From an uncultured Clostridia bacterium (GTDB lineage Bacteria > Bacillota > Clostridia > Christensenellales > Aristaeellaceae), in contig CAMVEB010000009.1 of the NCBI GenBank assembly GCA_947166385.1, positions 62,001-126,000 of the forward strand: 64,000 bases of DNA. Direction: 5' to 3'. The notes under the pieces are model-generated. The model had not been told where the DNA came from, made no database searches, and was given only the letters and a program-made list of their open reading frames with translations. Below, one piece after another: positions 1-64,000 of the stretch. The translations under genes were made by a program, and so were the position numbers. Every line of letters starts with the position of its first letter. The first letter of the stretch is position 1.

Positions 1-276
1 ACCCAGAATATGATCCGGATTGAAAAGCAGTATCTGCCGCGGGGCGCCAGGGTCCTGATTATTGATGACTTCCTGGCAGACGGGCAGGCGGCCCGGGGCC
101 TGATGAACCTGTGCGAGCAGCAGGGCGCCGAGGTCATCGGCGTGGGCATCGCGGTGGAAAAGGGATTCCAGCCCGGCGGGAAAGCCCTGCGGGAGTCCGG
201 CGTGCATCTTAAGTCTTTGGCAGTGGTTGACGGCATTGTGGACGGGAATATCGTCCTCAGGCCGGAAGACGACTGA
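1..276 (+). CDS. xpt: Xanthine phosphoribosyltransferase, C-terminal part (5' truncated by window edge)
   Basis: Frame open from base 1; PRPP-binding motif VLIIDDFLADGQAA and C-terminal pattern typical of Xpt. Confidence 0.8.
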   Translation, partial: TQNMIRIEKQYLPRGARVLIIDDFLADGQAARGLMNLCEQQGAEVIGVGIAVEKGFQPGGKALRESGVHLKSLAVVDGIVDGNIVLRPEDD

Positions 277-325
277 TCCAATAGAAGTCATTCCCAACCA
301 ATCAAAAAGAGGAGGAACTGATCAC

Positions 326-1504
326 ATGAAAAAGATTATTGCTCTGGTTCTGGCTCTTGTGCTGTGTCTGACCGCGGTGAGCGTGATGGCGGAAGGCGCC
401 AAGGTGAAGGTTGGTTTCATCTTCCTGCATGATGAAAACTCCACTTATGACCTGAACTTCATCAACGCCGCCAAGGCCGCCGCTGAAAAGCTCGGCGTGG
501 AATATGTGGTGAAGACCAATGTCGGCGAGAGTGAAGCCTGCTATGAAACAGCAGCGGACCTGGCAGACAGCGGATGCAACATCATCTTTGCTGACAGCTT
601 CGGCCATGAAGACTACATGATCCAGGCTGCGAAGGAATATCCGGACGTGCAGTTTTGCCATGCGACCGGCACCAAGGCCCATACCGAAGGTCTGGCCAAC
701 TTCCACAATGCTTTCGCCAGCATTTATGAAGGCCGTTTCCTGGGCGGCATCGCCGCGGGCCTGAAGCTGAACCAGATGATCGAAGAAGGCAAGATCACCC
801 CCGAAGAAGCGAAGCTGGGCTACATCGGCGCTTATACCTACGCGGAAGTGATTTCCGGCTACACCTCCTTCTTCCTGGGCGCCCGGAGCGTTTGCCCCAC
901 CGCCACGATGGAAGTGACCTTCACCGGTTCCTGGTATGATCCCGCGCTGGAGCAGGAAGGCGCCATCAAGCTGATCAACGACAAGTGCGTCGTGATCTCT
1001 GAGCATGCCGACTCCATGGGCGCTCCCTCCGAGTGCGAGAAGAACAATATCCCCTTCGTCTTCTACAACGGTTCCGCCGCGGATGCCTGCCCGAACACCT
1101 ACATCGTGGCCAGCCGCATCAACTGGGAGCCCTACTTTGAGCTGATCATCAACGCCGTGGCCAACGGAACCGAGATTCCCGCGGACTATACCGGCACCCT
1201 CGCGACGGACGGCGTTGTGCTGGCTGAGCTGAATGAACAGGCAGCCGCTCCCGGAACCGCTGAAGCGATTGAAGAAGCGAAAGCCAAGATGCTGAGCGGT
1301 GAGCTGAAGGTGTTCGATACCGCGGCCTTCACGAAGGACGGAGCGAAGCTGGAAAGCTATCTGGCTGACGTGGATACCGATCCCGCCTACACTCCGGACA
1401 CCGAAGTGATTTCCGACGGATACTTCCATGAATCCGAGTTCCGCAGCGCTCCCTATTTCGATCTGCAGATCGACGGGATCACCCTGCTGGACACCAAGTT
1501 CTGA
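326..1504 (+). CDS. BMP family ABC transporter substrate-binding lipoprotein (PnrA/BmpA-like, nucleoside)
   Basis: ATG at 326 after GGAGG; signal peptide; KVGFIFLHDENSTYDLNF; downstream ATPase and two permeases. Confidence 0.85.
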   Translation: MKKIIALVLALVLCLTAVSVMAEGAKVKVGFIFLHDENSTYDLNFINAAKAAAEKLGVEYVVKTNVGESEACYETAADLADSGCNIIFADSFGHEDYMIQAAKEYPDVQFCHATGTKAHTEGLANFHNAFASIYEGRFLGGIAAGLKLNQMIEEGKITPEEAKLGYIGAYTYAEVISGYTSFFLGARSVCPTATMEVTFTGSWYDPALEQEGAIKLINDKCVVISEHADSMGAPSECEKNNIPFVFYNGSAADACPNTYIVASRINWEPYFELIINAVANGTEIPADYTGTLATDGVVLAELNEQAAAPGTAEAIEEAKAKMLSGELKVFDTAAFTKDGAKLESYLADVDTDPAYTPDTEVISDGYFHESEFRSAPYFDLQIDGITLLDTKF

Positions 1505-1556
1505 TCCTGAAAAATAAGGAAAGGGTCCCGGTCTGCGGCTGGGACCCTTCCTCTCA

Positions 1557-1611
1557 TTTTTCCGCAAAGGGCAGAGCAGCGGGAAGGGCTGCTTTGCCCT
1601 TTGCGGAAAAA
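1557..1611. other. Long near-perfect inverted repeat between the binding-protein gene and its ATPase gene
   Basis: TTTTTCCGCAAAGGGCAgAGCAGC...GCTGCTtTGCCCTTTGCGGAAAAA. Confidence 0.75.
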
Positions 1612-1645
1612 CCACAATGAGACTGACAGAGCGGAGGATAATTGC

Positions 1646-3178
1646 TTGAATACATCGGTTGCGGTGGAAATGCGGAATATCAGCAAACGATTCGGAACTG
1701 TTCAGGCGAATCAGGACGTTTCCCTGGATATCCGGCGCGGGGAAATCCTGGCGCTGCTGGGGGAGAACGGCAGCGGCAAGACCACGCTGATGAACATGCT
1801 GGCCGGGATCTACTTTCCGGACAGCGGGACCATCTCTGTAAACGGGGAGCCGGCGGTGATTGCTTCCCCGAAGGAAGCCTTTGAACTGGGGATCGGAATG
1901 ATTCACCAGCATTTTAAGCTGGTGGACGTTTTGAGCGCGGCGGAGAACATCGTGCTGGGCCTGGAAGGGAAACTGGACCTGAAGAGCGCTGTGAAAAAGA
2001 TTCGGGAAATTTGTGACGCCTACGGCTTTGACGTGAATCCGAGCCAGAAGATATATGATATGTCCGTTTCCCAGAAGCAGACGGTGGAGATTGTCAAAGT
2101 GCTGTACCGCGGAGCGGATATCCTGATCCTGGACGAGCCCACCGCCGTGCTGACGCCGCAGGAAACAGACAAGCTGTTCGCCGTTCTGCGGAATATGCGG
2201 GACGACGGGAAAGCCATCGTGATCATCACGCACAAGCTGAATGAAGTGCAGACCCTGTCTGACAAGGTGGCGGTACTCCGTGGAGGCAGATATATCGGCA
2301 CGCTGATCACGAAGGATACGAACGCCCAGGAAATGACCGATATGATGGTCGGACGCGCGGTGTCGCTGAATATTGACCGGCCTGATCCTGTGGATCCGCA
2401 GCTGCGGCTGGAGATCCGCGACCTGACGGTACGGAATGAGGAAGGCCTGCTGAAACTGGATCACGTTTCCTTTGACGCAAACAGCGGGGAGATCCTCGGA
2501 ATCGCCGGCATCTCCGGCGCGGGGCAGAAAGAACTGCTGGAAGCAATTTACGGTCTGCAAGGTACGGAAGAGGGAACGGTGATTTTCCATGATCCGGAAA
2601 CGAACAAGGCGATCGACCTGAAATACAAAACACCGATGCAGATCCGGCAGCTGGGCGTGTCCCTGAGCTTCGTACCGGAAGACCGGCTGGGCATGGGCCT
2701 GGTCGGCAGTATGGACATTACGGACAACATGATGCTGCGCAGCTACCGAAGCGGCCCGCACGGATTTTTGAACCGGAAAGCCCCGAAGAGTATGGCCAGG
2801 TGGATCATCCGGGAGCTGGAAATCTCCACACCCGGGACGACGACGCCGGTCCGTCGGCTGTCCGGCGGCAATGTGCAGAAGGTTCTGGTCGGCCGGGAAA
2901 TCGCCCAGACGCCCAAAGTGCTGATGATGGCATATCCGGTACGCGGACTGGATATCAACTCTTCCTACACAATCTATCAGCTGATGAACCTGCAGAAAGA
3001 AAAAGGAGTTGCCGTGATCTTTGTGGGTGAGGACCTGGACGTGCTGATGGAACTGTGCGACCGGATCCTGGTGCTGTGCGCCGGAAAGGTCAGCGGAATG
3101 GTGGACGGGCGGAAAGCGGACAAACAGAAGATCGGGATGATGATGACCCGAGTGGGAGGTGAACAGGATGGCGAATAA
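1646..3178 (+). CDS. Nucleoside/sugar ABC transporter ATP-binding protein (two ABC domains)
   Basis: TTG start with GGAGG 8 nt upstream; Walker A GENGSGKTT, Walker B LILDEPTAVLTPQE; second ABC domain with SGGNVQKVLVGRE. Confidence 0.85.
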   Translation: MNTSVAVEMRNISKRFGTVQANQDVSLDIRRGEILALLGENGSGKTTLMNMLAGIYFPDSGTISVNGEPAVIASPKEAFELGIGMIHQHFKLVDVLSAAENIVLGLEGKLDLKSAVKKIREICDAYGFDVNPSQKIYDMSVSQKQTVEIVKVLYRGADILILDEPTAVLTPQETDKLFAVLRNMRDDGKAIVIITHKLNEVQTLSDKVAVLRGGRYIGTLITKDTNAQEMTDMMVGRAVSLNIDRPDPVDPQLRLEIRDLTVRNEEGLLKLDHVSFDANSGEILGIAGISGAGQKELLEAIYGLQGTEEGTVIFHDPETNKAIDLKYKTPMQIRQLGVSLSFVPEDRLGMGLVGSMDITDNMMLRSYRSGPHGFLNRKAPKSMARWIIRELEISTPGTTTPVRRLSGGNVQKVLVGREIAQTPKVLMMAYPVRGLDINSSYTIYQLMNLQKEKGVAVIFVGEDLDVLMELCDRILVLCAGKVSGMVDGRKADKQKIGMMMTRVGGEQDGE

Positions 3179-4280
3179 GTTGAAAGAGCCGCTGATCCAT
3201 ATCTCCCGGAGGAGCGTGCTGCCCTGGTATCAGAGCTGGGGAATCCGCGCGGGCGCGGTGATCCTGTCCCTGGGCGTCTGCGCGCTGGTGACCATGCTGA
3301 CGACCGGCGAAAACCCCTTCAGTGTGTTCGGGGCGATTTATGACGCTTCCTTTTCCACCCAGCGCCGCACCTGGGTGCTGTTCCAGAATATCGCGATGCT
3401 GCTGAGCGTGTCGCTGGCGGTTGTTCCGGCGTTCCGGATGCGCTTCTGGAATCTGGGCGGTGAAGGCCAGATGCTGGCCGGCGGCCTGGCGTCCACGGCC
3501 TGCATGATCTGCCTGCGCGATGTGCTGCCCAATGCTGTGCTGATCCCGGTGATCGTTGTCTGCAGCATTGCCGCCGGAGCGATCTGGGGCATGATCCCCG
3601 CGCTCTTTAAGGCGAAGTGGGGAACGAATGAAACGCTGTTCACCCTGATGATGAACTATATCGCCATCCAGCTGGTTTCCTTCTTCATTATTGTCTGGGA
3701 AATGCCCAAGGGCGCCGGCCAGATCGGCATTATCAACCAGAACACGGAGATCGGCTGGCTGCCGGCGATCGGGGGGCAGAAATACCTGCTGAATATTATC
3801 GTTGTGGCGGTCCTGACAGCGGCCATGTATGTCTATATGAACTATTCCAAGCAGGGATATGAGATCTCCGTGGTCGGCGAGAGCGTGCGCACAGCCCGGT
3901 ATGTCGGCATCAAGGTGGAACGGGTCATCGTCCGGACGATGATTATTTCCGGCGCGCTCTGCGGCCTGACCGGTATGCTGCTGGTCAGCGGCACCGATCA
4001 TACCCTGACCACCACGATCACCGGAGGCCGGGGCTTTACGGCGGTGCTGGTGGCCTGGATGGCCAAATTTAACCCGGTCTGGATGATCCTGACGTCTTTC
4101 CTGCTGGTCTTCCTGGACAAGGGCGCCGGCGATATTACGACGAAGTTCGGGCTGAACAGGTCCTTTTCGGATATCCTGACGGGGATTATCCTGTTCTTCA
4201 TCATTGGCAGCGAATTCTTTATCAATTACCGGATCAGCTTCCGTCATTCAGCAAAGAAGGGGGAAACGGATCATGTTTGA
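3168..4280 (+). CDS. ABC transporter permease (nucleoside type)
   Basis: Multi-TM protein; overlaps ATPase stop; BPD_transp_2-like; GGEGQMLAGG motif. Confidence 0.82.
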   Translation: MANKLKEPLIHISRRSVLPWYQSWGIRAGAVILSLGVCALVTMLTTGENPFSVFGAIYDASFSTQRRTWVLFQNIAMLLSVSLAVVPAFRMRFWNLGGEGQMLAGGLASTACMICLRDVLPNAVLIPVIVVCSIAAGAIWGMIPALFKAKWGTNETLFTLMMNYIAIQLVSFFIIVWEMPKGAGQIGIINQNTEIGWLPAIGGQKYLLNIIVVAVLTAAMYVYMNYSKQGYEISVVGESVRTARYVGIKVERVIVRTMIISGALCGLTGMLLVSGTDHTLTTTITGGRGFTAVLVAWMAKFNPVWMILTSFLLVFLDKGAGDITTKFGLNRSFSDILTGIILFFIIGSEFFINYRISFRHSAKKGETDHV

Positions 4281-5271
4281 TTTCCTGCTCACATTTATTC
4301 CCCGGGCGATTGTTCAGGGGATCCCGCTGCTTTACGGAAGTACGGGGGAGACGCTGACGGAGAAATCCGGCAACCTGAACCTCGGTATTCCCGGCATCAT
4401 GTATGTCGGCGCGATCAGCGGGGTCATCGGATCCTTCTTTTATGAATCCTCGCTGCCGTCGCCGGAAGCTTTCAGCGGCTTCCTCGCGGTGCTGATCACG
4501 CTGTGCGCCACGCTGCTGGGTTCCCTTCTGATGGGGCTGCTGTATTGCTTCCTGACGGTTACGCTCCGGGCCAACCAGAACGTGACCGGCCTTGCGATGA
4601 CGACCTTCGGCGTGGGCTTCGGCAATTTCTTCGGCGGCAGCCTGATTAAGCTGAGCGGCAATAATATGCCGTATCTGGCCCTGACCAACACCAGCATGGC
4701 TTTCCGGGCCCCGATGCCCGGCGCGAATACCACCGGGTGGTTCGGCAGCCTGTTCCTGTCCTACGGATTCCTGGCCTATCTGGCGGTGATTCTTTCGCTG
4801 ATCGCCGCGTTTGTGCTGAAGAAAACCCGGATCGGCCTGCACCTGCGCGCGGTAGGCGAGAATCCCGCCACGGCGGACGCGGCCGGCATCAATGTGGCCC
4901 GGTATAAATACGCGGCCACCTGCATCGGCAGCATGATCGCGGGCCTCGGCGGCCTGTATTATGTGATGGATTACGCCAGCGGCATCTGGAGCAACAACGC
5001 CTTCGGCGACCGCGGCTGGCTGGCGATCGCGCTGGTCATCTTCACCATCTGGCGGCCGAATCTGGGCATACTTTCCTCGTTCCTGTTCGGCGGTTTGTAT
5101 ATTCTGCATATGTATATCCCGACCGGAATGGACCTGACGGTCAAGGAACTGTACAAAATGGCGCCGTACGTGGTGACCATTATCGTGCTGATCATTTCCA
5201 GCATCCGCAACCGCAGGGAGAATCAGCCTCCGGCCAGCCTGGGCCTCAGCTATTTCCGTGAGGAGCGATAG
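4273..5271 (+). CDS. ABC transporter permease (nucleoside type)
   Basis: Multi-TM; LNLGIPGIMYVGA; overlaps previous permease gene. Confidence 0.82.
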   Translation: MFDFLLTFIPRAIVQGIPLLYGSTGETLTEKSGNLNLGIPGIMYVGAISGVIGSFFYESSLPSPEAFSGFLAVLITLCATLLGSLLMGLLYCFLTVTLRANQNVTGLAMTTFGVGFGNFFGGSLIKLSGNNMPYLALTNTSMAFRAPMPGANTTGWFGSLFLSYGFLAYLAVILSLIAAFVLKKTRIGLHLRAVGENPATADAAGINVARYKYAATCIGSMIAGLGGLYYVMDYASGIWSNNAFGDRGWLAIALVIFTIWRPNLGILSSFLFGGLYILHMYIPTGMDLTVKELYKMAPYVVTIIVLIISSIRNRRENQPPASLGLSYFREER

Positions 5272-5306
5272 GCAAAATCATCAGCAGACAAGAGGAGAAA
5301 TACGCG

Positions 5307-6158
5307 ATGAAAGTCAGAATGACGGCGGACAGCACGTGCGATCTGAGCCCGGAACTGATCCGGAAATATGATATCGGGATCGCACCCCTGAGCGTGATTA
5401 TTGACGGGCAGGTATTCCATGACGGCGTGGATGTGACGCCCCGGGATGTATTCCGGGCGGCGGAAGCGGGAAAATCCGTGCGGACCGCGGCGGTGAATAC
5501 CTATGAGTATAAAGAATTCTTTACAGATCAGCTGAAGAACTGCGACCAGCTGGTGCATATCTGCATCAGCAGTGAGTTTTCCACCTGCTACAACGACGCG
5601 GTGGAAGCCAGCCGGGAGATGGACAACGTCTTTGTGGTGGACAGCCGCAACCTCTCCACAGGCAGCGGGCTGCTGGTTCTGGAAGGAACGGATCTGATTG
5701 CCGAGGGCAGGGAAGGCGAAGAGATTGCCGAAACGCTGAGAAGCCGGACGGGCCTGGTGGATGCCAGCTTTACCGTGCGTACGGTGGATTATCTGCGCCG
5801 GGGCGGCCGCTGTTCGGGGCTGGAAGCCCTGGGGGCCAAGATGCTGCATATCCGCCCGTCCATCGTGGTCCGGGACGGGAAAATGCATCCCGGGGATAAA
5901 TACCGCGGCCGGTATGAGCATTATCTGAAGCATTATATCCATGATACGCTTGCCGATGACAGCACCATTGATTTCCGCCGGGTGTTTGTGACCCATTCCC
6001 CGAGCGAGGAAGGCCTGGTGCGCTTTGCCATCGATACTGTCAAGAGCTACGGTCTTTTCCGGGAGGTCCTGGAGACCATGGCAGGCTGTACCGTCTGCAC
6101 CCACTGCGGGCCGGATACGCTGGGCATCCTTTTCATGCGGAAGAGTCCGAAGCCATGA
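5307..6158 (+). CDS. DegV family fatty-acid-binding protein
   Basis: TADSTCDLSPEL start, SSEFSTCYNDA and DSRNLSTGSGLLV motifs of DegV. Confidence 0.85.
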   Translation: MKVRMTADSTCDLSPELIRKYDIGIAPLSVIIDGQVFHDGVDVTPRDVFRAAEAGKSVRTAAVNTYEYKEFFTDQLKNCDQLVHICISSEFSTCYNDAVEASREMDNVFVVDSRNLSTGSGLLVLEGTDLIAEGREGEEIAETLRSRTGLVDASFTVRTVDYLRRGGRCSGLEALGAKMLHIRPSIVVRDGKMHPGDKYRGRYEHYLKHYIHDTLADDSTIDFRRVFVTHSPSEEGLVRFAIDTVKSYGLFREVLETMAGCTVCTHCGPDTLGILFMRKSPKP

Positions 6159-6586
6159 AGACGAAGAAAAACCCGAAGACGATAGCCGGCCTGATTGTGC
6201 TGGCGGTGCTGCTGGGCGCGCTGGCATTCCTGCTGACCCGGCTGATTCCCATGGCGGGAGAAGTCCGGCGGGAAATGAGCCTGACGCCCACGCCGCTTCC
6301 GGAAACGCCGAAGAGCGTGATGGCGGAGACGGCGGATCCGGCGGCGCCCACGGCGGAGCCGGTCCTGCGCACCGGCAGCCGGGGGCAGGAAGTCCAGGAT
6401 CTGCAGAGCCGGCTTTATACCCTGGGATATTACACAGGCGAATTTGACGGCCAGTTCGGGCCGGCGACCAAGGAGGCTGTCATGGCCTTCCAGAAAGCGA
6501 ACGACCTGGACGCGGACGGCATGGTGGGCGTGGAAACCAGGGATCTTCTTTTCTCCCCGCAGGCAAAACCGAAACCAAAGCAATAG
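6155..6586 (+). CDS. Peptidoglycan-binding (PG_binding_1) domain protein with N-terminal TM
   Basis: GSRGQEVQDLQSRLYTLGYYTGEFDGQFGPATKEAVMAFQ. Confidence 0.8.
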   Translation: MKTKKNPKTIAGLIVLAVLLGALAFLLTRLIPMAGEVRREMSLTPTPLPETPKSVMAETADPAAPTAEPVLRTGSRGQEVQDLQSRLYTLGYYTGEFDGQFGPATKEAVMAFQKANDLDADGMVGVETRDLLFSPQAKPKPKQ

Positions 6587-6600
6587 AAAAGCAATCAAAA

Positions 6601-6628
6601 CATGGCAGAAGCTCCTGCCATGTTTTTT
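6601..6628 (+). terminator. Rho-independent terminator
   Basis: CATGGCAG-aagctc-CTGCCATG-TTTTTT. Confidence 0.85.
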
Positions 6629-6650
6629 CATCAGTGTTAATTTTTGGCGT

Positions 6651-7949
6651 TTATTTTTCCGACGCCGCCAGGCCCAGCACCACCCAGAACATCGGGGCGA
6701 CCATGCAGACCGAGAAGGAGAAGAAAGCCTGCACGGCGTAGCAGAAGACGCCGCCCCGCCACGGAAGCGTTTCGGCGGTTTCGACATGACGCTTCCGGAT
6801 CAGGACGGACAGGATGATTCCGACAAAGCACAGCAGCGCGAACAGCCCGTGATTCAGCAGGTGAGCCAGGTACTCATTATGCGGGTTGTCAAAGGAATGG
6901 GGAAGCAGGACGCTTCCCTGGCGGTCCGGCAGGGTGATTCCTTCCGCCTGAAGATACTGGCTGAAGCGCAGGGAAAAGGTATCGGATCCGGTGCCGGTCA
7001 GCAGCCGGCCGGAGCCGGCCAGGGCAAGACCGTATTTCAGCAGCGCCAGGCGGTTGCTTCCGAAGGACAGCTGCGGCCGCCCCTGCAGGATTTCATGGAT
7101 TTCCCACATCCCGCCGGTGGAAGCCGGCCAGAACCAGATCACCAGGAAAACCAGGACGATCAGCACCGCCAGCGCCAGGACACGGGTTTTCCGCGGAGCG
7201 AGGGAGATGAGCAGGGCGCCGGCCAGAACGCCAAGCGTCAGCAGGCTGAACAGGACGCCCATCGTGAGGATCAGGAAAAAGGACGCCAGCAGCCCGAGAA
7301 ACGGGCAGAGGAAAGGCATCCGGCTGCGGAGCCCGGCCGGGCGGGACATCAGGATTCGCCTGCTTCCGGCGCAGGCGGGGAGAAACAGGCCGGAAAGCAG
7401 ACAGAGATATCCGGCGACCATGTCCACGTTGCCGATCGGCCCCTGAAACTCCGGCGTATCGGCATAGCTGCGGCCGGCGGGATACAGGCCGAAGACATTG
7501 ATCCCGCCCCACTGGAGCAGGACGATGACCAGGTAAACCATCACCCCGCCACAGGCGGAGTACAGAACCGGCCGGACGCGAACCCGGGAAAAGGAGAAGA
7601 GAAAGAACAGCGCCAGATAGCACAGCTGGGTCATGAGCCCTTCCCGGCGGGCGGAAACCCCGATCCACCAGATGCCGCCGGGATAGGGCGAGGCCAGGCA
7701 GCTGATCAGCATGCAAAGCAGGAGACCGCCTCCCGCCAGGAGGGGGATCCACCGCGGCCGGGCGAGCTGATGCCGGAAGAGATCAACCAGAAAGCCTGTC
7801 GCTGTCAGCCCGAGCAGGATCCACATCAGGACCCACTTGTCATAGGTGATATGCGCATAGGATCCGAACTGCAGCAGCGGGAAAAGCCCCAGCCAGAGAC
7901 AGGCGGAAACGGTCATCCCGGTACCGTTTTTTGTTTGTCCTGTCTGCAT
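6651..7949 (-). CDS. O-antigen ligase/polymerase (Wzy/WaaL-like) membrane protein
   Basis: Likely start MQTGQTKNG at 7949; multi-TM; PHSFDNPHNEYLAHLLNHGLFAL motif of the O-antigen ligase family. Confidence 0.75.
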   Translation of the reverse strand: MQTGQTKNGTGMTVSACLWLGLFPLLQFGSYAHITYDKWVLMWILLGLTATGFLVDLFRHQLARPRWIPLLAGGGLLLCMLISCLASPYPGGIWWIGVSARREGLMTQLCYLALFFLFSFSRVRVRPVLYSACGGVMVYLVIVLLQWGGINVFGLYPAGRSYADTPEFQGPIGNVDMVAGYLCLLSGLFLPACAGSRRILMSRPAGLRSRMPFLCPFLGLLASFFLILTMGVLFSLLTLGVLAGALLISLAPRKTRVLALAVLIVLVFLVIWFWPASTGGMWEIHEILQGRPQLSFGSNRLALLKYGLALAGSGRLLTGTGSDTFSLRFSQYLQAEGITLPDRQGSVLLPHSFDNPHNEYLAHLLNHGLFALLCFVGIILSVLIRKRHVETAETLPWRGGVFCYAVQAFFSFSVCMVAPMFWVVLGLAASEK

Positions 7950-8069
7950 GATCCGGCCTCCTTTCCGTTGTTTTTCACAGGCTGTTGTGATAAAATTTCC
8001 ACAGATAGTATACATCATCCGGCGATTTGACCGCAAGCGCGGCCATGGGTGCGGAAGGGAGCGAAGACC

Positions 8070-9155
8070 ATGAAGGTGGTGCTGGAGAACCTGACCAAGC
8101 AATTCCCGGCCAGGAGCAAAAAAGACAGGGACGTGATCGCTGTCAACCATTTCAATTTCGAGATTCCCGACGGGCAGCTGATCGGGCTGCTCGGCCCCAG
8201 CGGATGCGGCAAGAGCACCACGCTGAACCTGATCAGCGGGCTGGAAACGCCGACCTCCGGGAAAATTTATTTCGGGGACGAAGATGTGACCGCCCTGCCG
8301 CCGGAGGCGCGGGGAGTCGGCCTTGTCTTCCAGAACTATGCCCTTTATCCCCATCTGACGGTGGAGGAAAACATCATTTTCCCGTTGCAGAACCTGAAGG
8401 GCGCGAAAAAGATGACGAAGGAAGAGATGCATCGCAAGGCGGTGGAAACCGCGAAGCTGGTGCAGATCGACGCGCTGATGGAGCGGAAGCCGAAAGAGCT
8501 TTCCGGCGGCCAGCAGCAGCGGGTGGCGATCGCCCGCGCGCTGGTGAAGATCCCGCGGGTGCTGCTGCTGGATGAGCCGCTGAGCAATCTGGACGCCCGC
8601 CTGCGCCTGCAGACCCGGGAGGAACTGCGCCGGATCCAGCGGGATACCGGCGTGACCACCATTTTCGTGACCCACGATCAGGAGGAAGCGATGAGCATCA
8701 GCGACCTGATCATTGTCATGAAGGATGGCGTGGTGCATCAGATCGGCAAACCACAGGATGTTTACGACGAGCCGGCGAACCTCTTTGTGGCGCAGTTCCT
8801 CGGCACGCCGCAGATCAACGTGTTTGAGGGGGAAATCCGGAACGGCAGGGTTCGCATCGGGGACGAGGATGTGCTGGACGCGCCCGGGAAAGCGGACCGG
8901 TCCGTGTGGGTCGGCATTCGTCCGGAGGGCTTTATTCCGGATCCGGACGGCCCGTTCACCTGCCGGATGGACCGGGTGGAGGTCATGGGCCGGGATGTCA
9001 GCGTTGTTTCGACCCACGTGAAGATGACAGGCAAGTGCGTCCGCTCCATTGTCAGCGCCGAGAACCGCTTCGAGCCGGGGCAGGAGCTGGTCCGGTTCCG
9101 CCTGAAGCCGTACAAGGTTTTCCTCTTTGACCGGGAGAGCGAGGAACGGGTATGA
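8070..9155 (+). CDS. Sugar ABC transporter ATP-binding protein (UgpC/MsmK/MalK-like)
   Basis: GPSGCGKSTTLN, LSGGQQQRVAIARAL, LLLDEPLSNLDA, C-terminal TOBE-like domain. Confidence 0.88.
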   Translation: MKVVLENLTKQFPARSKKDRDVIAVNHFNFEIPDGQLIGLLGPSGCGKSTTLNLISGLETPTSGKIYFGDEDVTALPPEARGVGLVFQNYALYPHLTVEENIIFPLQNLKGAKKMTKEEMHRKAVETAKLVQIDALMERKPKELSGGQQQRVAIARALVKIPRVLLLDEPLSNLDARLRLQTREELRRIQRDTGVTTIFVTHDQEEAMSISDLIIVMKDGVVHQIGKPQDVYDEPANLFVAQFLGTPQINVFEGEIRNGRVRIGDEDVLDAPGKADRSVWVGIRPEGFIPDPDGPFTCRMDRVEVMGRDVSVVSTHVKMTGKCVRSIVSAENRFEPGQELVRFRLKPYKVFLFDRESEERV

Positions 9156-10045
9156 AGAAGAACAATCTGAAGGCCTGGCTTTATCTGCTGCCGGCGATGC
9201 TGTTCCTGGGAGTATTCATGGTCTACCCCCTGGTGGATGTATGCATTTATTCGCTGGAGGAGAACTTTCATTTTGTCAGCCAGAAATATACCGGCGTCGG
9301 CCTGGGCAATTTCCGGCATGTGCTGACGGATCCCTTCTTTGTGATGGCACTGAAGAACACCCTGATCCTGGTGGCGATCACGGTCCCGGTGAGCACCGGG
9401 CTATCCCTGCTGATCGCCCTGGGGCTCAGCTCGGTCAAAAAGGTGAAGAAGCTCTTCCAGACGGTGTATTTCCTGCCGTATGTCACGAATACGCTGGCGG
9501 TGGGTCTGGTGTTCTGGCTGCTGTTCAAGAATACGGAGCACACGAACGGCCTCATCAGCTCGCTGCTGTCCATGTTCGGCATGGAGCCCATCAACTTCAT
9601 TGAAGGTCAGTACTGGCAGAAGATGATGGTCACCTGCCTGTATACGGTCTGGATCGTGATGCCTTTTAAGATTCTGATCCTGACCAGCGCGCTGGCCAGT
9701 GTCAATCCGGAGTACTATAAGGCAGCGCGGGTGGACGGCGCCAGCAGCGGCCGCATTTTCCGCAAGATCACCCTGCCGATGATCAGCCCCACGGTGTTCT
9801 ACCTGATCATTACCGGCTTTATCGGCGCCTTCAAAGCCTACAGCGACGAGGTGGCCCTTTTCGGAACCAACCTGAACGCGGCCGAAATGAACACGATCGT
9901 CGGCTATGTCTATGACATGCTGTACAGCGACAGCGGCGGCTATCCGGGCTACGCGGCCGCCGCGGCGCTGCTCCTGTTCGGCATTGTGTTTACGATCACC
10001 TTTGTGAACCTGAAGTTCAGCCGGAACAAGGTTCAGTACATGTGA
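9152..10045 (+). CDS. Sugar ABC transporter permease (UgpA/MalF-like)
   Basis: EYYKAARVDGASSGRIFRKITLPMISPT EAA-like loop; overlaps ATPase gene. Confidence 0.87.
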   Translation: MKKNNLKAWLYLLPAMLFLGVFMVYPLVDVCIYSLEENFHFVSQKYTGVGLGNFRHVLTDPFFVMALKNTLILVAITVPVSTGLSLLIALGLSSVKKVKKLFQTVYFLPYVTNTLAVGLVFWLLFKNTEHTNGLISSLLSMFGMEPINFIEGQYWQKMMVTCLYTVWIVMPFKILILTSALASVNPEYYKAARVDGASSGRIFRKITLPMISPTVFYLIITGFIGAFKAYSDEVALFGTNLNAAEMNTIVGYVYDMLYSDSGGYPGYAAAAALLLFGIVFTITFVNLKFSRNKVQYM

Positions 10046-10062
10046 GGAAGGGGAGAAGCCTG

Positions 10063-10905
10063 ATGAGTGAAAGAAAAGGCAGCGCCCTTTCCAAAACGCT
10101 GATCTGCATCTGCCTGGTGATCTGGGCGCTGATCGTCCTCTTTCCTTTTTACTGGATGGTGCTGACTAGTTTCAAGGACACCGCCCGGTACATGGATGAG
10201 ATGGTGCCGACCTTCTTTACCGCCGAACCGACGCTGGCGAACTACGGGAAGGCGTTCACGGAGGTTCCACTGGGGAAGTATTTCCTGAACACCGTGATTT
10301 TCACCGTGGCCACCACAGGCCTGATGATGCTGGTGATTGTTCCGGCGGCTTTCGCGTTTGCCCGCCTGGAGTTCAGGGGCAAGAATCTGGTGTTCGCCCT
10401 CTTCCTGAGCCTGATGATGATTCCCACGGAACTGGTGATCATCACGAACTTCGTTACCATTGTGGAATGGAACATGCGGAACACTTTTCTGGGACTGATC
10501 CTGCCCTCGGTGACGAGCGTGTTCTATATCTACCTGCTGAAGGAAAACTTTGAGGCGATCCCGGACGACCTGTACAACGCGGCGCGGGTGGACGGCACCA
10601 GCGACCTGAAGTATCTGCTGAAGGTGATGGTGCCCATCAGCCAGCCGACCATCGTGACCATCATCATCCTGAAGGTCATCGAGTGCTGGAACAGCTATGT
10701 CTGGCCGCGGCTGATCACGGATGATCCGAATTATTTCCTGGTTTCCAACGGCATCCAGAGCATCCGCGAGAGCGGATACGGCCGGGAAGACATTCCCGCC
10801 ATGATGGCGGCGGTCGTGGTTGTCAGCGTCCCGCTGATCATCCTGTTCCTGGCTTTCCGGGACAAGATCATGGCCGGTGTCTCGAGAGGGGGCACGAAGG
10901 GATGA
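10063..10905 (+). CDS. Sugar ABC transporter permease (UgpE/MalG-like)
   Basis: DLYNAARVDGTSDLKYLLKVMVPISQP EAA loop; ATG at 10063 after GGAAGGGGAG. Confidence 0.87.
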   Translation: MSERKGSALSKTLICICLVIWALIVLFPFYWMVLTSFKDTARYMDEMVPTFFTAEPTLANYGKAFTEVPLGKYFLNTVIFTVATTGLMMLVIVPAAFAFARLEFRGKNLVFALFLSLMMIPTELVIITNFVTIVEWNMRNTFLGLILPSVTSVFYIYLLKENFEAIPDDLYNAARVDGTSDLKYLLKVMVPISQPTIVTIIILKVIECWNSYVWPRLITDDPNYFLVSNGIQSIRESGYGREDIPAMMAAVVVVSVPLIILFLAFRDKIMAGVSRGGTKG

Positions 10906-12554
10906 GAAAACGGAAACTTGCGATCCTGGCGGCGCTGATGCTGACGGCGCTGACGATCCTCAGCGGCTGTCACGGAACCCTGGATCAGGGCGCGAATGTC
11001 GCGGGGCAGGGGACGGATATCCCCATGTTCCAGGATCACACGAAGAAGATCGAGCTGACCTTCTGGGCCAAGAATGATACCAACAAGGTGCAGACCGCGG
11101 TGTATACCGGGGCCATTGAGAAATTCCAGCAGCTCTATCCGAACATCACGGTGAACCTGCGGCTGTACGCTGATTACGGGCGGATTTTCAACGACGTGAT
11201 TACCAACATTGCCACGGACACGACACCCAATATCTGCATCACCTATCCGGATCATATCGCCACTTACCTGACGGGCGAGAATGTGGTGCTGCCGCTGGAC
11301 CAGTGGATGGAGGACCCCCGCTTCGGCCTGGGCGGGAGCGAGGTGCGCTTTGACTCGCCGAAGACGGAGGAGATCGTACCGGAATTCCTGCGGGAATGCG
11401 TGCTGGACGGGCAGCATTACGCCCTGCCGTATATGCGCTCCACGGAAGCCCTGTATATCAACAAGGACCTGGTTGAAAAACTGGGCTATGAAGTGCCGGA
11501 CGTGCTGACGTGGGACTTTGTCTGGGAAGTCAGCGAGAAGGCCATGGAAAAGAATGAGGACGGGACCTTTAAGGTGAACGGCCAGAACGTTCTGATTCCC
11601 TTCATCTACAAGAGCACGGACAACATGATGATCACGATGCTGAAACAGCTGGGCGCGCCGTACTCCACGGATCGGGGAGAGGTCCTGATCTTCAACGATA
11701 CGACGGCCGACCTCCTGAAGGAGATTTATACCCATGCGAAGAGCCGGGCTTTCTCGACCTTTGCCATCAGCAGTTATCCGGGCAATTTCCTGAATGCCGG
11801 CCAGTGCATTTTCGCGATTGACTCCACCGCCGGAGCCACCTGGATGGGCAGCGATGCCCCGATGCTGGATATCCACGAGGAGCAGGTGGTTCCTTTCACC
11901 ACGGTGGTCCGGCCCATTCCGCAGGCGGATCCGGAACATCCGCAGATGATCAGCCAGGGGCCGAGCATCTGCGTCTTCGATAAGGATGATCCCCAGGAAG
12001 TGCTGGCCAGCTGGCTCTTTGCCCAGTATATGCTGTGCAACGAAGTGCAGCTGGGATATGCGGAGACGGAGGGTTATCTGCCGGTGACCCTCAAGGCCCA
12101 GGAGTCCCCGGAGTATCAGGAATACCTGAGCCGGAAGGGCGAGGATAACCAGGAGCATTACGACATCAAGATTGAGGCCAGCGAGCTGCTGCAGAAGCAC
12201 ACAGCCGATACGTTTGTGACCCCGGTGTTCAACGGCAGCGCCAGCCTGCGATCCGCCGCCGGCCAGCTGATTGAAAACGTCTGCAAGAGCGCCCGGCGCA
12301 AGGAAGAGATGAGCGACGCCTATATCGAGAAACAGTATGCCGAGGTCAGCAGCCTCTTCCGCCTGGATCAGATTCGGGTGGAGCCGGAGGAGGGAGACGA
12401 AGCATCCCAGCAGCAGGAACAGACAGAGCAGGCTTTCCGCTGGAGTGATCTGCCGGGAGCGTCCCAGGCGCTGCTGATTATTGTCCCGTGCATCTGGATC
12501 CTGATCGGCGGATATTCCCTGTATGCAGCGAAAAAAACAAAGCGAAAGAATTGA
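10902..12554 (+). CDS. Extracellular solute-binding protein family 1 (sugar), lipoprotein with C-terminal TM extension
   Basis: Lipobox LTILSGC; periplasmic-binding features; a C-terminal TM segment follows residue ~510. Confidence 0.82.
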   Translation: MRKRKLAILAALMLTALTILSGCHGTLDQGANVAGQGTDIPMFQDHTKKIELTFWAKNDTNKVQTAVYTGAIEKFQQLYPNITVNLRLYADYGRIFNDVITNIATDTTPNICITYPDHIATYLTGENVVLPLDQWMEDPRFGLGGSEVRFDSPKTEEIVPEFLRECVLDGQHYALPYMRSTEALYINKDLVEKLGYEVPDVLTWDFVWEVSEKAMEKNEDGTFKVNGQNVLIPFIYKSTDNMMITMLKQLGAPYSTDRGEVLIFNDTTADLLKEIYTHAKSRAFSTFAISSYPGNFLNAGQCIFAIDSTAGATWMGSDAPMLDIHEEQVVPFTTVVRPIPQADPEHPQMISQGPSICVFDKDDPQEVLASWLFAQYMLCNEVQLGYAETEGYLPVTLKAQESPEYQEYLSRKGEDNQEHYDIKIEASELLQKHTADTFVTPVFNGSASLRSAAGQLIENVCKSARRKEEMSDAYIEKQYAEVSSLFRLDQIRVEPEEGDEASQQQEQTEQAFRWSDLPGASQALLIIVPCIWILIGGYSLYAAKKTKRKN

Positions 12555-12619
12555 AAAATCCCCCTGATTGATGTATCATAGGGACAAGTGCTGGGAACAG
12601 CAAAAATCGGAGAGGAGAC

Positions 12620-14341
12620 ATGAGGGAAATGAAGAAGACATGGAAATCGGTTCTGGCGATTGTCGCGGTGCTGGCGCTCATGCTGGGCGTGCTGAGCGGA
12701 TGCGAAAACACCCAGGCCAAGATCGACGAGGCCGTCAAGGCCGCGAAGGAAGCCGTCGTCAAGGAAAAGGATGAGGCCCTGGCCGCTGCCAAGACAGCCG
12801 CTGACGAAGCGCTGAAGACCGCGACGGATGCCGCGGACGCTGTGAAGGCCGAGCTGGAAGGCAAGGTTCAGGAACTGACCGATAAGCTGACCAAGGCGGA
12901 AGAGGATGCCAAGGCCGCTGCCGAAGCCGCTGCCAAGGAAAAGGATGAAGCCGTTGCCGCTGCCCAGACAGCCGCTGACGAAGCGCTGAAGACCGCGTCG
13001 AATGCCGCGGACGCCGCGAAGGCCGAGCTGGAAGGCAAGGCGCAGGAACTGACCGACAAGCTGGCCAAGGCGGAAGAGGATGCCAAGGCTGCTGCTGAAG
13101 CCGCCGCCAAGGAAAAGGATGAAGCTGTTGCCGCTGCCAAGGCCGCTGCCGACGAAGCCCTGAAGACCGCGACGGATGCCGCCGCTGCCGAGAAGGCGGA
13201 GCTGGAAGCCCAGATCAAGAGCCTGACGGAAGATCTGGAAACCTCCAAGAAGGCTGCTCTGGAAGGCGCTGACGCTGCCGTGAAGGCGGCCCAGGAAGTT
13301 GCCGACGGGCAGATCAAGGATCTGACTGAGCAGCTGGAGAAGGCGAAGAACGATGTCACCAACCTGGAGGCTCAGCTGAAGGATGTGACCGCGCAGCTGG
13401 ACGAAGCGAAGGCTTCCGAGAAGGACGCGGTAGCCGCTCTGGCGGAAGCCAACAAGGCTGCCGAGGAAGCCAAGAAGGTTGCTGAAGAAGCGAACAAGGC
13501 TGCTGAAGAAGCCAACAAGACTGCTGAAGAAGCCAAGGCCGCCCTGGAAGCGGCGAAGAACGCTGCGGAAGAAGTGACCAACGCCAAGCCCGAAGAAGAA
13601 GCCAAGCCTGAAGAAGCCAAGCCCGAAGAGGAAGCTTCCGGCGGCTCCACCGCTCCGGCGAACACGGAAGGCGAAGGCGAAACCAAGGCCGCGGACGGAA
13701 CGGAAGTCGCCATCATGAGCCACGACGATTATGTGGCTGCCGAGCTGGATTCCCCCGTTTGCGTGGAAACCTATGTTCAGGACAAGCAGGGCTGGTGGGA
13801 CAACAAGATCACCGTTTACGCCCAGAGCCCGGACGGCGCCTACTTCATCTACAACATGGCCTGCTCCGAGGAAGATGCCGCGAAGCTGGTGCCCGGCGCC
13901 AAGATCCGTGTGGAAGGCTACAAGGCTGAGTGGAGCGGCGAAGTGGAAATCGTCGACGCCAAGTTTGAAATCATCGATGACGGTTCCACCTTCCTGGCGG
14001 AAGCCGAGGATGTAACCGACAAGCTCGGCAAGGACGAGCTGATCAACTGCCAGAACGAACTGGTTGTCTTCAAAGGCCTGACCGTGGTCGCCTATGACGA
14101 TACCGGCGCCGCTTTCGCCTACAAGGATGCCGAAGGCAAGACCGACGACCTGTACTTCAAGGTTTCCAAGGATGACCAGGTGTTCGACTTCTGCGTGGAG
14201 TTCTATCTGCGCGGCAATGACACCGATGTCTACAAGGCAGTGGAAGCTCTGCAGGTCGGCGATGTGATCGACATCGAAGCCTATCTGTACTGGTACAACG
14301 GAGCCAATCCGCACACCATCAAGGTTACCAAGGCCAACTGA
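12620..14341 (+). CDS. Ala/Glu/Lys-rich coiled-coil lipoprotein with C-terminal globular (possibly OB-like) domain
   Basis: Lipobox LGVLSGC; heptad-rich repeats; C-terminal VETYVQDKQGWWDNKITVYAQSPDGAYFIYNM. Confidence 0.75.
   Translation: MREMKKTWKSVLAIVAVLALMLGVLSGCENTQAKIDEAVKAAKEAVVKEKDEALAAAKTAADEALKTATDAADAVKAELEGKVQELTDKLTKAEEDAKAAAEAAAKEKDEAVAAAQTAADEALKTASNAADAAKAELEGKAQELTDKLAKAEEDAKAAAEAAAKEKDEAVAAAKAAADEALKTATDAAAAEKAELEAQIKSLTEDLETSKKAALEGADAAVKAAQEVADGQIKDLTEQLEKAKNDVTNLEAQLKDVTAQLDEAKASEKDAVAALAEANKAAEEAKKVAEEANKAAEEANKTAEEAKAALEAAKNAAEEVTNAKPEEEAKPEEAKPEEEASGGSTAPANTEGEGETKAADGTEVAIMSHDDYVAAELDSPVCVETYVQDKQGWWDNKITVYAQSPDGAYFIYNMACSEEDAAKLVPGAKIRVEGYKAEWSGEVEIVDAKFEIIDDGSTFLAEAEDVTDKLGKDELINCQNELVVFKGLTVVAYDDTGAAFAYKDAEGKTDDLYFKVSKDDQVFDFCVEFYLRGNDTDVYKAVEALQVGDVIDIEAYLYWYNGANPHTIKVTKAN
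12761..13200 (+). repeat. 174-bp (58-aa) in-frame tandem repeat, about 2.5 copies
   Basis: AAGGAAAAGGATGA(A/G)G recurs at 12761, 12935 and 13109 (period 174). Confidence 0.9.
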
Positions 14342-14359
14342 TCCTGAAAGGTGTTCCGG

Positions 14360-14386
14360 CGGCGTGACGCAAGTCACGCCGTTTTT
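14360..14386 (+). terminator. Rho-independent terminator with GCAA tetraloop
   Basis: CGGCGTGAC-GCAA-GTCACGCCG-TTTTT. Confidence 0.9.
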
Positions 14387-14541
14387 CTGTGCTCATATTA
14401 TCATGCCTGATCCCGGGAAATAATTACATGAGATTCCAAACATGAAAAAAGCATGATGCAAAAATGAGAATAATATGATAAAATAATGATTCGGAAGTAA
14501 GCAACCAGGACAGGCGGAAACAATCAGGAAGGAGGGGGAGC

Positions 14542-15426
14542 ATGGCCGGTAAAAAGAAAAAGAAAAAAAGCCATCGGGTATCGAACCTGATTCTTGTCCT
14601 GATTCTGCTGATCGGTATCGGCATTGTGGCCTATCCTTCCTTCAGCGAATACTGGAACAGTATGCATCAGTCCCGGGCTATTATGGGATACGTGGAACGC
14701 GTCGCGGAGATGAGCAACGAAGAATACAACGCCATTCTGGACGCGGCGGTTGAATTCAACCGGGAACTGCCGGAGCGCCCGAACCAGTGGGCGATGGATG
14801 ACGAATACCTGGACAACTACGAGTCCCAGCTGAACTTTGACGGCACGGGAAACATGGGATTCATCTCTATTCCGAAGATCGATGTCAACCTGCCGATCTA
14901 TCACGGAACCAGTGATGCCGTGCTGCAGACGTCCATCGGCCATATTACCGGCACTTCGCTGCCGGTCGGCAGCACCTTCCCGGAGGACGATTACAAACAC
15001 CCGGATTATGCTTCCCACTGTGTGCTCAGCGGACACCGGGGACTTCCCAGCGCGAAGCTTTTCAGCGATCTGGACGCGATGGAAGTCGGAGATGTGTTCT
15101 ATCTGACCAACCTGGATCAGACGCAGACCTATATGGTGGACAAGATTACCGTTATTGTACCGGAGGACAGCTCGGAGCTGACCATTGTCCCCGGAAAAGA
15201 CTACTGCACGCTGATGACCTGTACCCCTTACGGCATCAATACCCATCGTCTTCTTGTCAGAGGGATCCGGGTTGAGAACGAGCGGGAACTGCTGGATGTC
15301 CGTATCACTGCGGACGCGCTGCGGATTAAGCCGATCCATGTGGCGCCGTTTATCGCTGTCCCTGTATTGATTCTCATGGTCTTCTGGGTGCTGATCATGA
15401 CCAGCGGGCGCTCCAAAAAACGGTGA
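14542..15426 (+). CDS. Class C sortase (pilin-type)
   Basis: GFISIPKIDVNLPIYHGT; VLSGHRGLP (His); TLMTCTPYGINTHRLLVRG (Cys/Arg); C-terminal TM. Confidence 0.9.
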   Translation: MAGKKKKKKSHRVSNLILVLILLIGIGIVAYPSFSEYWNSMHQSRAIMGYVERVAEMSNEEYNAILDAAVEFNRELPERPNQWAMDDEYLDNYESQLNFDGTGNMGFISIPKIDVNLPIYHGTSDAVLQTSIGHITGTSLPVGSTFPEDDYKHPDYASHCVLSGHRGLPSAKLFSDLDAMEVGDVFYLTNLDQTQTYMVDKITVIVPEDSSELTIVPGKDYCTLMTCTPYGINTHRLLVRGIRVENERELLDVRITADALRIKPIHVAPFIAVPVLILMVFWVLIMTSGRSKKR

Positions 15427-15627
15427 GAATAATTACATGGAGGAAACAAATGTAAATTTTTTGTGAAATAATCTTCCATTCTGTTGACAAATTCCTTGAC
15501 AAGATACATAATAATGGATGGACAGGAATGCCATGTAATGATTGGATGAATCCAATGGTTACATCATCAATAAAAACGGTTACATTGCAAATTGTTCAGA
15601 CCGACCCGGAATGAGGTATTATAAGTA

Positions 15628-17394
15628 ATGAAGGAATGGATGAAGAAAAAGAGCTGGCTGCGTCGCCTGATTGCTCTGACGGCGGCATGTTGCATGATGT
15701 TTTCTTCCGGAGGATTGATGGCCTTCGCGGAAGCTGCCGGCCCTGAAACAGTACGAGTGCTGGACTGCGACAGGGAGGAGGATCTGGCTGTCAGAAAGGT
15801 CTGGACATCTGAACCTTTCGACCAGCATCCGACGCATACGCATTCAGCGTCCTGCTACGGACCGGAAGGGAAGCTCGTCTGCGGATATGCCGAGGGCAAG
15901 TACTATCATGTCCATAATGAATGGTGCTACAATGAGAACGGTGAACTGGCCTGCGGGCTGGAAGAGCGTCAGCATCATGTTCATACGGACGCCTGCAGAG
16001 ATGAAGAACAGAATCTGATCTGCGGCAAAATCGGATACCATGTTCACAGTTCCTCTTGCTGGGACGGCAACATTGCCATCTGCGGAGAAACCGAACTTCC
16101 TGAATATGTTTCCAGCGAAGCAAACTGGGTGGAAGAAGAATACACGATCCCCCACGTCCATGACGAATCCTGCTACAAGGAAGTAGAAGTTCCCGCGGAG
16201 GAGCCGGAACCGGAGCAGGAGGAAGAGCCTCAGGATCCGGAAACGCCCGATCCCGAAACCGAGATTCCGGACGAAAGCAAAGATCCGGAGACCGACATTC
16301 CCGAAGCGACGGATAAAAAAGACAATCATACAGAAGAACCCCAGAAGTCGGAAGAAGACGAAACGGAACCCCCTGAGGAAGGGATAAAGCAAGAAACCGA
16401 TCAGGCCGATGAGGCGGCGACGGAAAAGCCGGAAGAAGAAAAGAAAGAACCCGAACAGGCAGAAGAAGCAACCGAAACGGAAGAACAGGCCAAAGCACCG
16501 GAGAAGGAAGACAGCACGGAAACGCCTGCGGAAGAAATCAAGACCGATCCGGAAGAAACAATTGATGCCGCGGATGAAGTTCCGGGCGAAGAGCCGACAG
16601 AGTCTGATGAGACAGAACCTGAGGATCCCACGGAAGAAGAACCGGAAGAGCTGACTGATCCCGAAACCGAACAACCTGCCGAAGAACAGCCGCAGGAAAC
16701 TGCCACAGAGCCGGAAACCCAGCCGGAAGAAACGGTTCAGGATACTACGGTTGAAGAACCGGCAGAGGAGTCGACGGAGGAAGCGGCAGAAGAACTGACA
16801 GACGAACAGGCAGTGGAGCAGACGGAACTTTCTGAAGAGGAAACTGCTGAAGAACCTGCGGAAGACGAGAATCCGGAAGACGCAGAAGAACCGGAGGTCC
16901 ATCCTGAAGAGGAAGAGGAACCGGCCAAAGTCTGGGAGAATGAAGAGCTCAACGAGGAAAATCCACCGGCATTCTTTACCGGAAAGATGACATTCAAGGG
17001 CAAAGGCTTTAAAGTCATCGTTCATGTCGGAGAAGACGCGCAGCTGCCCGCGGATGTCGAACTGCGGGCGGAAGAAATTCTCCCCGGCACCGCCCAGTAC
17101 AATGAGCTGGCAGGAATTGCGGAAGACCGGTTGACAGATGACTGGAGCAAGTTGGGCAAAACCAGGTTCTTTGATATCGCGTTCCTTGTGGACGGTGAGG
17201 AGATCGAACCGGCAGAAAACGCCAAGGTGGATGTCCAGATCCTGTTTGACAAAGCGTTCGAAGTTTCCGAGGACAAGGAACTGCAGGCACTGCACTTTGA
17301 TGATACCGGCAATCCCAGCGAGGTTGATCTTCAGAAGCAGACCAATCCGGACGAGCAAGTCGACGCGGTGTCATTCTCGTCAGACAGTTTCTAA
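15628..17394 (+). CDS. Truncated surface protein: signal peptide, HxH...C repeats, Glu/Pro-rich linker, conserved adhesin module; no LPXTG
   Basis: Signal peptide; repeats HTHSASCY/HVHNEWCY/HVHTDAC/HVHSSSCW/HVHDESCY; 3' part paralogous to 17637 ORF. Confidence 0.75.
   Translation: MKEWMKKKSWLRRLIALTAACCMMFSSGGLMAFAEAAGPETVRVLDCDREEDLAVRKVWTSEPFDQHPTHTHSASCYGPEGKLVCGYAEGKYYHVHNEWCYNENGELACGLEERQHHVHTDACRDEEQNLICGKIGYHVHSSSCWDGNIAICGETELPEYVSSEANWVEEEYTIPHVHDESCYKEVEVPAEEPEPEQEEEPQDPETPDPETEIPDESKDPETDIPEATDKKDNHTEEPQKSEEDETEPPEEGIKQETDQADEAATEKPEEEKKEPEQAEEATETEEQAKAPEKEDSTETPAEEIKTDPEETIDAADEVPGEEPTESDETEPEDPTEEEPEELTDPETEQPAEEQPQETATEPETQPEETVQDTTVEEPAEESTEEAAEELTDEQAVEQTELSEEETAEEPAEDENPEDAEEPEVHPEEEEEPAKVWENEELNEENPPAFFTGKMTFKGKGFKVIVHVGEDAQLPADVELRAEEILPGTAQYNELAGIAEDRLTDDWSKLGKTRFFDIAFLVDGEEIEPAENAKVDVQILFDKAFEVSEDKELQALHFDDTGNPSEVDLQKQTNPDEQVDAVSFSSDSF
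15834..16176 (+). repeat. Five tandem HxH-x3-C-x(7-9)-CG-type protein repeats
   Basis: Direct reading of the translated sequence. Confidence 0.85.
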
Positions 17395-17442
17395 GTGTTC
17401 GGCGTCATGGAGATCGAATAAATCATCATGTATAAAGCTTAT

Positions 17443-17472
17443 GGGCTGATTCCTATGGGGATCAGCCTTTTT
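17443..17472 (+). terminator. Rho-independent terminator after truncated surface protein
   Basis: GGCTGATTC..GGATCAGCC-TTTTT. Confidence 0.7.
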
Positions 17473-17484
17473 GTTACTTGCAGC

Positions 17485-17513
17485 TTGAAAGATGAGAGGG
17501 AATCATGTATAAT
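17485..17513 (+). promoter_or_regulatory. Sigma-70-type promoter upstream of giant adhesin
   Basis: TTGAAA-17 nt-TATAAT. Confidence 0.75.
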
Positions 17514-17636
17514 AATTGCGGATATTCGTCGCAACTTAATATTCACTTTTCAGGATGATTCTTCGGATGATATGTCTGAAAAGTGTTATAAAGACGAAAA
17601 ATAAAATGACTGAGACCGAGAAAGGAATAAACCATC

Positions 17637-19775
17637 ATGAAAAACCGGATAACGAAAAAAGGCTGGCTGCGGCGTCTTGTTTCCCTGCTGACAGTGTTTT
17701 CCATGATTTTTGCTTCCGGCGGGACAGCTGCTTTCGCTGATATTTCCGCGGGCGAGCAGATCAAAGTATGGGGAAATGAACAGTCGGTTGAAGGTCATCC
17801 GTCTGAATTCTTTTTCGGTGATATAACATATATTGGAAGCGATTTCAAAGTAATCGCACATATCGGCGCTGACGCGCAGCTGCCCGCGGATGTCGAGCTG
17901 CAGGTAGAAGAAATATTACCGGATACTGAACAATACCGGGAACTGGCAGGGATTGCGGAAGATCAGCTGACAGATGACTGGAGCCAGCTGGGACTAACAA
18001 GATTCTTTGACATCGCCTTTGTTTCGAACGGCGTAGAAATCGAACCGGCAAAAAACGCCAAGGTAGATGTCCAGATTCTGTTTGACAATGCATTCGAGGT
18101 TTCTGAAAACAAGGAACTGCAGGCGCTGCACTTTGATGAGTCCGGCAATCCAAGCAAAGTGGAGATCCAGGAGCAGACCAATTTGGAGGAGCAGATTGAC
18201 TCGATTCTTTTCTCCTCGGACAGTTTCTCCGTATTCGGCGTGATGGAAATCGAGCAGATCATCACCAAGACGATCAAGAACTACTCCGCAACCTACCGGG
18301 TCATGGTTACCTACGGAGAAAATGCCGGTATTCCCGCCGGTTCTACCCTGCAGGTCCGGGAAATCAAATCCGATTCGGATGAATATCCGCTATACGCCAA
18401 CCAGACAGCCGCCGCGCTGAGGGCTCCAGAAGACGCGACCGAGCTGTTCGGGCTTTATGATATTTCCATCATCACACCTGAGGGGGAGAAGATCCAGCCG
18501 AACGAGGAAGTGAATGTTTCGATTTACCTGATCCAGGAAGAGACGCTGGGACAGGTGGAAGATCTGAAGGTGGTCCACTTTACCGACGATATTAACCAAT
18601 CCGGCCTGGACGCGGAGCTGATCACAGAAGAATCCAAGGCGGTGATTCCTACCCTGGAAGTCGAAGCGGAAGTTATTACCCCCGAAGTGCAGGGCCAGAG
18701 CGTGATCTTTGAGACAGTTCCGGATCAGAACATGGAACCGGCAAAACAGGAAGAAGAGGGGACAGAGGTCAGCTTTGGCACTGATGGATTTTCTGTGTTC
18801 GCGATTGCCTATACGGTAGATTTTGAATATGTCGACGAACAGAATGAAACCCATACCTGGTCCTTCCCAGGCACAGGAAGCGTGAAACTGTCGGATATGC
18901 TCAAAGTGCTGGGTATCGTAGACATGGAAGAAGAGGATGCTACTATCGAATCAGCTTCTCTCAGCGATCCAACTCTGGGTGAGGATGGCATATATGATGC
19001 CCATGACCTATATCTGGAACAGGTGGAAGACGAATGGTACATCAAGAGCGAGAATCCGTTTGACGATACCTATACGCTGACGGTTATCCTTTTGAAAAAT
19101 GATGAAAACGCGACAAACAGAAAAACGTTTACTGTGACGGTGACAGATGGTGCAGGGGATAATAATCACACAGTCATTATTCAAGTTGATAGTGGTGTAA
19201 ATTTGGGTGGGCTTTATGTTGTCCTTAAGCAAGAACAGGCATCAACACCTCAGGGTCCTGCAGATCAATTCTATGTCGGAGAAATAAATGTCAGTGGTGG
19301 GACGCTGCAAGCTTCAACATTTAAAGCGGTATATAATGGGGTAACTGATAATCCATATGATCATAATACACCTGTTACTGCTATGGTTGCTGTTAACACT
19401 AATGGGATGAATCAAACGATTGATGAATACACTTTGATTTACAACCCAGACAGTGTTACTTATATTGATGAAATCAAAGGTAAAGCGATTCTTGTCTCTA
19501 CAGATAACGATACACAAACAACAACTGTCAGGATCGGCGGAACGATATCTTATACTGCATCCCTAAGTTATATTGACCAAACCGGTGGTCATTCTGTTCC
19601 TGGTTGGACGGGATGTATTCTTCAAGGTTGTGATAATTCTGGTGGTATCTATTCTGCAGACCTCACTAATAGTAAGCTAATATTTGATTATAATGGTGAT
19701 GAAACAATTCCGAAGATTACATCTTGGAAGTTGATAGACAATGAAGGTAGAGAAAAAAAACAATTCGAAGCATAG
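17637..19775 (+). CDS. Giant surface adhesin, N-terminal fragment (same gene as 19799 ORF if -1 slip at 19753-19760)
   Basis: Signal peptide MKNRITKKGWLRRLVSLLTVFSMIFASGGTAAFA; frame 0 ends 15 nt after an A8 run; -1 frame continues homologous-looking sequence. Confidence 0.8.
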   Translation: MKNRITKKGWLRRLVSLLTVFSMIFASGGTAAFADISAGEQIKVWGNEQSVEGHPSEFFFGDITYIGSDFKVIAHIGADAQLPADVELQVEEILPDTEQYRELAGIAEDQLTDDWSQLGLTRFFDIAFVSNGVEIEPAKNAKVDVQILFDNAFEVSENKELQALHFDESGNPSKVEIQEQTNLEEQIDSILFSSDSFSVFGVMEIEQIITKTIKNYSATYRVMVTYGENAGIPAGSTLQVREIKSDSDEYPLYANQTAAALRAPEDATELFGLYDISIITPEGEKIQPNEEVNVSIYLIQEETLGQVEDLKVVHFTDDINQSGLDAELITEESKAVIPTLEVEAEVITPEVQGQSVIFETVPDQNMEPAKQEEEGTEVSFGTDGFSVFAIAYTVDFEYVDEQNETHTWSFPGTGSVKLSDMLKVLGIVDMEEEDATIESASLSDPTLGEDGIYDAHDLYLEQVEDEWYIKSENPFDDTYTLTVILLKNDENATNRKTFTVTVTDGAGDNNHTVIIQVDSGVNLGGLYVVLKQEQASTPQGPADQFYVGEINVSGGTLQASTFKAVYNGVTDNPYDHNTPVTAMVAVNTNGMNQTIDEYTLIYNPDSVTYIDEIKGKAILVSTDNDTQTTTVRIGGTISYTASLSYIDQTGGHSVPGWTGCILQGCDNSGGIYSADLTNSKLIFDYNGDETIPKITSWKLIDNEGREKKQFEA

Positions 19776-19798
19776 ACGGAAATTTTGAGCTCACTGCT

Positions 19799-22700
19799 AT
19801 GCCGAAAATAGAGACAGTATCCACAGAATCTGGCATTACGAAGAATTATTCATTCACAGCAATCCGCTATCAATTCTGTGGTCTTTCCCTTGAAGGTGTA
19901 GAAACGAACAGTATAGATAACAAATATTATGTGTTGGTTAAGCAGGAAGATGAATACAAACATTATGCCCGATTGAATAATCTTTCGGATCTCAGAAATA
20001 CTGATGGTCAATATAGAGTACCGAACGATATTAAAGGCTCTACGGGTTATGAGTTTGAAATCGTGTACAGGAATAGCGACACGATGCCTAGTAACATTGA
20101 TGAGCTAAAATATGAACCAAAAATGTTGGATGGTTGTTGCATAGCAATTAATAATATTCCTTACATCATTTCCTTCCCGACACAGGCAACAACAAAAAAT
20201 AATTATGTTTTTGCCGCCACACCAGCCCCCCAATACAGTGCTACATTCAGTTTCATGCAAGAAGACGGAGTCACTCCTGTCGAAAACCTTGTACTGACAG
20301 ATACATATTATGCACTGATTGCAACAAACAACAGGTATTCTTTATCTGAAAGCCCAATCAATTTCAGTCAGCTCTCTTCTTTGGTAACTTCTACTTCGGT
20401 ATCTTTTGTTCATTTTTATGGAAGCAATGGCAACGATCTGGGCAGCTTACGCTATTCCGGAGATCCTATTCAGAACATCTGGCTGGTGAGCGTTCCTAAT
20501 GGAAACAGTGTACCGACGGTTAGCGAAGCAGTAAATCAGCTTGGCAGCGATAGGAAGAAAGAACTGACGAATTCGACCGTTTGGAACGGCTATGGACTGA
20601 CGTCTTCTTTTACTACCGGTGAATGGAACGGCGTATTCACCAAAATGCCAAGTTACACTGCGAATATTCAGTTTGTTGATTCGGATGGCAGCACACCAAT
20701 TGACGATCCTGAATTGTTGGGGACTTACTACTATCTTGTGAAAGCCAACATTGGCAGTGAGCGGTATGCGGTTTCGACTGAGCATGTTGATTTTAGAGGA
20801 ACAACACCGGGCACATTTGAAGCATTCTATGATCGGAACGATCAAAACGAACAAAGCCCGGTATCTTCCGTTTATTCCGGTACTCCGATTACGCAAGCCT
20901 GGTTGGTTTCAACGAATCAAAGTGGTAAAAGACCTAACGTTTGGGAAGCAGCAAATGGTCAAAACGGTGTAACACAATATGACGTATCTTCCGGTGCTAT
21001 TTTTGCTGAGAGATTTACTCTGAGCGGTGTTCCAGATCAGACAAATCAAGCCAACTACCTGATTACAGCAACCCGTATGCCTTCTTATCAGATCATCTCA
21101 AGCTTTGTTGATGGTACGGGTCCTGTTCCGAAGGCACTGAGTAAGGGATACTATCTGGCAGCGAAGGCATCTATTAATGGATCTGAATATTATTACATTG
21201 ATACTTATGATCCTGCCAGAGAGTACGAGATCACCCATTTTTATACTGAACCGGACTTAAATGGATCAGGAAATCAGTATAACGGGAAAACAGCGTATGT
21301 GAATGATAGCGCAGTTGTAGTGTATCTGGTTGAACAGAGCAATGTTTCCAGCGTGGATGATGTCAAAAATGCTACTGATGATAATAAGATCAGTTACGGA
21401 ACAGTGGAAATTTACACACTGGCGCAGACTCCTGGAACAAACCAGACCAGTCTGACCTTCACAAAGAACGCCGAGACAGAAACCTACGCAACGATAATCA
21501 AGTTTTTTACCGAGAACGCCGAAATCATTGAAGCTGCGGGCGATATCGGCATGCATGTGAACGAGGCAAATAGTACCAAGAAGGCGCCTTCGCTGAGCAA
21601 GCATTACTATGTGGTGGCCACGCTGATAAACAAGACAGATAAGAGTATCGCGGGCTGGGCAATCAATCCTGTGACTCCGAGCGGCCATGCGGAGACATCC
21701 ACCTACTTCTCGGAATTTATTCCGTTTGGCGCGGATGGTTCGACGACCACTGGGACAAAGATTCCTTTCTCTTCCTCCGATGATTTCCCGTATGACATCA
21801 CTACCCGTCTGTACAGGACGGACTCTGCCCTGTCGATCCGCACCTATAAAGCCCTGGTCACAGATAAGACGAATAGCGCGACCGACAGCGCCGAGGACGG
21901 ATATGAATTCGTCGGGAACTGGAATCCCGATGCCACCCACAATGAGATTCATCTGAAAGAAGCGTCGGCTAAGACCTACGCCGTGCGTGTTCGCTTTAAG
22001 GCCAGTGATGTTTCAAAGCTTGCTGCGTTTGGAACTGGAGCAAATGAGTATTTTGTTGTCAATGTGATTGTTACTCATGCGGATTCTTCTCAAAGTGTCC
22101 AATACGACAGAATTCAGATTTCTGCTTCGGATATTTCCCAATTGCATGTTGATGAGGAAGGATATTACTATAAAGAATTCCCATTTGCCTATTGGAGAGC
22201 GACAAATGGCGGCTATTATGTAAAAGATGATACAAAGCCCAATCCCAAATTTACCGGTAATGAGCAGAATATCAAAGTTGAACTGGTAAAGAGTTCTGAT
22301 AATAACAATTATGCTTTCAATAACTATGAAAGTGAAAACTCCATCAAATACACCGAAGGAACATCTGCGGGTTCCTATGTAGTTCACTATGATACGCGGT
22401 GGACGAATCCCCAGAACACCCTTTCCAAGTTCCATGAGGAGCTCGATGGTACCGGTGTTATCAAGTGCTATGATCTCATCGATCTGATTCCGCCCATTGC
22501 GGATAGTGAATATGATTACTCCACTATTCTGGGACCCAATTACAGCTATGGTATTGTGGCTGATCACCTGTTCCAGAACAATGACCTGCAGACAAACTTT
22601 GCCGTGAACCATTACACTGGCCATGGTGACTTTATAACCCCGGACTTGTCCAATACGTCAGGTACGATTGTTATAGGCGAGTTTAATCGCAATACCGATG

Positions 22701-25700
22701 TGATGAGTACGAACCATGTGGGTCCTGCTGTGGATCCGGCCTCCACCGACGGAGAGGATATAAAAGCAGGTACGATTCCCCTGGGAAATACCATTCTTGG
22801 TTCACTGGCAATCTATGCGGACGATGACAGTGGTTCCCGGTACGAAACCTATGGAATTGATGGCGGGACACCGGTGGCTTTTGAACGGGATAATGTTCAT
22901 GTGAGTTTGCAGAACGGTGCGAGTCTCCAGAGTCAGATCGTCAATCCGGGCATTCAGTACGGTATCAATATGTCCCGGACATTGGCGGCTAAAAGCGCGA
23001 CATATACACCTGAGATCCGCAGTGGGAAACCTTATGTGATTACTACAGGATTCCCGGATAACGCAACCATTTATATTGATGCAGATGCCCTGCTTTCTGG
23101 CAGTGGTGAACAACCAGATGATGTCTATGGGACTCTCTATGTGCTCGACCAACTTCACATCGAAAAGAATCCCGGTCAAATGCTGATCTTCAACTTCAAT
23201 AAAACCAAAAATGTCAAACTGAAGCAGTTCCATGTAAAATATGAAGAAAGTTACTTTGATACCCAAACCACGACAAGCCATAGCGATATAAATGTAAAGA
23301 TGGAGGATATCTCCAAGCATATTGTATGGAACTTTGCCAGCTGTACCGGGCGCGTGGAACTGAGCGAAGTTGGCGGTATCTGCCTGCAACCGAATTACGG
23401 ATCGGAAACGCAGATTTCCGGTACCAGCGGCGGCTGGCTGGTGAGCGCCGGCTATGTATTCAACAGTGACGCGGAGTGGCACAACTTCTTCCAGGAAGTT
23501 CCGGTGAGTACCGAAGTCAATCTGAATCTGCTGAAGACGGTGGACGATCTGGTGCCGGGCGGCGGAGATGTGTTCAGTTTTGAGTTGTATGAGTACAAAA
23601 TCGGAATGGCTTGGCCTGAAACTCCTTTAGCATCAACAAAGAACGTACGCAGCAGTATTAAGTTCAACATTAAGGATAAGGCTGATACATCTGAGGAGAA
23701 CAGAAAACTGACGCCCGGCTGGCATATCTATAAAATTGTTGAAGATCCAACAATACCTGTTGGGAACACGACAAACAATCAGTATATCTTCGATCCGACG
23801 ATATATTATGCCGCCGTGCGGGTGACTCAGGTCGGTGAAACTGTGATCGCGGGAATGCCGATGTATTTCAGTGATTTCAATCCCGCATTATTTAATCTGA
23901 CTGCTGTTGAAAACGTCAATAAACCTGCAGCACTGACCGGTGATCTGGTTTCTGTTACCTTTAAAAATGAAGTCAAGAAGGAAGGCCTGACGATCCAGAA
24001 AACTGTGGAAGGAACGGACAGCAGCAAGGTTTCATTTACTTTCAAGATCAAGGCGTGGCAAGGCGAAACAGGCTCGACTACGGCGCTAAGTGGATCCGCA
24101 ACAGACTATTCTGTTTCCGGCCTGCCCGGCACAACGAAGATTACTCTTACGCCGGCAGGGGAGACAGGCAATCAGTGGAGCGAAGGTACCCTGAATCTGA
24201 AAAACGGGCAAACAGCTACCATTACAAATCTTCCCATCGGAAGCCACTATGAAATCACAGAGACACATGTCGGCGGGACAGAAATCACCTATACCGATGT
24301 GAATCCAAATCCTGTGATGGGTTATACACCGCAGACCGGATCACGGACTGGTATTATTCCAGATGGTGGCATAAAAGAAGCTTTTGTCAATAAATATCAA
24401 GCCTCCGGCAAAACGACGCTGTATGTTCATAAGGCGCTGAAAAATTCTACGGCTACGCTTCCGTCGAATGCTTACGGCTTCGAACTATATCAGGTGGGAG
24501 GCGGCAAGATCGGCGAGACGCAATACAATGATGACAACGGCAATGTCACGTTTGGCCCGCTTATCTATACGGAAGCCGATCTGGAAGGCGCGGTCGTGAA
24601 CCCGTACACGGGCAAACGCGTAAAGGTGCTCTCATACCGTGTCCATGAAGTCAACGGTTCTCTGGCCAAAGAGACATTTGATTACAGCCAGTACATCAAC
24701 GACAGCGATAAGCTTGTTGTGGTGAACCTGACGGATAACGGTGACGGTACGATTACGGCTGCGACCTTCCCCGCGGACGCTACCTTCCGGTTTAATAACG
24801 AGAAGGCGATTCAGGTTGTGCTGGAAGGTTCCAAGATTCTGACTGGCCGCGATATGAAAGCTGGCGAGGTGTTCCGGTTTGTTGCAAAGGAAGATGGAAC
24901 TACCGTTGCTACTGCCAGTGTCACAGGCGCGCGGGACAGCGAGGAAGTTCAGTTCAGATTTACGCCCATCAAGTATACGGAAGCAGGGACTCATGAATAC
25001 ACGATCACCGAAGTTCAGGGAACGGATGATAAGCTGAATTATGACAACACAACAAGCTATACCGCTACTGTGACAGTGGAAAACAACGAAGGCAAATTAT
25101 CCGCAACAATCACATATGACGAAAAGAAGCCTTTCATCAATACGAGCAAGGAAACAAAAAGCGCCTCCGTTGAGAAAGTCTGGTCCGACGGGAATCAGAA
25201 TCATTCCAATGACCGCGTGAAGGTAAAACTGTATAAGGCGTACGGCAATCCCGTGGAGCAAGCTCCCACAGGGACGGAGCCTGTTCCCTATATCGGTACT
25301 GGGACGGATACCACGGAAACGGGCGGAATATCTATCAGCAGACCTGGTACAGATTATCTGCCTGCGGATGCTGAGACGATTACCGGTACCGAAGTCATGC
25401 TCAGCAGGGCAAACGGCTGGAAGCATGTCTGGTCCAAGCTGCCGACGATGGAAAATGATGGTGGAACTTGGAAGTACGTCAACTACTATCCTGTTGAAGT
25501 CTGGTCTTCGAACGCCAACATTGTTACCACAGCTTATGACCACAACACTCAAATCAACAAGGTCACCATTACGAACACCGTGGCAAGCAAAGGCGCTCTG
25601 AAGCTGACCAAAGCGGTCACGGTAAACGGTCAGACACCGAATGCCGGGCAACAGAATTTGACGAACGGCACCTATTCATTCGAGATCAGGAAGGTAGGCG

Positions 25701-27574
25701 TTGATACGGTCATTCACACGGTTGCTATTACCTATGCGGGCGGAGCGATAACCGGAGCTACGCTGGACGGTCAAACAATTGCGCTGTCCGGTAGTTATGT
25801 GGTCGTTACCAATCTGAATGAGGGAGACTATACCATCACAGAAACGGCAGTCAGCGGCATGACCACTACAGCCAGCGGCGGAACTGGCAACAGCTCTACG
25901 AACACGATCACTGTCCATGTCACAGCAGGTGATATGGCGGCTGATCAGGCTACCGCTCAGGCCATCTTCACCAACAATAAGCCGTATACAACCGTTGCGT
26001 TTAGGGCAAAAAAGACGCTGCAGGGCGCAGAACTTGCGAACAGAGCCTTCAGCTTTGCGCTAACAGAGTATACGGACGCCAGTTTTAAAACAGTCAAGAG
26101 CGGCGGCGTAGAACAGAGTAAAACGAATTTCGCTCCGGTATCTCCCGCCATCTACGGCGAGATACTGTTTGACGATGTAGATATCATCAGCGCTGGTACC
26201 CGCTATTTCAAAATCAGTGAAACAATTCCCACCGGGGAAGGTGCTGATGGTACCATCATTTATGATACAATGGAATATAACATCACCGTGACTGTGACAG
26301 CTGACAGCAATGGCAATCTGACGGCAACCAAGAGTCGCGGTGCTGTGGATGGTTATGATGCCAGCTTCGCGAACATAAAGACCGGTAGCCTGAAGATCAC
26401 AAAGACATTGAAGATCAATGAAGCTGATCTGACAACGGGTGTTGATGGAACCCAAAACCTGGCGGATGGCATATTCACCTTTGAAGTCTGGAAAGGGGAT
26501 GGCTCCGCAAAGGCCACGGATAAGGATGGTGTCGAAATTCCGGAGGTGACCATTACAGTCACTGATGGAACGTCATCCCCGGCGGAACAGAGCGTCAGCA
26601 ACCTGCGGCCGGGCAGTTACCTGATCGTTGAAAAAAGTGCAAGCAACAATTTCACCTTGTTCAATAACAGTGCGGCCTTGACCACGGCAAACGGAAAGAC
26701 AGGCATTCTGGTCACGGTGAACGCAGGTGATGTGGGAGGCATTCCCACTGCGGCTTTCGTAAACAATAAGAACATGGGCAAGATCAGTGTAACCAAGACA
26801 GTGACAGGTATTACGGATGAAAGCATCCTTCAGAATACCACATACACCTTTACCATCTCCCGCACCGGTATGACAGATGTAACTCTGAATGTGAAAAATG
26901 GAGAAACCAAAACCACCGGCTGGCTGGAACTGGGTGACTACACCGTCACGGAAGCATCACAGTCGATCGCGGGCTACGATATTGATACCGCAAATACCTT
27001 CTCGACCCAGAATGTAACGCTGACAACAGAACACAGGACACAGGCACTCAATATCGCGGCCACTAACACATATATCAAGACCACCAACATCACTGTAAAG
27101 AAGGTCAAGAACGACACGACTGAACCGCTGTCCGGTGCGACATTCAAGCTTTACCGGGTGACAACCGTAGAAGTTACAGCAACCGATGGAGGCGAACCCA
27201 CTACAAGCACTGTTGAAACTCCGTATCCTAACGAAGCGGACTCTCAGAAGACAACGAACGTCAACGGAACAATACAGTTCGCGAACCTGATTGACGGCAA
27301 TTACAAGATCGTTGAGACCCAGCCGCCAGCAGGATATAACGCATTGACACAAGCGATTGAATTCAGCATCACAAACGGTGTGGTGACGTATTCACAGGGT
27401 AGCACGGTGACTTATGATCCCAATACGAAGACGTTTACGGTTCCTAACACCCCCGGTGTCGAACTCCCGGCTACCGGCGGATCCGGTACGCTGCTGTATA
27501 CCATCGGGGGCATGACGCTGATCCTGCTGGCAGCAGGGGTGCTGCTGGCGGGTCGGAAGCGGAGAAAGGTATGA
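19799..27574 (+). CDS. Giant LPXTG surface adhesin, remainder: divergent tandem repeats, SpaA/Cna-B-type domains, LPATG anchor
   Basis: VEKVWSDGNQNHSNDRVKVKLYKA (Cna-B-like), SGATFKLY..PPAGYN (SpaA-like), C-term ELPATGGSGTLLYTIGGMTLILLAAGVLLAGRKRRKV; frame open upstream to 19751. Confidence 0.88.
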   Translation: MPKIETVSTESGITKNYSFTAIRYQFCGLSLEGVETNSIDNKYYVLVKQEDEYKHYARLNNLSDLRNTDGQYRVPNDIKGSTGYEFEIVYRNSDTMPSNIDELKYEPKMLDGCCIAINNIPYIISFPTQATTKNNYVFAATPAPQYSATFSFMQEDGVTPVENLVLTDTYYALIATNNRYSLSESPINFSQLSSLVTSTSVSFVHFYGSNGNDLGSLRYSGDPIQNIWLVSVPNGNSVPTVSEAVNQLGSDRKKELTNSTVWNGYGLTSSFTTGEWNGVFTKMPSYTANIQFVDSDGSTPIDDPELLGTYYYLVKANIGSERYAVSTEHVDFRGTTPGTFEAFYDRNDQNEQSPVSSVYSGTPITQAWLVSTNQSGKRPNVWEAANGQNGVTQYDVSSGAIFAERFTLSGVPDQTNQANYLITATRMPSYQIISSFVDGTGPVPKALSKGYYLAAKASINGSEYYYIDTYDPAREYEITHFYTEPDLNGSGNQYNGKTAYVNDSAVVVYLVEQSNVSSVDDVKNATDDNKISYGTVEIYTLAQTPGTNQTSLTFTKNAETETYATIIKFFTENAEIIEAAGDIGMHVNEANSTKKAPSLSKHYYVVATLINKTDKSIAGWAINPVTPSGHAETSTYFSEFIPFGADGSTTTGTKIPFSSSDDFPYDITTRLYRTDSALSIRTYKALVTDKTNSATDSAEDGYEFVGNWNPDATHNEIHLKEASAKTYAVRVRFKASDVSKLAAFGTGANEYFVVNVIVTHADSSQSVQYDRIQISASDISQLHVDEEGYYYKEFPFAYWRATNGGYYVKDDTKPNPKFTGNEQNIKVELVKSSDNNNYAFNNYESENSIKYTEGTSAGSYVVHYDTRWTNPQNTLSKFHEELDGTGVIKCYDLIDLIPPIADSEYDYSTILGPNYSYGIVADHLFQNNDLQTNFAVNHYTGHGDFITPDLSNTSGTIVIGEFNRNTDVMSTNHVGPAVDPASTDGEDIKAGTIPLGNTILGSLAIYADDDSGSRYETYGIDGGTPVAFERDNVHVSLQNGASLQSQIVNPGIQYGINMSRTLAAKSATYTPEIRSGKPYVITTGFPDNATIYIDADALLSGSGEQPDDVYGTLYVLDQLHIEKNPGQMLIFNFNKTKNVKLKQFHVKYEESYFDTQTTTSHSDINVKMEDISKHIVWNFASCTGRVELSEVGGICLQPNYGSETQISGTSGGWLVSAGYVFNSDAEWHNFFQEVPVSTEVNLNLLKTVDDLVPGGGDVFSFELYEYKIGMAWPETPLASTKNVRSSIKFNIKDKADTSEENRKLTPGWHIYKIVEDPTIPVGNTTNNQYIFDPTIYYAAVRVTQVGETVIAGMPMYFSDFNPALFNLTAVENVNKPAALTGDLVSVTFKNEVKKEGLTIQKTVEGTDSSKVSFTFKIKAWQGETGSTTALSGSATDYSVSGLPGTTKITLTPAGETGNQWSEGTLNLKNGQTATITNLPIGSHYEITETHVGGTEITYTDVNPNPVMGYTPQTGSRTGIIPDGGIKEAFVNKYQASGKTTLYVHKALKNSTATLPSNAYGFELYQVGGGKIGETQYNDDNGNVTFGPLIYTEADLEGAVVNPYTGKRVKVLSYRVHEVNGSLAKETFDYSQYINDSDKLVVVNLTDNGDGTITAATFPADATFRFNNEKAIQVVLEGSKILTGRDMKAGEVFRFVAKEDGTTVATASVTGARDSEEVQFRFTPIKYTEAGTHEYTITEVQGTDDKLNYDNTTSYTATVTVENNEGKLSATITYDEKKPFINTSKETKSASVEKVWSDGNQNHSNDRVKVKLYKAYGNPVEQAPTGTEPVPYIGTGTDTTETGGISISRPGTDYLPADAETITGTEVMLSRANGWKHVWSKLPTMENDGGTWKYVNYYPVEVWSSNANIVTTAYDHNTQINKVTITNTVASKGALKLTKAVTVNGQTPNAGQQNLTNGTYSFEIRKVGVDTVIHTVAITYAGGAITGATLDGQTIALSGSYVVVTNLNEGDYTITETAVSGMTTTASGGTGNSSTNTITVHVTAGDMAADQATAQAIFTNNKPYTTVAFRAKKTLQGAELANRAFSFALTEYTDASFKTVKSGGVEQSKTNFAPVSPAIYGEILFDDVDIISAGTRYFKISETIPTGEGADGTIIYDTMEYNITVTVTADSNGNLTATKSRGAVDGYDASFANIKTGSLKITKTLKINEADLTTGVDGTQNLADGIFTFEVWKGDGSAKATDKDGVEIPEVTITVTDGTSSPAEQSVSNLRPGSYLIVEKSASNNFTLFNNSAALTTANGKTGILVTVNAGDVGGIPTAAFVNNKNMGKISVTKTVTGITDESILQNTTYTFTISRTGMTDVTLNVKNGETKTTGWLELGDYTVTEASQSIAGYDIDTANTFSTQNVTLTTEHRTQALNIAATNTYIKTTNITVKKVKNDTTEPLSGATFKLYRVTTVEVTATDGGEPTTSTVETPYPNEADSQKTTNVNGTIQFANLIDGNYKIVETQPPAGYNALTQAIEFSITNGVVTYSQGSTVTYDPNTKTFTVPNTPGVELPATGGSGTLLYTIGGMTLILLAAGVLLAGRKRRKV

Positions 27575-27606
27575 CACGGGACGGATTCGTGAGGAAAAAG
27601 GATCAA

Positions 27607-28758
27607 TCAGCGAGTCATCCATTGTTCCAGCAAACAAATCTTTTTCTGATAGCCGTCAGCGATAATATCCAGGCAGGGAATCAATGGATCCTGTGAATAG
27701 ACCTGAAAGAGTTCTTCACGATTTGGAAGTTTCAGCAGGTCAAGCTGCCTGAAATTCTTCACGTAAGACATCATAGCAGATTCCTTCTTCAGAATGCTGT
27801 TTACCGAGATGTTTGTCAGATTACTATGAGCCGGGAGCATAGGATGATCCCAGAACATGGAGTTTCCTGAATCAAAAATCGGAGCCATACCCACAAGCTT
27901 CAGGGAGTTCGTATCCCGTAAAACGCCAAAGTTGTTCAGATGCCGGTCCGTGTTAGTCATCAGATAATCTGTTATGATCTGGTATTCCAGGAATGACCGG
28001 ACAGCGCTTTCATCCAATCCATTTTTGACACAGAGGAAGATAAAGTGTTCGTAGACAGAAACAGAATTGCTCCGCTTTTCTGAGCGAATCAGATCCGCTG
28101 CAGGAATGAATTCGAGGGTGTCCGATGTAAAGCATTCACAGATGCAGTTCATCTGATCATCGACCATCAGCGGACGGTAATCCACATAAGGCTGTTTCTG
28201 CTGTTTTCTGTGAATCAGCGAAGCGAAGACTTCATTCAGGCTTTCCTGAGCGTTGCCGCCGTGATTTCCTTTGATCAGGTACCGTTTGCCATCCATGATT
28301 ACCCATTTTTTCCGAAGGTTTCCCTGCGTGGAGGAACTGGGTGAGAATGCATTGGCAGGGAGTTCCGGGATTTCTGCTTCCGGATTGAAAAGCATCTCAC
28401 CGATGGAATCCCGGAAGTCATTTGTGAACAGATTCACATCCTGCCAGCACATCTCTGTATCGATCGGCTTGATCCAATAATGATCTGAAAGGCTTAACCC
28501 AAGATTCCTGACCAGATATTCCTGGGGAGATGAAAAGCCTTTTTCTTCCAGAATTCTCAGGATCCTGTCCTGTGTTACCGGGACTGCCCGGCGATGCCAC
28601 CAAGTCCGTAAAGCTTCCGCATCGATCCTGCCGCCCGGCGGCAGCAGTTCAACCTCAGTCATTTTGGCAACACGCAACAAATTTCCGCTTATTGGATCAA
28701 TCGAAATTATGCATACCGGATCGTCACGGTGCATCAGATAATATGTCTTTTGTTCCAT
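27607..28758 (-). CDS. HipA-like kinase-domain protein (divergent HipA_C)
   Basis: TDRHLNNFGVLRDTNSLKLVGMAPIFDSGNSMFW kinase-like motifs; LSLSDHYWIKP; adjacent XRE gene. Confidence 0.7.
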   Translation of the reverse strand: MEQKTYYLMHRDDPVCIISIDPISGNLLRVAKMTEVELLPPGGRIDAEALRTWWHRRAVPVTQDRILRILEEKGFSSPQEYLVRNLGLSLSDHYWIKPIDTEMCWQDVNLFTNDFRDSIGEMLFNPEAEIPELPANAFSPSSSTQGNLRKKWVIMDGKRYLIKGNHGGNAQESLNEVFASLIHRKQQKQPYVDYRPLMVDDQMNCICECFTSDTLEFIPAADLIRSEKRSNSVSVYEHFIFLCVKNGLDESAVRSFLEYQIITDYLMTNTDRHLNNFGVLRDTNSLKLVGMAPIFDSGNSMFWDHPMLPAHSNLTNISVNSILKKESAMMSYVKNFRQLDLLKLPNREELFQVYSQDPLIPCLDIIADGYQKKICLLEQWMTR

Positions 28759-28762
28759 GATC

Positions 28763-29236
28763 TCACCTCGCAGCAAGCTTTAAAAACTCGGTATCCTCGA
28801 TCGCTTCCTCCATCAGAAGCACAGCGGCGGATTTCAACCAGGGGATCAGTTCTTTTTTGAAGATTGCCCTGAAGGGGAGCAGGTATTGGCGATCTTCAAA
28901 ATAAAAAAGGATCGCGATCCGGTCATCAGAGCAAATCCATTGCCCCATCACCCCATATTGGTCACAAAAGAACGAATGACCGCTGATCTCTTCTGTGGTC
29001 ATCGTGTTCCCGGGGAGGACAGGCGATCCTGCATTTTTGATCTCATCCGCCAGAAGAAGTTCCTCCACGGAACAACCCAGGGCGGATGCCAGACGGAGCA
29101 GCACTTCTCCGCCGGCGGAACTGAGCGGCTTATGCCCCTGCTCATAATCCTGCAGAGAGCGGAAATTGACACCGCTGATCTGTGCCAGTCTGCTTTGTGT
29201 TATTTTCCTGGCTGTTCTGAAATCTTTTAGGCTCAT
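28763..29236 (-). CDS. XRE-family HTH regulator/antitoxin-like partner of the HipA-like gene
   Basis: SLKDFRTARKITQSRLAQISGVNFRSLQDYEQGHKPLSSAGGEVLLRLASALGCSVEELL; SD GGGAGG upstream of ATG at 29236. Confidence 0.8.
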   Translation of the reverse strand: MSLKDFRTARKITQSRLAQISGVNFRSLQDYEQGHKPLSSAGGEVLLRLASALGCSVEELLLADEIKNAGSPVLPGNTMTTEEISGHSFFCDQYGVMGQWICSDDRIAILFYFEDRQYLLPFRAIFKKELIPWLKSAAVLLMEEAIEDTEFLKLAAR

Positions 29237-29257
29237 CAATTTTTTCCCTCCCTTTAT

Positions 29258-29287
29258 CAATATACGCATATATGCGTATATTGTCAA
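29258..29287 (-). promoter_or_regulatory. Promoter overlapping a 26-bp perfect palindrome (operator candidate)
   Basis: CAATATACGCATA|TATGCGTATATTG at 29258-29283; minus-strand TTGACA (29287-29282)-17 nt-TATATT (29264-29259). Confidence 0.88.
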
Positions 29288-29422
29288 TAAAGAATCAATA
29301 GGGTTGGAGGCATGATATTTGGTTATCTATCAAGTTGACAGTCCAACCATGTCATGGCACAATACTTGTGAACTTGGAGCCTGCGGGGCGAGGCGACGAT
29401 GAAACGCGAATGAGGTGGAAAG

Positions 29423-30145
29423 ATGGACAGTGACTGGAATTTGAACGGATGCCGGAGAGATGATCCATCCCGGTTTCATTCGGCGGAAGATGTGATCGAC
29501 AGAATCCATGAAGTTGGCTTTCTTCCGCTGTTCGCGACGGATATTCCCGGCTTTTCCGTAGAGGAACACACCTATGCGTTTGACTGGTGGTCTGATGATC
29601 CGGAACGGGACCCATGGGCGTGGCGGATGAAAATTGCTGCCCGGGATGACATCGCCTATGGGAAATTCTTTGACCGGAAGGCCGGGTTCATCTCCATGCC
29701 ATGGTTTCCGATCTTCGCGAATTACCGCAGAGATGGGTATGACTATGAAGGAATGTACGAAGACGGGAAAATGAACGGCCGGGCCAAAAAGATTCTGGAC
29801 ACACTGGAACTCAATGAAGATGCCGTCGGCCTGGAAATGATGTCCGGAGAACTGAGGAAGAAGGCGGCAGTGGAAAAGGGTTTTGACAATTTGCTGATCG
29901 ATTTGCAGATGCAATCATTCCTGCTGATCAGCAGATTTCGTCAAAAAAAGAACAAGCGCGGAATCGAATACGGCTGGCATCTGCCATCTTTCATGACGCC
30001 GGAAACCAAATGGGGATACGATGTTGTCAACAGCGTTCATGAATCTCCTGAAGCATCCTGGAAATGGATCGACGGACAGATCAGGCAGTTTTTCACGGAT
30101 ATTGGCGAGAAAGAGATCAGAAAAGTGCTGGGAATCAGACGATGA
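29423..30145 (+). CDS. Conserved hypothetical protein (possibly AlkZ-related)
   Basis: DPWAWRMKIAARDDIAYGKFFDRKAGFISMPWFPIFANYRR; ORF with SD. Confidence 0.45.
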   Translation: MDSDWNLNGCRRDDPSRFHSAEDVIDRIHEVGFLPLFATDIPGFSVEEHTYAFDWWSDDPERDPWAWRMKIAARDDIAYGKFFDRKAGFISMPWFPIFANYRRDGYDYEGMYEDGKMNGRAKKILDTLELNEDAVGLEMMSGELRKKAAVEKGFDNLLIDLQMQSFLLISRFRQKKNKRGIEYGWHLPSFMTPETKWGYDVVNSVHESPEASWKWIDGQIRQFFTDIGEKEIRKVLGIRR

Positions 30146-31077
30146 AACGAGAACATCAACCCGGAGAGGAGCCAGGTCAGGATATGAATACATCTGCGTT
30201 AAGCAATCCAAACGCTTCGGAGCGGACGAAGAATCTGTTCCGACTGCTTCAGGAGAATTCCGGGAAGAAGATCATTCTGGGCCAGCAGGAATCGCCCAGG
30301 ACAATCTACGCGGAGAGGGAAGTCGAATGGATCCAGGCCGTGTCGGGGGAATTGCCGGCGATCCGGGGACTTGACTTTATCCATGACGATTATGACGGCG
30401 CGATGGAACGGGCCCGGCGATGGAATGACCGGGGCGGGATTGTGACGATCTGCTGGCATACGGGCATTGAGGGGAACGACTATCCATCCAGCAAGGAGGA
30501 AAACCCGGACTGGGAGGAGCTGCTGGGAAGCGATTCGGAAATCCATGACCGAATGCGCCGCCGGTGGGACCGGACGGCGGAAGCCCTGCTGCGATTACAG
30601 CAGGATGACATCCCGGTGCTGTGGAGACCGTTCCATGAATTCGACGGCCAATGGTTTTGGTGGGGAAAAGGCGGCGGGGATTATTTCAGAAAGATCTGGA
30701 AGATCATGTATCATTATTTCACGGATATCCGGGGGCTCAACAACCTGATCTGGGTATTGGGCTACGCGGATGATGTGAGGGACGGATGGGATCCTGGAGA
30801 GCGGTATTTTGACATTGCCGGATCGGACACCTACCGCGGGGAAACAGTGCACGCGGAGGCATACCGCAGGCTGAAAACCATATATCCGGATAAGATGCTG
30901 GCTTTCCATGAATGCGGGCTGATTCCGGAGATTGACGCGTTTTTTGAAGAGAACTGTGTATGGAGCTGGCTGATGCCCTGGCATACGTCCTGGCTGATGA
31001 ACAACCACCCGGCGCGCATCGCGAAGGCTTACCATGATGAACGGACGATCACGCTGGGACGCCTGGATCAGTTTTGA
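30142..31077 (+). CDS. Glycoside hydrolase family 26 (beta-mannanase-like)
   Basis: WRPFHEFDGQWFWWGKGG and GSDTYRGE/AFHECGLIPE catalytic-Glu contexts. Confidence 0.82.
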   Translation: MKREHQPGEEPGQDMNTSALSNPNASERTKNLFRLLQENSGKKIILGQQESPRTIYAEREVEWIQAVSGELPAIRGLDFIHDDYDGAMERARRWNDRGGIVTICWHTGIEGNDYPSSKEENPDWEELLGSDSEIHDRMRRRWDRTAEALLRLQQDDIPVLWRPFHEFDGQWFWWGKGGGDYFRKIWKIMYHYFTDIRGLNNLIWVLGYADDVRDGWDPGERYFDIAGSDTYRGETVHAEAYRRLKTIYPDKMLAFHECGLIPEIDAFFEENCVWSWLMPWHTSWLMNNHPARIAKAYHDERTITLGRLDQF

Positions 31078-31136
31078 AGCCCTGAAGAAAAATGAACTGG
31101 GGAATGCAAACCGGGTTTCAGGGAAACAGCTATTTC

Positions 31137-31165
31137 TTTACACCGGGCAAATCATGGCATATAAT
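31137..31165 (+). promoter_or_regulatory. Promoter cassette copy A (asparaginase)
   Basis: TTTACA-ccgggcaaatcatggca(17)-TATAAT. Confidence 0.8.
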
Positions 31166-31211
31166 CTAAAAGGATACAGAGTTGTGAGTGCAGCACACAG
31201 GGAAGGGAGCG

Positions 31212-32234
31212 ATGGCTCTGAAGAAGATTCTGATCATCCATACAGGCGGGACGATCGGCATGTTTCCGACCGAGCAGGGCTACGCGCCTTCGAAAGAAGG
31301 TTTTCACAGGGTGCTTGCGTCCATACCGGAGCTGTCGGCGCCTTCCATGCCCACATGGGACCTGATCGATATGGATCCTTTGCTGGATTCTTCCAATATC
31401 TCGGTGAACGAGTGGAACAAGATCGGATCCATGATCGCGGAGAACTATGATTCCTATGACGGCTTTGTCGTGCTGCACGGAACGGACACCATGGCGTATA
31501 CCGCCTCGGCGCTTTCCTTCATGCTGAGGAACAACGCCAAGCCGGTGATTCTGACAGGATCGCAGATTCCGCTGTGCGAAATCAGGAATGATGCCCGGGA
31601 CAATCTGCTGACTTCGCTGCTGATTGCCGCGGATGACAGAGTACATGAAGTGTGTCTGTATTTCGGCGGAAAACTGCTGCGCGGAAACCGGGCCATGAAG
31701 TATTCCGCGGATGATCTGATTGCGTTTGAATCGCCGAATTATCCGTCGCTGGCCGATGTGGGCATTGAGATCAAATACAACGCATCCGCGCTGCTCCCGC
31801 CGTGCAAGGGGAGATTCTCCCTTCAGCCGCTGGAGAACATTCCGATCGGCGTGATCAAGATCTTCCCGGGAATACAGTTTGAACTGTTTGACGCCGTGAT
31901 GACGGAAAGGCTCAAGGGGATCGTGATTGAGACATTCGGGGCTGGGAACATTCCGGGAGACGAAAAGGCGCTGCTTCCGATCATCCGGAAGGCCACCGAG
32001 AACGGAACGGTCATGGTGATCTGCTCCCAATGTCCGCACGGAACGGTTACCCTCGGAGCCTATGAAGCTTCAGCAACACTGAAAAACGCCGGCGCTGTGA
32101 GCGGTTATGATCTGACGACCGAAGCGGCCGTCGCGAAACTGTACTATCTGTTCAGCAGAGGGCTGACGAGAGAAGAGATCAAGGCGAGAATGGAACGCAG
32201 TCTGCGGGGCGAGGTGACGATGAAACACGAATGA
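31212..32234 (+). CDS. ansA: L-asparaginase (type I)
   Basis: LIIHTGGTIGM, VVLHGTDTMAYTASALSFM, LTGSQIP, RDNLLTSL. Confidence 0.88.
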   Translation: MALKKILIIHTGGTIGMFPTEQGYAPSKEGFHRVLASIPELSAPSMPTWDLIDMDPLLDSSNISVNEWNKIGSMIAENYDSYDGFVVLHGTDTMAYTASALSFMLRNNAKPVILTGSQIPLCEIRNDARDNLLTSLLIAADDRVHEVCLYFGGKLLRGNRAMKYSADDLIAFESPNYPSLADVGIEIKYNASALLPPCKGRFSLQPLENIPIGVIKIFPGIQFELFDAVMTERLKGIVIETFGAGNIPGDEKALLPIIRKATENGTVMVICSQCPHGTVTLGAYEASATLKNAGAVSGYDLTTEAAVAKLYYLFSRGLTREEIKARMERSLRGEVTMKHE

Positions 32235-32293
32235 ACGGGACGAAACAAGACAGGCAGAAATGGAAAAATTACACATAATAAGGAGAGAAGAAC

Positions 32294-32923
32294 ATGAACG
32301 AGAACATCACCAAACGGAACGGTCTGCTGAGCCAGACCGTGATCAAGGGACTGCAGTCCAGGAACATGACGGGATACTATGCCGAGAACAGGGAAGAGGC
32401 GCTGAAGATCGCGCTGAGCCTGATCCCGGAGGGAAGCTCGGTTACGATGGGCGGCGCGATGAGTGCGCATGAGATCGGGCTTGTGGAGGCCATCAGGAAC
32501 GGCAAGTACAATTTTATCGACCGGGACGCGTATGCGGATAAACGGGCAGCGATGCTGGCAGCCTATGACGCGGATGTCTTCCTGTCCAGTGCCAACGCGA
32601 TGACGCAGGATGGCATTCTGGTAAACATCGACGGAAACGCCAACCGGGTTTCCGCGATTGCCCAGGGACCGAAGAAAGTGGTCTTTATCGTCGGGATGAA
32701 CAAGGTGTGCGATGACCTGGACGGGGCGATGAAGCGGGCCAGGAACGTGGCGGCGCCGATCAACGCCCAGCGGTTCGGGCTGACCACGCCCTGCACGAAG
32801 ACCGGCGCCTGCATGGACTGCAAATCGCCGGACACGATCTGCTGTCAGTTCCTGATTACCCGGTATTCCCGGCACGCGGGGCGGATTCATGTGATTCTGG
32901 TGAATGATAATCTGGGGTTCTGA
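32294..32923 (+). CDS. LUD-domain (lactate utilisation/LutC-like) protein
   Basis: GSSVTMGGAMSAHEIGL, DVFLSSANAMTQDGILVNIDGNANRVSAIAQGPKKVVFIVGMNKV, C-terminal cysteines. Confidence 0.85.
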   Translation: MNENITKRNGLLSQTVIKGLQSRNMTGYYAENREEALKIALSLIPEGSSVTMGGAMSAHEIGLVEAIRNGKYNFIDRDAYADKRAAMLAAYDADVFLSSANAMTQDGILVNIDGNANRVSAIAQGPKKVVFIVGMNKVCDDLDGAMKRARNVAAPINAQRFGLTTPCTKTGACMDCKSPDTICCQFLITRYSRHAGRIHVILVNDNLGF

Positions 32924-33020
32924 GGATCCCGACGATGCAATCAGATATCCGGAGGATCCCGCAGAGTTCAAGAAGACCGGAATCATGCCGCCTGGGATCT
33001 TTCATAGAGGAACACATCTA

Positions 33021-34139
33021 TCAGGAGAGAGTATTCCGATACTTATCTTCCAGGGGGGCTACTGCTTCCCTGATTTCTTCTGCGATCCGCCGGCAGACAG
33101 GTACGGGAATCCCGGCGGACTTTCCGACCGCAATCAGATCATTCATTCCGGGGTTCCGACTGTTTCCATCCACGGGCAGAGTGTGTTCCCCATACCAGGT
33201 ATTGCTCCAGGTCAGATCATAGGCGGGAGATGGATGCCAACAGTCGTTTGACGGATCATAAATCCAGCTGAAGTTTTTCAGATGGTCATCCCGGTTATGG
33301 CCAAACACATTGAAACACATGCGTCTGTACATCTGATGCAGATCTTCTTTATTGGAACGGGATAAGATACCGGTCAGTTTCATCAATGTGCGGTAATCTG
33401 TTGTTCCGGTTCGCCAGTCGGCTTCCAGGATCGCCGCGGCAGTCAATACGTGGTGCCGTATGAACTGATCATTCCTCAGCTCGCGATCAAAACGGCGGAC
33501 AGCGAAATATCCACCGCACCGGCGTGAAGGAATCAGCTTTGTTTCCGGAACCGTAATTCCGCATACAGCCGCGCAATCCATGTATTCCTTTTCCATGATG
33601 CCGACATCTGTCATTTCCCGAGAGGAAGGAAATTTGACGATCCATTCGTCCGTCATGATTTTTGGCCGCGCACCGCCGCTGCTGCCGCCCAGGGAGAACA
33701 GATCATCCGGATTGTTGATGCTTTCGTGCCGGAGAATCGCGGCGCATCGCTCACAAAGGATATCAAGATCACCCGGGCGGGTTTCTTTTGCAAGCTGCCA
33801 TGCCGGATGGTAACACAGGGCGCCCATCCCGGAATCGCCGACGATCAGAAGACGCTCCAACTCTGAGACGTTTCCCGGCTGCCTGTGGTTCTGCAGGAGC
33901 ATCCTGTCTACCAGCAGACGGCCCCAGGAATCCGGCAGACTGTCGGCAAAAACACCCCAAAGACCACCGAAGGTCTGCCTGGCCGGGATAAAAACATTCT
34001 TTTCAAGAGGCAGGGAAAACGGGCTGATCGGGAATCCGTCCTGCAGCCAGCCTTCATCATAGGCAAACGCGGTCCGGTGCGACGGATCTTCCGCCAGCGT
34101 ACCGACAAGGCGCCCGTTCAACAGCACTTCAGCTTTCAC
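33021..34139 (-). CDS. hipA: HipA family toxin kinase
   Basis: VKAEVLLNGRLVGTL, LGGSSGGARPK, FNVFGHNRDDHLKNFSWIYD, SPAYDLTW; GTG start overlaps HTH gene. Confidence 0.88.
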   Translation of the reverse strand: MKAEVLLNGRLVGTLAEDPSHRTAFAYDEGWLQDGFPISPFSLPLEKNVFIPARQTFGGLWGVFADSLPDSWGRLLVDRMLLQNHRQPGNVSELERLLIVGDSGMGALCYHPAWQLAKETRPGDLDILCERCAAILRHESINNPDDLFSLGGSSGGARPKIMTDEWIVKFPSSREMTDVGIMEKEYMDCAAVCGITVPETKLIPSRRCGGYFAVRRFDRELRNDQFIRHHVLTAAAILEADWRTGTTDYRTLMKLTGILSRSNKEDLHQMYRRMCFNVFGHNRDDHLKNFSWIYDPSNDCWHPSPAYDLTWSNTWYGEHTLPVDGNSRNPGMNDLIAVGKSAGIPVPVCRRIAEEIREAVAPLEDKYRNTLS

Positions 34140-34401
34140 GGAGGACCTCCTCAATACTACGATAAGGCACATTGGAAAACAGGGAGCGGAGCTCCTCCTC
34201 GCAGTTCAGGGCGACTGCCAGTTTGGTCAGCGACAGGAGGGAAATCTGGCCGCTGGTTTCAAAACGTTTGATACTTCCGAAGCTGACATTACTTCTGACA
34301 CTGAGCTGCTGTTGGGTCATTCCACGCCGCTTGCGAATCTTTTTCAGCCTTTCCGCCAATGCCTTATCAATCTCTTCCGGTGTTTCCCAGACAAATCCCA
34401 T
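34129..34401 (-). CDS. hipB: XRE-family antitoxin HipB-like
   Basis: LKKIRKRRGMTQQQLSVRSNVSFGSIKRFETSGQISLLSLTKLAVAL; overlaps hipA. Confidence 0.82.
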   Translation of the reverse strand: MGFVWETPEEIDKALAERLKKIRKRRGMTQQQLSVRSNVSFGSIKRFETSGQISLLSLTKLAVALNCEEELRSLFSNVPYRSIEEVLRES

Positions 34402-34453
34402 GCATGCCTCCGTGGATCATATTTGATCTATTTTGGATAAAAACAATTAAAAA

Positions 34454-34469
34454 GGATAATATATTATCC
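34454..34469. promoter_or_regulatory. 16-bp perfect palindrome upstream of hipB (operator candidate)
   Basis: GGATAATATATTATCC. Confidence 0.6.
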
Positions 34470-34546
34470 ATCATGATCTTAACACAGGATAGCGGGAATG
34501 TAAACCGGTTTTCAGGGATATATTTGTTCAGGAAAATAACTATTTC

Positions 34547-34575
34547 TTTACGTCGGGTAAATCATGACATATAAT
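34547..34575 (+). promoter_or_regulatory. Promoter cassette copy B (rhomboid)
   Basis: TTTACG-tcgggtaaatcatgaca(17)-TATAAT. Confidence 0.75.
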
Positions 34576-34622
34576 CAGGAAGGATACGGAGCTGTGAGTG
34601 CAGTAACCAGGGAAGGGGAACG

Positions 34623-34670
34623 ATGGCTCTGAAGAAGATTCTGATGTACGAAGACGGGAAAATGAACGGC
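34623..34670 (+). pseudogene. Chimeric scrap: first 21 nt of ansA fused to 27 nt of the 29423 gene
   Basis: ATGGCTCTGAAGAAGATTCTG = 31212-31232; ATGTACGAAGACGGGAAAATGAACGGC = 29753-29779. Confidence 0.8.
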
Positions 34671-34677
34671 GAAAAGA

Positions 34678-35277
34678 ATGGTGAAACGGATGAAAAAGAA
34701 ACTGAGAATTACTTTTAATTCCCCACTGGTGCTGGGATTTGCCCTGGCGTGCGCCGCGGCGGCGCTGGCTGGAACAATCACGGGAGAATCAAGCACCGCT
34801 TTGCTGTTTTCCACATATGGGACATCCATGACAGATCCGCTGATGTACCTGAGGCTGTTTACCCATGTTCTTGGCCATGCCGGATGGGCGCACCTGGTAG
34901 GCAACATGGCTTATATTCTTTTGCTGGGCCCCGCGCTGGAAGAGAAATACGGGTGGAAAAACCTGCTGATTGTTATTCTGGTGACGGCCCTGATTACGGG
35001 AATTATTCACAATCTGCTGTTTCCCAGAACGATTCTGCTCGGCGCCAGCGGTGTGGTTTTCGCATTTATATTGCTGACATCCTTCACAGAATTCAAAGAA
35101 GGGGAGATTCCATTAACATTTATCCTGGTTGCTTTGATCTATCTGGGGCAGCAGATCTGGGACGGCATCACTGTCAAGGACAATGTATCCAATCTGTCGC
35201 ATATTATCGGCGGACTGGTCGGCGGCGGAGCCGGGTATCTGTTCAACAGGACGAAACATGACACGCGGAAATGGTGA
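34678..35277 (+). CDS. Rhomboid family intramembrane serine protease
   Basis: HAGWAHLVGNMAYILLLGPALEEKYG, LLGASGVVFAF, SHIIGGLVGG. Confidence 0.88.
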   Translation: MVKRMKKKLRITFNSPLVLGFALACAAAALAGTITGESSTALLFSTYGTSMTDPLMYLRLFTHVLGHAGWAHLVGNMAYILLLGPALEEKYGWKNLLIVILVTALITGIIHNLLFPRTILLGASGVVFAFILLTSFTEFKEGEIPLTFILVALIYLGQQIWDGITVKDNVSNLSHIIGGLVGGGAGYLFNRTKHDTRKW

Positions 35278-35306
35278 CGATCATTCATGAAAGCGGAGGA
35301 GAAGGA

Positions 35307-35828
35307 ATGATGGATACACTGGAAGCGGGGAAGAATTATCCGAACGTACAGAATTATCAGACTGTCGCCGGACTGAGCCATGTCGCGATCCGCACACGCG
35401 AAATCATGGACAGCGTTCGGTTTTATACAGAAGTTCTCGGCTTACGGGAAGCATTCCGCATGCACAGAGAGGATGGGACGCTGGCAACAGTATATCTGTA
35501 TATTGCACCGGGTCAGTATCTGGAATTATTTGACAATGGGATTCGGGAGGGGATTACAGGTCCAGATGTGATCGGGATTAATCACCTCTGCCTGATGACC
35601 AGGGATATTCAGCGTTCCTATGAAGCAATCAGAAATGCCGGCGGACCCTTGGATACGGAGATCAAAAGAGGGAAATCAAAGTGCTGGATGTTCTGGACGC
35701 ATGATCCGGACGGAACCCGGATTGAGATCATGGAAATGTGTCCGGAATCACTGCAGGCGCAGGCGGATGATCGATTTATGAAGGAAAAGGATGAAGAGTC
35801 ATCTGTGATGTTCAATGATGAAAGATAA
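35307..35828 (+). CDS. VOC/glyoxalase family protein
   Basis: SHVAIRTREIMDSVRFYTEVLGL...DPDGTRIEIMEM. Confidence 0.85.
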   Translation: MMDTLEAGKNYPNVQNYQTVAGLSHVAIRTREIMDSVRFYTEVLGLREAFRMHREDGTLATVYLYIAPGQYLELFDNGIREGITGPDVIGINHLCLMTRDIQRSYEAIRNAGGPLDTEIKRGKSKCWMFWTHDPDGTRIEIMEMCPESLQAQADDRFMKEKDEESSVMFNDER

Positions 35829-36297
35829 GAACGGAATTGTGAAGTTGGCAGTGATGTCTGACAGCCACGGGATGCTGCGGCGGGAAGTTGTGGCGGAAAT
35901 TCAGGACTGCACGCATATCCTGCACGCGGGAGACATTGTGAAGGAAACGGATCTGGATGAGCTGCGGCTGTATGGAAATATCTACGCCGTACGGGGGAAC
36001 AATGACCTGTGGCAGGAAGGACTCCGGGAACTGGCTGGCGTCCTGCGGTTTGAGATCGCCAGGGTGAAATTCCTGATGGTGCATGACCGCTACGATGTAC
36101 CGCGGAATCTGGAGGGGATCCAGGTAGTGATCTACGGGCACAGCCACCGATACAGCGAGGAATGGATTGACGGGAGGCTGTGGCTGAATCCAGGCAGCTG
36201 CGGATGGGCCCGGTTCGGCGGGGATGTGACCATCGCGAAAATGCGATTATCAGACGGGAAGATTCTGGGCGTCGAGCGGATTGACTTCCCAGGATGA
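35815..36297 (+). CDS. YfcE/MJ0936-type metallophosphodiesterase
   Basis: VMSDSHGMLRREV, HAGDIV, VRGNND, VIYGHSHRYSEE, LNPGSCG. Confidence 0.88.
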   Translation: MMKDKNGIVKLAVMSDSHGMLRREVVAEIQDCTHILHAGDIVKETDLDELRLYGNIYAVRGNNDLWQEGLRELAGVLRFEIARVKFLMVHDRYDVPRNLEGIQVVIYGHSHRYSEEWIDGRLWLNPGSCGWARFGGDVTIAKMRLSDGKILGVERIDFPG

Positions 36298-36322
36298 GTG
36301 AATATGTCAGGAGAAGTGAGAC

Positions 36323-36883
36323 ATGAAATATCAGGGCATCCGAAAAATCCTGGAGGGGAAATTCATTACCCGGTATGATGTGGATTATGTGACGGCAGAG
36401 GGGAACCCGAAAACCTATGAGATCATCAGCCGGAACAAAGATATCCGGACGCTGGAGGAGCTGCAGAACCGGAAAGCAGACTCGGTCGTCATGATCCTGA
36501 CAGACGAAAAAAAGGAGCGCATACTCGTCAACCGGGAATTCCGCATGGCGATGGGCCAGTGGATCTACAATTTTCCAGCGGGGCTGATTGATCCGGGAGA
36601 GGCACCGGAGGAGAGCGCCAGGCGGGAACTGTGGGAGGAGACCGGGCTGAATCTTGTCCAGATTACGGAGATGCTGGACAACAGCTACAGCGCCGTCGGA
36701 TTTGCGAACGAGCGGAATATCTGTGTCTTCGGCATTGCGGACGGAGAATTCAGGAAGAGCACTTCTGACGCGGAAGAGATTATTCCGGGATGGTACACGA
36801 AAGCAGAGATGAAAGAGCTCCTGCGGACGGAGGCTTTTGCGGCCAGAACGCAGGCGTACTGCTACGCGTGGGCGAACAGTTAG
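36323..36883 (+). CDS. NUDIX hydrolase (ADP-ribose pyrophosphatase-like)
   Basis: AGLIDPGEAPEESARRELWEETGL Nudix box. Confidence 0.88.
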   Translation: MKYQGIRKILEGKFITRYDVDYVTAEGNPKTYEIISRNKDIRTLEELQNRKADSVVMILTDEKKERILVNREFRMAMGQWIYNFPAGLIDPGEAPEESARRELWEETGLNLVQITEMLDNSYSAVGFANERNICVFGIADGEFRKSTSDAEEIIPGWYTKAEMKELLRTEAFAARTQAYCYAWANS

Positions 36884-36970
36884 AAGGCTGGAAGAACACC
36901 AGGATGATTTGAGTTGGGTTTAGAATTGAATGATATGATCCTAATCAATGAAGAAAAAGAAATCCATGGC

Positions 36971-38605
36971 TTACATTGCACCATGCCGGGTTAAAACAAC
37001 CCAGATGGTGCGATGCAAAATCTGCAAATCAAGCTTGAGGGACCAGTTTTCAATATATTCCCGATCCAGCTGTACTACTTTCTCAAAATCCTTGATGGTA
37101 CTGCGGCCGCTGACCTGCCAGAGACCTGTCAGGCCAGGCTTGGTAGACATCCGAGCCCGATAGGCCGGCTTATAATGCGTCCATTCATCCACGGTCGGCG
37201 GACGAGTACCGACAAGGCTCATATCGCCTTTTAAAATGTTAAAAAACTGCGGGAATTCATCCAGAGAAAGATCGCGAATCCAGCCGCCAATGCCCTTGCT
37301 CCAGGATCCGTCTTTCCGCTGTTTCATCCCGATGATGCGGGGATCATGCTCCATTTTGAACATCAAATTGTCCTGCCCGCTTGCCTGAAGCGCTTTTTTG
37401 CGCGCCTCGGCATCCGGATACATGCTGCGGAATTTATACATCTTGAACTTGCGTCCGTTTTCCCCAATCCGTGTCTGATGGAAGAAAATCGGGCCGGGAG
37501 AAGCGATATAGATCAGAGGACCGACAAAAATAGTGATAATCAGCGTGGCCAGGCAACCGAAGAAACCGAAGAAGATATCCATCAGGCGCTTCAGGAACAA
37601 ATCACGACCGGAGATATATCCCAAACTGGCCGTAATGGTCGCCTGACCGCAGATCCATTCAATATTCTTATGCCGGGCGATGATTTTATCAATGTCGTTC
37701 AGGGCCATATGCACCGTAATGCCCATGCTCATGATCTGGTTAATCAGATCCATGGGAATGACACTGGGCACATCGATAAAGATTTCATCCACCCAGTTCT
37801 TCACCAGATAATTAAGGAGGTCCTTCCGGCTCGCGACAATTTCCAGACCTGTTACTTCCGTAGAGCCCATTTTGATATGCTCGAGCGCTTTCTGCCCTTC
37901 TTCCGGAGAATCCTTCTCATTCAGCAACGCCACACCGACGAAGCGATAGGAACTGTAGTTATGGTTAATGAGGGAGGAAACCACCTCGTGAATCCTATCG
38001 ACACCAGCGACCACCAGAAGGCCGGTATGATTTTTGAGATGCAGTCTCTTTTGCAGATGACTCTTCCAGGTGCAGCGAATCGTAAAAGACAGAACGATAT
38101 AAATCAGTACGGTGATAAAGAACATATAAGGGGTATCACTCGCATTTGCCTGTGACAGAATCAGGAAGGCGCCGAAAATCAACGCTATGTAAACAGTCTG
38201 ATTCAGCAGCTTGGTCAATTCATGGTACGAATCGCGACGAATGACTCCATGATAAACGTCCATTACAACCATGACTGTCAGATCCACAAAAGGGACGAAA
38301 ATGATGCATCCCCAGAACAAACGGCGATTGATCATTTCACTGATATCGAAATGGAGAAAACAGGAAATCAACAGAGAAATCTCCAAAGCCAACATATCGA
38401 AGGCCATGAAATCCATATGCTGAGACCAACCCCGTGTTTTCTGTTTGTACATGGTTTGTTCTTCATCTTCTTTCGATGTTACAAATTTATTACGCGGCGC
38501 GGCAGGCTCGTTCGCATCGTCTTTGGTGACATCTGGCAGGCCGCATGGAAACCATGAACCCATTAAACTTGAAGCAGTATACCACATTGATGAGGAAAAA
38601 TCCAT
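36971..38605 (-). CDS. Exopolysaccharide biosynthesis polyprenyl glycosylphosphotransferase (WbaP/CpsE-like); true start may be internal (e.g. MYKQKTRGW)
   Basis: N-terminal TM bundle; LKRLMDIFFGFFGC; LSLDEFPQFFNILKGDMSLVGTRPPTVDE; RMSTKPGLTGLWQVSGRS. Confidence 0.88.
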   Translation of the reverse strand: MDFSSSMWYTASSLMGSWFPCGLPDVTKDDANEPAAPRNKFVTSKEDEEQTMYKQKTRGWSQHMDFMAFDMLALEISLLISCFLHFDISEMINRRLFWGCIIFVPFVDLTVMVVMDVYHGVIRRDSYHELTKLLNQTVYIALIFGAFLILSQANASDTPYMFFITVLIYIVLSFTIRCTWKSHLQKRLHLKNHTGLLVVAGVDRIHEVVSSLINHNYSSYRFVGVALLNEKDSPEEGQKALEHIKMGSTEVTGLEIVASRKDLLNYLVKNWVDEIFIDVPSVIPMDLINQIMSMGITVHMALNDIDKIIARHKNIEWICGQATITASLGYISGRDLFLKRLMDIFFGFFGCLATLIITIFVGPLIYIASPGPIFFHQTRIGENGRKFKMYKFRSMYPDAEARKKALQASGQDNLMFKMEHDPRIIGMKQRKDGSWSKGIGGWIRDLSLDEFPQFFNILKGDMSLVGTRPPTVDEWTHYKPAYRARMSTKPGLTGLWQVSGRSTIKDFEKVVQLDREYIENWSLKLDLQILHRTIWVVLTRHGAM

Positions 38606-38708
38606 ATTACGATTTATCTAAACAAAAAATAAACAAAAATGCAATAAAATAACAAAAATGAAATTACTGTACCCTATAAAATGATGTGTGTTGACAAGGA
38701 ATTTTTGC

Positions 38709-39050
38709 AGTAGCAGTTTTGGAATAAGGGGTTTCTTTTCAGCAAATGATTGCTTTAGTCGTTGCAGATAGTCTGGCTGCCCACCGTCATACTTGGAAAG
38801 CGCACCAAGGGATTTTATTCTTTGTGATTGACACTTTTCCCATTGGTATTTACGACACGATAGGTTTTATCAACTCGCAATCGTTCGATTTGATTCATAC
38901 TTCTCTATTGTCATTCAAATCATCTCGAAATAATGTTGGTACGTACTGATTTATCGTATCATAACGGCATAAAAAAGGAAAAGTTAAAGTTTTCCCTTGC
39001 TTTCAGACCTCTTTCTTTCTGATTATTCACATTAATGTGGCAAAGTTGGG
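38709..39050 (-). mobile_element. Truncated, decayed 5' end of an IS1634-family element (inverted relative to the full copy at 61 kb)
   Basis: Reverse complement aligns with 60975-61335 incl. GTATCATAACGGCATAAAAAA, transposase start ATGACAATAGAGAAGTATGAATCAAAT (start at 38914) and IR GTGGCAAAGTTGGG; in-frame stop early in ORF. Confidence 0.85.
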
Positions 39051-39093
39051 AGAGACAGAAAAAATCTTTCAGGTGATCAAAAAAACGATTTAC

Positions 39094-39125
39094 CTATGGA
39101 ATCGAGCATATTATTGTGGTATAAT
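39094..39125 (+). promoter_or_regulatory. Candidate EPS-operon promoter 1 (CTATGGAA-N18-TATAAT)
   Basis: Same bipartite element with identical spacing at 41940-41971. Confidence 0.55.
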
Positions 39126-39512
39126 AATCGTTGAATTTGTTTTTCCTGCTTTTTGTTGATGCTTTTTTCTTCCACAATATATGGTGTACGGCATTTTCTC
39201 CAGGGAATCGCGTCGGAGAATGTTTCAGCCGCATGAATCCATCGAATGGGGGGATCGGCATTTCGCAACCGCCCGGTGATAATGCGGTGTTGAAACCGCC
39301 GGGACGGGCGCGGAGCGAGTCGATAAAAAGAGAAAAGAAAACCCTGGTAAAACGATATGGAGTTTCATTGATTCGTACAGCGTGAAGGAGCGCCTCGCGC
39401 AGAAAAGCACAGCTCGACTTTTCCAGTGTTTTTCGGAAAATATCCTAAAAGAGCGGAACGGCGCCGGGGCTCGACCCCGTCAGCGTCTTTCCCGGAAAGG
39501 CGGAAAACCGGT

Positions 39513-40673
39513 ATGAAAATTGCGATGATTGGGCACAAGCATTTGAATCCCTTAGAGGGCGGCATAGAAAAAGTGGTATATGAGCAGTCCATCCGGATGG
39601 CCGCGCGGGGACATCAGGTGATTTGCTATGACCGGGGAAGCAAAGGACTGTACGACGCGGATTATGAAGCTAAGGGTCTGAAAGAATACAAGGGCGTCCG
39701 CATCGTCACCATTCCAACGGTCAAAGGGGCTGCTGAGGTATTTCTCTACAGCTTTCTCGCCACTGTTCGCGCCGTGCTGGACGGATGTGATGTGCTTTGT
39801 TTTCATGCGTCCGGTTCCTGCAACATGATCCCCATTGGCAAACTGTTCCGCAGGCGCTGCATCGGGCTGATTCACGGCATTGACTCCAGGCGCGACAAAT
39901 GGCACGGCTTCGCGGTGAAGTATCTTGAGCGCGGAGAAAAAATCGCGGCCACGAAAGCGCACGCGTGTCTGGTGTTGTCCGAGCATGACAGGCAGTACTT
40001 CAAAGAAAAGTATGGAGTAAACACCATCCGCTTCGCCAACGGCGTCACAAAGCCGAAACACGAAGCGCCCGACCTTATCAAGGAGCAATTCGGCCTGACG
40101 GAAGGAAGCTACATCCTAGCCCTGAGCCGCATCACGCCCGAAAAGGGACTGCATTATCTGATCGAAGCCTATCGGAAGGTGGATTCGGAGAAAAAGCTCG
40201 TTATCGCCGGCGGTATGGACAGCCCGGAATACGAGAAACAGCTGCGCGATCTGGCAAGCGGAGATTCCCGGTTGATTTTTGCCGGCTTTGTGAAAGGCCG
40301 GCAGAAGGCTGAACTGTACAGCAACGCTTATCTTTATTGCATGCCCAGCAATCTGGAGGGCATGGCAAACACTCTGTTGGAGGGCATGGCCTACGGGAAC
40401 TGCTGCCTGCTCAGCGACATTGATGAAAACAAGGAGCCCGCAGGGGATCACGCGGTGTATTTTCACAAGGGCGATGTGGAGGACCTGCGAAGCCAGCTGA
40501 CGGATCTGCTGTGGCATCCCGAAACAGTGGAGCAGTACAGAAAAAACGCCGCGGATTATGTGTGCGAACGGTATAACTGGGACTTGATTACCGATCAGAT
40601 GCTGGATATTATGACGGGGAACCGGATCGCGGATTACATGGACTATATGCCCGGAAACGGCAATGCGATCTAA
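39513..40673 (+). CDS. Glycosyltransferase family 4
   Basis: GGIEKVVYEQSIRMAARGHQV; SRITPEKGLHYLIEAYRKV; MPSNLEGMANTLLEGMAYG. Confidence 0.85.
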   Translation: MKIAMIGHKHLNPLEGGIEKVVYEQSIRMAARGHQVICYDRGSKGLYDADYEAKGLKEYKGVRIVTIPTVKGAAEVFLYSFLATVRAVLDGCDVLCFHASGSCNMIPIGKLFRRRCIGLIHGIDSRRDKWHGFAVKYLERGEKIAATKAHACLVLSEHDRQYFKEKYGVNTIRFANGVTKPKHEAPDLIKEQFGLTEGSYILALSRITPEKGLHYLIEAYRKVDSEKKLVIAGGMDSPEYEKQLRDLASGDSRLIFAGFVKGRQKAELYSNAYLYCMPSNLEGMANTLLEGMAYGNCCLLSDIDENKEPAGDHAVYFHKGDVEDLRSQLTDLLWHPETVEQYRKNAADYVCERYNWDLITDQMLDIMTGNRIADYMDYMPGNGNAI

Positions 40674-40734
40674 GGAAAGGCTGATGCATACGGCGTTTCC
40701 TCAACCCACATCAACGCAACAGGAGTGATTGGAT

Positions 40735-41826
40735 ATGGCAGAAAAAAAACTAAACGGAACCGTGATTATTACCTACCGCTGCAACGCACGTTGTACGATG
40801 TGCAACCGTTTCAAGCAGCCATCGAAGCCGGAGGATGAGATTTCCCTTGATACCATCCGCAAGCTGCCGTCCATGTGGTTTACGAACATTACCGGCGGCG
40901 AGCCCTTTCTCCGGGAGGACATTGAAGAGATTGTGGGCATCCTGCTGGAAAAGAGCGACCGGATCGTTATTTCGACCAACGGGTTTTTCACGGACCGGAT
41001 CGTGAAGCTGGCGAAAAAGTACCCGCAAGTGGGGATCCGCATTTCCATTGAGGGCCTTGAAAAGACCAACAACGCGATTCGTGGGCTGGAAAACGGTTAC
41101 CAGCGCGGCATCCAAACGCTGAAAACGCTCCGCGAAATGGGCTTGAAGGACGTCGGCTTCGGCATGACCGTTCAGGACTGCAACGCGCCTGACCTGGTGC
41201 CGCTCTATAAGATTTCCGACGAGTTTGGCATGGAATTCGCCACCGCTTCGCTGCACAACAGCTTTTACTTCGTGGAAACGACGAATATCATCCACGACCG
41301 GCCGATGGTGGCGCAGAACTTTGAAAGCCTGATCAACGAGCTGTTGAATTCCAAGAGCCCCAAAAAGTGGTTCCGCGCGTACTTCAACCATGGACTTATC
41401 AACTATATTTATGGCCAGAAGCGCCTGCTTCCCTGCGATATGAGCTTTGACACCTTTTTCATTGACCCGTTCGGGGACGTGATGCCCTGCAACGGCACCC
41501 GTGAAAAGCTGGTGATGGGCAACCTGAACCGGCAGAGCTGGGGCGAAGTGTGGGCCAGCCCCCAGGCGGAAAAAGTGCGGGCCACCGTGCGCAGCTGCGA
41601 CCGCCAATGCTGGATGATCGGCTCCGTATCCCCAGCGATGCATAAGTACGTCTGGAAGCCGGCATGGTGGGTATTCCGCCACAAAATCAAGTTCTGGACC
41701 AAAAAGAAGTATTCCATGTACGAGCTGAAGGCCGTGCGGAATCTACGGGACGGTAAGGTGACAAAGGAGCAGCTGGATGCGTGCTCGACCTGCGAAAAAT
41801 GCGGTGACCGCTCAAAGACCCTGTGA
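40735..41826 (+). CDS. Radical SAM/SPASM-type protein
   Basis: TYRCNARCTMCNRF CxxxCxxC; NITGGEPFLRED; C-terminal Cys cluster (DVMPCNGT..CDRQCWM..CSTCEKCG). Confidence 0.85.
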   Translation: MAEKKLNGTVIITYRCNARCTMCNRFKQPSKPEDEISLDTIRKLPSMWFTNITGGEPFLREDIEEIVGILLEKSDRIVISTNGFFTDRIVKLAKKYPQVGIRISIEGLEKTNNAIRGLENGYQRGIQTLKTLREMGLKDVGFGMTVQDCNAPDLVPLYKISDEFGMEFATASLHNSFYFVETTNIIHDRPMVAQNFESLINELLNSKSPKKWFRAYFNHGLINYIYGQKRLLPCDMSFDTFFIDPFGDVMPCNGTREKLVMGNLNRQSWGEVWASPQAEKVRATVRSCDRQCWMIGSVSPAMHKYVWKPAWWVFRHKIKFWTKKKYSMYELKAVRNLRDGKVTKEQLDACSTCEKCGDRSKTL

Positions 41827-41939
41827 ACCTTTTTTCAGCGCGGAAATAAAGACGTCCGGGATCGGGATTTTGCGGGCCGTCTCCGGTTCCTTCCGGGAAT
41901 TGCACGCAAGGCCGCACGATTGGCTGGCTTCCGCTTTTG

Positions 41940-41971
41940 CTATGGAAAAACGATGAATTCTATAGTATAAT
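41940..41971 (+). promoter_or_regulatory. Candidate EPS promoter 2 (CTATGGAA-N18-TATAAT)
   Basis: CTATGGAAaaacgatgaattctatagTATAAT. Confidence 0.55.
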
Positions 41972-42371
41972 GTCAGCGCAGCGCAGAATAAATCGAAAAG
42001 AGGGGAGGCAGCCGTGGCATAAGGGGGAAATACAGGCTATCCTGATTCCTCCGCAGCCGGGATTCCCAGTCGATCAGGAAGGGCGGAAGCCAACGTCGTG
42101 TGGACTGCCGGGTTGGAGGAAGCCTGGAGCATAGCTTCGGCGATATGCGGAATTCGTGAGAAAAACATGCCTGCGGCGGATTAGGCTTTGCATTCGTGAA
42201 TCTATCGAAGCATTATATCCGTTTTCTCACGGAAGGGCCGTCATGGCGAAGCCATGCCGTTCCGCGCGTCAGGAAATCAGGCCGAAAACGCGGCGTTCCT
42301 CCGCTGAACGGGGAATCATCGCAGCCAGGCAGAAGCAGGTGGATGAATCTACAAATGGAGACAGAGGGCAA

Positions 42372-43364
42372 ATGAATTCAAAGCGAGAAGTATGGGTTGA
42401 TTATTTAAAGGTTTTCGCGTGCGTACTCGTCGTATTGGGGCATTTTTTTCAGTCCATGGTAAAAGCGCGGGTCATTCCCGAAAGCCATGCATACCAATGG
42501 TTCAATACGACCCTGTACTATTTCCACGTCCCTTTGTTTTTTATCTGCTCAGGCTATCTGTATCAAAGAAATGCTACGGTGCGCAGCTGGGAAAGCTGGA
42601 AAAACAATGCCGTCAAAAAGCTGGTGGCGCTGGGGGTCCCATATTTTATCTTCTCTTTCATTACCTGGCTTCTGAAAACAGTGTTTTCCGGCGCCGTCAA
42701 CGAACAGGTCGGAGGGCTGTTCGATGTGCTGTTCCTACACCCGGTATCGCCGTATTGGTATTTGTATATTCTGTTTCTTCTCTTTCTCATAACCCCCACG
42801 GCAAAAAACATGACCGGGCTTGCGCTTTTGCTTGGTGTATCGCTGGCGCTGAAGGCCGCTGGCATCCTCATGGCAGGTTCTCCCCCGTTCCAGATCTATG
42901 CCGTCGCAAAGATCTGCCAGCATTGGGTATGGTTTGTCTCGGGCATGCTGTTGGCCCTGATCCGGGGAGAAAAGCTCAGAAAGCCGGCCGTCGGCTTGAT
43001 GCTGGGCGTGGGTTTTATTGGGTTAAGCATCGTCTCGTATCAGACTGAGAACGGGTTCATCGCTTTTGCCATGGGCGCGCTTGCGTGCTGTTCCGCAGTC
43101 CTGATCGCCTATGCCTGCAAGGAGCGTAAAGCGCTCAGCTTCTTTTCGCGGTATACCATGCCTGTTTTCCTCATGCATACACTGTTCGCGGCACTTACGA
43201 GGATCGTTCTTGTAAAGCTGAACGTTTCAGCCCCTGCGATCCATTTGGCGGCGGGCCTTGTGATGAGTTTTGCCGGCCCCATTCTTGTGGCGGCCGTTAT
43301 GAAGCGCCTGAAGATGGATTGGATCCTGTCCCCAAGAATCAGGCTGAAAAGCAAGGCGGGCTGA
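42372..43364 (+). CDS. Acyltransferase family 3 membrane protein
   Basis: REVWVDYLKVFACVLVVLGHFFQS; multi-TM; start ATG 42372. Confidence 0.85.
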   Translation: MNSKREVWVDYLKVFACVLVVLGHFFQSMVKARVIPESHAYQWFNTTLYYFHVPLFFICSGYLYQRNATVRSWESWKNNAVKKLVALGVPYFIFSFITWLLKTVFSGAVNEQVGGLFDVLFLHPVSPYWYLYILFLLFLITPTAKNMTGLALLLGVSLALKAAGILMAGSPPFQIYAVAKICQHWVWFVSGMLLALIRGEKLRKPAVGLMLGVGFIGLSIVSYQTENGFIAFAMGALACCSAVLIAYACKERKALSFFSRYTMPVFLMHTLFAALTRIVLVKLNVSAPAIHLAAGLVMSFAGPILVAAVMKRLKMDWILSPRIRLKSKAG

Positions 43365-43545
43365 CCTGCCGGGCGCAGGCAGAGCAGCCGGCTCCGGTGG
43401 CGAAAAAAGCTGAAACTGCAGCGGCCCGGGCGCCAGACGATCGTGCTTTTCTGCGCGGGCGTTTTTCCCGGATCCGATTGTTACAATGAGACGGCCGAAA
43501 GCCCAAGACCCCTGAAGCCAAAGCAAAAAGGAGGTAAAATCCCGG

Positions 43546-44814
43546 ATGCGCATCCTGCTGGTCAATTATCGTTATTTCATTTCCGGCGGGCCAGAACGAA
43601 TGATGTTCAATGTGAAGGCGCTGCTGGAAGCGCACGGCCACGAGGTGATCCCCTTCTCGGTTCGCTCCAATAAGAACGTCGACACGCCTTACGCCAGGTA
43701 TTTCGTGGCACCCATCGGTAGCGAAGACGACGTTTATTATGAGGACTACAAAAAGACGCCGAAGGTCATCTGGCAGATGCTGAGCCGCAGCATTTATTCC
43801 TTCGAGGTCAAGCATGCGATCCAGAAGGAGATCCGTGAGGTCAAGCCAGACCTGGTTTATATCATCCATATGATCAATAAGCTTTCTCCCAGCGTCATTC
43901 GCGGCGCAAAGCAGCTGGGCGTGCCGGTAGTCATGCGGCTGAGCGACTTTTTCATGTTCTGCCCGCGTTTCGATTTCCTGCGGAACGGAAAAATCTGCCG
44001 GGAGTGTATGTCGAACGGCTTGGGAAGATGCGTGAAATACCGCTGCGTCAAGGGTTCGCTGGCGGCGTCGTTAATCCGCGTTTTCGCCATGAAGGTGCAT
44101 CGCCTGATCCGCGTCTATAACGACGTGAGCGGGTTCGTTGCTCCCTCCACCTATATGGCGCAGGTGCTCCGGGAAGGCGGCATTCCCGAAGAAAAAATTA
44201 ACTGCATCCCGTCGTTTACAAACGCCGGAGAAGCGGATTTTACCGACTGCGTGGGTGACTATGGTCTGTATTTGGGTCGGCTGTCACCGGAGAAGGGACC
44301 CGAAGTAGCGATCAAGGCCTATGAAAAGCTGAAGGACCAGCAGCTTGTTATCGTTGGCGACGATACCACTGAGGAAGGCAAGCGCTTAAAAGAATATGTT
44401 CATGAAAAAGGTATCACGAACGTCATATTTCGCGGTTTTCTTCAGGGCCGCGACCTCCACGAGGCGATCAACGCTTCACGCTTTATGATCATACCATCCA
44501 TCTGGTATGAAAACATGCCGAACACTGCCGTGGAGGCGATGGTTCACGCCAAACCGATTTTGATCAGCAGGATTGGTTCATTGCCGGATCTCGTCAAGGA
44601 TGGGGAAAGCGGTTATTTGTTTGAATGCGGCAATCCAGATTCTCTGGCCCAGGCAATTGGGCGCATGGCCAATGACGAGCAGGTAAGAAAAATGGGCCTC
44701 GTCAGCCGCCAGCTGATGACAGACCGCTTCAGCGCGGAAGCGCACTATAAGAAATTGATGCAGCTTTTCGGCAAAGTATGCGGCGACGCCTCAAATAGAA
44801 AGAGTGGAAGATGA
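43546..44814 (+). CDS. Glycosyltransferase family 4
   Basis: YFISGGPERMMFNVKALLEAHGHEV; GRLSPEKGPEVAIKAYEKL; IIPSIWYENMPNTAVEAM. Confidence 0.87.
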   Translation: MRILLVNYRYFISGGPERMMFNVKALLEAHGHEVIPFSVRSNKNVDTPYARYFVAPIGSEDDVYYEDYKKTPKVIWQMLSRSIYSFEVKHAIQKEIREVKPDLVYIIHMINKLSPSVIRGAKQLGVPVVMRLSDFFMFCPRFDFLRNGKICRECMSNGLGRCVKYRCVKGSLAASLIRVFAMKVHRLIRVYNDVSGFVAPSTYMAQVLREGGIPEEKINCIPSFTNAGEADFTDCVGDYGLYLGRLSPEKGPEVAIKAYEKLKDQQLVIVGDDTTEEGKRLKEYVHEKGITNVIFRGFLQGRDLHEAINASRFMIIPSIWYENMPNTAVEAMVHAKPILISRIGSLPDLVKDGESGYLFECGNPDSLAQAIGRMANDEQVRKMGLVSRQLMTDRFSAEAHYKKLMQLFGKVCGDASNRKSGR

Positions 44815-44815
44815 A

Positions 44816-45847
44816 ATGGAAAAAACGATATCTGGAAGTCCGCGACCACTGGTCAGCCTCATCGTACCGGTCTATAACGTCGGACAGTATCTCACCCGCT
44901 GCCTTGATTCTATCCAGACCCAGACATACACAAACTGGGAACTGCTGCTGATTGACGATGGATCGACGGACAATTCCCTGGCCCTGTGTTCGGAGGCCGC
45001 CGCGCGCGATCCGCGCTTGCGCGTCATTCAAAGCGATCACGCCGGGCCGGGGCCGACCAGGCAGAAGGGCCTTGACCTTGCCAAAGGCGATTTCATTTAT
45101 TTTCCCGACGCGGATGACTGCATGGAACCAGATCTGCTGGAAACCTGCGTCAGCCTCTCGCTTAAACATGACGCAGACGGTATTCTGTTCGGCTACTTCC
45201 TGGAAAAGGAAGGCAGCGATGAAAAAGGCAGCGTTCACGCCTGCGCCCTGGAAGGAACGTACCGAAAGGCGGATCTGCTGGGCAAGGAACTGATTCTGTT
45301 TTTTTCCACCCGTCCCAGAACGCTCTGGACAAGATTCTTTCGGCGCAGCTACCTGGATCAGACCAAGTGCCGCTTCGTTTCCATTCCGAGGGGCGAAGAC
45401 CAGAAGTTCGTGATGGACGCGTTTGCGGCAAAGGATTGGAGCATCGTGATTATCCGGAAGCCGCTCTACCACTACATTATTCACGCTGTCAGTTCGGTGA
45501 CCCGATACGTGCCGGACAACGAAACTCCCAACGGGCTGCTCGTCATGCAGTCCTTCGAGAGAGCGCTCTCTGATTCTCCCCTCAGAAAGCAGGCGGATGA
45601 GATCGTCTGCAAAAATTACGCGGGCGCCGTACTGCACAAATTCCAGAACCTGTTTGCCGCCGACTCGCCGCTGAACAATGCGCAGCGCAAGCAGATTCTC
45701 AGGCACATTCTCTCCCTTCCCGGCGTTCAGGATAAGCTGCGCCGCACAAAGCTGAAGCACGTCTATGGAAGATTCGGCAAGCTGACGGTGTTCCTGTTGG
45801 GCCGCGGAGCTGTTGACTGCGCGATCGCACTTAAACGTTTCTGGTAA
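44816..45847 (+). CDS. Glycosyltransferase family 2
   Basis: PLVSLIVPVYNVGQYLTRCLDSIQTQTYTNWELLLIDDGSTDNS. Confidence 0.9.
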   Translation: MEKTISGSPRPLVSLIVPVYNVGQYLTRCLDSIQTQTYTNWELLLIDDGSTDNSLALCSEAAARDPRLRVIQSDHAGPGPTRQKGLDLAKGDFIYFPDADDCMEPDLLETCVSLSLKHDADGILFGYFLEKEGSDEKGSVHACALEGTYRKADLLGKELILFFSTRPRTLWTRFFRRSYLDQTKCRFVSIPRGEDQKFVMDAFAAKDWSIVIIRKPLYHYIIHAVSSVTRYVPDNETPNGLLVMQSFERALSDSPLRKQADEIVCKNYAGAVLHKFQNLFAADSPLNNAQRKQILRHILSLPGVQDKLRRTKLKHVYGRFGKLTVFLLGRGAVDCAIALKRFW

Positions 45848-45860
45848 TGGGAGGATCACA

Positions 45861-46829
45861 ATGGATAATCCGATGAAGCGTGTTTTGGGGGTTTTGACGG
45901 ATCCCGACAAGCGGTTCCTCGCACTGGCCAATCGTGGCTTTTACGACCGGATGGACGACGAACCTTACCTGCGTAAAATGTTCAAGGCACGTGTCGGGTA
46001 TGAATTGAACCTCGATCATCCGCGTTCGTTCAACGAAAAATTGCAATGGCTCAAATTGTACGACCGCAATCCCCTCTACACGGTGATGGTCGACAAAATT
46101 GAAGCAAAGAAATACGTCGAGAGTATCATCGGTGAGCAGTATATTATTCCGACGATTGCGGTTTGGGAAAATGTTGAATCGATCAGGTTGGATTCGCTTC
46201 CCAATCGTTTTGTGCTCAAATGCTCTCACGATTCGGGCGGACTGGTTATTTGCAAAGACAAAGAGACCCTTGATCTGAGCGCGGCGAAGGCAAAGCTTAC
46301 GTGGTCCATGCAGCGGAAATATTTCCTGCACGGCAGGGAATGGCCGTATAAAAATGTCGTTCCCAGAATACTCTGTGAGGTTTTTCTTGGGGACATGGCC
46401 GGAGAAAATCAGGGAGACGGTCAGGAAAGCGAGAGTTTCATGGATTACAAGATCATGTGCTTTGGCGGCAAAGTAAAATGTTCCTTCGTCTGCTCCGAGC
46501 GCTATAGCGCAGACGGCTTGAAGGTGACCTTCTTTGACCGTGACTGGCAGGTTTTGCCTTTTATTCGCTACTACCCGAAGAGTACGCACGCTATCCCAAA
46601 GCCCAAAACCTATGAAAAAATGATAGAGCTGTCCGAAAAGCTTGCCAGGGATCTACCCTTTGCCCGAATCGACTGGTATGAAATCGGTGGAAACCCGTAC
46701 TTTGGAGAAATCACGCTGTTCCCCGGCAACGGCTTTGAACCGTTTACCCCCGTTTCTGCGGACTATGAGTTGGGCAGTTGGATCCCTTTGCCCGACGGAA
46801 AAGCCGCAGACGATAAGCAGCAGAGGTAA
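45861..46829 (+). CDS. TupA-like ATP-grasp protein
   Basis: NEKLQWLKLYDRNPLYTVMVDKIEAKKYV; NRFVLKCSHDSGG; ARIDWYEIGGNPYFGEITLFPGNGFEPFTP. Confidence 0.85.
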   Translation: MDNPMKRVLGVLTDPDKRFLALANRGFYDRMDDEPYLRKMFKARVGYELNLDHPRSFNEKLQWLKLYDRNPLYTVMVDKIEAKKYVESIIGEQYIIPTIAVWENVESIRLDSLPNRFVLKCSHDSGGLVICKDKETLDLSAAKAKLTWSMQRKYFLHGREWPYKNVVPRILCEVFLGDMAGENQGDGQESESFMDYKIMCFGGKVKCSFVCSERYSADGLKVTFFDRDWQVLPFIRYYPKSTHAIPKPKTYEKMIELSEKLARDLPFARIDWYEIGGNPYFGEITLFPGNGFEPFTPVSADYELGSWIPLPDGKAADDKQQR

Positions 46830-46834
46830 ATACC

Positions 46835-48040
46835 GTGGATAAGAAACGCATTCTATTTGTTATCTATTCCCTTGGCGAAGGCGGTGCGGAGCGCAGCCTG
46901 ACAAACCTGTTGAATTTCCTGCCGCCGGAAAAGTACGACATCGATTTGCAGCTTTTTTCCAAGCGCGGCACTTTTCTGAAAGCACTGCCGGCCTGGGTGA
47001 ACGTATTGGACGTGCCGCACGGTTTATACGAAGCCTATAACAGCTTCCATCCCCACAGTCTGAGCGAGCTTCGCTGGCTGCCCGTTGTCATCGAGCGGTA
47101 TTTCTGGACCCCGGTAAGCCGTATGCTCTCGAAAGGGCATATGAAGCGTTCCCGGCAGGTGCGATGGAAGCTGAGCTTCAAGCGCTGCCTGCCGCGCCAG
47201 CGCGGTGAATACGACATCGCGGTGGGTTACGCGGATGGCGAGCCGATGTATTACGTGGTGGACAAAGTGAACGCGCGCCGCAAGATCGGGCGAATTTGCA
47301 ACGACTACAACAAGAGCGGCTGGGATCCCGCGTTGGATCTACCGTATTATTCCGCGCTGGATGGCCTGTTTTCGGTTTCAGAGGGTTCAGCCCGCATATT
47401 TGAAAGCTTCTTCCCGCAGCTTACCGGCAAGGCGACAGTAACGCACAACATTATTTCTCCCACCGTGGTTCGGCGGATGGCCGACGCATTTGTACCCGAA
47501 GAAGTCGACAAAACCCGTTTCTCCATCCTGTCCATCGGCCGCCTTTGCGAACAAAAGGGCTATGATATCGCTTTGCAGGCGCTTGCGCTTCTCAAGCAGA
47601 AGGGCATTTCTTGCCGGTACTATATTATGGGAATCGGCGACGACCGTGAAAAGCTCGAAGCAATGTGTCAAAAGCTCGGTCTCACCGACGACGTCGTATT
47701 CCTTGGGCTCAAGGAGAACCCCTATCCCTACATCCGCACCTGCGACATTATTTTGCAATCTTCCCGTTGGGAGGGAAAATCCAACGTGCTGGATGAAGCC
47801 AAGGTGCTTGCGCGGCCGATTCTGTCCACCAACTATCCAACTGTCAGCGATCAGATTCACCCCGGTGAAGGCGTGATCGTGGATTTAACGCCCGAAGCTG
47901 TCGCTGACGGCCTGGAGGATTTGCTGACGCATCAGGAGAAAAGGCTTGCGCTGACCGCATATCTTGCGGACCATGATTACGGAACCGAAGACTTGGTTCA
48001 GGATTATATCCGCGTTTTGGAGGGCGTATCAGGTGACTGA
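46835..48040 (+). CDS. Glycosyltransferase family 4
   Basis: SLGEGGAERSLTNLLNFL; SIGRLCEQKGYDIALQALALL; SSRWEGKSNVLDEAKVL. Confidence 0.87.
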   Translation: MDKKRILFVIYSLGEGGAERSLTNLLNFLPPEKYDIDLQLFSKRGTFLKALPAWVNVLDVPHGLYEAYNSFHPHSLSELRWLPVVIERYFWTPVSRMLSKGHMKRSRQVRWKLSFKRCLPRQRGEYDIAVGYADGEPMYYVVDKVNARRKIGRICNDYNKSGWDPALDLPYYSALDGLFSVSEGSARIFESFFPQLTGKATVTHNIISPTVVRRMADAFVPEEVDKTRFSILSIGRLCEQKGYDIALQALALLKQKGISCRYYIMGIGDDREKLEAMCQKLGLTDDVVFLGLKENPYPYIRTCDIILQSSRWEGKSNVLDEAKVLARPILSTNYPTVSDQIHPGEGVIVDLTPEAVADGLEDLLTHQEKRLALTAYLADHDYGTEDLVQDYIRVLEGVSGD

Positions 48041-49385
48041 GAAACCGCTGATCAAAGACAAAGGATCACAAGCGCTGAAAAACCTTGGCAGCAAGGCCAT
48101 GATTGGTATGATGATCGCCTGCTCCACGCTCGAATGGATGGGGATCGCCGCCCTGTTTTCCGCATCGTTGAGCGTGCTGGCCATCGCCGCGGGGTGCGCT
48201 GGGGCGTTTGGTTTGGCTTTTCTGAACCTGCTGGTGACAGGAAAACTAAATCGGATGCTAAAGCTGCTGCCCAGCTTCGCTTTCGCCCTGAGCGGCTACA
48301 TTCTCTTAATCGTCGTTACCTTTATTGTCTACGTCATTAACCAAAGCGAGATGAACATCATCACGCGGGGCATCAGCAACACGGTTTATCAGCTTTTGCC
48401 ACTTCTGCTGGCCCTGGGCTTCGCTTTCATGTTCGGAGAGAACGGAATTTACTATGCTTTCGTCGGCGTGGCAATCGCCTACGGCCTCGTGGTTTTAATG
48501 ACGATCAAGACGTTCGGCCTGGGCACGATGATTCACGATTGGTTTGCGATGTTACGCGGAGGAGGAGATACAAAGGCAGTTCGGGCACTGGAAACGCATA
48601 CTTTTGTCGGCGGGATGGGTTTCTTTATCTATTATTTCGCCATCAACCTGAAAGCCCGCAAATATACCTGGATCTATCTGGGCGTTGTAATGGTCATCGC
48701 TCTGCTGGCCTTCAAGCGGACGCTGATTCTTTCCGCCTTCGGAAGCGTGGCTTTGTACCTGATACTGAACAAGCTTGAAAAAACATGGAGCCAGCGAGTC
48801 GCCCGCTTCGTACTGTATACGACCTTGGCCATGCTGTTGCTTTCATGCTTTTTGTATCTGTTGATGATTAAAAGCGGGCTGTTTTATCAGCTGGTGGAAG
48901 AAAGCGGAATTAATACCAGCAGCCGTGCTTATATTTATAGAAAGTATGAAAATTACTATGAATTATCCTTCGGGTACATCGGCAAGGGATTTGGCTGGGT
49001 GGAGCGCAACGCGAAGGAAATCGTTGGACCGAATGCCCCGGAAGCGCTTCACAATGAGATCCTTCAGCTGTATATCGAACTGGGCGGCATCGGCAGTACG
49101 CTATTTTTCGTTTATTTCATCGTGGGCAATACCCTCCTGCTCGACCGGCGCTATGGTTTTGCAATCGGCAAGCTGTATGGCTGCATGTCTGTTTATATGA
49201 TTACTTATTCTTATATTGCCAACGGCGTATTGTCATGGGCCATCAGCACCGCAATCTGGGTCTGCATTATGGGAGCAACAGCCTCGGCTGTCAATGTGGA
49301 TCTTTTCAACAGCGACACCAAATCCGTCAGGCTCCAAAGCAGCCCCCCGACTGGCAGGAAGGCGGATAAAAACCCAAAAAGATGA
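48033..49385 (+). CDS. O-antigen polymerase/ligase-like membrane protein (Wzy-type)
   Basis: Multi-TM; EALHNEILQLYIELGGIGSTLFFVYF; GTG start overlapping upstream stop. Confidence 0.7.
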   Translation: MTEKPLIKDKGSQALKNLGSKAMIGMMIACSTLEWMGIAALFSASLSVLAIAAGCAGAFGLAFLNLLVTGKLNRMLKLLPSFAFALSGYILLIVVTFIVYVINQSEMNIITRGISNTVYQLLPLLLALGFAFMFGENGIYYAFVGVAIAYGLVVLMTIKTFGLGTMIHDWFAMLRGGGDTKAVRALETHTFVGGMGFFIYYFAINLKARKYTWIYLGVVMVIALLAFKRTLILSAFGSVALYLILNKLEKTWSQRVARFVLYTTLAMLLLSCFLYLLMIKSGLFYQLVEESGINTSSRAYIYRKYENYYELSFGYIGKGFGWVERNAKEIVGPNAPEALHNEILQLYIELGGIGSTLFFVYFIVGNTLLLDRRYGFAIGKLYGCMSVYMITYSYIANGVLSWAISTAIWVCIMGATASAVNVDLFNSDTKSVRLQSSPPTGRKADKNPKR

Positions 49386-49402
49386 TTGGCAGAGGAGAGA
49401 AA

Positions 49403-50734
49403 ATGAGCAAAAAAAGAGGCAAAAAAACATACGTATCGTTGTTGGCCGAGCTGGAAAGAACGCTGAAAGCCCTGAAGCGTTACTGGTTTCTGGCGCTGCT
49501 GCTCGTCACGGTTTTGTCGGCGGGAACTGCAGGTCTTTTCTATAAAAGCAGTGCAGACGATGCCTTCCTGAAACTGACCTATAATTATGAAAACGCGGTG
49601 TACGGCTTGCTTCCAAACGGTGCAAAGCTGGATACCTATCTGGTCATGAGCGATGAAGTGATGCAGAATGTGCTGAAACGGGCGTGCATCACGGACATGT
49701 CACCCAGGGAATTGTCTTCCTTGCTTTCGGTCACGCCAATGAATTCGCACACCTTCTCGCCCGAAAACACGGCAAGCTACTACATTTCCACGTCATATAT
49801 GGTTATACTTGACGAAGGAAAAGCCCAGACCAAATATCGAATACCGCGCCGCTCCATGCTGAATCTGATCGGCAATGCGTACCAGGATTACTTCATTCAG
49901 CACTATACCGACGACGGCATTTCCATCGAGATCCCGCCTGCCAGGGAAACGGACAGGGAGTATGAGGAAGAATATGAATACCTCTCCATGTGCGCGAAGG
50001 AGCTGTTGAGCTATCTGAACTCGAAAAGTAACTACGCCAATTCCTTCGTTTCCGAAAGCACCGGCTTGTCTTTCCCGGTCATCCGGCAGGAGTTGAACAA
50101 CCTGCTCAACGTTTCGCTTCCTGACTGCCGCGCTTTTATCCTGGAACAAGGTGTCGCGTTCAACCGTTCCCGGTATATCGCCAAGATCAATTATTTGCTG
50201 AACGACATGAACCGCAACTATGAAAAAGGCAAAAATGCGTTTGATATTCGCGGCGAAGTCATTCAAGGCTACGACGGGGAAATGGTTTCCACGGTACTGA
50301 TTCCCACGGAGGATACAAAAGAAAAGTTTTACATGTCCAAAACCCAGACTGGCGTGGACTACCTTGCGCTTGACCGCAGCACCAGTGCAATCAATACAAG
50401 CAGGGTTAAGAGAGAGATCGAAAAACAGGAGAATATCCGCACGCATATGCAGTTGGTCTCCGAAAATTCATCCGCGGACACGGACAAAGCCGGCGCTTTG
50501 CTGGACAGGATCCGGGCTGAGCTGAGCCGCCTGCTGAAGGCGACGAACCAGACCAACACTGATTTCAACCAGCAAAAGGCCGGAGAATATGTGAAAATCA
50601 GTGTTTCCGGGAACGGTCTGATGGAGGCAATCGGCGGAAAAAAGATTCTCGCGGCCGGCTTTGTGTTTGTAGTCGTTGCAATCCTGTTCGTGCGAAAACT
50701 GTCAATGTGGAAGGAGAAACATGAAAAAGTTTGA
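49403..50734 (+). CDS. Wzz-like chain-length/polysaccharide membrane protein (uncharacterised)
   Basis: TM at both ends with extracytoplasmic middle; adjacent to second Wzz-like gene. Confidence 0.6.
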   Translation: MSKKRGKKTYVSLLAELERTLKALKRYWFLALLLVTVLSAGTAGLFYKSSADDAFLKLTYNYENAVYGLLPNGAKLDTYLVMSDEVMQNVLKRACITDMSPRELSSLLSVTPMNSHTFSPENTASYYISTSYMVILDEGKAQTKYRIPRRSMLNLIGNAYQDYFIQHYTDDGISIEIPPARETDREYEEEYEYLSMCAKELLSYLNSKSNYANSFVSESTGLSFPVIRQELNNLLNVSLPDCRAFILEQGVAFNRSRYIAKINYLLNDMNRNYEKGKNAFDIRGEVIQGYDGEMVSTVLIPTEDTKEKFYMSKTQTGVDYLALDRSTSAINTSRVKREIEKQENIRTHMQLVSENSSADTDKAGALLDRIRAELSRLLKATNQTNTDFNQQKAGEYVKISVSGNGLMEAIGGKKILAAGFVFVVVAILFVRKLSMWKEKHEKV

Positions 50735-52514
50735 TATTCTTCGCTACATCAAAAAAGGAAAATATTGGATCGTCCTCGCGTCACTGGTGGCGGGAATGCT
50801 GTTCTACTTCATACAGTCCCAAAAGCAGACGTACGTCGCCCGCACGATGATCGAATATACGTATCACGAGGCAGCCGAAGGGAAAAACCCCCGCGGCGAG
50901 GATCTTGATGTGAGCGAAGTCAAGTCCACCACAGTTTTGCAGCGGACAATCAGCCAGCTCAATCTCAGCGAAAGCATAGATTCAATTCGTTCCGCGCTGA
51001 GTTATCAGGGCGTTCTGAGCAGCGACGAATCGTCGGTGAAATCGGCCATGCTGGCAGAAGGCAAAGAATACACCAAGCAGCCCACCCGCTATTTGGTAAC
51101 TTACACTGTGGACAGCAGCAAAAGCAGCGAATACGCCAACAGCGTACTGGACGCCGTTGTCAGCAACTATATCACCTACTTCGGTGAAAAATACGTAAGC
51201 ACACACATCATTCCCAACAACGCCGCCGCCGCTGTGGAGGAGGCCTACGACTATCTGGAAAAAGCAGATTTGATGAACAGTCATATTGAAGCTATTCTGG
51301 ACTATATGGACGGAAAGGGCGATAGCTTCCTCTCCTTCCGCTGTGCCAGTATCGACTGCACGTTCCAGGTACTGTACGACCAGTATGAATTCATAAAAGA
51401 TCACGATCTGCCGTATGTGTATGTTGATATCCTCGACAGCAAAATTTCCAACGATCTGGAGCTTCTACTTGCCGCCTACCGCCAGCGCGTGGAAAACGGC
51501 CATGTGGAAATCAACTACAACAGCAACGCCGCAGCAGGCATACATGAGACGATGGACCAGTTCTCCAAGAAAAACAAGGAGAGCATCGGAAAGGCGGCGG
51601 ACAGCGTCGGCAACAGCTATTCATATATTTTACAGAACGTATACGAAAATGAGAGGGAAAATGTCATTGTCGACCGCACCACCACCTATGACCGCCTGAT
51701 CGACGAGTACACAAATTATCTGATCAGCGCATCCAATGTAGAGGTTGACGTGAACTACTACAATTACATCATCAACACGTTTAGGAGCAAGTCAACGCAG
51801 ACGAGCGAAGAAAAGAAAGCGACGAAAGAGAGAATCACCCATTCACTCCAGGGCATCTCGGAGAAGCTGGATTCACTTTATCAGAAACTGCTTCTGGGCG
51901 TTAACGAATACAACGCGGAACGGGGCAGCTCAAAGCTTCGCATGCGCACCAACGTATCCGTTATTGAAAGTATGAACATCCGCCGCTATGCAATCATTAT
52001 CGTTTTTGTTTTCGGCGTGCTCATGAGCGGCGTGATTATAGTGATTGGCCGCGTATCGGATTTTGTTGAGTACACCTTCTGGACAGATCATGTTACCGGG
52101 CTGCCTAACCGGCGCCGCTGCGATCAGTATATCGATGAGATGTCAAAGAACATGCTACAGGAAAACTTCGCGTGCATTATGCTGAAGTTGCTGAACATCC
52201 GTGAAATCAACAGCCAGTTCGGCCGCGAAGGAGGCAACCAGATCCTTTCCATGATTGCTGAAACGCAGAAAAACGTCATGCCACAGGAAGCCGCTCTGTT
52301 CTACAACGGCAACGAAACGTTCATCTGCTTCGTGGAACAGTGCAACCTTGACCGCGCAACCCATCTTCTGAACGGCATCACACAGCAGATCAACGCGATC
52401 AATGACGAGCGCAAGGAGCTGAACATTCAGCTGAAGACCGCCATGACGGAAAGCACGTCGGAAAAGGTATTCAATATCCGCGCAATCCTGTCCAGCACGT
52501 TCAAGAAGCTGTAA
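50721..52514 (+). CDS. Wzz-like membrane protein fused to a degenerate GGDEF-like domain
   Basis: N-term TM + periplasmic + TM; C-term TDHVTGLPNRRRCDQYI...CIMLKLLNIREINSQFGREGGNQIL; YNGNETFICF in place of GGDEF. Confidence 0.7.
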   Translation: MKKFDILRYIKKGKYWIVLASLVAGMLFYFIQSQKQTYVARTMIEYTYHEAAEGKNPRGEDLDVSEVKSTTVLQRTISQLNLSESIDSIRSALSYQGVLSSDESSVKSAMLAEGKEYTKQPTRYLVTYTVDSSKSSEYANSVLDAVVSNYITYFGEKYVSTHIIPNNAAAAVEEAYDYLEKADLMNSHIEAILDYMDGKGDSFLSFRCASIDCTFQVLYDQYEFIKDHDLPYVYVDILDSKISNDLELLLAAYRQRVENGHVEINYNSNAAAGIHETMDQFSKKNKESIGKAADSVGNSYSYILQNVYENERENVIVDRTTTYDRLIDEYTNYLISASNVEVDVNYYNYIINTFRSKSTQTSEEKKATKERITHSLQGISEKLDSLYQKLLLGVNEYNAERGSSKLRMRTNVSVIESMNIRRYAIIIVFVFGVLMSGVIIVIGRVSDFVEYTFWTDHVTGLPNRRRCDQYIDEMSKNMLQENFACIMLKLLNIREINSQFGREGGNQILSMIAETQKNVMPQEAALFYNGNETFICFVEQCNLDRATHLLNGITQQINAINDERKELNIQLKTAMTESTSEKVFNIRAILSSTFKKL

Positions 52515-52590
52515 TCCGGTTCTTCTTCAAAACGCGAACGATATAACGCCCGACAGTACATCTTTCATGTTTATCTGAGGAGATTCAAAT

Positions 52591-53724
52591 ATGTCTGAAG
52601 AGGAAAAGAAACAATTGACCCAGGACAGCCTTCTGGACAACGAAGCCAAAGCGGCGGTGCCTCTACAATGGGAGGACGGGAGCGGAAAGGAGCAGCAGGC
52701 CGCTTCTTCCGCACCGGAGCAGGCTTCCGCCGACAGAAGCCTGACGAAAACCGGGGAAGAAATGGCAAACAGCCCCGGTGACGCCTATTCAGAAGTTCCC
52801 GACAGTGTTAGTGCAACTGAGAAAAGAAAGGCAAAACTGGGAAATTCCCGTCCCTATCGAATCATCAAACGCATCCTGAAAATTGCCGTTATCTTTTTCG
52901 CTTTGCTTTCGATCTTTGTGGCAGCAGCAGGCGCTTTCCTCCTGACCTCCCAGTCAGCTGTCAATGACAACTACCAAATCACCTTCTATCAAGTCGCCTC
53001 TGAAAAGATCAACCAACCGTTCCGCATCGTGCTGCTGTCTGACCTTCACAACAACGTATACGGGAAAGACAATCAGCCATTGGTTCGTGACATTGCCCGC
53101 TTAAAGCCTGACCTGATTATCATGGCAGGCGACATGGTAAACTCCTACGAGGTCGACTATCATGTCACCACAGACCTGATCCGTGCGCTGTATGAACTGG
53201 ATATCGCACCCATCTACTTCGGGTATGGCAACCACGATTTGAACTATTTCCTGAATACCAGCATGGATGTTGAATCCGATCTGGCGCAAGCAGGGGCTAT
53301 CATGCTGCGGGATAAGTATGAAACGATCACCGTCAACGGCAATACGGTCACCATCGGCGGCCTCGCTTCTTCCACACAAATCTATGATAAATATAGTTCG
53401 CCGCGTTTTATTCAGCGCTTTGAAGCGACGGAGGGATTCCGGCTGCTGATCTGCCATCGCCCGGAGTTTTTCCTGTCGGTATTCGATGAAAAAACGCCTC
53501 TAAACGCGGATATGGCGCTGTGTGGGCACGCGCACGGCGGACAGGTCCGCATTCCCGGCATCGGAGCGCTGTACGCCCCGGACCAGGGCTTTTTTCCGAA
53601 GTTGACGGAGGGAGTACACACAATAGGCGAATGCAAAGTCGTTATCAGTCGTGGCTTGGGCGGCCGGAAGTGGCAGGTGCGCATCAACAACAAGCCTGAA
53701 TTGGTCGTGATTGATGTGGAATAA
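52591..53724 (+). CDS. Membrane-anchored metallophosphoesterase (YkuE-like)
   Basis: VLLSDLHNN, MAGDMVNS, GYGNHDLN, LCGHAHGGQVRIPG. Confidence 0.87.
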   Translation: MSEEEKKQLTQDSLLDNEAKAAVPLQWEDGSGKEQQAASSAPEQASADRSLTKTGEEMANSPGDAYSEVPDSVSATEKRKAKLGNSRPYRIIKRILKIAVIFFALLSIFVAAAGAFLLTSQSAVNDNYQITFYQVASEKINQPFRIVLLSDLHNNVYGKDNQPLVRDIARLKPDLIIMAGDMVNSYEVDYHVTTDLIRALYELDIAPIYFGYGNHDLNYFLNTSMDVESDLAQAGAIMLRDKYETITVNGNTVTIGGLASSTQIYDKYSSPRFIQRFEATEGFRLLICHRPEFFLSVFDEKTPLNADMALCGHAHGGQVRIPGIGALYAPDQGFFPKLTEGVHTIGECKVVISRGLGGRKWQVRINNKPELVVIDVE

Positions 53725-53921
53725 GCAAAAGAACCGGTTACTTCCCGGGAAGATCCACTGCGTCAACGGTTCGTGCGGGCCGGCAAGAAGAGAAACACGC
53801 CGATACCCGGGGTGCCCGCCGCCGCTTTCCATTGGCAGGAAAGTCGACTGCAGAGGCCAGGACAGAAGCATTCCGGCATGTTTTTCTGCTGCATCCAACA
53901 ATTTTTCTTGGGGAACGCTGA

Positions 53922-54203
53922 ATGAGAGAATTACTGAAAAGATTCATCAAAAAACTGCTGCTGGCAACCGTGCTGTTTCTCTGTATCTTCACGTTTATCT
54001 CCGGGTTATTCGTTGCCATAGTTTTCGCGGGCAATCACGAGTTTATTGAGAACCGCGCCTACGTAACAGTTGAGGAAGAAAACGTTTCCGAATCGGAAGA
54101 AGCATCGCCTGCACCCTCGGCCGACAAAAAGCCGAATAAAAACTATGTGGGCCCGGTCACTCCCCGGCCGCTTTCAACATGGTCTCCGGACAAGCCGGAA
54201 TGA
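53922..54203 (+). CDS. Small single-TM hypothetical protein
   Basis: One TM, Pro/Glu-rich tail; within operon. Confidence 0.5.
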   Translation: MRELLKRFIKKLLLATVLFLCIFTFISGLFVAIVFAGNHEFIENRAYVTVEEENVSESEEASPAPSADKKPNKNYVGPVTPRPLSTWSPDKPE

Positions 54204-54286
54204 CAACACCGTCAAATATCTCATGCGGTCCATGCTGTGTATGCTGCGTGCGATTCATCTTTTTTCAGGAAAGGAACCTTTGGCTC

Positions 54287-55831
54287 ATGAAAATTGAACG
54301 GACTAAAAACGCGGCAAGAAACATTTTCTTCGGCGGAATGCTGAATATGCTCAACATCCTGGTGCCCTTCGTCATGCGTTCCGTCATGCTGTATTATCTG
54401 GGCACACAGTATTTGGGCCTGAATGGGCTGTTCAAGTCAATTTTATCCGTTTTGAACATGGCTGAACTAGGCGTAGGCAGCGCGATGGTGTTCAGCATGT
54501 ATAAACCCATCGCAGAAGACGATACCGAAACCATCTGCGCCCTGATGAAGCTGTACCGCATCTTTTACAGAGCAATAGGTTTGTTCATCGCCGTGGTGGG
54601 TCTGGCACTTACGCCATTCCTCAGAACACTGATCAAGGGCGATATCCCGCCGGATATGAACCTGTATATCCTGTATTTTATGAACCTGGGCAGCACGGTG
54701 CTGAGTTATTGGCTGTTTGCCTACAAGAACTGCCTGCTGAACGCGCATCAGCGCGTTGACGTGAGCAGCAAAATACGCCTGGTCATGCATTTCATCGAAT
54801 ACGCGCTTAAATTCACCGCGTTGATGGTATTCCGTAACTACTATCTCTATCTTACCATCCAGCTGGTAATCCAGGTGGTGATCAATCTCCTGATTGCTCA
54901 CAGGGTAACGAAGCTGTATCCGGATTATTCTCCGCGCAACAGCCTGCCCAGGGAAAAGGTGATGGATATCGTCAAGCGGGTGCGTGACCTGTTTACCGCG
55001 AAGTTTTCCGCCGTCATTTTCAAGTCGGCGGATACGCTGGTCATCTCTTCTTTCATGGGGCTGACGGCGCTGGCTATTTATCAGAATTACTACTACATTA
55101 TCACCTCCTTGCGCACCCTTCTGGAGGTAGTCGTAGGCGCATGCATTGCCGGGATCGGCAATAGCCTGATCACGGAGAGCGCAGAAAAGAACTACCGGGA
55201 TTTGAAGCGCTACAGCCTGCTTTTCAGCTGGATGATGTGTGTATCCACCGCTATGCTCCTGTGCATGTATCAGCCTTTTATGCACATATGGATGGGGCCG
55301 GAAAACATGCTTTCCTTTGATTATGTGATTTGCTTTGCGATCTATTACTATACCATGGGAATCAACAAGCTGGTCAACATGTTCAAGGACGCGGCGGGAA
55401 TCTGGCATTCGGACAGATGGCGCCCCCTGACAGCTGCTTTGGTCAATTTGGGCTTGAATCTCGCCACTGTGCAATGGCTGGGGCTGTATGGCGTATTGCT
55501 TTCCTCGGTTATTTCCATTGTTCTGGTACAGCTCCCCTGGCTGTTTCATAACCTGTTCCGGGAAGTATTCCCGCATAAGTACTTATGGCCGTATGTGCGC
55601 TTTTTCTGCGTTTTAATGGTGATCGTGTTGTTTTCTGGCGCGTGTTCATGGCTGGCCTGCTCCTTCTTCCATCTTGACGTGTGGCCCTCCCTGATCCTGA
55701 ACGCCTGCATCAGTTTCGTTATACCCAATCTTGTGTTTTTTGCGGTGTACGGCAGAAATAAACTGTTCCTTGAAAGCCTTGCGCAGATCAAAGGCATTCT
55801 GTTCAGGCGGCGGTCTGGCAAGAAAGCCTGA
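54287..55831 (+). CDS. Oligosaccharide flippase/polysaccharide transporter (Wzx-like)
   Basis: NAARNIFFGGMLNMLNILVPFVMRSVMLYYLGTQYLGLNGLFKSIL; 12-14 TM pattern. Confidence 0.85.
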   Translation: MKIERTKNAARNIFFGGMLNMLNILVPFVMRSVMLYYLGTQYLGLNGLFKSILSVLNMAELGVGSAMVFSMYKPIAEDDTETICALMKLYRIFYRAIGLFIAVVGLALTPFLRTLIKGDIPPDMNLYILYFMNLGSTVLSYWLFAYKNCLLNAHQRVDVSSKIRLVMHFIEYALKFTALMVFRNYYLYLTIQLVIQVVINLLIAHRVTKLYPDYSPRNSLPREKVMDIVKRVRDLFTAKFSAVIFKSADTLVISSFMGLTALAIYQNYYYIITSLRTLLEVVVGACIAGIGNSLITESAEKNYRDLKRYSLLFSWMMCVSTAMLLCMYQPFMHIWMGPENMLSFDYVICFAIYYYTMGINKLVNMFKDAAGIWHSDRWRPLTAALVNLGLNLATVQWLGLYGVLLSSVISIVLVQLPWLFHNLFREVFPHKYLWPYVRFFCVLMVIVLFSGACSWLACSFFHLDVWPSLILNACISFVIPNLVFFAVYGRNKLFLESLAQIKGILFRRRSGKKA

Positions 55832-55965
55832 TTGCTTCTCCCTTGCCGAATCAAATACTGGATGCTCTTTTGCATGTAGGGAGAAGCAATATGAATAAAA
55901 CCGAAAAAAAGGGCGGACTATGACAAACTGTCGGCTGCCTGCCCATAAAAATGGGGGAAAGAAGA

Positions 55966-57277
55966 ATGAATCTCTATGAAAAACTCGTAAGCCGGGAAGA
56001 AAAACTGTCGCTGGTAGGGCTTGGCTATGTCGGTATGCCGATTGCGGTAGCTTTTGCCAGGAAAATCAACGTCATCGGCTTCGATCTCAACGCAAGGAAG
56101 ATCGAGATGTATAAGAACGGAATCGATCCCACCCATGAGGTCTGAGACGAGGCCATCTCGAATACGACCGTTGAGTTTACCGCCGACGAAACGAAGCTGC
56201 GCGAAGCAAAATTTCACATCGTCGCCGTGCCCACTCCTGTCAACGACGACCATACGCCGGATTTGACCCCTGTTGAAGGCGCAAGCAGGATCCTGGGCCG
56301 AAACCTGACCAAAGACTCTGTCGTCGTCTTTGAATCCACTGTATATCCCGGCGTGACGGAGGATGTATGAGTACCGATCCTTGAACGGGAATCCGGCCTT
56401 ATCTGCGGCGTGGATTTCAAAATCGGCTATTCTCCGGAACGCATCAATCCCGGTGATAAGGTGCATCGGCTTGAAGCGATCAAAAAGATTGTTTCCGGTA
56501 TGGATGAGGAAACGCTAGACTGTGTGGCGAAGGTTTATGAACTGGTGGTCGCTGCCGGGGGTTCATCGGGCGGAGTCCATCAAGGTGGCTGAAGCCGCGA
56601 AGGTGATCGAAAATTCCCAGCGCGATATCAACATCGCTTTTATGAACGAATTGTCCATTATTTTCAACAAGATGGGCATCGATACAAAGAGCGTGCTGGA
56701 AGCCGCGGGAACAAAATGGAACTTCCTCAAGTTCTATCCGGGGCTCGTCGGTGGTCACTGCATTGGCGTCGACCCCTATTATCTCACCTATAAGGCGGAA
56801 ATGATGGGCTACCACAGCCAGGTTATCCTGGCTGGTCGCCGCATCAACGATGATATGGGCAAATACTGCGCGGAAAACTGCGTAAAGAGTCTGATTGCGG
56901 CGGATAAGGCCGTGAAGAACGCGAAGGTAGCTATTCTCGGCTTCACCTTTAAGGAAAACTGCCCGGACACCAGAAATACCAGAATCATCGATATTGTTCG
57001 TGAATTGAAGGATTACGGGATAACCCCTGTGATCGCTGATCCGGAAGCGGACGCGCATGAAGCAAAGCTGCTATACGGCATCGAATTTGTGGATATGAGT
57101 ATGATTCGGAATATGGACGCCGTTATTCTTGCAGTCGCCCACACCGCGTTCAGCCATATCACCATAGCGGATATGGATGGGTTCTTCGGTGACGGCACGA
57201 AGGTTCTGCTCGATCTCAAGGGTCTTCTCAGCCGCAGGGAATACGAAACCGCCGGGTATAAGTATTGGAGACTGTAA
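55966..57277 (+). pseudogene. Nucleotide-sugar dehydrogenase (UDP-GlcNAc/GalNAc 6-dehydrogenase, WbpA/TviB-type) with two in-frame TGA codons and one frameshift
   Basis: LSLVGLGYVGMPIAVAFARK...HIVAVPTPVN...FESTVYPGVTEDV*VPILE...KFYPGLVGGHCIGVDPYYLTYKAE spread over three frame segments. Confidence 0.87.
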
Positions 57278-57322
57278 GTGTTCAGTTATAGTTGAATTTG
57301 GATGACAGATGGAGGAATGACG

Positions 57323-58295
57323 ATGGGCTATCAGCATATCAGTTTCCCCGAGGGAAGCGTTTTTCTGGTTACAGGCGGCGCCGGGTTTATCGGATCAAAC
57401 CTTTGCGAAGCCATATTGAAGTTAGGCTATCACGTGCGATGCCTTGACGATCTCAGCACCGGCAAACAGACGAACGTCGATTTGTTCAAAGGCAATGCAA
57501 ACTACACGTTCATCAAGGGCGATATTAAGGATCTCGATACCTGTATACGCGCCTGCGAAGGCGTGAGCTATGTGCTGAACCAGGCCGCTTGGGGTTCTGT
57601 TCCGCGGAGCATCGAAATGCCCCTGTTTTATTGCGTCAATAATATTATGGGAACATTGAATATGATGGAGGCGGCGCGCCAGTGCGGCTTAAAGAAGTTC
57701 GTCTATGCGTCCAGTTCCTCTGTTTACGGCGACGAACCGAACCTGCCCAAAAGGGAAGGCCGGGAAGGTAATCTACTTTCTCCTTATGCAGTAAGCAAAA
57801 TGTGCGACGAGGAATGGGGCAAGCAGTACACGCGCCACTATGGGCTGGATACCTACGGCCTTCGTTATTTCAACATTTGGCCGCCGCCAGGATCCCAATG
57901 GTGCATACGCGGCAGTCATTCCGAAGTTTATTCGCCAGCTTCTTCATGGAGAAGTGCCGACGATCAATGGGGACGGCCGCCAAAGCCGCGACTTCACATA
58001 TATCGAGAACGTGATCGAAGCGAATCTGAAAGCCTGCCTTGCGCCTCACGAGGCGGCCGGTGAAGTCTACAATATCGCGTATGGCGGCCGGGAATACCTT
58101 CTTGACATCTACTACGGATTAACCGAAGCGCTCGGCATTACGGTAGAGCCGATCTTTGGGCCGGACAGAGCCGGAGATATCAAGCACAGCAACGCGGACA
58201 TCGGCAAGGCGCGGGAAAAGCTGGGCTATGACCCCGATTGGAGCTTTGAGCGCGGGATTAAGGCGGCCATTGCATGGTATAAAGAGAATTTGTAA
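57323..58295 (+). pseudogene. NAD-dependent nucleotide-sugar 4-epimerase (SDR family, WbpP/TviC-type) with a frameshift near 57880
   Basis: VTGGAGFIGSNLCEAIL, YASSSSVYGDEP, SPYAVSK; then FGRRQDPNGAYAAVIPKFI in another frame. Confidence 0.85.
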
Positions 58296-58351
58296 AGAAA
58301 ACAGGATAATCCGGACATAATGTGCATGCCGTCCGCAGCGGAGGATTCAAA

Positions 58352-59521
58352 ATGGATAGAATAAAAAAGTTGTTCATTTACTTGTTTGCCAGGATAAAAT
58401 GTTTGGTTCTTTCACCCATTGCAAAGCTGAAATACGGAAAGAAGCCGGTATGGCTCGTCTGCGAACGGGGAACGGACGCACGGGATAACGGCTATCATAT
58501 GTTCCGCTATCTGCGGAAAGAACATCCCGAAATCGAAGCCTGGTATGTCATTACCCGCGATTCCGTCGATTTGAAAAAAATATCTGATTTGGGAAACATC
58601 GCTTTTCGGGGCTCCCTGAACCATTGGCTGCTTTATATCCGGACAAAGATGATCTTAACGGCTTTTCAGCCATTCTTCTGTCCCAGCAGCAGCCACCGGT
58701 TTTATCAGGACATAATCAAAAAGAACCGGCAGCGGATCGTCTTTTTACAGCACGGCGTTATTGCTGTGGATCTGCCGCTATATTATCAGGAACGCGCGAA
58801 GTTTGATCTGTTCATTTGCGGTGCTAAACCTGAATTTGATTATGTGTCAAGCCATTTTCATTACACGCGCGGCGAAGTGCGGTATACGGGCCTGGCCCGC
58901 TTTGACGCCCTGCATCAGTTTACTGTAAAACGGCAGATCCTGATCATGCCCACCTACCGCAAATGGCTGCGGAACCTAACCGAGCAGGAATTTGCGCAGA
59001 GCGAGTATGCGGAACGGTGGAATCATCTACTACAGCATCCTATGCTGACGGAGATCGCTGAAAAATACAAGGTCGAGATCATTTTTTATCCGCACCAGCT
59101 CATGCAGCATTTTATCGGGCTGTTTTCCTCCCAAAGCCCCCATATCATCATTGCCGATAACCGGCATTATGATGTTCAGCCACTACTGAAGGATTCCGCC
59201 CTACTGGTAACAGATCATTCCAGTGTTCATTTCGATTTTGCCTACATGAAAAAGCCCGTACTGTATTATCAGTTCGATGAGGAACAAGTATACAAAAATC
59301 ATAATGCCCGCGGCTATTTTGATTTCGACAAAATGGGATTTGGCGAGAAGATTCAAAACGAAGAAGAACTGCTTCGTCTGATTGCTGAGTACGCATCGAA
59401 AGATTTTCAGATAAAACCAGCGTTTGCGCAGCGTATCGAAGGCTTTTTTCCATTGCATGATACCCATAATTGCGAACGGATCTATCAAGAGATCATGAAC
59501 GATTTCGGTCAGGAAAAATGA
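58352..59521 (+). CDS. CDP-glycerol glycerophosphotransferase family protein (TagB/TagF-like)
   Basis: VWLVCERGTDARDNGYHMFRYL; VTDHSSVHFDFAYMKKPVLYYQFD. Confidence 0.85.
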   Translation: MDRIKKLFIYLFARIKCLVLSPIAKLKYGKKPVWLVCERGTDARDNGYHMFRYLRKEHPEIEAWYVITRDSVDLKKISDLGNIAFRGSLNHWLLYIRTKMILTAFQPFFCPSSSHRFYQDIIKKNRQRIVFLQHGVIAVDLPLYYQERAKFDLFICGAKPEFDYVSSHFHYTRGEVRYTGLARFDALHQFTVKRQILIMPTYRKWLRNLTEQEFAQSEYAERWNHLLQHPMLTEIAEKYKVEIIFYPHQLMQHFIGLFSSQSPHIIIADNRHYDVQPLLKDSALLVTDHSSVHFDFAYMKKPVLYYQFDEEQVYKNHNARGYFDFDKMGFGEKIQNEEELLRLIAEYASKDFQIKPAFAQRIEGFFPLHDTHNCERIYQEIMNDFGQEK

Positions 59522-59541
59522 TCCTGTGAGGAGGAAGGTTT

Positions 59542-60570
59542 GTGGATTTTCCGATTAGTATCAGCGTCATCATGGCGACGTATAACGCAGAAATTCCGCT
59601 TCTGAAAGAAGCGGTGGACAGCATTCTGAACCAGACGTTCCGTGATTTTGAGTTTCTCATCATTGACGATGGCTCCACGAATGGGTCTAACGCATATCTG
59701 AAAAGCATTCTGGATGAACGTGTACGGATCATCCGGAATCCGCAGAATATCGGTATGACAAAATCGCTGAACGTCGGATTGAAGCAGGCAAAGGGAAAAT
59801 ATATCGCTCGCATGGATGCGGATGACGTTTCGCTGCCGACCCGGTTGGAAACCGAGTTCACATTTATGGAAGCGCATCCGGACGTCATCGTATGCGGGGC
59901 GAAAAGGTCGGGCTCGATCATCGGAGAAAAAATAAAGCTACCCACGCCCCTGAAAAATGAATTGCCAGAGGAGATGGAGGAATACCGGGTCAGAATGCTG
60001 TTTAACAATCCCGGGCCGATTCATCCCAGCGCGATGCTGCGCCACGAACCGCTGCTTACGCATCATATTCTGTATAACGAAAACCTGAAATATGCCCAGG
60101 ATTACGGCATGTGGGAGGAGGCCAGTCACTTTGGGAGGATTTGCCGTCTAAACGAACCGCTGGTGTATCGCCGGGTGTCTGACAATCAGATTTCTGTGGC
60201 GAAAAGAGAAATCCAGATTCAATGCGACAAACTGACGCAGAAAAAAATCCTCTCTGATCTGCTGGGCGACATATCCGACGCGGAAGTCGATTTTCATTAC
60301 GTCCACTCCACCGGATATTACCCGGAGGCCGTGATGACACCCGAAGTGGCCAAATGGTATGACCGATTAATTCAGGCGAATAAATCCCGCGGCATTTATG
60401 ATCAGAAAAAACTGGAAAGCCGGATCATTCTCCTCAAAAAATCGCTGATCAGGAAGTCATTTAAGCAGGGCCTGTCCATGCCCGAAAAGATTCGGATGAT
60501 GTTTCGCTATCTGCCCTTTCCCTCGGCCTTGAAAATGCTTGCGGGAACGATCATAAAAAAGAACCCTTAA
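59542..60570 (+). CDS. Glycosyltransferase family 2
   Basis: ISVIMATYNAEIPLLKEAVDSILNQTFRDFEFLIIDDGSTNGS; ARMDADDVSLP. Confidence 0.9.
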   Translation: MDFPISISVIMATYNAEIPLLKEAVDSILNQTFRDFEFLIIDDGSTNGSNAYLKSILDERVRIIRNPQNIGMTKSLNVGLKQAKGKYIARMDADDVSLPTRLETEFTFMEAHPDVIVCGAKRSGSIIGEKIKLPTPLKNELPEEMEEYRVRMLFNNPGPIHPSAMLRHEPLLTHHILYNENLKYAQDYGMWEEASHFGRICRLNEPLVYRRVSDNQISVAKREIQIQCDKLTQKKILSDLLGDISDAEVDFHYVHSTGYYPEAVMTPEVAKWYDRLIQANKSRGIYDQKKLESRIILLKKSLIRKSFKQGLSMPEKIRMMFRYLPFPSALKMLAGTIIKKNP

Positions 60571-60615
60571 CCGTCTCCGCGAAAAGGGCAGATGTGAAGA
60601 AGCAAATACTGTTCA

Positions 60616-60662
60616 GAACCGCCAAAATCCTTGAAACAGATGGATTTCGGCGGTTCTTTTTA
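60616..60662 (+). terminator. Terminator of the EPS cluster
   Basis: GAACCGCCaaaATCC...GGATttcGGCGGTTC-TTTTT. Confidence 0.85.
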
Positions 60663-60765
60663 TCAGTGGGGATGAAGAGCAGCGGGGTGCAAATAGGTAC
60701 TGTTAAGTATTATACACAAATTAATCAGCATTCCCTTGACTGCAAATACCTGATACTATTCTTCT

Positions 60766-60907
60766 ACTAAGAGCTATGCTGTAAAGGGTGAATTAAGACT
60801 TCACCCTTTACAGCATAGCTAGACAGGCCTTCTGTGGTAAGAAGGACTATTCCGCTATGCGGACCCCATCATAGGGCTTTGACAGGCCGATTATACCACA
60901 GGAGAGC
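60766..60907 (+). ncRNA. Highly structured leader/RNA candidate upstream of tnpV-like ORF
   Basis: Perfect 21-bp stem AGCTATGCTGTAAAGGGTGAA/TTCACCCTTTACAGCATAGCT (60772-60792/60800-60820), plus CCTTC..GAAGG, TCCGC.GCGGA, and CTGTGGTA/TACCACAG pairing that reaches the SD. Confidence 0.6.
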
Positions 60908-61024
60908 ATGGAAATGAAGAGCATCTTTGAACAAATGGGTGGAACGAATACCCAGGTTGGCAATTATCTGATCCCCCGACTTCACCACATTAATGTCAAT
61001 TATCAGAAAGAGAAAGATGTCTGA
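60908..61024 (+). pseudogene. 5' fragment of a TnpV-like transposon-encoded protein, interrupted by the IS1634-family element
   Basis: MEMKSIFEQMGGTNTQVGNYLIP then IS sequence from about 60975. Confidence 0.65.
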
Positions 61025-63025
61025 AAGCAAGGGAAATCATTAACTTTTCCTTACTTTTTTTATGCCGTTATGATACAATATAATAGCACGTACCGCTGCT
61101 ATTTCGAGGTGATTTGAATGACAATAGAGAAGTATGAATCAAATGGGATCGAATGCTTGCGAGTTGTTAGAACATATCGTGTCAAAAATACCAATGGGAA
61201 AAGTGTCAATCGCAAAGAAGTAATAAAATCCCTTGGTGCGCTTTCCAAGTATGACGATGGGCAGCCAGAATATCTGCAACGACTAAAGCAATCATTTGCT
61301 GAAAAGAAACCTCTTATTCCAGAATTGCTACCATATGTGGATCAGGCACCAAAGCAAAAGATTGCTGTTTCTTTTACCTTTGGGGATCGTTACTGTAGTT
61401 GTACGCCTAAGCTTTTTGCACCTTGCATACTTGATCCAGTCTTTGCTGCACTTGGTTTGGATGAACTTTTTGCCAGCATTAAGCATTCATCCAGGATTAA
61501 ATATGATCTGCAGGGAATCATTCGCCTGCTGACATATGGCCTGCTTCTTGAACCTGCATCAAAGATGGCGACCATGAAGCAAAACGATTCCTATTACCGT
61601 CCTCTTGTGAAGAGCACTTACGCCGACAATGTTTACGATGCGCTGGACGTTATTTACGAGAACAAACGACAGATTATGCAGCGGATGAATACCTGTATCA
61701 CCCGGGGTATCGGTCGGAATACCAGCACAGTCTTCTATGATGTCACAAACTTTTGCTTTGAAGCGAAACAACCAGATGAAGACGGACTGGACGATGAAGG
61801 GAACGTCTTGGAGCGTGGCCTGCGGAAGATGGGCGTATCCAAGAAAAACCGGAAACAGCCCATTGTGCAGATGGGACTGTTCCTGGATGACAACGGAATA
61901 CCGATCTCTATTCAAATGTTCCCTGGAAACACGCTGGATCATCTGACTTTCCGGACAGCGATGAAGAACACTGTGGATAATCTTGATCTGGAACGATTGA
62001 TTCTGATTGTGGACAGAGAAATGTATAACGGCACCAATATGTGTCATGTCCTGGACCAAGGAGATGGATATATCGTTTCCAAGAGCTTGAAGAAGAGTAC
62101 AAAGAACGAACGGGCTTGGGTGCTTGATCAGGAAGGTTATACCGTTGTCAGCCCAGATTTCAGATACAAGTCCAGAATCATCACCAGGACTGTTACTGCA
62201 GAAGACGGCAGTAAGAGGAAGATTCAGGAGAAGGTTGTTATCTACTGGAGCCGTGCTTTTTATACCCGGGAGAAGCATGAAAACCAGTCATTCCTTGATT
62301 TCATTGAGAAGCTCAAAGCTAAGCCGGCTGGTTTCCGGGTAACCGCTGCGCAGAGAAAGGGTCTGCGGAAATACATGAAGAAGGAAATGATCCAAAAAGA
62401 GACTGGCGAGATTGTTGATTCTAAGAAACTGCTTTCCATGATTGATGATGACAAACTGACGGAGTTTAATGAACTGATGGGATATTACCAGATTGTTTCC
62501 TCTGAGTTGGAAATGGATGACATGGAGATTATTGATAAGTATTATGGACTAACGCGAATTGGGGACAAGTTTCGAGAAATGAAGGGAACGCTTGAAACTC
62601 GGCTGATTTGGGTAAATACGCCGGAGCATATCCAGGCTCATCTGATGATCTGTTTTATGGCCCTTACCATGATGCGGATAATTCAGCACAAAATAAAGAA
62701 ATCCTTGCCGGAAGAAACGGCAAAGGATCTTAACTGGTCCTACGGATTGCCGGGAGATAGGTTACAGAAAGCGCTGCGTTTTTGGTCAATTGATCAAATA
62801 TCGGATGAATACTACCGAATGAGCAATATTAATGATGAAGATTTGAAAACCATCTGTTCCGCAGTAAATCTCCAGATTCCCCTTAAGCTCTTTACTCTCG
62901 GTGATCTGCGTTCCTTAAAGTCATCTGTGGAAATCTTCTGACTGCAAGTACTAATTATTTGGCAAAATGTGCCCCGAGCCGTTATCTGTCTTTGGATTTC
63001 CTGTTTTTGAAGTGGCAAAGTCGGG
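60975..63025 (+). mobile_element. IS1634-family insertion sequence (full copy)
   Basis: Imperfect terminal IRs CCCGACTTCACCAC (60975-60988) / GTGGCAAAGTCGGG (63012-63025), 12/14 match; intact transposase. Confidence 0.8.
61118..62941 (+). CDS. IS1634-family transposase
   Basis: FYDVTNFCFEAKQ, RKQPIVQMGLFLDDNGIPISIQMFPGNTLDHLTF, LILIVDREMYNG DDE-type core. Confidence 0.9.
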   Translation: MTIEKYESNGIECLRVVRTYRVKNTNGKSVNRKEVIKSLGALSKYDDGQPEYLQRLKQSFAEKKPLIPELLPYVDQAPKQKIAVSFTFGDRYCSCTPKLFAPCILDPVFAALGLDELFASIKHSSRIKYDLQGIIRLLTYGLLLEPASKMATMKQNDSYYRPLVKSTYADNVYDALDVIYENKRQIMQRMNTCITRGIGRNTSTVFYDVTNFCFEAKQPDEDGLDDEGNVLERGLRKMGVSKKNRKQPIVQMGLFLDDNGIPISIQMFPGNTLDHLTFRTAMKNTVDNLDLERLILIVDREMYNGTNMCHVLDQGDGYIVSKSLKKSTKNERAWVLDQEGYTVVSPDFRYKSRIITRTVTAEDGSKRKIQEKVVIYWSRAFYTREKHENQSFLDFIEKLKAKPAGFRVTAAQRKGLRKYMKKEMIQKETGEIVDSKKLLSMIDDDKLTEFNELMGYYQIVSSELEMDDMEIIDKYYGLTRIGDKFREMKGTLETRLIWVNTPEHIQAHLMICFMALTMMRIIQHKIKKSLPEETAKDLNWSYGLPGDRLQKALRFWSIDQISDEYYRMSNINDEDLKTICSAVNLQIPLKLFTLGDLRSLKSSVEIF

Positions 63026-63118
63026 TTATAACAGAAAACGGGCACTGATGCTATAGAATCTATTCAGAAAAAAACGGAAACAATGCTTTGCCCAAGCTTG
63101 GCGGAGAAAATAACAATC

Positions 63119-63147
63119 TTTACGCCGGGTAAATCATGACATATAAT
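63119..63147 (+). promoter_or_regulatory. Promoter cassette copy C (decayed msrA)
   Basis: TTTACG-ccgggtaaatcatgaca(17)-TATAAT. Confidence 0.75.
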
Positions 63148-63177
63148 CTGGAAGAAACAATAAGGGAGGGGACAGCA

Positions 63178-63660
63178 TTGCGGACGATTTATCTTGCGGG
63201 AGGATGTTTCTGGGAACTGCAGAAGTTCTTCGATCAGTTTGACGGCGTTCTGCGTACGGAGATAGGGATGTCAACGGGCCAAAAAAGGCGTCGACCTATC
63301 AGGAAGTCTGCAACGACAGCGGGCACGCGGAGACTGTGAAGATCGAATATGACGAAGAAAAGATTACGCTGGAACAGCTCTTGAATTATTAATTTTTGGT
63401 CATCGATCTGCTGGCGGTGAACTAGCAGGGGCATGACAAAGGGATCCAGTACCGGACGGGATTTTCTATACGGCGGATAACCAGGTGCCAGCGATCCGTA
63501 GCGTGTATGACCGGGAGGAGAAAAAGATAGGAGCGAAGCTGGCCGTGCTGGCGGAACTGCTGGTCAACTTTTCTCCGCGGAGGAACACCACCAGAAATAC
63601 CTGGAGAAGAACCCGGGTGGGTACTGCCATATTCCACAGCAGTATTATTCCCTGGGTAAA
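63178..63660 (+). pseudogene. msrA: Decayed peptide-methionine (S)-S-oxide reductase MsrA
   Basis: LRTIYLAGGCFWELQKFFDQFDGVLRTEIG...TYQEVCNDSGHAETVKIEYDEEKITLEQLLNYY...[18 protein letters not shown]...[19 protein letters not shown] across several frames. Confidence 0.85.
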
Positions 63661-63759
63661 CAGTGACATAAAAGTTGCAGAAAATAGCAATCAATAGTTG
63701 CGCTACAGAGAATTTTGTGTTATAATAAAATTGAATATGATCAGAGGTGATCTTAATCA

Positions 63760-64000
63760 ATGATTTGCGTATACATTGCTTTATTGTTAGTTAGTATTAT
63801 TGGAGTAAAATTCTTTTTGAAAGGATTCAACAGTGAATACATTTCATGTAATTTAACCCTTTCAATCAAGGGGATATTTGTGATCCTGGTTTTTTGCAGA
63901 CATTATATACAGTATGTTACTTTTGAAGATAATCTACTCGATAGGCTCTTCATTTATGTGGATAACTTGTTGGGCCAGTTAATCGTAGTTATGTTCTTGT
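63760..64000 (+). CDS. Start of acyltransferase-like membrane protein (truncated by window edge)
   Basis: Open frame to window end: MICVYIALLLVSIIGVKFFLKGFNSEYISCNLTLSIKGIFVILVFCRHYIQYV...; SD AGAGGTGATC. Confidence 0.5.
   Translation, partial: MICVYIALLLVSIIGVKFFLKGFNSEYISCNLTLSIKGIFVILVFCRHYIQYVTFEDNLLDRLFIYVDNLLGQLIVVMFL

Follow-up and report, generated by a model that had tools for sequence, protein, structure and literature searches.

A giant sortase-anchored adhesin gene in an uncultured Clostridia bacterium, split by one nucleotide at an A8 tract and probably inactivated by replication slippage

Organization of the adhesin locus

The window analyzed here, a 64-kb stretch of contig DNA, contains on its forward strand two overlapping open reading frames that carry the two parts of a giant adhesin. 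The N-terminal part, ORF1 (17637-19775), encodes 712 aa with a signal peptide, ends at a TAG at 19773, and is homologous to the N-termini of giant adhesins that relatives encode in single ORFs. A putative promoter of the adhesin, TTGAAA-17-TATAAT at 17485-17513, was found in a consensus scan (11/12 matches). The C-terminal part, ORF2 (19751-27574, ∼2,605 codons), contains FctA (2e-26) and SpaA-like isopeptide domains (SpaA, 9.7e-16; also TIGR03786), a DUF7601 domain and a C-terminal LPATG anchor that reads LPATGGSG and matches Gram_pos_anchor (PF00746, 3.2e-06) as well as TIGR01167. Both the sorting signal and the isopeptide/SpaA/FctA-type repeats of LPXTG pilin-like giant adhesins are thus present, and the joined frames would encode ∼3,317 aa, in agreement with the ∼3,300 aa of the preliminary description. 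In this assembly signal peptide and anchor are not in one frame, whereas in relatives they are. Consequently, as had been proposed, the N-terminal part would be secreted and unanchored unless the frame is shifted, the signal peptide lying in ORF1 and the LPATG motif in ORF2.

The change of reading frame coincides with a run of eight A (A8) at 19753-19760, ∼21% into the gene. In the frame of ORF1 the run is read as GAA AAA AAA CAA, followed by the TAG at 19773. The frame of ORF2, after stops at 19742 and 19748 (TAG), stays open up to 27574. The one stretch in which neither frame is closed is thus 19751-19772, and since this interval holds the A8, the shift must occur within the A run or directly beside it; no other site is plausible. 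The window has only two A8 runs and no longer A run, and by our own estimate the chance of an A8 falling in an interval of ∼22 nt is roughly 1 in 1000. The AT-richness of the surroundings makes an A8 by chance more likely. The tract lies in a module of ∼37–45% G+C with atypical codon use (∼19237-20961, codon score near zero), most of which is without counterpart in the homologue of G283, a genome of a sister genus; there, residues 539-712 of ORF1 and 1-574 of ORF2 find no match. Downstream of the A8 the frame stays open for ∼2,600 codons, whose coding scores are normal once the AT-rich module is passed, as would be expected if inactivation were recent or reversible.

A sortase gene (14542-15426; PF04203, E = 1.3e-20) lies just upstream and precedes two adhesin genes, which suggests a dedicated sortase-adhesin locus. 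Between the sortase gene and the split adhesin lies a paralogous ORF for a secreted protein of 588 aa (15628-17394), homologous to the adhesin N-terminus with 79% DNA identity over 421 bp. It encodes a signal peptide, Cys/His repeats and a Glu-rich stretch, and stops at a TAA at a position where the adhesin gene continues with a sense codon; a second TAA, likewise replacing a sense codon, follows a few codons on, and a terminator lies at 17443-17468. This ORF has the appearance of a second giant adhesin gene cut down to its 5' part, or of a gene for a secreted protein derived from such an adhesin.

Single-gene ancestry of the two frames

When relatives were searched with ORF1 and ORF2 as separate queries, both halves were found in one uninterrupted ORF in three genomes of the same genus (G006, 3607 aa; G018, 3523 aa; G012, 2515 aa) and in two of a sister genus of the family (G273, 3696 aa; G283, 3754 aa). 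The G006 protein is matched by residues 63-504 of ORF1 and by residues 616-1808 of ORF2 together with the anchor. Residues 224-2325 of ORF2 match the G273 protein with 38% identity over 2,260 aligned positions, and in G283 residues 366-538 of ORF1 correspond to 1135-1292 and residues 575-2581 of ORF2 to 1254-3287.

Two further relatives bear on the junction itself. In G036, a one-contig genome, an ORF of 6249 aa spans the junction region, with ORF1 481-690 aligned to 33-251 and ORF2 15-654 to 299-896; order is kept, spacing is similar, and the score is 167 against 94 for the best of 200 shuffles. In G001, the alignment of ORF1 residues 481-697 stops 8 codons short of the A run, with a score of 102 against at most 78 for shuffles. 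ORF2 residues 1-45 alone gave no significant alignment to G001, the best place being the expected one. Since ORF1 aligns nearly up to the A run in G001, and ORF2 from residue 15 continues in the same ORF in G036, a change of frame at this point is supported. Neither a scan of genome contigs nor searches of genus and family gave a further strain's copy of the junction or a closer one, and a profile-based scan for junction copies returned two relatives only, apparently already among those found.

On these sequence comparisons ORF1 and ORF2 are the halves of one gene, as the preliminary description held when it proposed a single LPXTG adhesin split by one nucleotide. The outcome it had named as refuting, homologues encoded as two separate genes, was not found among the relatives compared, each of which has one ORF. 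Two genes with independent starts could in principle use the first ATG of the second frame, at 19799. That ATG has a weak Shine-Dalgarno (SD) sequence (-3.5 kcal/mol, against a strong -10.0 kcal/mol for ORF1), and the wall-anchored product would be without a signal peptide. Together with the single ORFs of relatives, these observations lead us to reject the two-gene reading as next to impossible.

Several giant adhesin ORFs of the genus are cut by contig ends (G000:C49, L043; G001:C29, L072; G018:C34, L048; G004:C40, L076; G011:C42, L053; G010:C24, L077), mostly at a similar place, just ahead of the repeated isopeptide domains or within them, so that draft genomes yield too low a count of adhesins. 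G8 tracts were seen in two SD regions, one just 5' of a predicted secreted protein with an open frame of ∼970 codons (G000:C49:9217, L042) and one just 5' of the 3523-codon adhesin frame of G018 (C5, complementary strand; L054). Such tracts could vary translation through spacing.

Alternative accounts of the split

An intact gene misread in the A run by sequencing or assembly would account for a single-base difference within a homopolymer, in a 96-contig and probably metagenome-assembled genome, at a gene that is an intact single ORF in every clear relative. Short reads, though, seldom miscall an A8, and another giant adhesin of this genome is broken off by the end of a contig, which is typical of short-read assemblies at repeats. 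Moreover, the 1.55 Mb of this genome that were scanned hold 56 homopolymers of at least 8, many within intact long ORFs, and none but the adhesin A8 breaks a gene; the other runs between two long ORFs stand in what seem to be ordinary contexts, namely a gene boundary, a terminator, a promoter or an antisense frame. This result comes from a score-free screen, as a screen for split frames by codon score missed the adhesin owing to the atypical codon use of the module. General homopolymer miscalling in the assembly is thereby ruled out. A single local consensus error at the A8 is possible, and we regard an error as unlikely but deserving of serious weight. Programmed recoding, in which slippage by a set proportion of the ribosomes (-1, at A AAA AAA) or of the RNA polymerases would yield a secreted short and an anchored long form, is far less probable. 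The preliminary description had pointed to the slippery heptamer, and A AAA AAA does stand in frame at the overlap (19754-19760), with a 6-bp stem downstream after a 9-nt spacer; as a sign of recoding the heptamer has proved weak, since it occurs in frame 42 times in the 769 long ORFs of the genome and, being common in intact genes, says little by itself. An SD sequence stimulates -1 frameshifting at 9–14 nt and +1 frameshifting at 3 nt (review, PMC5009743), and the SD-like GAAGGTAGA lies ∼3 nt from the slip site, the +1 spacing. Neither an SD 9–14 nt upstream nor a distinctive downstream structure, the stimulators of -1 frameshifting, was found at the A8. An equally strong structure is present in 29% of the gene's 51-nt segments (579/1978) and in 8% of those inside the AT-rich module, and with longer contexts the fold is no more stable than those of shuffled sequences. 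Relatives have conserved neither the module that holds the slip site nor the two-ORF arrangement, the homologues being single ORFs. Programmed -1 frameshifting, which had been put forward for this site, was rejected on SD spacing, on hairpin significance (shuffles and the whole-gene scan) and on non-conservation. Low-level transcriptional slippage at the A8 is possible; many genomes show selection against it at a length of nine A or T (PMC1088944).

The tract might also have been kept by selection as an evolved contingency locus for high-frequency ON/OFF switching of the adhesin. The gene encodes a surface adhesin with a sortase gene upstream, and it has the anatomy of Bifidobacterium breve pilins for which switching was shown (PMC9187656); A8 is, moreover, the tract length of the phase-variable vaa gene of a mycoplasma (PMC524362). 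A simple repeat does set the reading frame here, the A8 occupying the sole interval in which a switch could act. Against this, the A tract is not conserved, and relatives' adhesins are depleted in homopolymers: the 242 kb of long ORFs of the adhesin family contain one A8, that of this adhesin, and one G8, where ∼9 runs of at least 8 would be expected from synonymous codon use, and in relatives' long ORFs no A tract of eight or longer was found. Homopolymer enrichment, sought in the family as a sign of contingency selection, was absent, the runs falling below expectation, which argues against the tract as a selected switch. The genome encodes both MutS and MutL, so that slippage at the A8 should be lowered, and eight A are short for a contingency tract in a mismatch-repair background (compare inlA, A6 to A7, about 5.5e-7; PMC2831843). 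We consequently think it rather unlikely that selection has maintained the tract. The A8 itself probably came in with an exchanged module. A speculative extension, to which we give little credence, is that this uncultured, probably ruminant-gut Clostridia bacterium has in the adhesin a slippage-driven ON/OFF switch and received the A tract with a module acquired by horizontal transfer; it would then owe the switching to module exchange and not to lengthening of a native repeat.

Proposed mechanism and comparison with known systems

The explanation we favor, with a confidence somewhat above even, is that, in the cell or population that was sequenced, a slippage indel in the A tract has turned the giant adhesin OFF, reversibly in principle. 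The locus would be a single sortase-anchored adhesin gene (17637-27574) with a one-nucleotide indel that most likely arose by slipped-strand mispairing in replication. As assembled, its product would be a secreted fragment of 712 aa that could not be anchored to the wall, and the anchor-bearing part of 2,591 aa would lack both a signal peptide and a good start site. The same slippage could revert the indel at a low rate, and the locus would thereby act as a weak ON/OFF switch. We infer a real indel of recent, replicative origin that the cells do not bypass efficiently. Inactivation of adhesin and pilin genes at homopolymers by replication slippage is documented (PMC9187656, PMC2831843, PMC524362), and on its sequence features the adhesin locus is a plausible candidate phase variant. 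Should tract length differ within the population, the known range of homopolymer phase variation in sortase-anchored surface proteins would extend to poorly studied gut Clostridia, and counting reads would provide a simple assay of in vivo selection on adhesion. Should it be constant, this would be an unremarkable case of inactivation or miscalling and a reason for caution in annotation.

Among known systems, -1 programmed frameshifting of the dnaX type shares with this locus an A-rich slippery heptamer in frame at an overlap, but the A8 site has no correctly spaced SD, no distinctive hairpin and no conservation. The 5' poly(A) tract of Listeria monocytogenes inlA (PMC2831843) is likewise short and belongs to a surface adhesin gene of a Firmicute, which is inactivated when the tract changes by one base; that tract lies near codon 8 and is polymorphic among strains, whereas ours lies deep in the gene and is seen in one genome. 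The Mycoplasma hominis adhesin gene vaa likewise depends on poly(A) length, and according to PMC524362, which cites Zhang and Wise 1997, a tract of 8 is ON and one of 7 or 9 is OFF, with switching reported at 1e-3 to 1e-4; here the A8 state is the one out of frame. The closest anatomy is that of B. breve, in which two pilin precursors have signal peptide and LPXTG motif in different ORFs with a homopolymer between them, and replication slippage joins the two (PMC9187656). As in bbr_0113a/b and bbr_1889a/b of strain UCC2003 (PMC9187656), the adhesin described here has its signal peptide in a short ORF, its LPXTG motif in a large second ORF and a homopolymer between, and as in those pilins, surface proteins of a gut commensal, the second ORF is without a good start. 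The B. breve pilins differ in that the tract consists of G near the 5' end, that maximum-depth sequencing was used to examine switching and that pili were seen when the ORFs were in frame; the A8 lies well inside its gene. Set beside these systems, the split of the Clostridia adhesin seems to be an unexceptional slippage mutation that may act as an on/off switch of an established type; its mechanism would not be new.

Follow-up and report, generated by a model that had tools for sequence, protein, structure and literature searches.

A structured tnpV leader at the left end of serine recombinase elements, and a possible state-reading role for its alternative helices

What is the strong hairpin that precedes a tnpV start near the end of a 64,000-nucleotide stretch of DNA from an uncultured Clostridia bacterium (the window)? 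A sequence-only reading had seen in it a natural single-guide-RNA scaffold, with a cis-regulatory leader or a transposon end as alternatives. The hairpin itself is exact in the sequence, and its coordinates were confirmed: a 5' arm at 60772-60792 (AGCTATGCTGTAAAGGGTGAA), a loop at 60793-60799 (TTAAGAC) and a 3' arm at 60800-60820 (TTCACCCTTTACAGCATAGCT; supported by fold, covariation and cognate pairing) form a perfect 21-bp stem with a 7-nt loop, followed by short stems. Most relatives have a small internal loop in this hairpin, which the window copy lacks. The leader region folds at -84.2 kcal/mol, compared with -58.1 kcal/mol for dinucleotide shuffles (z = -6.1; 0 of 200 shuffles were as good). 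The mapped parts of the window copy and the insertion sequence that cuts it are on the forward strand.

Likeness to a guide RNA

The guide-RNA reading drew on the 13-mer AGAGCTATGCTGT at 60770-60782, identical to part of the S. pyogenes CRISPR repeat, and on a stretch at 60842-60858 (AAGGACTATTCCGCTAT) that loosely parallels the tracrRNA nexus. The identity is present, but it is weak evidence, as 4 of 200 shuffled windows reach a match of at least 13 bases. In the leaders of relatives, the longest match to the repeat is 0-11 bases; of all copies, that of the window comes closest to Cas9 RNA, and most subfamilies show no such likeness. Relatives keep the helices and not the letters of the Cas9 repeat, with 5' arms that vary freely (e.g., AGAGTTATGCTGT, AGATGTATGCTGT, AGAGTTAATATGT and GGGTTTATTTTGT) under preserved pairing. 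The parallel to the nexus did not hold either: this stretch is segment 3 of the leader (CGCTATGCG, 60853-60861), which forms a conserved helix with the hairpin 3' arm and reads GGCTATGC or GCAGTTAT in relatives. The structure also contains no spacer. Searches of the genome containing the window (G000, 94.6% complete) with profiles for Cas9 (TIGR01865) and TnpB/Cas12f (PF07282) gave no match, where an effector gene could have been missed because of the incompleteness. With letters that vary among relatives, a 13-mer identity that some shuffled windows equal and neither Cas9 nor TnpB found in the genome, we consider it extremely improbable that the structure is a natural guide scaffold, derived from or mimicking a Cas9 repeat:anti-repeat and nexus.

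The hairpin as the left end of integrative elements

A whole-genome DNA search within the same family yielded about 25 related leaders, complete or partial, and the covariance model R1 detected divergent leaders beyond this family, elsewhere in its order and class. A protein scan for TnpV identified 80 loci in named genomes, together with 13 viral contigs; some of these TnpV genes had no such leader. Model R2, built from the alignment A3 described below, extended the leaders to additional families within the phylum, with three new loci, and in two of them (L219 and L220) the leader precedes a tnpV start. Among the tnpV copies that have a leader, the helices are conserved and the letters of the repeat are not. 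The leader had no match in the phage and plasmid collections. No Rfam family reached its gathering score anywhere in the window, a permissive Rfam search returned only chance-type matches to hairpin families, and the suggested check for a known Rfam leader family thus ended without a match. We found no description of the leader in Rfam or in the open-licence papers searched. This RNA structure, apparently uncatalogued, is conserved at the ends of a group of mobile elements in gut and rumen bacteria.

Some loci have other arrangements. In L027, L040 and L043, the leader is lengthened 5' of segment D' by an insert (about 75-80 nt) that has a G+C-rich hairpin of its own. At L062 (1501-1712), the leader precedes a 63-aa TnpW-like ORF instead of tnpV, and L029 (303-358) has a perfect hairpin standing by itself, followed by neither a leader nor tnpV. 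Short stretches in L028 and L042 share the upstream ~20 nt and the 5' arm of the window copy, and L028 has a similar sequence in inverted orientation ~200 nt downstream; these stretches possibly represent a small non-autonomous element.

Similarity among the relatives begins at the hairpin foot and the flanks upstream are unrelated, so the foot marks the left end (LE) of an element. In the window, the LE with the hairpin 5' arm spans 60769-60792; it is segment 1 of the leader RNA and the presumed att half-site, whose TGTAAAGG motif is at 60780-60787. TnpV (PF14198) is encoded directly 3' of the LE and is intact in relatives. Further downstream are cargo genes, sigma-like, excisionase-like and TnpW-like proteins (named by sequence resemblance), and a large serine recombinase (LSR) of ~600 aa, 2-7 kb from tnpV. 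The LSR is present in many relatives, including the window-type LEs L045 and L106. The hairpin is thus the left end of integrative elements carrying tnpV and an LSR. The predicted structure of TnpV is a confident model (pLDDT 91.6), and a comparison with the PDB gave no match with an E-value below 1.

In the window, tnpV is a remnant of about 20 codons (MKSIFEQMGGTNTQVGNYLI, 60914-60972). A tblastn search with the intact TnpV of L074, from an uncultured Lachnospiraceae (of the loci compared, the one nearest to the window copy that has a whole TnpV; 89% identical over 206 nt), recovered residues 1-23 only, at 74%. The gene is truncated by an IS1634-family insertion sequence that is not part of the LE element (60973-63025; NF033559, 278.6 bits), with its transposase at 61118-62941 and inverted ends CCCCCGACTTCACCAC and GTGGCAAAGTCGGG. 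A related copy lies ~22 kb away on the same contig (G000:C9, ~101000). The tnpV-like element seen from the sequence does have a tnpV start, but only as a fragment fused to the end of this insertion sequence. Since the remainder of tnpV and any LSR are absent from the 64-kb window, the window copy is a relic and probably inactive. Just past the IS1634-family element, at 63136-63339, is an apparent frame-broken msrA start (AGGCFWELQKFFDQ).

The insertion sites of the elements are unrelated to each other and often lie within another LSR gene, after the codons SI.[NH][QH]. Among the 47 LEs from named genomes with enough upstream sequence, 20 are in frame behind the N-terminal box of a different LSR that is cut after SI.[NH][QH]. 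TnpV/LSR elements directly after this motif in the LSR genes of other elements are seen at L075, L078-L081, L083-L085, L093, L095, L096, L116, L118, L126, L136, L140, L144 and L148. In three genomes, the sequence past the element encodes the C-terminal part of an LSR, starting near residue 30, which defined right ends that finish in CCTTGACAAATCTCGTCT, CCTTGACAAATTCCATCT and CCTTGACAAATCTCGTCT, each followed by CA. Searching with a right-end pattern gave 19 matches in 15 of 17 genomes and three for a reversed-pattern control; roughly two thirds of the matches are followed by the conserved start of the LSR remainder (e.g., QKxxLxxYA). Because the pattern contains TTGACA, the right ends found with it are biased for this hexamer, whereas those from the three LSR-bounded genomes are unbiased. 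The subfamilies with known right ends, which do not include the window-type subfamily, have a 2-bp core CA at both ends.

Other explanations of the ends were rejected. IS200/IS605-type ends were an early candidate, abandoned when an LSR and a CA core came to light. The right end of the element does not appear to provide a recombinase with a new N-terminus, as identity runs without a break at the NQ codons. A coding explanation, with the frame of the target gene running on (ELICKGW...VVGKE and a stop), is not kept between subfamilies.

At L199 (G1048:C6:2297500-2302000), a ~0.7-kb piece with both ends is inserted in an LSR gene the other way round, beginning with the right end and closing with the reversed hairpin, with no tnpV seen. 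Targets are not only recombinase genes: at L220 (TACAACCA target), the LE follows what seems to be the C-terminal end of a transposase of the IS3 type. Related elements nevertheless land repeatedly in the catalytic-domain coding region of the serine recombinase genes of other elements, which suggests competition between mobile elements.

Alternative helices and a predicted transcription start

Of the two promoter-like sequences around the hairpin, the one suggested earlier, TTGACT-15-TATTCT, is present as letters at 60736-60762, 5' of the hairpin. The other would exist only in a circle. The 5' arm contains TATGCT (60775-60780), a -10-like TANNNT hexamer whose -35 would be in the right end that is absent here. 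In a 33-sequence alignment, T1 and A2 of this hexamer never vary, T6 is kept in 32 sequences, and the three bases in the middle are variable. Intact right ends of relatives carry TTGACA, and joining them to the LE via the shared CA places TTGACA 17 bp before TANNNT (N10 + CA + N5). Judged by its sequence, TTGACA-17-TANNNT across the joint is a predicted promoter assembled on circularisation, as in Tn4451, whose circular form is reported to have a promoter at its joint (Lyras and Rood 2000, cited in PMC13023037). From general promoter knowledge, transcription would start about 6-8 nt past the hexamer, within AAAGGG of the 5' arm. As this start lies inside segment 1, the junction-promoter RNA would lack that segment.

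Segment 2 (GCATAGCT, 60813-60820) lies within the hairpin 3' arm and can pair with segment 1 or, in an alternative fold, with segment 3. Segment D (TTCTGTGGTA, 60830-60839) pairs with D' (TACCACAG, 60894-60901), which overlaps the 5' edge of the tnpV ribosome-binding site AGGAG (60900-60904; assigned by sequence, with its position kept in relatives). CTGTGG and CCACAG adjoin this site, and the earlier suggestion that they pair is supported by comparing cognate with non-cognate pairing across relatives. The pairings 1:2 (the hairpin), 2:3, 3:4 and D:D' covary across 42 distinct leaders; 2:3 is mutually exclusive with both 1:2 and 3:4. For each of the four, the cognate duplexes of the 42 non-redundant leaders were better on average than 5000 of 5000 among-leader permutations, although for 3:4 one leader with an empty segment inflates the means, entering all permutations alike. 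Segment 4 is not evident in window-type leaders, and no consistent U-tract was seen after 3:4.

On alignment A3, helix 2:3 together with the upper hairpin had 90.9% of its cells paired and contained 57 two-sided changes, compared with 19.3 when shuffled and at most 14 when slid. The covariation score was 0.360 versus 0.213; because the shuffles keep relatedness, this is not a phylogenetic test. Examples of compensation are GAATAGC/GCTATTC in L057, TGGCAACC/GGTTGCC in L065 and CCCTGACTGC/GCAGTTGGG in L117. Such covariation might also reflect the shifting specificity of a protein, if the feature consisted of repeated and inverted DNA sites to which the recombinase or an accessory protein such as TnpV binds. 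Its position at a recombining end would fit this, as would the fact that TGTNAAGG of the LE 5' arm recurs in the right ends when these are read on the opposite strand. However, G-U pairs are frequent in A3 (columns 70-116 are GU in 21 of 33 sequences, and columns 69-117 are UG in 11), where DNA repeats would need Watson-Crick identity, and D:D' adjoins the ribosome site. The common G-U pairs favour RNA, and we regard a DNA-level feature as improbable.

At equilibrium, the complete leader folds into 1:2, 3:4 and D:D'. With segment 1 removed, 3:4 and D:D' mostly stay and the accessibility of the ribosome site is unchanged (0.39 versus 0.38). A simple thermodynamic ON/OFF switch of this site is therefore not supported, and only a kinetic switch is possible. 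In simulated nascent RNA extending to segment 3, helix 2:3 formed in 42 of 42 leaders without segment 1 and in 10 of 42 with it (on average 10.9 and 3.6 pairs, respectively), which is partly expected, as deleting segment 1 frees segment 2. With segment 1, most leaders form 1:2. In these folding models, a kinetic switch governed by where transcription begins is possible, and it may act on tnpV expression.

The explanation that best joins the computed end position, junction geometry, conserved alternative helices and start-point effect on nascent folding is that the feature is the LE of an LSR element fused to a structured tnpV leader, and that its 5' arm appears to have three jobs: as presumed att half-site, as a -10 completed on circularisation and as segment 1 of an attenuator-like RNA. 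We give slightly better than even chances to this state-reading switch, for which the right ends come from subfamilies other than the window-type. In the integrated element, read-through RNA would contain segment 1, so that 1:2 forms, leaving 3 for 4 (in subfamilies with segment 4) and D for D' beside the ribosome site; 3:4 and D:D' would be expected to lower tnpV expression. In the circle, RNA starting inside segment 1 would form 2:3 first, which would compete with 3:4 and keep D in a loop, and tnpV expression would be expected to rise. The leader would then offer the element a concrete way to tell read-through RNA from the RNA of its own excised form. More tentatively, and at somewhat less than even odds, it may be a riboregulator that senses the place where its own 5' end lies, with the same ~20 bases serving as element end, -10 and sensor strand, and the RNA reporting integration or circularity.

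Ends or leaders of IS10 and IS200 damp translation from external transcripts. Protection from read-through could likewise be all that the leader does, with the hairpin and D:D' damping tnpV translation and 2:3 a folding intermediate without a signalling role. The equilibrium fold of full-length leaders (1:2, 3:4 and D:D') is what this would predict, and many LEs lie inside transcribed genes. A functionless intermediate need not be conserved, though, and 2:3 covaries independently, as three of its pairs show 10 two-sided changes each. We therefore think protection alone unlikely, if still a serious contender. The two alternatives first offered beside the guide scaffold, a cis-regulatory leader and a transposon end, both hold and describe one object.

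Comparison with known systems

Joint promoters and read-through-blocking hairpins are already known. Attenuators of amino-acid operons (trp type) have ordered segments with mutually exclusive 1:2, 2:3 and 3:4 pairings, and the leader described here resembles them in both respects. It differs in that no leader peptide is kept between subfamilies and no consistent U-tract follows 3:4, and in its proposed input, the start position of the RNA.

Tn4451/Tn4453 and Tn6104-Tn6106 of C. difficile (TnpX-type) are similar in combining an LSR and TnpV in one element and in having a 2-bp core (PMC3158075). They are not known to have a structured leader whose helices alternate. The gene served by the joint promoter of Tn4451 is tnpX, whereas in the elements described here tnpV comes first and the LSR lies 2-7 kb downstream. 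In ICEKp1, ICEclc and Tn916, transcription of the excised form arises or is switched on when the ends are joined (PMC13023037); these elements are not known to have a conserved alternative-fold leader. Their promoter is located in one end, whereas the predicted promoter of the elements described here is split across the joint.
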